Of a DNA stretch of 21,894 bases, positions 1 through 21,894 are shown piece by piece; within the stretch, counting starts at the first letter, position 1; each line of letters begins with the position of its first letter. This DNA comes from a virus. The translations under genes were made by a program, and so were the position numbers. The notes under the pieces were generated by a model, which saw only the letters and a program-made list of their open reading frames with translations, ran no database searches and was not told the origin of the DNA. The stretch spans positions 1-21,894 of the IMG/VR virus record IMGVR_UViG_3300035070_000012. The stretch is one strand, 5' to 3'.

Positions 1-294
1 GATGACTATGTGCATGAGCGTGACTTCAACAGGCTCATGCCACAGTTACAAAAAGTAAAACAATACATGGAGGAAAATGATTGGGTTACGCTATCTGAGT
101 TGAGCAATGCAACGGGCGCACCAGAGGCAAGTGCAAGCGCTGCATTGCGAGACTTACGCAAGAAGAAGTTTGGCTTTCGTACTGTATCAAGACGATACGA
201 AGGCAACGGACTCTATGCTTACAAGCTAGAACCGGCTGACCACAAAGAGCCAGTAGAGCCAGAGATAGCAGACGATTGGTGGAAGCACATATAA
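1..294 (+). CDS. Winged-helix DNA-binding protein, 5' partial
   Basis: This is the only gene on the plus strand. The frame is open to the window edge and reads DDYVHERDF at the start, so the true start codon probably lies just upstream. A GTG at position 10 could serve as a start but would cut into what looks like a conserved N-terminus. The segment around LSELSNATGAPEASASAAL fits a helix-turn-helix, followed by a basic stretch (RDLRKKKFGFRTVSRRYEG) and a short strand, as in winged-helix proteins of the MarR/ArsR type that are common as small phage proteins. The C-terminus is acidic and rich in proline and glutamate. It converges on the endolysin gene and ends before a strong terminator. A role in regulation or DNA metabolism is inference; the fold call is fairly confident. 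Confidence 0.7.
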   Translation, partial: DDYVHERDFNRLMPQLQKVKQYMEENDWVTLSELSNATGAPEASASAALRDLRKKKFGFRTVSRRYEGNGLYAYKLEPADHKEPVEPEIADDWWKHI

Positions 295-314
295 GTCTAT
301 TGAGTTGTATGAGA

Positions 315-344
315 TTATGCGGTATGTCGTAGTCACCCGCATAA
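315..344. other. Inverted repeat in the convergent intergenic region
   Basis: An 8-bp perfect stem (ttatgcgg / ccgcataa) with a 14-base loop lies 20 bases after the stop codon of the winged-helix gene. Neither flank has a T-tract, so it does not look like an intrinsic terminator. It could be an RNA 3'-end structure or a protein-binding dyad. The rest of the 295-420 gap holds the terminator and nothing else I can recognise. Confidence 0.35.
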
Positions 345-383
345 GATTGTAGTTTCTCCCTAGTCTTATGATCTTCCTCCCTT

Positions 384-422
384 GGGCGGTGATGTTTCTC
401 CATTGCGTCACCGCCCTTTTTT
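384..422 (+). terminator. Intrinsic terminator for the plus-strand transcript
   Basis: A 9-bp perfect GC-rich stem (gggcggtga at 384-392 with tcaccgccc at 408-416) is followed at once by six T residues (417-422). The loop of 15 bases can pair further at its base. The T-tract lies on the plus-strand side only, so it ends transcription from the winged-helix gene. Its last bases overlap the stop codon of the convergent endolysin gene at 421-423. In the minus direction the hairpin is followed by a purine-rich stretch, not T residues. Confidence 0.85.
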
Positions 423-873
423 ATACCATCAATTCAAAATGCGGTGCATCTATAAATGGTCTGCGACCCTGCGATCTGCGTAAATCTATATAAGCATTCA
501 TCGCACCCTCGGCAGTAAGATCACAACCACCAATGTCATTGATGTGCCAAGCTGCACCCCATCTTAACGGCACCTTTTCAAAGCTGGCACCTTCTGCCAT
601 AGCATCAGCTATCTCGTCATATAGATTAAGCTCCCATCTACCGCCGCCATTGTAAGCCATAAGATCAACAGCCAAACCATCCAAGTGTTTACTTTTCATG
701 GTCTGCGATGCACCAGAGGCAACCAACTTACGTTGTTCAGACTTGGTGCGAATGCCACAGATTACAGAAAAGTCTTGCTTAGTTACAGTGATAGCATACT
801 GAACAATGCGTTGAAGCCTGTCATCTACAGTGCCTAACCTCTGCAAGCTGCGCTTGCCTAATACATAACCCAT
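421..873 (-). CDS. Endolysin: M15-family zinc peptidase
   Basis: A 150-residue protein with the M15 (VanY / L-alanyl-D-glutamate peptidase) signature SxHxxGxAxD as SKHLDGLAVD at residues 61-70, giving zinc ligands His63 and Asp70. The third ligand is His145 in the C-terminal HFEL. GIRT at 40-43 matches the usual conserved arginine near the active site. It should cut peptide cross-links of peptidoglycan at lysis. There is no signal peptide or membrane segment, so release through a holin is expected, and two holin-type genes lie directly upstream. The length fits single-domain phage M15 endolysins with no separate cell-wall binding domain. The start overlaps the preceding stop by one base (TAATG). 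It is the last gene of the late transcript. Confidence 0.9.
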   Translation of the reverse strand: MGYVLGKRSLQRLGTVDDRLQRIVQYAITVTKQDFSVICGIRTKSEQRKLVASGASQTMKSKHLDGLAVDLMAYNGGGRWELNLYDEIADAMAEGASFEKVPLRWGAAWHINDIGGCDLTAEGAMNAYIDLRRSQGRRPFIDAPHFELMV

Positions 874-1217
874 TACTTTTTAAATCCTCTCATTGTTCTA
901 ATGCCAAAGCTGGCAGCTATACTTGCATACATACCCCACTGTACCCACAGCGGTGTGGTTTCAAGATTAGCAAAGCCCTGTGCCATTACGTCCTGCATAG
1001 AAGGAATGAAGTTCATAAGAAGAATAGCTACAAACACTACTGTCCATAGCTCGTCTTTCCACGAATCCTTACTGGCCTCTATAGCTGACTGTTCCCAATC
1101 AGTTTCAGAGGTAGCCTTCTTTAATGCTATCTCAGCGTTAGCTTTTTGTACTGCTGTCTTGCCGTCTATGTAACTACTAGCAAGGCCACTGATCGCAGTA
1201 ACAATACCACCTATCAT
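873..1217 (-). CDS. Holin, 3TM GTA-holin-like
   Basis: A 114-residue protein resembling the '3TM holin' family (GTA_holin_3TM) of marine phages and gene transfer agents. A weakly hydrophobic N-terminus (residues 1-16) is followed by an Ala/Lys/Glu-rich helix (20-50), then the family-like segment SWKDELWTVVFVAILLMNFIP (52-72) with a membrane span, a short loop, and a last span at about 90-107 ending in a basic tail (RTMRGFKK). It would form or help form the hole that lets the endolysin out. It overlaps the upstream holin-like gene by four bases and the endolysin by one. A membrane role is clear; the holin function is inferred from family and position. Confidence 0.75.
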   Translation of the reverse strand: MIGGIVTAISGLASSYIDGKTAVQKANAEIALKKATSETDWEQSAIEASKDSWKDELWTVVFVAILLMNFIPSMQDVMAQGFANLETTPLWVQWGMYASIAASFGIRTMRGFKK

Positions 1218-1414
1218 TTTTCGTGCGATAGCCAGACAGCAAATGCTCCCGTCATAGCACCAGTAACTACAGAAATTAATGAAGCCTGTTGCGTTGATAT
1301 GTCAGGCATAGATAAGGCCCACTCAATGCAGCGCACATAAACTACAGTCATTACAAACATCATAAAACGAGGTAGAAGTTTGTACTCTAGTATCTTGGAA
1401 AAAACTATTGTCAT
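1214..1414 (-). CDS. Small two-span membrane protein, probable holin
   Basis: A 66-residue protein with two likely membrane spans, about residues 14-34 and 43-62, joined by a short loop (SMPDISTQQ). The N-terminus is basic (KILEYKLLPR) and the C-terminus is short and charged (SHEK). The size and layout match class II-type holins, and I recall similar small proteins with SVVTGAMTGAFAVWL-like second spans in marine podoviruses. The ATGA overlaps on both sides couple it to the 85-residue gene before and the 3TM holin after. With two holin-like proteins side by side, one may act as the antiholin or the pair may form a hetero-complex; the sequence does not decide this. Confidence 0.65.
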   Translation of the reverse strand: MTIVFSKILEYKLLPRFMMFVMTVVYVRCIEWALSMPDISTQQASLISVVTGAMTGAFAVWLSHEK

Positions 1415-1668
1415 TCAAAGCCTCCTTGTAAGCCTTCCATTATCTCTTTAACAGTTGGACGCCGCTTTACATTAGGAGAATAACGACACTGAAACTGTCT
1501 CGGACATTCTTTAAAACTAAAACTTGGGTAGTGATACCCTATCGTATTATTTGGCCCTTTGTAAATGCAAACCATTTCATCTTGTATCTTAGTGCGCTTG
1601 GCTAACTGGCAAGTAACAAACTCAGGATTAACCAAACCAACATAAAAATAAGCAACAAGAAAAATCAT
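1411..1668 (-). CDS. Small secreted or anchored cysteine protein, unknown function
   Basis: An 85-residue protein with a hydrophobic N-terminus (MIFLVAYFYVGLV) that looks like a signal peptide or short anchor, followed by a soluble part with four cysteines at residues 20, 34, 55 and 61, enough for two disulfides in the periplasm. The C-terminus is basic then acidic (KRRPTVKEIMEGL). There is no lipobox before Cys20 (NPEFVTC), so it is not an obvious outer-membrane spanin lipoprotein. It overlaps its neighbours by four bases on each side and sits inside the lysis cluster, so a role in lysis or in the cell envelope is plausible but unproven. I do not recognise a named family. Confidence 0.6.
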   Translation of the reverse strand: MIFLVAYFYVGLVNPEFVTCQLAKRTKIQDEMVCIYKGPNNTIGYHYPSFSFKECPRQFQCRYSPNVKRRPTVKEIMEGLQGGFE

Positions 1669-2141
1669 TTAGTAGCCAACACAATTAAATAAATCCCACC
1701 ACCAAGCAAACCAATTATACCTAAAGACAATCCAGCTATAGCAGAGTTGTTAGCTATCTGTCTCTTGGCTTCCATTGCAGCATACACAGTTTCCTCTCTT
1801 TCCTTACGGATTTGTCTACGCATTTGCAACATATCGTCATAAGTTGATGGGCCAAAGCGCATATTAAGCATAAATTTAATTTCTTTTTCTCGTTCAAGTA
1901 GAGTCTTTTTGCGAATAACAATGTCCATTGCTTCCTGTTCAATGTCACCGCTGTGAGAATGTTTCTCTAAGAGAGTAGGTTTCTTACGCTGAGACTCAGC
2001 TTTAGATATGTCAGCAACAGCAGAGTACCAAGAACCAAGCTGTTTGCTTACGTCTTCTAGCTCACGACCAGCACCAACAAGAGTCTTAATGCTTTTAAAT
2101 GCCACATTAGCAGCAGCGAAAGCAGTAACAGGATCAATCAT
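1665..2141 (-). CDS. Membrane-anchored coiled-coil protein, unknown function
   Basis: A 158-residue protein. The N-terminus MIDPVTAFAAANVAFKSI starts an amphipathic helix. The centre (about 45-130) is highly charged and helical (LLEREKEIKF, QMRRQIRKEREET) and suits a coiled coil. One membrane span lies at the C-terminus (about 133-156, AIAGLSLGIIGLLGGGIYLIV). The layout is the reverse of a classic i-spanin, which has its span at the N-terminus, so I do not call it a spanin. Proteins with this MIDP(V/I)TAFAAA start are, to my memory, frequent hypothetical proteins in the lysis regions of marine phages. It overlaps the upstream gene by eight bases and the downstream gene by four. A holin-accessory or envelope-disrupting role is inference. 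Confidence 0.65.
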   Translation of the reverse strand: MIDPVTAFAAANVAFKSIKTLVGAGRELEDVSKQLGSWYSAVADISKAESQRKKPTLLEKHSHSGDIEQEAMDIVIRKKTLLEREKEIKFMLNMRFGPSTYDDMLQMRRQIRKEREETVYAAMEAKRQIANNSAIAGLSLGIIGLLGGGIYLIVLATK

Positions 2142-2346
2142 AAACTGTCACCTCATTTGGATTTACCTTCTGAGGAATACAGTAAGCAGTGCCATAGTCA
2201 TTAGATTGTGGGTAGCCAAAGCGACGAACTAACTCTTGAGCATACCAGTTGCAAATATCTATTCGCCTAAAATAAAGTTCAGACTTTATAGGGACGCGCT
2301 CTGCTCCCATGCCGAGATAAAGAACAAGGACAAAAACATGTACCAC
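2134..2346 (-). CDS. Small secreted two-cysteine protein, unknown function
   Basis: A 70-residue protein read from a GTG start. The N-terminus (VVHVFVLVLYLGMGA) is hydrophobic and looks like a signal peptide with a possible cut after the GMGA stretch. The mature part has two cysteines (32 and 56) in an ICNWYAQEL...AYCIPQKV pattern that would suit one disulfide in the periplasm. The GTG lies four bases after the stop of the XhlA-like gene, with a purine-rich GGATGGGG upstream as ribosome binding site. An ATG two bases earlier is in another frame and gives only 20 codons. It overlaps the next gene by eight bases. No family is recognised with certainty; its place in the lysis cluster is the only clue to function. 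Confidence 0.55.
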   Translation of the reverse strand: MVHVFVLVLYLGMGAERVPIKSELYFRRIDICNWYAQELVRRFGYPQSNDYGTAYCIPQKVNPNEVTVYD

Positions 2347-2350
2347 ATGC

Positions 2351-2530
2351 TTACCCCATCCTACTAAGAATAGTTAAAAGCATAATAATTGTTGCGCCAG
2401 ATGTAGCTATAAGCACAGTTTCAAGCCGCTTGATCCGAGTAAAGACTTCCTTGAATTGGATTCTAACCTCAGTTTGCAAAGCAACTACATCCTTTTCCAG
2501 CGCAGAAACGCGCTCATTTATATCTGCCAT
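2351..2530 (-). CDS. XhlA-like protein (coiled coil plus C-terminal membrane span)
   Basis: A 59-residue gene shorter than common ORF cut-offs. It starts MADINERVSALEKDVVALQT, continues as a heptad-like helix to about residue 37 (FTRIKRLE), and ends in one membrane span (about 38-56, TVLIATSGATIIMLLTIL) with a basic tip (SRMG). This is the layout of haemolysin XhlA-type phage proteins, which sit next to holins and endolysins and help permeabilise the membrane. The ATG shares its A with the stop codon of the tail chaperone gene (TAATG), a typical coupling arrangement, and the stop TAA is followed four bases later by the next start. It fills an otherwise empty 183-base gap. The lysis role is inferred from layout and neighbours. 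Confidence 0.8.
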   Translation of the reverse strand: MADINERVSALEKDVVALQTEVRIQFKEVFTRIKRLETVLIATSGATIIMLLTILSRMG

Positions 2531-2811
2531 TAACTAGGTTCCGTAGGCCAAGTAACTGAGTTTGGAAATCCTGCTTGTGTTGGCACATCACGCAGTGCCT
2601 GTCTGTACGTGCGCCATTCGGTGGACAAGGTTACATCGCTTGACGCGCGCCAATCGCAAGCAGATAGTTTGGCATCACGTTCCTCACGCACTCGTACAGC
2701 GCGCCTGTCATCGGCTTCCGCTTCCCATGCCGCTTCTTCTGCATCACGGGCAGTTTCTTCATCAGCGGTAAATTGAACGTTTACTCCATCAATATTGTGA
2801 AATCTTGGCAT
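2530..2811 (-). CDS. Tail fibre assembly / chaperone-like protein (Phage_tail_APC type)
   Basis: A 93-residue protein whose second half follows the pattern of the phage tail assembly chaperone family: RxxRDxxLxxxDW (REERDAKLSACDW), a TEWRTYRQALRDVP helix, then GFPNSVTWPTEPS at the end. The N-terminal part (MPRFHNIDGVNVQFTADEE) reads like the short beta segment usually preceding an Ala/Glu-rich helix. Such proteins lie directly after tail fibre genes and are thought to assist fibre folding or attachment. The start is ten bases after the fibre stop, with AAAGGA as a good ribosome binding site. It overlaps the XhlA-like gene by one base. Confidence 0.75.
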   Translation of the reverse strand: MPRFHNIDGVNVQFTADEETARDAEEAAWEAEADDRRAVRVREERDAKLSACDWRASSDVTLSTEWRTYRQALRDVPTQAGFPNSVTWPTEPS

Positions 2812-2821
2812 GTTTTTTCCT

Positions 2822-5638
2822 TTATATCTTAATACCGTAACAAAGTATTCGGCCTGAAGTTAGATTTCCAGATGAGGGAAGAAATCGTATTGCGTTAACT
2901 GCAGTTTTTACTTTGTAATGAGTGACGGCGTTATTGTTACCAGTTATTGTTGAAGAGCCACCATGATTTCTAGCTACACGTGAAACAAAAGTAGTGTAAG
3001 CAGTTGTGTCGGCAGGGTCATATACACTTATAATGCCACTGCTTGCATTGTGGTCGCCCAGCGTTGATGTGTTGTTTATAAAAATATTACCTGTGGACCC
3101 GCCTTGATAATTTGAAGTAGCGTAATTACTACCGCCATCAGTACTAGCAAGTGCTGACAATGATACGAATTCCGTATTTGGCTTGATACTCTGAAAATAA
3201 AATTGATAGTTTGAATATTTGCTTGCATCAAAACCAGTGAAATCTAATGTGCTTGAGTTGCTGGCTGTTAATGTTGCTATTAACTCTAAAGCACCTCCCC
3301 CAGCAGCCGCCCAAGTAAGCCCTCCAGTATTGCCTGATTGTGCGGTCAGCATGTAACCGTTTACTGGGCTGTTGCTGACCTTGAGATTTGCCTCATCCAC
3401 TACATTGTCAGCAATAACTGTTGCTCCGTCTGCTGTAGATGTAACCTCTCCCGAATGGTTAGGGTGGACGTAGTTGTTAGCTGATGCAGCAACGCCATTA
3501 AGTTTTGTGTGGTCAGCATCCGTAAACACATTACTATCGGATGCGGATTCTACTAAAGTTCTAATTTCTGAAGCCGTCTGGTCAGCGGTTGCACTAGCCT
3601 CAATACCATTCAGCTTGGTGTGGTCAGCGTCTGTAAATACATTTGAGTCACTTGCAGCCTCAACCGCCGCTCTAATTTCTGCATCAGTTTGGTCAGCAGT
3701 TGCGCTAGCTTCTATACCATTTAATTTTGAATGGTCAGCATCCGTAAACACGTTACTGTCAGATGCACTTTCAACAAGTGTTCTAATTTCTGCAGCAGTT
3801 TGATCGGCAGTAGCACTGGCCTCAATACCATCTAATTTTGTGCCGTCAGCAGAAAGGTCTCTGCCATCAACAGTTTGACTACCAGAGAAAGTCAGATTGC
3901 CAGAAAGTTGACCACCTGTCAGAGGCAGGAAACCACTACCAGCAGTTACGCCCTGCTCCCATGCACTACCAGTATAAACTTTAAGAGTATCACTTGACGT
4001 ATTAAAAAATAAATCACCAGCATTGAGATTGGAGCTAGGGTCAGAACTCCCGCTAGAATAAACCTCGGAAAATGCGGTAATACCAGATAAATTTGTAGCA
4101 ACGGTATTAACGTTTGATATAGATCCAGACACGTTTGACATTGCTGTGACGTTGGCTGATGTGCCGAGGATACCCATATCCTCAACAACTGCCGCCGTTC
4201 CCAAAAAGCCCATATCTTCAACGACAGCACTGGTTCCAAGTAATCCCATTGCTGTGACGTTTGCTGATGTCGCAAGCGTGTTCATATCGCTGACAATATC
4301 AGACGTTGCTAAAGTGTTCATATCTGAAACAACATCCGTTGTGCCAAGTATTGCTAAGTCAGCAACAACGTCAGACGTTCCAAGCAAAGCCATATCAGCA
4401 ATAACATCGCTCGTTCCAAGCAAAGCCATTGCTGCTACATTGGAAGACGTGGCGAGCAAGTTCATGTCAGTAACAATGTCTGATGTAGCAAGAGTGTTTA
4501 AATCAGAAATTATATCACTGGTAGCCAATGTATTTATATCAGAAATAACATCACTAGTAGCAAGCAGAGCCATGTCTGCAACTACATCACTTGTTCCTAA
4601 TAAAGCCATATCAGCAACCGCTGCCGAAGTACCAAGTAGCCCCATATTAGTAACTGTAGTTGAGTTTCCTAATAAACCCATTGCAGTTACATTAGCAGAA
4701 GTTGCCAATGTATTCATATCAGATACAATGTCACTGGTTGCCAATGTATTCATATCAGACACAACATCACTAGTGCCAAGAATAGCCATGTCAGCAACAA
4801 CATCTGTTGTGCCAAGTATAGCCATGTCAGCAATTACAGCACTAGCGCTAAGGTTAGACATATTTGTAATTACTGTACTATTGCCAAGCAATCCCATTGC
4901 TGTAACGTTAGCACTAGTGCCAAGCAAGCCCATGTCTTCAATAACAGCAGACGTAGCAAGTAAGCCCATATCCTCAATAACAGCAGAAGTTGCAAGCAAA
5001 CCCATATCCTCAACTACGGCAGCAGTTCCAAGAAGACTCATATCTTCTATAACTGCAGTAGCAGACAATAAACCCATGTCTTCAACTACTGCAGAAGTGC
5101 CAAGAAGATTAATAGATGCAGTAACATCTGCTAAAGATTGGACGGCAGTAATAGATGGACCTGCTTCAACAGCACCAGTGCTTGCGTTAAAGCCAAGAAC
5201 AGTTCCTTTGCGACTAGCTAATAATGGCAATGTTGTTGAAACACTTGAGTCTGAATCAGAAAGAATTAATCCACGATCAACAGAATCTTTAAGATCAGCG
5301 GCAATAGCAGTAAAGCGATCTAGCTCAGTATTAAGCGTAGAAATCTGAAACGATCCAGATGTAGGAAAGTCAGTTGTTCTAGCAAGCGCAATGTCTCTAG
5401 TAATAACTACAGTGCTGCCGCCAGTAGCTCCTGTAACTGATATAGCTACTGCACCAGTAGAACCACTACCACCGCTTACACTGTAATGCGTAGTAATAGT
5501 TTTTAAGGTGCCATCAACATACACATTAAGATCAGCATCATCAAAGAACTCAAATGATACAGTAAACGATGTTTGTGTAGCGCCCTCACTTACAGAGTAA
5601 GATACACGCGCTGCGTTTTGCGCTAAACTAATAGTCAT
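2822..5638 (-). CDS. Tail fibre protein with T7-type N-terminus and repeat shaft
   Basis: A 938-residue fibre. Residues 1-125 match the T7 gp17 N-terminal, tail-binding domain (SYSVSEGATQTSFTVSFEFF, then a FPTSGSFQISTLNTELDR segment followed by a helix). Residues 177-500 are 27 tandem copies of a 12-residue unit such as GLLGTSAVVEDM. Residues 510-600 form a linker with a tryptophan-containing hairpin (AGDLFFNTSSDTLKVYTGSAWEQG). Residues 601-711 hold three copies of a 37-residue unit (KLDGIEASATADQT...TDADHS), with a fourth degenerate start after them. From about 785 a beta-rich C-terminal domain ends in NAIRFLPSSGNLTSGRILCYGIKI, probably the receptor-binding tip. There is no chaperone-type autoproteolytic domain that I can see. 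The start has an excellent ribosome binding site, 54 bases after the largest internal virion gene. Confidence 0.9.
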   Translation of the reverse strand: MTISLAQNAARVSYSVSEGATQTSFTVSFEFFDDADLNVYVDGTLKTITTHYSVSGGSGSTGAVAISVTGATGGSTVVITRDIALARTTDFPTSGSFQISTLNTELDRFTAIAADLKDSVDRGLILSDSDSSVSTTLPLLASRKGTVLGFNASTGAVEAGPSITAVQSLADVTASINLLGTSAVVEDMGLLSATAVIEDMSLLGTAAVVEDMGLLATSAVIEDMGLLATSAVIEDMGLLGTSANVTAMGLLGNSTVITNMSNLSASAVIADMAILGTTDVVADMAILGTSDVVSDMNTLATSDIVSDMNTLATSANVTAMGLLGNSTTVTNMGLLGTSAAVADMALLGTSDVVADMALLATSDVISDINTLATSDIISDLNTLATSDIVTDMNLLATSSNVAAMALLGTSDVIADMALLGTSDVVADLAILGTTDVVSDMNTLATSDIVSDMNTLATSANVTAMGLLGTSAVVEDMGFLGTAAVVEDMGILGTSANVTAMSNVSGSISNVNTVATNLSGITAFSEVYSSGSSDPSSNLNAGDLFFNTSSDTLKVYTGSAWEQGVTAGSGFLPLTGGQLSGNLTFSGSQTVDGRDLSADGTKLDGIEASATADQTAAEIRTLVESASDSNVFTDADHSKLNGIEASATADQTDAEIRAAVEAASDSNVFTDADHTKLNGIEASATADQTASEIRTLVESASDSNVFTDADHTKLNGVAASANNYVHPNHSGEVTSTADGATVIADNVVDEANLKVSNSPVNGYMLTAQSGNTGGLTWAAAGGGALELIATLTASNSSTLDFTGFDASKYSNYQFYFQSIKPNTEFVSLSALASTDGGSNYATSNYQGGSTGNIFINNTSTLGDHNASSGIISVYDPADTTAYTTFVSRVARNHGGSSTITGNNNAVTHYKVKTAVNAIRFLPSSGNLTSGRILCYGIKI
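3506..3838 (-). repeat. Three tandem 37-residue (111-bp) repeats in the fibre
   Basis: Fibre residues 601-711 contain three head-to-tail units that begin KL(D/N)GIEASATADQT, continue with an EIR-type helix (TLVES or AAVEA), and end SDSNVFTDADH(S/T). A partial fourth copy (KLNGVAASANN) follows. GIEA-ATADQT repeats are familiar in fibres of marine phages, where they are thought to form trimeric shaft or helical neck elements. The protein copies are nearly identical while many codons differ at synonymous positions. Confidence 0.9.
4139..5110 (-). repeat. 27 tandem 12-residue (36-bp) repeats forming the fibre shaft
   Basis: Fibre residues 177-500 divide without gaps into 27 units of 12, consensus (G/A/N)(L/I/T)LGTSxVVxDM. 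Nearly every unit ends in Met (twice Ile or Leu) and has hydrophobic residues at fixed positions (about 3, 8, 9 and 12). Several unit types recur as blocks: NTLATSDIVSDM followed by NTLATSANVTAM appears twice, at units 11-12 and 23-24. Such regular periodicity suits a trimeric coiled or beta-spiral rod; which one cannot be told from sequence. Confidence 0.95.
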
Positions 5639-5644
5639 ACTGCA

Positions 5645-5651
5645 CTCCTTT
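5645..5651 (-). promoter_or_regulatory. Strong ribosome binding site of the tail fibre
   Basis: AAAGGAG lies six bases before the fibre ATG, in the 54-base gap after the 1434-residue gene. The fibre is one of the few late genes here not coupled by overlap, which fits independent, strong translation. I see no clear promoter or hairpin in the rest of the gap. Confidence 0.75.
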
Positions 5652-5692
5652 CGGTTCTGCTAACAGTAGATAAAACCCATAGCAACGCACAA

Positions 5693-8600
5693 TTAAAAGC
5701 GGGATATAGCATTCGTAGCCTCATTCATTTGATTTTTCCAAAACCACATTCTAGCAAAAGGCAACGAGCGCATAATCTGTTTAGCTCCCTCACCGTATTC
5801 ACCGTTAAGAAACTGACCAACGCCTTCTGCGTAATCTGTAGTTATACTTACGCCAGCACCGCCAACACCTGTAGCTGCATCTACCATTCCCATCGTTCCC
5901 TCACGCGGCGGGAACTTCGGGTTAAGCATTCCACCGCTAATATTAGGACCACCAAGGGCAAGAGAAGTAGACATAGCAGTGTAAAACAGATCACTGTATA
6001 GAGCCATAACACCACTCTGATCAAATGCTCTAGCAAAGCGATCCTCCATATCCATGTTGTCCCAAGCAAAGTCAGGCGTTTTAATCATTAGAGATAGATA
6101 GCCAGCACCCATAGCTGTAGCTAATCCACCCCACCTGTTTTTCATTTGACCTTGCATAAATGATCCTGCAACTTTGTTTGTTGCTGCCAGTGCGTAGCTG
6201 TAGAACTGAAAGGGAAGCCCTAGAAGGCCGCTCTCAATGCGTGAGTAGCCCCTTACACGCGCATCTTCCTTCATTCCGAACATCCGTGCCACATTCATAG
6301 GAACATACGCCACACCGTCCACTAAGATAGGCTTGTCAGCAGGTGTACCCATCATGATTGTGTTAAGTATTCCGCTAGAAAGCGCAGACCTAAAGGCTGT
6401 TAGAGTTTCTTCGTTTACTTTTGGTTGCTCAGAATGACGTTCATAAGCTAATTTGTTAAGAGCATAGTCAGCTTTATCAAACTTAAATTGCCTGTCTTTA
6501 AGAAAAGCCAAGGCATTTTGATCTATTCTTAATTCATAGTTATCAAGAGATTCTATTTCTTTTAGAGGTATAGTTACATCGCCAAGAGCATAAGGTGTTT
6601 CTGGTCTTACTGGCCCTTGTATTGGCTTTACTTGCAATGGCCCCTGATATTGAGTCCTTAGTAATTTGCCATGAGTAAGCTCATGGTAAAGAATAAACTC
6701 TAAAAAATCATTAGGCGTTTTAATTACATCTAAATTCTCAAGCACAAACTTTCTGTGCACATAACTACCAATGCCACCACCAATAGGTTTGTCTTTATTT
6801 TTGTATTTCTCAAGATCAGCAAGCCTTTCTTCTGGCGTCATGCTGTCTATACTTTTCCTAAAGTCTTTATACGCCATAAATGCTTTTTCTTTATCAACGT
6901 AAACTTTAGACGGCGATGTAACATTGCCTACTTTATCGTACTTAAAGTATTGATGCAGACCCATAGCCTCAGGATAATCACTTCTGGCAAATGCAGCGCG
7001 AACCTCTGTTGGATCAGTTATAATCTGACTAACATTAAACTCTTTGCCAAACAAAGACGTTAGCTCACCATCCGTTAGATAAAATAAATTGTGAGCTGTA
7101 AGATCAGCATGACCTAAATCAAAACCTTCTGATCTTAGTATTTCTTTGTTAAGCATAAAATTAGCGTAATCTTGTGGCGTAACAAAAGCATCTTCTGCCA
7201 TTGGAGTAGAACCCTTAGTCCAAGGCTTAGAATCAAACGAGTCTTTAATAAAATCAGGGTCAAAAAGTATCTGGTTTTTGCGAACAACAACAGGAAGATA
7301 CTCACTGTCTTTTGTATATGATTTGGTTTCGCCGTAAACAATTTTGCGACTTGTTTCTGGCATAGTATAGCCGCCTTCCCAATCTTTAGTGTTGGGCATG
7401 TAAAAGCCTTTAGCTGTTACTTGATGTGGCGCAGCTGCAATGTTCAATGCCATCTCTTCGCTAATGCCATAGCGTAACAGATACTCTTTATTCTGCTTAG
7501 AAATAGTACCGTTCTTCCATGCTATAGAATCCTTAATTATAACATGACCGCGAATGATTGAGTCTAGTGTCTTGGCAAACTGAGTAATAGGCGACAATCC
7601 GTTAGCAATGTAAAACGCATTCTTCATCATGTCGTATTTAGTTGTGGCTCTAGGGTTGTTGCTAATGTCATCAACCATACGAATGTGAACATTACCTTGA
7701 TTCATTTCCAAGGCTTCACCAGCAAAATTAGCTTCTTCGCTAGTTAATCTAACACGCTCGTTAGATAGTAGTTCCATCAATCCCTTAAGAACATCACCTA
7801 TCTCATGCTCCATAATAATGCGGCCAAAGTCAGGAATAGCAGAGAGGCCAGCACTACCAAGATAATTAAGCTGCGCCGCTTCTTTCATTACAAATGCAGC
7901 CTTGTTATCCCAGCGATCAGGGTCAGTCTTCATAACCGAAGTAACTACACGGTCATACATATGCACAAAGTCTCTAACTACTTTGTTAATGTCACGCTGA
8001 GAATGTCCCGCCTCCATCATTTCTAAGCGCACATCCTCTAGCATTTCATCAAAGTCTTGTCCGTCAAACATCTTGGCAAACTCATAACGTCCACCTGTTT
8101 TGTGTACGTATGACTTCATAGTATCTATAGGATTCTGCACCATAAACTCCCAAACCAACTTGTTTGGTATGTCTAAGCCTCTGTGCTTTAAGTGCATTGA
8201 TTTGCCAGAGCCAAAGAAATCTTCGGCTTCTTCTGTAGTTTCGTTAAGTATTCTATCTACAGTAGCCTTGGCTCTAACGTTAGTTGCGTCTTTATTGCTG
8301 TCCAACCTTTGCTTTACTAACTTACCGCTTTTATCTCTAACGTAGATAAACGGGTTATCCATGTACCACTTAGATATAATAGCCTCTAATTCCTCGCGCC
8401 TTGCTCTAACTGTAGCATGGTCAAAGTATCTAGGACTAAAGAAGTCTTCGTTAGCAGGTTTAACTTGTGTATCGCCATCAGCAATAGCATCTAAAGAATC
8501 CTGCAATGCTTCTTTGCGTTTGGTGGCTCTAGTCATTTGACTGCGAATAGATGCAACAGTCATCTTCTTGTATTTAAACTTAGGGTTAGATTCTATCTTG

Positions 8601-9997
8601 GCTAACCTAGCCTCAAGATCAGCAATCCTGCCATCAACCTTAACAATGTCTGCAACCAGTTTATTCTTATTACCTATAAGCCCTGTATCTTGTAAACGCT
8701 GGCCCCATACGTCATAGAAATCATCCAGCACTTTACGCGCTGCAACTTCTATCTCAGTCTTAGGTTCTTCTTTAAATATACGCTGCCTATTAATCTCAAC
8801 TAAAAAATCATTGTAGGTTTGTTGCTGACCGCTACCAATTTTATTTTCTAAAGAAACTGCAAGCTCTGTAAGATTTTTACCAGCACGTTTCTTAATATCT
8901 GTGCCTATAGATAAACCCCATAGCTCAGTCATCTTTGCATCAGCCTTAACCCATTCACCTTTGAGCGGTGCCATGCGCTGATACACGGAAGCACCTAGCG
9001 TCTTGCCCATAACGTGTAGGTTTTGCAGCAAGCCAGAATCAGAAGCCATACGGCTCATACGCTCTTTGACTGAATCAGGTATAGCAGCAGATAACACCCT
9101 GCGTATAGGCGTAGAAAGGTAGATAGGGCCAGTACCGCCAGCAGCTATAGCATAGGGATCAGCACCTGCATCTTGTTCTAAGTTTCTAACAGCAAGCTCA
9201 CTTTTAATAGAAGTTAATCTAGCTTGAATCTCAGACCTACGAGAGCCTAGACTTAACTTAGTAGCTTCTTTATTTAAACTTTTAGTAGTTTTGCCTTTAA
9301 ACTTTTCACGAATAGCAGCAGAATTAGCAAGTTCAAATTCTTCTGGTGACAAAGTGGCTAAGTTTTCAAATGCTTGTCTACGTTCCTCTGAATCTTTATG
9401 TTGCTGTAAATGTTTTTTTTCAGCAGCAGCACGCCTATTTAAAGGTATACTGAATGCACTGGTAAACAAACCACCTGATAGCATAGCCATAGATGTATTG
9501 CTAAAGGCTTCCTCAGTAGTAGCTAAAGGGTCTAAATCATACTTTGCAATTTCTAAGCCAGCTTGCAATGCACCAACACTAGCACCACCTTTTAAAAAAG
9601 CCTTGCTAAGATTAACACTTGCGCCGCCAAACGGCAAAGGTATCAAGTTAATAGGATCAAACAAGCCAGCACCAGCTTGCGCCCAGAAACTAGAGTTAGC
9701 TAATACCTGCCTGTTATTAATTCCTTTATCAATTCTAGATTTAAGATCAGCCATATGCTGTTCGTTTTGAGCATAAATTAAAGTTTGTGCATACATATTA
9801 TAATCACCAATATCTTCCATTGGATCATAATTAACATCTACATCATCGCCGTAATTAAACTTGTCTCTTAAGGCATCAACAAAAGGAGAATAAGCGTGAC
9901 TATTTTGCGCCTTAACAGTTTGAAGAAACGATATAGACTCACCGTACTCAGTGCCAAAGTTGTTAATAGCTTCACTATTGCTTATGCTAGTAATCAT
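5693..9997 (-). CDS. Internal virion / DNA ejection protein (T7 gp16 position) with HELTH zincin motif
   Basis: A 1434-residue protein in the slot of T7 gp16, between the gp15-like protein and the fibre, and of similar size to gp16 (about 1300 residues). Near the N-terminus is FDPINLIP (113-120), a segment I associate with large podovirus internal virion proteins. A charged coiled-coil stretch lies at roughly 440-510. I find no lytic transglycosylase motif of the kind at the N-terminus of T7 gp16. Instead, residues 1105-1109 read HELTH inside FILYHELTHGKL, a zinc metallopeptidase HExxH site, with a candidate third ligand Glu1155 in YELRIDQNALAF. Membrane-like stretches occur near the C-terminus (MALYSDLFYTAMSTSLALGG). 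Its likely role is to enter the envelope with the DNA at infection; the peptidase activity is inferred. Its start overlaps the upstream stop (ATGA). Confidence 0.8.
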   Translation of the reverse strand: MITSISNSEAINNFGTEYGESISFLQTVKAQNSHAYSPFVDALRDKFNYGDDVDVNYDPMEDIGDYNMYAQTLIYAQNEQHMADLKSRIDKGINNRQVLANSSFWAQAGAGLFDPINLIPLPFGGASVNLSKAFLKGGASVGALQAGLEIAKYDLDPLATTEEAFSNTSMAMLSGGLFTSAFSIPLNRRAAAEKKHLQQHKDSEERRQAFENLATLSPEEFELANSAAIREKFKGKTTKSLNKEATKLSLGSRRSEIQARLTSIKSELAVRNLEQDAGADPYAIAAGGTGPIYLSTPIRRVLSAAIPDSVKERMSRMASDSGLLQNLHVMGKTLGASVYQRMAPLKGEWVKADAKMTELWGLSIGTDIKKRAGKNLTELAVSLENKIGSGQQQTYNDFLVEINRQRIFKEEPKTEIEVAARKVLDDFYDVWGQRLQDTGLIGNKNKLVADIVKVDGRIADLEARLAKIESNPKFKYKKMTVASIRSQMTRATKRKEALQDSLDAIADGDTQVKPANEDFFSPRYFDHATVRARREELEAIISKWYMDNPFIYVRDKSGKLVKQRLDSNKDATNVRAKATVDRILNETTEEAEDFFGSGKSMHLKHRGLDIPNKLVWEFMVQNPIDTMKSYVHKTGGRYEFAKMFDGQDFDEMLEDVRLEMMEAGHSQRDINKVVRDFVHMYDRVVTSVMKTDPDRWDNKAAFVMKEAAQLNYLGSAGLSAIPDFGRIIMEHEIGDVLKGLMELLSNERVRLTSEEANFAGEALEMNQGNVHIRMVDDISNNPRATTKYDMMKNAFYIANGLSPITQFAKTLDSIIRGHVIIKDSIAWKNGTISKQNKEYLLRYGISEEMALNIAAAPHQVTAKGFYMPNTKDWEGGYTMPETSRKIVYGETKSYTKDSEYLPVVVRKNQILFDPDFIKDSFDSKPWTKGSTPMAEDAFVTPQDYANFMLNKEILRSEGFDLGHADLTAHNLFYLTDGELTSLFGKEFNVSQIITDPTEVRAAFARSDYPEAMGLHQYFKYDKVGNVTSPSKVYVDKEKAFMAYKDFRKSIDSMTPEERLADLEKYKNKDKPIGGGIGSYVHRKFVLENLDVIKTPNDFLEFILYHELTHGKLLRTQYQGPLQVKPIQGPVRPETPYALGDVTIPLKEIESLDNYELRIDQNALAFLKDRQFKFDKADYALNKLAYERHSEQPKVNEETLTAFRSALSSGILNTIMMGTPADKPILVDGVAYVPMNVARMFGMKEDARVRGYSRIESGLLGLPFQFYSYALAATNKVAGSFMQGQMKNRWGGLATAMGAGYLSLMIKTPDFAWDNMDMEDRFARAFDQSGVMALYSDLFYTAMSTSLALGGPNISGGMLNPKFPPREGTMGMVDAATGVGGAGVSITTDYAEGVGQFLNGEYGEGAKQIMRSLPFARMWFWKNQMNEATNAISRF

Positions 9998-12900
9998 TTA
10001 GCACCCTCTATTATCTTACGAGCATTTTCTTTTGCCCGTTCTCTAAGGTCTAAAGACTCACCTTTAGCAGTCGTTGCAAAAAATCCACCTTGGCTAATGC
10101 TTGGATCAAAGTTTGGGTCTACATCTTGAATGCTAACAGTTTTACCTGTTTTCTTCATTGTTTTGCGATCTTCTAGTTGGGCTGTTGTTGGTTGTGCAGC
10201 AGCAGTATTGTCAGCTTTAATTTGTGCAGAAAGATTATTTAAGTAATCTTCATTATCACTAAAAAACATAACTGTTCCTGTGTCTTCATTGCGAACAGGT
10301 GCTGTTCCTGTAGGTATTAAGTTGCCATCTGAATCTTTAGCATAAACAATTTCACTAAGAATCCAGTAAAAAGCATTGTCATTACTTTTAGGTAACGGAA
10401 TAAGAAATGCCTCTTTGGACTCTTCTACTGCCGAAGCTAGTACGCCAAAAACATTACCAGAAGTTATTTCATTCCATGCTGTAGGATTTACACCAAATCT
10501 ATAACCCTTTGGCAAATTAGAAGCCACATCATCTATAAAGGCTTCTCTAAGTTTTTCGTTTGGTATAACTTTAATTAAAGCGCCGCGACTTCTTCCTATA
10601 TCTGTTTGACCATAATCAAGTACATAACCATCAGTTTTAGGGTAAGTTGTTTCATACTCAACTACAATTAATTGAGCAATATTTTGAACAGGAGTTCCAG
10701 AGTTATAAAAATGTTCAGCTAATGCTGCCATTCTAGGAGCCGCTTCGTAACTTAAACCTAATGCTTTTATAGTTTCATCGCTGTGAATAAACTTAGCGCC
10801 GCTACCAAACTCCTGTGCTTTAAGTTGTTGTTGAGCAGTAGTTAAAGGTTTGTTCATTGCTGTAAGTATTTCAGAATACTGTCTTGTCCCTAAACTCTGA
10901 CTAACAAGATAAACAGATGATAGATTGTCTAAAGTATTTTTGTTATAAAGATCGCTGTAGCTATCACGATCTATAATGCTAGACGTTACACCGTTATCAT
11001 GCACAAAGTAATGCATGTTTGCAAAGTGACTCATTGCATTTTCAACTTGTTGTGGATTGAGGTCGCCATGATTAGGACTTGCTAATTTGTTAAACAGTTG
11101 AGCAAGTCCGTTAGACATAATGCCTCTTTGCGCTTCACTCATAATTATTCTTGCAGCATTGTTAATATTAAATTCATCATCACCAATTTGATATTGACTT
11201 GGATCACCTAAAGAAAATGGGCTAGTAAATACTTGTTCTATTACTTTAGATGAAAGCTCGCCTGTTGGATCACCTTCTACACTCAAACCCAAAAGAGATA
11301 GAACCTGTTGATCGGCAGCTTTAGCTGTATTAATCCTTTCAGTCTTAGAGGTTCCCATGTTTGCATCAAGAATCATTGATTGCGTTTTAAGTTTTGCAGC
11401 CGCAATATCTTCGTTTGCCTTTAGTTTACTGCTTATAGTTCCTAAATGTTGCGAAATACCAGAAGGGTCTTGACCTTGCTCTAATCTATCTAAAATTCTA
11501 TCACCGTAAATTCTAATTAATTCTTTACTAGCATTGTTAGGCAGAGTTTTGTTTTTAACATACAAAGATAACTCAGCATATTGTTGCGCTGTAATAGCAC
11601 CTCCTGCTGTAAACGCATCAGCAATATAAGCTTTAGCTCTATAAGTACCATATCTATTTAGATCACGGCGCTTTTGTTCTGTAGTAATAACACCATCAAG
11701 TTCAGCGCGAGTAAGTGCTGCTCTAAGCGCTTCTGCAATTTTAAAGTCTTCTTGCGGATTATCATCAAGTGCTCTAGTTGCACCAGCATATAATTGAGAC
11801 ACTTCTAAAGATCGTTGAGCTTTTATTTGTTCATCTACAAAGTCATTCTTAATATCGTTAATATATTTTTTAGCAAAAGAAACATCATCTTCTGAATTAT
11901 ATATAGAAGGGTTTGACGTTATTAACTTAGCAATAACTTGTTGTTCAACAGAAACTCCTTGCAGATTAACAGATTCACCAGCAACCATAGATTCAAACGC
12001 AACTGTATCAACGCCGCCACCAGACAAAACACCTTGCTTTAACAAAGCAGCTAAAGTTGCTCTATTAATTTCTTTAACATCTGATTGATACTCTGTAGAT
12101 GTGTAAGGATTTTTATCAGTAGGTTTACTTTTCAATAACCGTTTTTGCAAACCTTGAACCATAGTAGCCGCATTATTAATAGCTGCTTGACCTACAGACT
12201 GTAGTGTATTTGCTTCTGCATAAGGCCCAACAACTTGATCTTGAAGTGGATCAGATATTTGCAATTCTGCAAGGGCTGACATAAATTGATTGCTAATATC
12301 TACTGGTATAGATTCAATCATTGCTATAGCTTCTAAGTCAGCTAAGTTTTGCATCTGCAAACTAACAACAGCCTTAGTGTCATCTATATTTTGTTGCGCC
12401 CTTGCTTCTGCTCTTGTCATGTCACCGCTTATAGATTTGGCAAACTGCAAAACATCTGGCAAGTTTTGAAAATCAACATAACCAGTTTCAGAAACTTCTA
12501 TCTCACGACCTTTAGCATCTGTTACTATTCCTAAAAAACCTTCTTCATGTTTACCAAATAAAGTTTTAAAATTATTTAACTTTGATAAATCGTCTAAAAT
12601 TGTTTTGGGTATTGCTCCATATTGACCGCGAGTTTTAATGTACTTAATAAAATCCTCACGAACAGTTAAGTTATTTATATCCTCCATAACATAAGCTAAA
12701 AAGCCTTGAGCTATACTAGTACGTCCAGCAATTCTATACTTTAATAACTGACTACCTTTAAGCAAACCAGAATCAGCACCACTTTGCATTTGAGAAGGCT
12801 CACCATTAAGGGTAGTTGGACCATAAGATTCATTAAATTCAAACAAAGCTGTTGTAACATTATCACCGCCTTGTGTAGCTAAGTCATAAAGTCTGCTGGA

Positions 12901-13467
12901 ATCTTGCATAGCTTTAACTAAAAGGTAATCACTTTGATCTGCTCTATATCTAGCTCTAGCTTTTTGCATTAAGTTTATCTTAGTAGATTTAAGATACTCA
13001 GTGCCTTTATCCATTATAATGTTAGCATACTTACCTTCAACGCCTGTCTGCTCAACAACATCAGCTATATATTTAGACATTTGTTCTTCGTATGCGGCAG
13101 GATTTTCATACTTTAAAGCATACTCAGCAGCTTTAGTTCTAATGTTGTTATCAACATTATCCATGTAACGAGCATCAACAACACGACGAAACGCAGCAGC
13201 AGCAATACTGCCTTGTCCCTCTACTTGACTAAATGCTTCTGGTTCACCAGTAACAGGATCAATAGTTGTAATTGCAGATAGAGCTAAATCATTACCTTGT
13301 TTAGTTGCAGTTTCTTCTGCAATCCTAGCGCCTTCTTTAAAGGCAATAGAAGTCAACTGATCGGCACCAGCCTTGACTGTTTTCCACAACTCTGCTTCGC
13401 CTGTGTCCATGCGAGTGACACCGATTGGCTTGCTAAAAACCTGTTGTCTCTGACGAATTACAGCCAT
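9994..13467 (-). CDS. Internal virion / DNA ejection protein (T7 gp15 position)
   Basis: A 1157-residue, mostly helical protein without signal peptide or clear enzymatic motif. It starts MAVIRQRQQVFSKPIGVTRM, and the first 200 residues are Ala/Glu/Lys-rich helix (AGADQLTSIAFKEGARIAEE). Later parts keep a soluble, helix-rich character with many Gln and Asn residues. It lies between the 174-residue gp14-like protein and the 1434-residue protein, the gp14-gp15-gp16 order of T7-like phages, where the three proteins form the inner core and are ejected to build a channel across the envelope. It is longer than T7 gp15 (about 750 residues). Its start follows the gp14-like stop directly, and its end overlaps the next start by four bases. 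The assignment rests on position and composition, not on a recognised motif. Confidence 0.75.
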   Translation of the reverse strand: MAVIRQRQQVFSKPIGVTRMDTGEAELWKTVKAGADQLTSIAFKEGARIAEETATKQGNDLALSAITTIDPVTGEPEAFSQVEGQGSIAAAAFRRVVDARYMDNVDNNIRTKAAEYALKYENPAAYEEQMSKYIADVVEQTGVEGKYANIIMDKGTEYLKSTKINLMQKARARYRADQSDYLLVKAMQDSSRLYDLATQGGDNVTTALFEFNESYGPTTLNGEPSQMQSGADSGLLKGSQLLKYRIAGRTSIAQGFLAYVMEDINNLTVREDFIKYIKTRGQYGAIPKTILDDLSKLNNFKTLFGKHEEGFLGIVTDAKGREIEVSETGYVDFQNLPDVLQFAKSISGDMTRAEARAQQNIDDTKAVVSLQMQNLADLEAIAMIESIPVDISNQFMSALAELQISDPLQDQVVGPYAEANTLQSVGQAAINNAATMVQGLQKRLLKSKPTDKNPYTSTEYQSDVKEINRATLAALLKQGVLSGGGVDTVAFESMVAGESVNLQGVSVEQQVIAKLITSNPSIYNSEDDVSFAKKYINDIKNDFVDEQIKAQRSLEVSQLYAGATRALDDNPQEDFKIAEALRAALTRAELDGVITTEQKRRDLNRYGTYRAKAYIADAFTAGGAITAQQYAELSLYVKNKTLPNNASKELIRIYGDRILDRLEQGQDPSGISQHLGTISSKLKANEDIAAAKLKTQSMILDANMGTSKTERINTAKAADQQVLSLLGLSVEGDPTGELSSKVIEQVFTSPFSLGDPSQYQIGDDEFNINNAARIIMSEAQRGIMSNGLAQLFNKLASPNHGDLNPQQVENAMSHFANMHYFVHDNGVTSSIIDRDSYSDLYNKNTLDNLSSVYLVSQSLGTRQYSEILTAMNKPLTTAQQQLKAQEFGSGAKFIHSDETIKALGLSYEAAPRMAALAEHFYNSGTPVQNIAQLIVVEYETTYPKTDGYVLDYGQTDIGRSRGALIKVIPNEKLREAFIDDVASNLPKGYRFGVNPTAWNEITSGNVFGVLASAVEESKEAFLIPLPKSNDNAFYWILSEIVYAKDSDGNLIPTGTAPVRNEDTGTVMFFSDNEDYLNNLSAQIKADNTAAAQPTTAQLEDRKTMKKTGKTVSIQDVDPNFDPSISQGGFFATTAKGESLDLRERAKENARKIIEGAK

Positions 13468-13992
13468 TTAATAAGCCCTTCTATATTTTCCACTGTAGGA
13501 TATGCTAGGCTTTGATTGTTTAACTGTTGGTGTACTTGGATCACCTGTACCAATTTTAGCCGCTCTATAGCCACCTTCCGCAATAGATTGAGCAGCGCCA
13601 AGATAACCAGCAGTTAAAGCATTACGTCCACGTTGACGCTCTGCCCCAGCCATAGCCGCTACACTCTGCGCTCTCATATTGGTATCAGACGCCAGCCTAC
13701 TAATATCTGTACTGTAGATTTCTTCCTGCCGTTCCATAAATGCGCGTACACTTCTGTCTGTTACATCCCTGCCAGCAAAAGCAAAGAAGGCATCGTTAGC
13801 TGATACTGATTGTGCATAGTCTTGAGCCATAGCAGTTGCATTTTGAGTTGCCTCAATGCGACCTAGCTCCATGTCTCGTTCCATCTGCGCTGCATTAAAC
13901 TGAGCTTCTTTCTTTGCTTCTTTACCAGCCCTAACAGAACTATAGGCCGATATGCCCGTTCCAATTACGATTGCTGCCGTTACAAAACTCAT
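13468..13992 (-). CDS. Internal virion protein B-like (T7 gp14 position)
   Basis: A 174-residue protein with a hydrophobic N-terminus (FVTAAIVIGTGISAYSSV, about 3-20), then a long Ala/Gln/Glu-rich helix (KEAQFNAAQMERDMELGRIEAT) and a Gly/Ser/Lys-rich tail ending in GKYRRAY. This is the plan of gp14-type internal virion proteins: a membrane-active N-terminal helix plus helical core. T7 gp14 is similar in size (about 196 residues) and forms the pore in the outer membrane at ejection. It overlaps the cupin-like gene by four bases and abuts the 1157-residue gene. Confidence 0.8.
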   Translation of the reverse strand: MSFVTAAIVIGTGISAYSSVRAGKEAKKEAQFNAAQMERDMELGRIEATQNATAMAQDYAQSVSANDAFFAFAGRDVTDRSVRAFMERQEEIYSTDISRLASDTNMRAQSVAAMAGAERQRGRNALTAGYLGAAQSIAEGGYRAAKIGTGDPSTPTVKQSKPSISYSGKYRRAY

Positions 13993-14405
13993 ACTACTGC
14001 CTCCGCAAATTTAGCTTCAAGCTGTTTAACTTCTTGCTCATATCCAAGGGCAAACTCTGTTTTATCTACAAGCATGTCTTCTAACACATCTATATCAGTT
14101 TCATCTGTAGCAAATACATTCTGCAAAATTACATCATCAATTATAAAGAATGCTTTCCGTCCAAGGTCTGATAAAAAAGTACACGGAGCTTTAATTTTTT
14201 TAACTTCATTGTTAGTGTAAATCAAAGCCTCGCCCTGCAGCATAATGTTTAAATGTTTTCGTTTGTGGGAATGACCTAACACCATTGTACCTGCTGGCAT
14301 AAAAGCCTCACGAATATAAACATCAGGAGCAAAGTGATGTGTAACAGGACAATGCACTTGCTCTACAGAAAGCATTTCTTTCTCAAGAGTATCAAAGTCC
14401 TTCAA
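13989..14405 (-). CDS. Cupin-like protein in the virion gene cluster
   Basis: A 138-residue protein with a near-perfect cupin motif 1, G-x5-HxH-x3-E-x6-G: Gly39, His45, His47, then His51 in place of the usual Glu, and Gly58 (GHSHKRKHLNIMLQG). The second motif is weak: PCTFLSDLGRKAFF (74-87) has the Pro and Gly but Ala at the place of the fourth metal ligand. It could bind a metal through three histidines, or be a structural jelly roll without activity. It overlaps the tail tubular B gene and the gp14-like gene by four bases each, so it is made with virion proteins. It occupies the place, and has the same length, as gp13 in T7, but does not resemble it. A function as virion part, assembly factor or enzyme is open. 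Confidence 0.65.
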   Translation of the reverse strand: MKDFDTLEKEMLSVEQVHCPVTHHFAPDVYIREAFMPAGTMVLGHSHKRKHLNIMLQGEALIYTNNEVKKIKAPCTFLSDLGRKAFFIIDDVILQNVFATDETDIDVLEDMLVDKTEFALGYEQEVKQLEAKFAEAVV

Positions 14406-17008
14406 AACACTAACTCCGCTATTAGGCCATTAACCTGTAGAGGTAACGGCGCTGATTGACTAATAGTTACTTGTGGTGTCCGGCCATAACCCATCAATCT
14501 AAATTCTTTACGTCCTGTAACTGCAGTCTGTTCCTGAGATAAGTCATCTGTAACCTGACGAATAACCAAGTTAGTGCCATTAACACTAATTGATAACGTA
14601 GAGTTAAGATCAACAATTACACTGGCAAGACTTCTAATCTTACCACTCACAGGGCCAGCTTGCGTATTGGTATCTATAGGATTGGTCTTGAGAGTAACGT
14701 CAAACTTATAACCAATCTCTGCAGTGTTTAATCCCTCTACAGCACTGACATCAATATTGCCGCCAGAAACAGTAAACTCACCAATATAGTTATTACCGCT
14801 AACAACATTAACAACAGCACCGTTTTCAAAGTCTGATGAAACAGTGAAGATTCCATTGTTCGTACTTGTCGCGGTATAGGTCTTGGACATATCCATGTTA
14901 GAATCTGCTTTAAGTTCACAGAGTACATACCTCGTTGTATCGTTCCCCATCGGGAAGGCCACGTTAGCAAACACACGATCATCTATAGTAACTGTAGAGT
15001 GAAACAATCCTTGGCTAGTAAACTCAGCCCAGCCAGCACGTTGCTCTGCTCTGTTGGAATTAAACACAGCCATTTTGCCAGATGCGTTTCTAATAAAGAC
15101 ATAACTTTCAGAGCGATCTACAGCACCGTAAAAGGTATTCATTTCCACAGGATTGTCTATCAAATGAGAAGACAAAGAGGACACAGGAACAGCGGTGTAG
15201 GCTTCCTCTGAATCTGTAAACAAATACTCACGCACAATAGAACCACCAGCTTGCACAAAGATAGTAGCACCATCCAAAACTTGTGGACGTATAGAGTCAC
15301 TGCCAAACGGTGTTTGTCTTCTAACCTGTGCGTTAGTTGGTGTAATAGGTTTGTCTTGGAATGCAGGTACATACATTTCAGAAGAGGCAGTAAAGACCTG
15401 TAAGTCTCTGTTAGAAACCAAGTGCCTGATTTGCTGAACTTCACCAATGCTTGCGGTCAGATGTATTGAGTCGCTGTCGTTAGCATCACCAACATCAAAG
15501 TTATAATAGGATGCAGACTTAGACATCCAGATAGTATCTGGCTGCGCTATGGTTCCAGCAAAGCAAAGTCTATTTTGATGAAAGGTAATGGCAGATGGAA
15601 AGCCTCTAAGACTAGAATATGATTGCTCTGCCCAATCTGTAGTAGGTGCAGCAGACGTTACCTTGGGAGAACCGCCACCATCTACAGAAGCATTAGCAGA
15701 ACCACCCGCTGTAAACGTATAGCTATTATCATCGGTTATACCTGTAATAACTCTAGCACCATTAAGATTGCTAGTAGCAATATTACCCACAGCAGCGCAT
15801 TCGGATAGCGTAACAGAATCTCCAACCCTCATACCATGATTAACATGCGTTACTTCTACTGTAGAAGAACCATCAATAGTTCTAAGTGCGTTAGCTTTAA
15901 GCTGCACAAACAAACTATTTAACACAGTTCCAGTAGCCTGAGTTCCAGACTGCACAGAAGTAATAAGTATTTCCGACTTATGATAAAGTAAGGTTACTCC
16001 AACATGCTTTGAGCTTGCATAGTTGCCACCAGATTGACTGCCAGTAGTATCAAAGTAAGGCACAGCAGCCTTGTCAGTAACGCCAGCCTTTACTGTTCCA
16101 GCAGGATCACCAGCAGCAGCAATCTGTGTAATAGTTTTAAAAAACTTAGTTCCTGTAGCAACGCCAGCATTTGCACCAGTAATACTTTCAGTCTGAGCAT
16201 CGCCATCTACATTTGTACCAGTTACAGTAAATGATATACCACTGTCATTACCACCAGATGTAATAGTAACCAGCCTACCGTACACAAACGTAACCGAGCC
16301 AGTAGATGCCAATGCGCCCCCAAGAACTAGGTTAGCATTGTTGGCTACCTGCGCTGATACAGAAATACCATCATCATCTGCCTCTGCGCTAAACTCACCA
16401 ATAGTTAAAGTAACACTGCTGCTTGTTCCGCTAGGCGTTAAAGATACACCCGCATTGTGAAAGTTATAGTAGGGCTGGTAAATCTGTTCCTTGTCAGACC
16501 GAGTATCAAACGTAAATGTTTCTACTTGGAATGCGGTAAGGCTTGTTCTTACAATCTGCCTTGGCATAAACAAAGGATGGCACACAAACAGTACATCACC
16601 CAATTGAGCAAAGGTGTATTCATGCAAGTAAGTATCAGAGAAAGGTAACGCTGCGCTATCAACATCAGCAGTAAGTGTAGCTGTTAATGATACTGCACCA
16701 GTAGACGGGTTGATAATAAACACCCGCACCTTAGCATTTTCCATAGAAACTATGTATTGCTCGTCATCCGAGAAGATAAACGGCATTAACCTAGCTTGCT
16801 GAGTCTTAGCAGAGTTGTATGTTATGTCAGTGTACTTGTATAAATTCTGCAAGCCAGCGCGTTTAATAACCCCACCCTCAGAGCGAATAAACATATTCTC
16901 CACTCTCTGAGCAGACGCCGTATAAACAGCAGTATCAGTTCGGGATGACAACGAAGGACTAACCTCGCCGAATTGGAAGTTAGTTATCGGAACCTGTACC
17001 TTCTGCAT
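14402..17008 (-). CDS. Tail tubular protein B (nozzle)
   Basis: An 868-residue protein of the podovirus tubular tail / nozzle type (T7 gp12 is 794 residues). The N-terminus has the family-like pattern FQFGEVSPSLSSRTD...RVENMFIRSEGGVIKRAG, followed by a mainly beta structure. An extra module lies at about residues 212-312 (SGGNDSGISFTVTGT, DGDAQTESITGANAGVATGT, AGTVKAG), a beta-sandwich-like unit I know from several phage structural proteins and absent from T7 gp12. The protein should form the lower tail tube that binds fibres and seals the channel. The start shares one base with the stop of tail tubular A, and the end overlaps the cupin-like gene by four bases. Confidence 0.88.
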   Translation of the reverse strand: MQKVQVPITNFQFGEVSPSLSSRTDTAVYTASAQRVENMFIRSEGGVIKRAGLQNLYKYTDITYNSAKTQQARLMPFIFSDDEQYIVSMENAKVRVFIINPSTGAVSLTATLTADVDSAALPFSDTYLHEYTFAQLGDVLFVCHPLFMPRQIVRTSLTAFQVETFTFDTRSDKEQIYQPYYNFHNAGVSLTPSGTSSSVTLTIGEFSAEADDDGISVSAQVANNANLVLGGALASTGSVTFVYGRLVTITSGGNDSGISFTVTGTNVDGDAQTESITGANAGVATGTKFFKTITQIAAAGDPAGTVKAGVTDKAAVPYFDTTGSQSGGNYASSKHVGVTLLYHKSEILITSVQSGTQATGTVLNSLFVQLKANALRTIDGSSTVEVTHVNHGMRVGDSVTLSECAAVGNIATSNLNGARVITGITDDNSYTFTAGGSANASVDGGGSPKVTSAAPTTDWAEQSYSSLRGFPSAITFHQNRLCFAGTIAQPDTIWMSKSASYYNFDVGDANDSDSIHLTASIGEVQQIRHLVSNRDLQVFTASSEMYVPAFQDKPITPTNAQVRRQTPFGSDSIRPQVLDGATIFVQAGGSIVREYLFTDSEEAYTAVPVSSLSSHLIDNPVEMNTFYGAVDRSESYVFIRNASGKMAVFNSNRAEQRAGWAEFTSQGLFHSTVTIDDRVFANVAFPMGNDTTRYVLCELKADSNMDMSKTYTATSTNNGIFTVSSDFENGAVVNVVSGNNYIGEFTVSGGNIDVSAVEGLNTAEIGYKFDVTLKTNPIDTNTQAGPVSGKIRSLASVIVDLNSTLSISVNGTNLVIRQVTDDLSQEQTAVTGRKEFRLMGYGRTPQVTISQSAPLPLQVNGLIAELVF

Positions 17009-17595
17009 TAGCTGCGCCTATTGCTGATAAATCTTGATGTGTCCAGCCTACGTGTTGTTTGCGATTGTGAATCAAGACCTCTGGCTTTAGCCATAAGCAT
17101 TGCACCCTTTTGATCCATAAGCTGAGAAAGACTACCATCACGCGCTAATGATACTGCAAATACAGATGCCAACTGAAACTGAACAGCCATTGTAAAGTAA
17201 GAAGGCCAATACTCTTCGGTAACTCTGTATGTATAATCAGCCACTACTTCATCAGAAGCATCGGCATCACAGAATAGATTGTCACTGTAAGTTTGAAACT
17301 CAATGTTAAATCCGTTTACCGTTAAGGCGTGGATCATAAGTGAGTTGTTTGGCATTTGATATGCTGCTTCATATCTGCCAGTAGGTGCATCGCTAAGTCG
17401 GTTCAATACAAGTTGATCCGTTGCAAAGCGCCACCGTGTATTAACTAAAGCTGATTGGGCTACATCCTCATACATATTAGAAGCAACAAGTGCTTCATTG
17501 TTTCCATCATCAAATGACGTAATAGGCTCGGCACCAATAAGAATTAGTGCGCGGCTACAAATGTCAATCGGGCTGTCGGATGCTGTGCTTGCCAT
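17008..17595 (-). CDS. Tail tubular protein A (adaptor / gatekeeper)
   Basis: A 195-residue protein matching the T7 gp11 family: an N-terminal ICSRALILIGAEPITSFDDGNNEA pattern, a YEDVAQSALVNTRWRFA helix, and an EEYWPSYFTMAVQFQLA helix towards the C-terminus. T7 gp11 (about 196 residues) forms the ring between portal and nozzle. The gene follows the capsid genes after a short gap filled by a GC-rich hairpin. No Shine-Dalgarno sequence lies at normal distance; the only one (AAGGAG) is separated from the ATG by that hairpin. It shares one base with tail tubular B, so the tail genes are coupled. Confidence 0.9.
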   Translation of the reverse strand: MASTASDSPIDICSRALILIGAEPITSFDDGNNEALVASNMYEDVAQSALVNTRWRFATDQLVLNRLSDAPTGRYEAAYQMPNNSLMIHALTVNGFNIEFQTYSDNLFCDADASDEVVADYTYRVTEEYWPSYFTMAVQFQLASVFAVSLARDGSLSQLMDQKGAMLMAKARGLDSQSQTTRRLDTSRFISNRRS

Positions 17596-17606
17596 ACTTA
17601 GTGGTT

Positions 17607-17624
17607 AGGGGGCCGAAGCCCCCT
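17607..17624 (-). promoter_or_regulatory. UUCG hairpin between capsid and tail genes
   Basis: On the minus strand an AGGGGGC / GCCCCCT stem of 7 bp is closed by a C(UUCG)G tetraloop, one of the most stable RNA hairpins known. No T-tract follows (AACCACTAAG), so it is not a standard intrinsic terminator. It begins directly after AAGGAG and ends 11 bases before the ATG of tail tubular A. It may block 3' exonucleases and protect the capsid message, slow the polymerase, or bring the ribosome binding site near the start. T7 has its late terminator (T-phi) at the same place, between genes 10 and 11. Confidence 0.75.
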
Positions 17625-17630
17625 CTCCTT
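17625..17630 (-). promoter_or_regulatory. Distant Shine-Dalgarno sequence of tail tubular A
   Basis: AAGGAG overlaps the stop codon of the decoration gene and lies 29 bases before the ATG of tail tubular A. This is too far for normal use, but only 11 bases remain once the 18-base hairpin at 17607-17624 is folded. T4 genes 25 and 38 are known cases of such folding. The use of this site is inference. Confidence 0.5.
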
Positions 17631-17892
17631 AATCGCTGTCTGTTTCAACAACGGCTGTGCCATCAGACACATCCACCACTGAACCAGTGTTAGAAAGTAC
17701 AGTTACAAAATTAGTAGTTGGTACATTTGTATCCTGCACAATAATCAGATCACGAACATTTAGCATTGCTGCTGCAGTATTAAAGTAACCTGATGTGTTG
17801 ACTGTCGCAATCGCGTCTGCGGTGCGATACATCCAAAGGGCAGCGCCACTAGCGCCCCCAATGCGATGTAGTCCTGCTGCGTCATAAGCCAT
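17629..17892 (-). CDS. Small virion protein, probable capsid decoration protein
   Basis: An 87-residue protein starting MAYDAAGLHRIGGASGAALWMYRTADA, then an acidic beta-rich part (LIIVQDTNVPTTNFVTVL, SVVDVSDGTAVVETDSD). Small proteins with an MAY.A.GL..IGG...LW.Y.T.DA start and an AGYF-like middle occur next to capsid genes of many podoviruses, by my recall. It lies 14 bases after the major capsid stop with a strong AAAGGA ribosome binding site, so high expression with the capsid is expected. The call as decoration or cement protein is from position, size and expression signals; a head-fibre role is also possible. Confidence 0.6.
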   Translation of the reverse strand: MAYDAAGLHRIGGASGAALWMYRTADAIATVNTSGYFNTAAAMLNVRDLIIVQDTNVPTTNFVTVLSNTGSVVDVSDGTAVVETDSD

Positions 17893-17899
17893 GATGAAG

Positions 17900-17905
17900 T
17901 CCTTT
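17900..17905 (-). promoter_or_regulatory. Ribosome binding site of the decoration gene
   Basis: AAAGGA lies seven bases before the ATG, an ideal spacing, and supports the start at 17892 and strong translation alongside the capsid gene. Confidence 0.75.
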
Positions 17906-17906
17906 C

Positions 17907-18719
17907 TTAAGAGTTGTTGTCAAGAACTTCATAAATGCCGTTGGCGTCAATAGCGACTGCGCCCATAGACATCATGGAGTTTGCAAGGTGAGATGCTTTC
18001 TCAGCAACATAATTAACCTCAGTAGCAACTTCTGCGTTAATACCAAGACCAACTGCCGATGTATGATAAGCCATATTCTTACCCGCTGTAACAGCAGAGG
18101 TAGAGAATACTTTAAAGCCCATAAATTCCTTCATGGTCATACCACCAGCAAACGGCAGATTCTGCTCTCCAACAAAGTCGGATGATGCAAACTGAGTAAT
18201 TGCAAAGAGATCGGCGTACCCTTTAGGGTGCATCGCTAAATAACGCTGCCCATCTTCTGGCACATCAGCAACACCCATAGTTTCAAACAATGATAGAATG
18301 TCAGCAATTTCAATAGCCGAACTTGTATCATGGATTTGAGTACTACTAGCGCCAGCATCCATAGCTGTGTAGATAAGCTCGTCAGTCTTACGACCAAGAG
18401 CAGCAGCAGCAGATTGAGCAACAGCTTGACGCTCGTTGATGTTAGTCTTCAACTCGTCCAACTTGTCAATATACTCAGGAGCGTAGAAGTCGCTCATGGT
18501 TGCTTCAACGGTTGTGTGCGCCAGTTCCATAGGAGTGACATTACCGTTGCGTGATTTAGTAGTAGCAATGCCAGCACCAATCTTTTGGAAACGAACGACA
18601 GACGCAGTAGCGTTTGCAGTACGAACAGTGTTCCGCAGTTTAGAACCCATGCGTTGATATGCTAGGTGCACATCGGATTCAAACTGCTTGATGAAGGCTG
18701 TATCAATTGTATTAGCCAT
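17907..18719 (-). CDS. Major capsid protein
   Basis: A 270-residue protein with features of a phage major capsid protein: an N-terminal helix (DTAFIKQFESDVHLAYQRMGSKLRNTV), an early LRNTVRT...VRFQKIG segment as in T7 gp10-like capsids, DFYAPEYIDKLDELKTN and RQAVAQSAAAALGRKTDELIY helix stretches in the middle, and a C-terminus with MAYHTSAVGLGINAEVATEVNYV like the P-domain of this group. It is shorter than T7 gp10A (about 345). It lies downstream of scaffold and gp13-like genes and before the probable decoration gene. AAAGGA lies eight bases before the ATG. I find no slippery site at the 3' end that would give a longer 10B-type form. Confidence 0.88.
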   Translation of the reverse strand: MANTIDTAFIKQFESDVHLAYQRMGSKLRNTVRTANATASVVRFQKIGAGIATTKSRNGNVTPMELAHTTVEATMSDFYAPEYIDKLDELKTNINERQAVAQSAAAALGRKTDELIYTAMDAGASSTQIHDTSSAIEIADILSLFETMGVADVPEDGQRYLAMHPKGYADLFAITQFASSDFVGEQNLPFAGGMTMKEFMGFKVFSTSAVTAGKNMAYHTSAVGLGINAEVATEVNYVAEKASHLANSMMSMGAVAIDANGIYEVLDNNS

Positions 18720-18727
18720 TTCAAGAG

Positions 18728-18733
18728 TCCTTT
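18728..18733 (-). promoter_or_regulatory. Ribosome binding site of the major capsid gene
   Basis: AAAGGA lies eight bases before the capsid ATG in the 80-base gap after the gp13-like gene, the largest gap in the late transcript. The gap also contains two copies of ggtatcc (18757-18763 and 18782-18788). I cannot name a promoter in it, though this is the place where one would be expected. Confidence 0.65.
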
Positions 18734-18799
18734 ATTAAGGTTGCATTTGTTCTCTGGGTATCCTTCTGCATCCTCAACGTAGGTATCCTAACGGGCTAC

Positions 18800-19312
18800 T
18801 CAGTGCATTACGGGCCGTGACGCTAGAGCGTAAACATTCTTTCTGTCAGGATTGCAACGCACAAAATGCACTAAGGTTGTACCATCTTCATCATCTATAT
18901 ACCCAGTGGGTGTAAATCCAAGCCATGATGCCCAGTTAAGAGAGCCTTCGCTTTCTGCTGATATGTTTAGATTTATCTCATAGTAAGTCTGATGAACGTA
19001 CCTAAGAATGTCAGGAGATACTCTAATAACGCTGCGCCAATCTGTATCCATTTGCTTAGTAAATAAAGACCACATACAGACTTGCTGATTGCCAGTAGCT
19101 TGCAGACCAATAAGCTGTACAGATATACCGTCTTGGTTTTCTAATACCATGCACTCTTGTTCTTCTTGCATTTTATCTAAGGCATAGAATAGATCAACGT
19201 CTTCATACTCTGCCGCACTATACGAAGCTATGTCATGGTAGAACTTCATAACATGAGACTTTTGCATAGGGACTAATTGAAAGCCCCTACGCTGTAGAAT
19301 AGGATCAGCCAT
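18800..19312 (-). CDS. T7 gp13-like protein with GNAT-like fold
   Basis: A 170-residue protein. The C-terminal part reads LNWASWLGFTPTGYIDDEDGTTLVHFVRCN, the typical end of GNAT-fold phage proteins of the gp13 group (a W..WLGF...G turn, then a strand). The N-terminal LVPMQKSHVMKFYHDIA and a central SVQLIGLQATGNQQVCMWSLFT strand pair also fit an acetyltransferase-like fold. T7 gp13 (138 residues) is needed for virion assembly and is not known to be an enzyme. In T7 it lies between gp12 and gp14; here it lies between scaffold and capsid and overlaps the scaffold gene by eight bases. I cannot tell whether acetyl-CoA is bound. Confidence 0.7.
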   Translation of the reverse strand: MADPILQRRGFQLVPMQKSHVMKFYHDIASYSAAEYEDVDLFYALDKMQEEQECMVLENQDGISVQLIGLQATGNQQVCMWSLFTKQMDTDWRSVIRVSPDILRYVHQTYYEINLNISAESEGSLNWASWLGFTPTGYIDDEDGTTLVHFVRCNPDRKNVYALASRPVMH

Positions 19313-20024
19313 ATAGTTTGCGATACGCCTGATCTACTTGACTAACATAAGCATTGTCACGCTTTTGCGGATTCCAATAGCGTTCATCATTCTGCATACT
19401 GCGTAAAGAATCCTCGGTAATCTGGCTAGACATAGCTGAGTCACCTGCAAATGATGGCCCTTTCATCTTTTCCATAATGTGTTCCAAGGCAACAATACCG
19501 CCAGCCGTTTCACACATACGTTCTATTGCATCTAGGCTTTCTTCTGGAAAGAACTGATTAGCAAACAAACTAGCTGCCTCAATGCGATCAGTTGCCGAAT
19601 CACCTAACAGTTTAGTTTCCGCCTCTATGTCAGGTTGCCCTGCATTCATTGCTTCGGCAAATAACTCAATGCCTTTTTGGAACTCTTCTTGACCAAGGCC
19701 ACTTTCAAAAGAATGATCAGACCACCAATCAAGCAACGGACTATCTACTGCAGTTTCGGGATCAATACTTTCTGGCAGAAGGTAATCACCTTTAGTAGCA
19801 GGACGATCAGCGTAAGCCTCTCTCTGCATTTCCTCTTGCCATGAAGCCTTTAGGTCTTCTTCCTTTGCGCCCAGCTTAGAAGATAATTCATTGTACGCCT
19901 TGCCCAAATCCTCTGGCGAGTTAAATTTCTCAGGCAACCAATCCGGTCTATCGGTCGGCGTTTGCGTAACTTCTGCAGTTGCTTCTGCGGGTTGAGGCGA
20001 TTCATTTAATAATGACTCAGACAT
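19305..20024 (-). CDS. Capsid scaffolding protein
   Basis: A 239-residue, acidic, helix-rich protein between portal and capsid genes, the place of T7 gp9 (about 307 residues). Its N-terminal third is Pro/Glu/Thr-rich and disordered in look (ESPQPAEATAEVTQTPTDRP), followed by a RPDWLPEKFNSPEDLGKAYNEL segment that is characteristic of podovirus scaffold / assembly proteins, then acidic helices and a basic, aromatic C-terminus (ERYWNPQKRDNAYVSQVDQAYRKLYG), which in scaffolds binds the capsid. It should form the temporary core of the prohead. It overlaps the 86-residue gene upstream and the gp13-like gene downstream by eight bases each. Confidence 0.85.
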   Translation of the reverse strand: MSESLLNESPQPAEATAEVTQTPTDRPDWLPEKFNSPEDLGKAYNELSSKLGAKEEDLKASWQEEMQREAYADRPATKGDYLLPESIDPETAVDSPLLDWWSDHSFESGLGQEEFQKGIELFAEAMNAGQPDIEAETKLLGDSATDRIEAASLFANQFFPEESLDAIERMCETAGGIVALEHIMEKMKGPSFAGDSAMSSQITEDSLRSMQNDERYWNPQKRDNAYVSQVDQAYRKLYG

Positions 20025-20277
20025 CTTGCTTTACCTTATGACCATGCTGCACTCTAGCTTGTAACAGACCAACTATATATCGCTGCCCTTCATGATGGCG
20101 CAATTCTTCTGTAGTTATGTTTGGCCCATGCACACGATTAATAGTTATAGATTTAAGATATTCCATAACTGCCTTACCCATTTCTGTTTCAAACAAGTGG
20201 GCAACCGTAGTGCTTATGATTTTATCTTGATTAGCTGCGCGTTGTATTCCATCAATGCCGATGTTTGCTTTCGCCAA
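20017..20277 (-). CDS. Small Bbp19-like protein between portal and scaffold
   Basis: An 86-residue protein beginning MAKANIGIDGIQRAANQDKI. The middle reads LFETEMGKAVMEYLKSIT and the C-terminal half ELRHHEGQRYIVGLLQARVQHGHK. A 'terminal segment of a small helical protein with EGQRY.VG....R...G' is what I associate with the Bbp19-like family, which lies between portal and scaffold or capsid genes in many podoviruses. Its function is unknown; a role in head assembly is inferred from position. The start is ten bases after the portal stop and the end overlaps the scaffold gene by eight bases. Confidence 0.6.
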   Translation of the reverse strand: MAKANIGIDGIQRAANQDKIISTTVAHLFETEMGKAVMEYLKSITINRVHGPNITTEELRHHEGQRYIVGLLQARVQHGHKVKQDV

Positions 20278-20287
20278 CTTTTATCTC

Positions 20288-21844
20288 CTATTGCAGTTGT
20301 TCCTGTGGCGGTTGCTCTTGCATTTGCTGTTGTTGCTGCATTTGCATTTGCTGCGCCATTGCAACTATCTGCTTACGTTCTTCTGGATCACGAATCAACC
20401 CGTCAGGTACACCAAACTTCTTAGCAAGATGCGCTGCCGTTTCTTCTGAATTGATTAGTAGGTTAAGAACTTCTGGCCCAAAGGTGCCAAGAACCATCTC
20501 AAGAAACCGACCAACAGATGATATATCTGCGTTAGCCTGTGCTTGTGCTAGTGGAGATATAGACCTAACTTTAATCTCACGGCCATTAACATTTGGTATC
20601 TCAATGCGGCCCTGCTTTTTAAGAATGTAGATAACGCGCTGCAATACTGGCTGCACTAGCTCTGCTTGCAGTCTGCCAAACGCAGAACCCATACGCCTAG
20701 ATAAATCAGCCATACGTTCCGCAACCTCAGTAGCAGATGCAGGAGTTTTATCTGGATTGCCTAGCATGTCATTATACAACGCACGTTTGATGTTTAAGCG
20801 CATATCAGAAAGTATAAGCTGAGATACACTAAAGTCTCCTGCTGCAGCAACGGGCTGTAACCCATTGGAACCAATAGCCTTTGGTATAATAGACCCCGGA
20901 ACTAAGGATATAGTATCAGGATTAATTACGCCATCATCATCCATTTGATACACGCCAGATATAGCCATCTGTGCATTTTCTAGGATCAACTCAATAGTTA
21001 GGTTGGTTGTCTTAATAGCAGACAGCGCATTGATAAGAGGGCCACGACCATAGACTTCGCCAGCGCACTTAGACCAACGAAAACAAATAAACGGATTAGC
21101 GCCATTGCCTTTAAGCTCACGTTTATAAATTACGCTTTCAGTAGTCATGCAGTAAGCGTAACTCATATACACTTCTTGGTTTTTCTGTGAGTAATCACGG
21201 CAAACCAACTCAAGTACAGTCGTTGTATCCTTGCCGCCATTGCCCATGCGGTTTTGTATCTGCTCATTCATTTCAGCGTCAGGATATAAAACCTGCAACT
21301 GATTATATCTAATGCCCTTACGCTCACGGTAGATGTGATCTATCCGATCATCAGGGCCAGTATCTAATACAACGTGAGGCAGGGGAATAGCAGAGAAGCG
21401 TATTGGATTAATTGCATCGCCTTCTTCTGCAACAAGAATGCCAGTGCCTACAGCTAAATCCATAAAGGACTCATGTACCTCTTGGCTAAAATTAGAGTTC
21501 TGCAAAACCTCAAATACATAGTCAGTGACTTCATCAAGGTCATTATTAACAGCATCACGCTGTTCTTTAGGAACCTCGGAGCCAGCAGTTAGATCAGCCC
21601 AACGCGCAAAGTTAGGAACAATGCCTGACTGCAATCGGGATGCAAACTCTTGCACACCAACAACAGCAGTCTCGTCAAATATTTTATCGTCGCGTCTTTG
21701 CCCTACGCTCTCATAATAAAATGACTCACGCTGAGGAAGGGAATACTCATAGCATTCTTCAAACAAAGGTATAAAGTTTTCACGCTTGGCTTTTGCCTTA
21801 GCGTAATGCTCGTAGTAACCTTTAGCTATTGGATCATCTATCAT
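20288..21844 (-). CDS. Portal (head-tail connector) protein
   Basis: A 518-residue portal of the T7 gp8 / head-tail connector family (T7 gp8 is 536 residues). Family-like parts are the N-terminal RENFIPLFEECYEYSLPQRE (21-40), FASRLQSGIVPNFARW (67-82), PHVVLDTGPDDRIDHIYRER (156-175) and GEVYGRGPLINALSAIKT (262-279), followed by a helical stem region. Twelve copies should form the ring through which DNA passes and to which the tail binds. The last 24 residues are rich in glutamine and methionine (QMQMQQQQQ). The start overlaps the stop of the preceding gene (ATGA), so no strong ribosome binding site is needed; AGG lies nearby. Confidence 0.93.
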   Translation of the reverse strand: MIDDPIAKGYYEHYAKAKAKRENFIPLFEECYEYSLPQRESFYYESVGQRRDDKIFDETAVVGVQEFASRLQSGIVPNFARWADLTAGSEVPKEQRDAVNNDLDEVTDYVFEVLQNSNFSQEVHESFMDLAVGTGILVAEEGDAINPIRFSAIPLPHVVLDTGPDDRIDHIYRERKGIRYNQLQVLYPDAEMNEQIQNRMGNGGKDTTTVLELVCRDYSQKNQEVYMSYAYCMTTESVIYKRELKGNGANPFICFRWSKCAGEVYGRGPLINALSAIKTTNLTIELILENAQMAISGVYQMDDDGVINPDTISLVPGSIIPKAIGSNGLQPVAAAGDFSVSQLILSDMRLNIKRALYNDMLGNPDKTPASATEVAERMADLSRRMGSAFGRLQAELVQPVLQRVIYILKKQGRIEIPNVNGREIKVRSISPLAQAQANADISSVGRFLEMVLGTFGPEVLNLLINSEETAAHLAKKFGVPDGLIRDPEERKQIVAMAQQMQMQQQQQMQEQPPQEQLQ

Positions 21845-21894
21845 AATTGAAACCTGTTATAAAACCCAGCGCCACCACCAGACTTAGATCGCAG
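21841..21894 (-). CDS. 3' end of the gene before portal, partial
   Basis: On the minus strand the window opens within a frame that reads LRSKSGGGAGFYNRFQL and stops at TGA, sharing ATGA with the portal start. The glycine-rich GGGAGFYNR end resembles C-termini of small proteins that precede the portal gene in T7-like phages, the position of T7 gene 7.3. Only 17 residues are visible, so no product can be named. The frame, the overlap type and the lack of any other use of these bases support a real gene. Confidence 0.55.
   Translation of the reverse strand: MRSKSGGGAGFYNRFQL

Follow-up and report, generated by a model that had tools for sequence, protein, structure and literature searches.

Zincin metallopeptidases are the commonest domain of polyvalent proteins, and either autoproteolysis or the cleavage of host targets has been proposed for them (Iyer et al. 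2017, PMC5512222). The MPTase-PolyVal domain (PF18818) is built of a three-stranded core, an HExxH helix, a glutamate in the next helix and variable inserts between the helices; it belongs to a large phage protein that is believed to accompany the DNA, and sometimes occurs with lysozyme or ADP-ribosyltransferase-like domains. An HExxH domain is also found in the largest ejection protein of a podovirus: the virion RNA polymerase of N4, which corresponds to gp16 in position, has it as its C1 domain (residues 2124-2375, PMC12633501). T7 gp16 itself lacks a zincin insert and carries a transglycosylase at its N terminus. Models place its residues 411-1118 in the cytoplasm of the host and the transglycosylase in the periplasm, and the lytic transglycosylase domain is phage-specific and may reside in other ejection proteins (PMC8954989). 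The text of PMC5512222 makes no mention of gp16 or internal virion proteins, and a search confined to the open-access literature found no metallopeptidase in a T7-type gp16. The zincin described here is like MPTase-PolyVal in the features listed for that domain, with its presumed travel alongside the DNA deduced from gp16 homology and gene order, but unlike it in that the protein carrying it is of T7 type, that a dead and a live zincin form a nested pair, and that the domain is exchanged between near-identical proteins.

The window, by which we mean the whole 21,894-nucleotide stretch analysed (IMG/VR record IMGVR_UViG_3300035070_000012), is from a marine bacterial virus with a probable SAR11 host; its portal shares 64% identity with the Pelagibacter phage Hodr portal, which makes SAR11 the likely host group. 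The genes are ordered portal, scaffold-position protein, capsid, tail tube, gp14-like, gp15-like, gp16-like and tail fibre, and all window features given below are on the minus strand. The gp14-position internal virion protein (13468-13992) matches phrog_418 (E 9.4e-9), and the gp15-position ejection protein (9994-13467; 1157 aa) has no family match. The gp16-position product (5693-9997; 1434 aa) matches PHROG 342, annotated as 'internal virion protein with endolysin domain', with E 5.6e-27 over residues 23-856 and profile positions 224-998 of 1235. Because T7 gp16 also belongs to PHROG 342 (full length, 1354.7 bits) and the gene order concurs, we assign the product as a gp16-type ejection protein (internal virion protein), as the original prediction had proposed. 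Direct hhalign comparison of its family with T7 gp16 gives E 6e-6 over 106 columns. The two proteins share backbone family and gene position, but their domain contents are reversed, in that no N-terminal lytic transglycosylase was found in the window protein, whose profile match starts only at position 224 and which therefore lacks the N-terminal endolysin part, whereas it has the zincin insert that T7 gp16 lacks.

Three other genes have recognizable features. A second zinc peptidase, unrelated to the gp16 zincin and serving lysis, is encoded at 421-873; it is an endolysin of the M15-type D-Ala-D-Ala carboxypeptidase kind (PF13539 E 3.7e-6, phrog_465 E 7.7e-42). Between residues 170 and 490 the tail fibre (2822-5638) has a long series of imperfect repeats of the LGTSxVVxDMxxL type, each about ten residues long, and a small protein encoded between the tail tube and gp14-like genes (13989-14405), apart from the tail fibre gene, matches phrog_12032 of the short tail fibre families (E 7.4e-34).

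Residues 1105-1109 of the gp16-type protein read HELTH (6671-6685) and directly follow FLEFILY (1098-1104), which confirms in the reading frame at 5693-9997 what had been noted for this 1434-residue product; His1105 and His1109 are predicted zinc ligands and Glu1106 the general base. Downstream, YELRIDQNALAF starts at residue 1154 and includes Glu1155 (6533-6535), the predicted third ligand. This assignment, also made originally, has gained support, as Glu1155 is invariant in alignment A7 and aligns in profile-profile comparison with the invariant Glu of the YEN[KRA]IN motif in the second (type A) form of the domain described below. His1081 (6755-6757; A7 column H109), 24 residues ahead of the HExxH, is invariant in all type B domains. 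HExxH occurs in 2.3% of shuffled proteins of the same composition, and in 0.4% with zincin-like flanks, so the motif by itself is modest evidence and it is conservation that lifts it.

In the first relatives the region came either in a long form, with HELTH, or in a form about 174 residues shorter, with HEIMH. A scan for the short form returned 45 loci, a biased set since its patterns included HEIMHT; an unbiased scan therefore used only the conserved C-terminal gp16 flank (residues 1203-1434; 5696-6391; alignment A6), and the best 80 of 434 relatives were retained. In 74 of these 80, none selected for the motif, an HExxH is present no more than 420 residues upstream of the flank, in nine spellings (HEIMH, HEIAH, HEVMH, HEINH, HELHH, HELQH, HELMH, HEFHH and HELTH). 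The remaining six include one truncated contig (L120) and a single zincin-free group of five (L112, L133, L141, L147 and L150). An ExxI[ND]xxA motif, the Glu of which is Glu1155 in the window, follows every one of the 105 zincin-domain HExxH sites in non-redundant proteins, a set that takes in loci from the HEIMHT-biased scan, where the Glu motif was not a selection criterion; the exception is two patterns of the genome scan that named it, and the genome scan yielded no matches. An example of a chance HExxH is HEQTH at residue 204 of L112, outside any zincin domain. Alignment of homologues, proposed as a check with the original prediction, thus finds both histidines, the Glu of HExxH and the third-ligand Glu conserved, and the homologues do not give the refuting outcome named with that prediction. 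Given this conservation a chance motif is rejected, and HELTH together with Glu1155 is very probably a genuine zincin site. A gene fusion artefact was likewise considered and rejected, since the peptidase is common to five related contigs, with synonymous changes.

The zincin domains are of two types. Type A has about 130 residues and the motifs HEIMHT...YENxIN; type B has about 150-200 residues, with HELHH or HELTH and then ExRID. The two align by hhalign with 98.5% probability (E 1.7e-15), HExxH on HExxH and Glu on Glu, and at the level of profiles they are homologous and form one family. Invariant residues of type B include, in window numbering, His1081, His1105, Glu1106, His1109 and Glu1155 (alignment A7), and the window domain is 25-35% identical to independent type B domains (L096, L101, L115, L126, L088, L099, L117 and L132), with H, E, H and E still in common at this distance. 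The AlphaFold2 model of a type A domain (pLDDT 90.4, pTM 0.84) has strands, then the HExxH helix (72-88), then a long helix (103-132) with the Glu at its start, which is the zincin order of secondary-structure elements. Its fold neighbours in the PDB all have E above 0.1, below significance, and the majority are zincins (selecase, jannalysin, deuterolysin, lethal factor, PPEP-3, PprI, Wss1 and neprilysin). In BFVD the strongest matches, with E down to 2.7e-6, are to uncharacterised phage proteins of large size; entries for SprT, IrrE and metallopeptidases rank next, and many of the fold neighbours are zincins. Minigluzincins (selecase, jannalysin), SprT, IrrE/M78 and YgjP-like peptidases are accordingly neighbours in the zincin fold with weak profile matches, every one of them below significance in the PDB and Pfam. 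The window insert gave a weak model (pLDDT 71.4, pTM 0.62) with which a fold search returned nothing informative. The structural check proposed earlier was carried out in part, with the related type A domain folding confidently. Sequence searches of solved structures with types A and B and the gp16 family gave no meaningful match, and the type A domain is absent from the bacterial and archaeal genomes scanned, which fits lytic phages.

The gp16 zincin may work like the MPTase-PolyVal zincins, but the sequence tests do not place it among them. Against PF18818, with its cut-off of 27.5, the best scores are 13.6 bits (L023) and 12.3 bits (L022), and the window has no match; in a negative control comparing the N4 virion RNA polymerase MPTase clade alone, the hhalign probability was about 3% with either type (3.4% and 3.1%). 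We do not file the gp16 zincins as MPTase-PolyVal members because they score below the PF18818 cut-off and do not match the N4 clade. The N4 polymerase, for all its similarity of position, has a different backbone and no profile similarity (probability about 3%).

The HELTH domain is part of an insert of 329 residues (874-1202; 6392-7378), placed between the conserved N..W and FRxA..TPADKP segments of gp16 and absent from this site in several relatives (L015, L016, L017, L112, L191 and L096). The interval of 6500-6700 given in the original prediction does contain HELTH and Glu1155, but the functional unit is the larger 6392-7378. The insert alone finds no match by tblastn in phage records, and none over cut-off in Pfam or PHROG. 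Its N-terminal part (residues 877-955; 7133-7369) matches the type A profile (E 2e-15; alignments A1 and A5) and is the start of a degenerate outer zincin, in which NKEILR (950-955; 7133-7150) occupies the position of HEIMH in live relatives; KEILR thus stands in place of HExxH, with K and R for the two histidines. A complete type B zincin follows at residues 973-1178 (6464-7081), matching the type B profile with E 1e-65, a value true by construction since the window sequence is part of that profile. The C-terminal helix of the outer zincin comes after this inner domain (residues 1179-1202; 6392-6463), where ALNKLAYERHSEQ aligns with KINDLALKEHNKQ of live relatives, and in this register Asp1177 replaces the outer third-ligand Glu. 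From the order of the type A match, the type B match and the outer helix, the inner zincin lies in the outer loop between the zinc helices, and the insert reads as a nested pair, a complete HELTH zincin within a ligand-less outer one. The MAFFT alignment A5 placed the short-form YEN motif on YELRID and not on the outer helix, and because of this misplacement the nesting was settled by the flanks, the separate profile matches and the other inserts that relatives have there. Neither the nesting, the insert nature of the region nor the cassette exchange described below was part of the original prediction.

Other inserts in the same outer loop are found in L013, L068, L065, L069, L131 and L161, and L167 has one placed earlier in the zincin domain. 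The 260-residue insert of L065 (L065:6193-7002), between the two zinc-binding helices, has no Pfam or PHROG match. Three zincin inserts (L013:1221-1700, L068:6187-6618 and L167 residues 962-1051) share the pattern GFxRxYxF..GRWFxxD..A..Y..EN..GELxYVDxP, and are possible ADP-ribosyltransferase cassettes in the same ejection protein, weakly like ART-PolyVal; the loop inserts matched ART-PolyVal with E 4e-4 in the L013 record and 0.15 in a whole-library scan of L068, both below cut-off.

Both members of the nested pair are under purifying selection, with dN/dS of 0.03-0.09 for the inner and 0 to 0.07 for the outer zincin, and the dead outer domain is therefore still a folded, selected part; having lost its ligands, it would be retained as a fold. 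Such strong selection on a domain without ligands, and the retention by Hodr of a degenerate copy alone, are what one might see if zincin folds served a structural role, filling out gp16 or contacting a partner, with catalysis incidental. We think this unlikely for the family, given that all zincin-bearing proteins other than Hodr keep at least one full ligand set, that the dead outer zincin has a second, live one in its loop, and that type B domains retain H, E, H and E at 25-35% identity. The inner zincin (residues 973-1178), with HELTH, Glu1155 and all ligands, is on its sequence most likely an active zinc metallopeptidase.

The zincins vary in both type and place. A quick-method backbone tree of 69 gp16 proteins, in which L015-L017 have long branches, shows no fewer than 19 changes of zincin type or site, a count in which gain and loss are indistinguishable. 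The gp16 proteins of L117 and L143 are 90-100% identical along their length, 78% at the module edge and 19-45% inside the module, which is of type B in one and of type A in the other; relatives swap the domain as a cassette between near-identical gp16 proteins (90-100%), which may differ in nothing but the zincin that they carry. In nine relatives (L096, L101, L114, L115, L125-L128 and L130) there is no zincin at the C-terminal site; their type B zincin lies about 380 residues upstream of it. A third site is used in Hodr (L015, OQ414635), whose gp16, annotated as a hypothetical protein, contains a degenerate type A zincin at residues 262-378 (L015:4374-4718) with KEVYR at the HExxH position and FENRIN retained. 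No other near relative in culture was found, and a live cassette is absent from all cultured relatives found. Since Hodr has only this degenerate copy, and the L112 group and L191 have no zincin in an otherwise normal gp16, the activity is not essential in every phage.

Cassette exchange is also compatible with adaptation to differing self-cleavage sites and with recombination at a tolerant loop. In the former case gp16 or its companion ejection proteins would be cut by the zincin, either during head maturation or once injected, which would release or remodel parts of the ejectosome. Autoproteolysis has been proposed for polyvalent-protein zincins, and P1 DdrB undergoes processing prior to its packaging (Iyer et al. 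2017, PMC5512222); the presence of the zincin at three gp16 places is as a built-in processing enzyme might be found. We nonetheless regard self-processing as somewhat doubtful: the backbone is 90-100% identical across very different zincin types, so that a shared cleavage site must suit both, the zincin-free relatives (L112, L191) have a normal gp16, and no processing precedes packaging of the N4 virion RNA polymerase, which has an HExxH domain of its own (PMC5512222). Domain swapping suggests that the zincin may act on something inside the host cell.

Mapped through PHROG 342, the three sites correspond to T7 gp16 residues of about 1010-1110 (C-terminal site), about 700-790 (second site) and near 400-540 (Hodr site), all approximate positions interpolated from the profile at low sequence similarity to T7; by this analogy all insertion sites fall roughly within or bordering the cytoplasmic part of T7 gp16. 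This bears on the suggestion, made in the original prediction, that the enzyme cuts peptidoglycan peptides, which now looks less likely. A wall or periplasmic peptidase acting on such peptides or on an envelope protein could aid passage of the ejectosome and replace the absent T7 transglycosylase, in keeping with the loss of the N-terminal endolysin part from the window gp16. We hold this to be quite improbable, as every insertion site maps to the cytoplasmic part, the zincin has no similarity to known wall peptidases, the phage encodes a separate M15 endolysin, and two relatives, L022 and L023, combine an N-terminal lysozyme or pesticin domain (9e-5, 5e-36) with a C-terminal zincin. With wall enzyme and zincin both present, the zincin is no stand-in for a wall enzyme, and replacement of a missing muramidase was rejected. 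In these two gp16 relatives the N-terminal region (L022:4107-5006, L023:4293-5192) contains Phage_lysozyme and Pesticin domains and then proline-rich repeats (PPPRPxTVEA).

The cytoplasmic mapping and the separate lysozyme of the relatives favour an injected cytoplasmic peptidase over a wall peptidase. We judge the chances about even that the zincin is a peptidase injected into the cytoplasm, where it cuts a host protein. As part of gp16, the inner zincin would be packaged in the virion, enter the host along with the ejection proteins before the DNA does, and come to rest on the cytoplasmic side of the inner membrane, a location borrowed from the T7 topology; there it would most likely cleave a host protein early in infection. 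More tentatively, the C-terminal half of gp16 in this large group of marine podoviruses may be an effector-delivery platform, in which recombination at a few fixed sites exchanges protease and probably ADP-ribosyltransferase-like cassettes, and dead zincins receive live ones, in an arms race with the host proteins of the first minutes of infection.

In the literature that we found, T7-type ejection proteins are treated as parts of a channel, at most with a wall-cutting domain in addition. A live zincin nested in a dead one, with both under selection, would be an unusual way of replacing a lost activity while leaving the carrier protein unchanged, and the short zincin domain is a testable unit. 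The group is common in marine viral contigs, with 434 related stretches in one scan, and its nearest cultured phage infects SAR11. If the proposal is true, a conserved and exchangeable zinc protease in the cytoplasmic part of gp16 would mean that podoviruses deliver an enzyme into the cell before phage gene expression.
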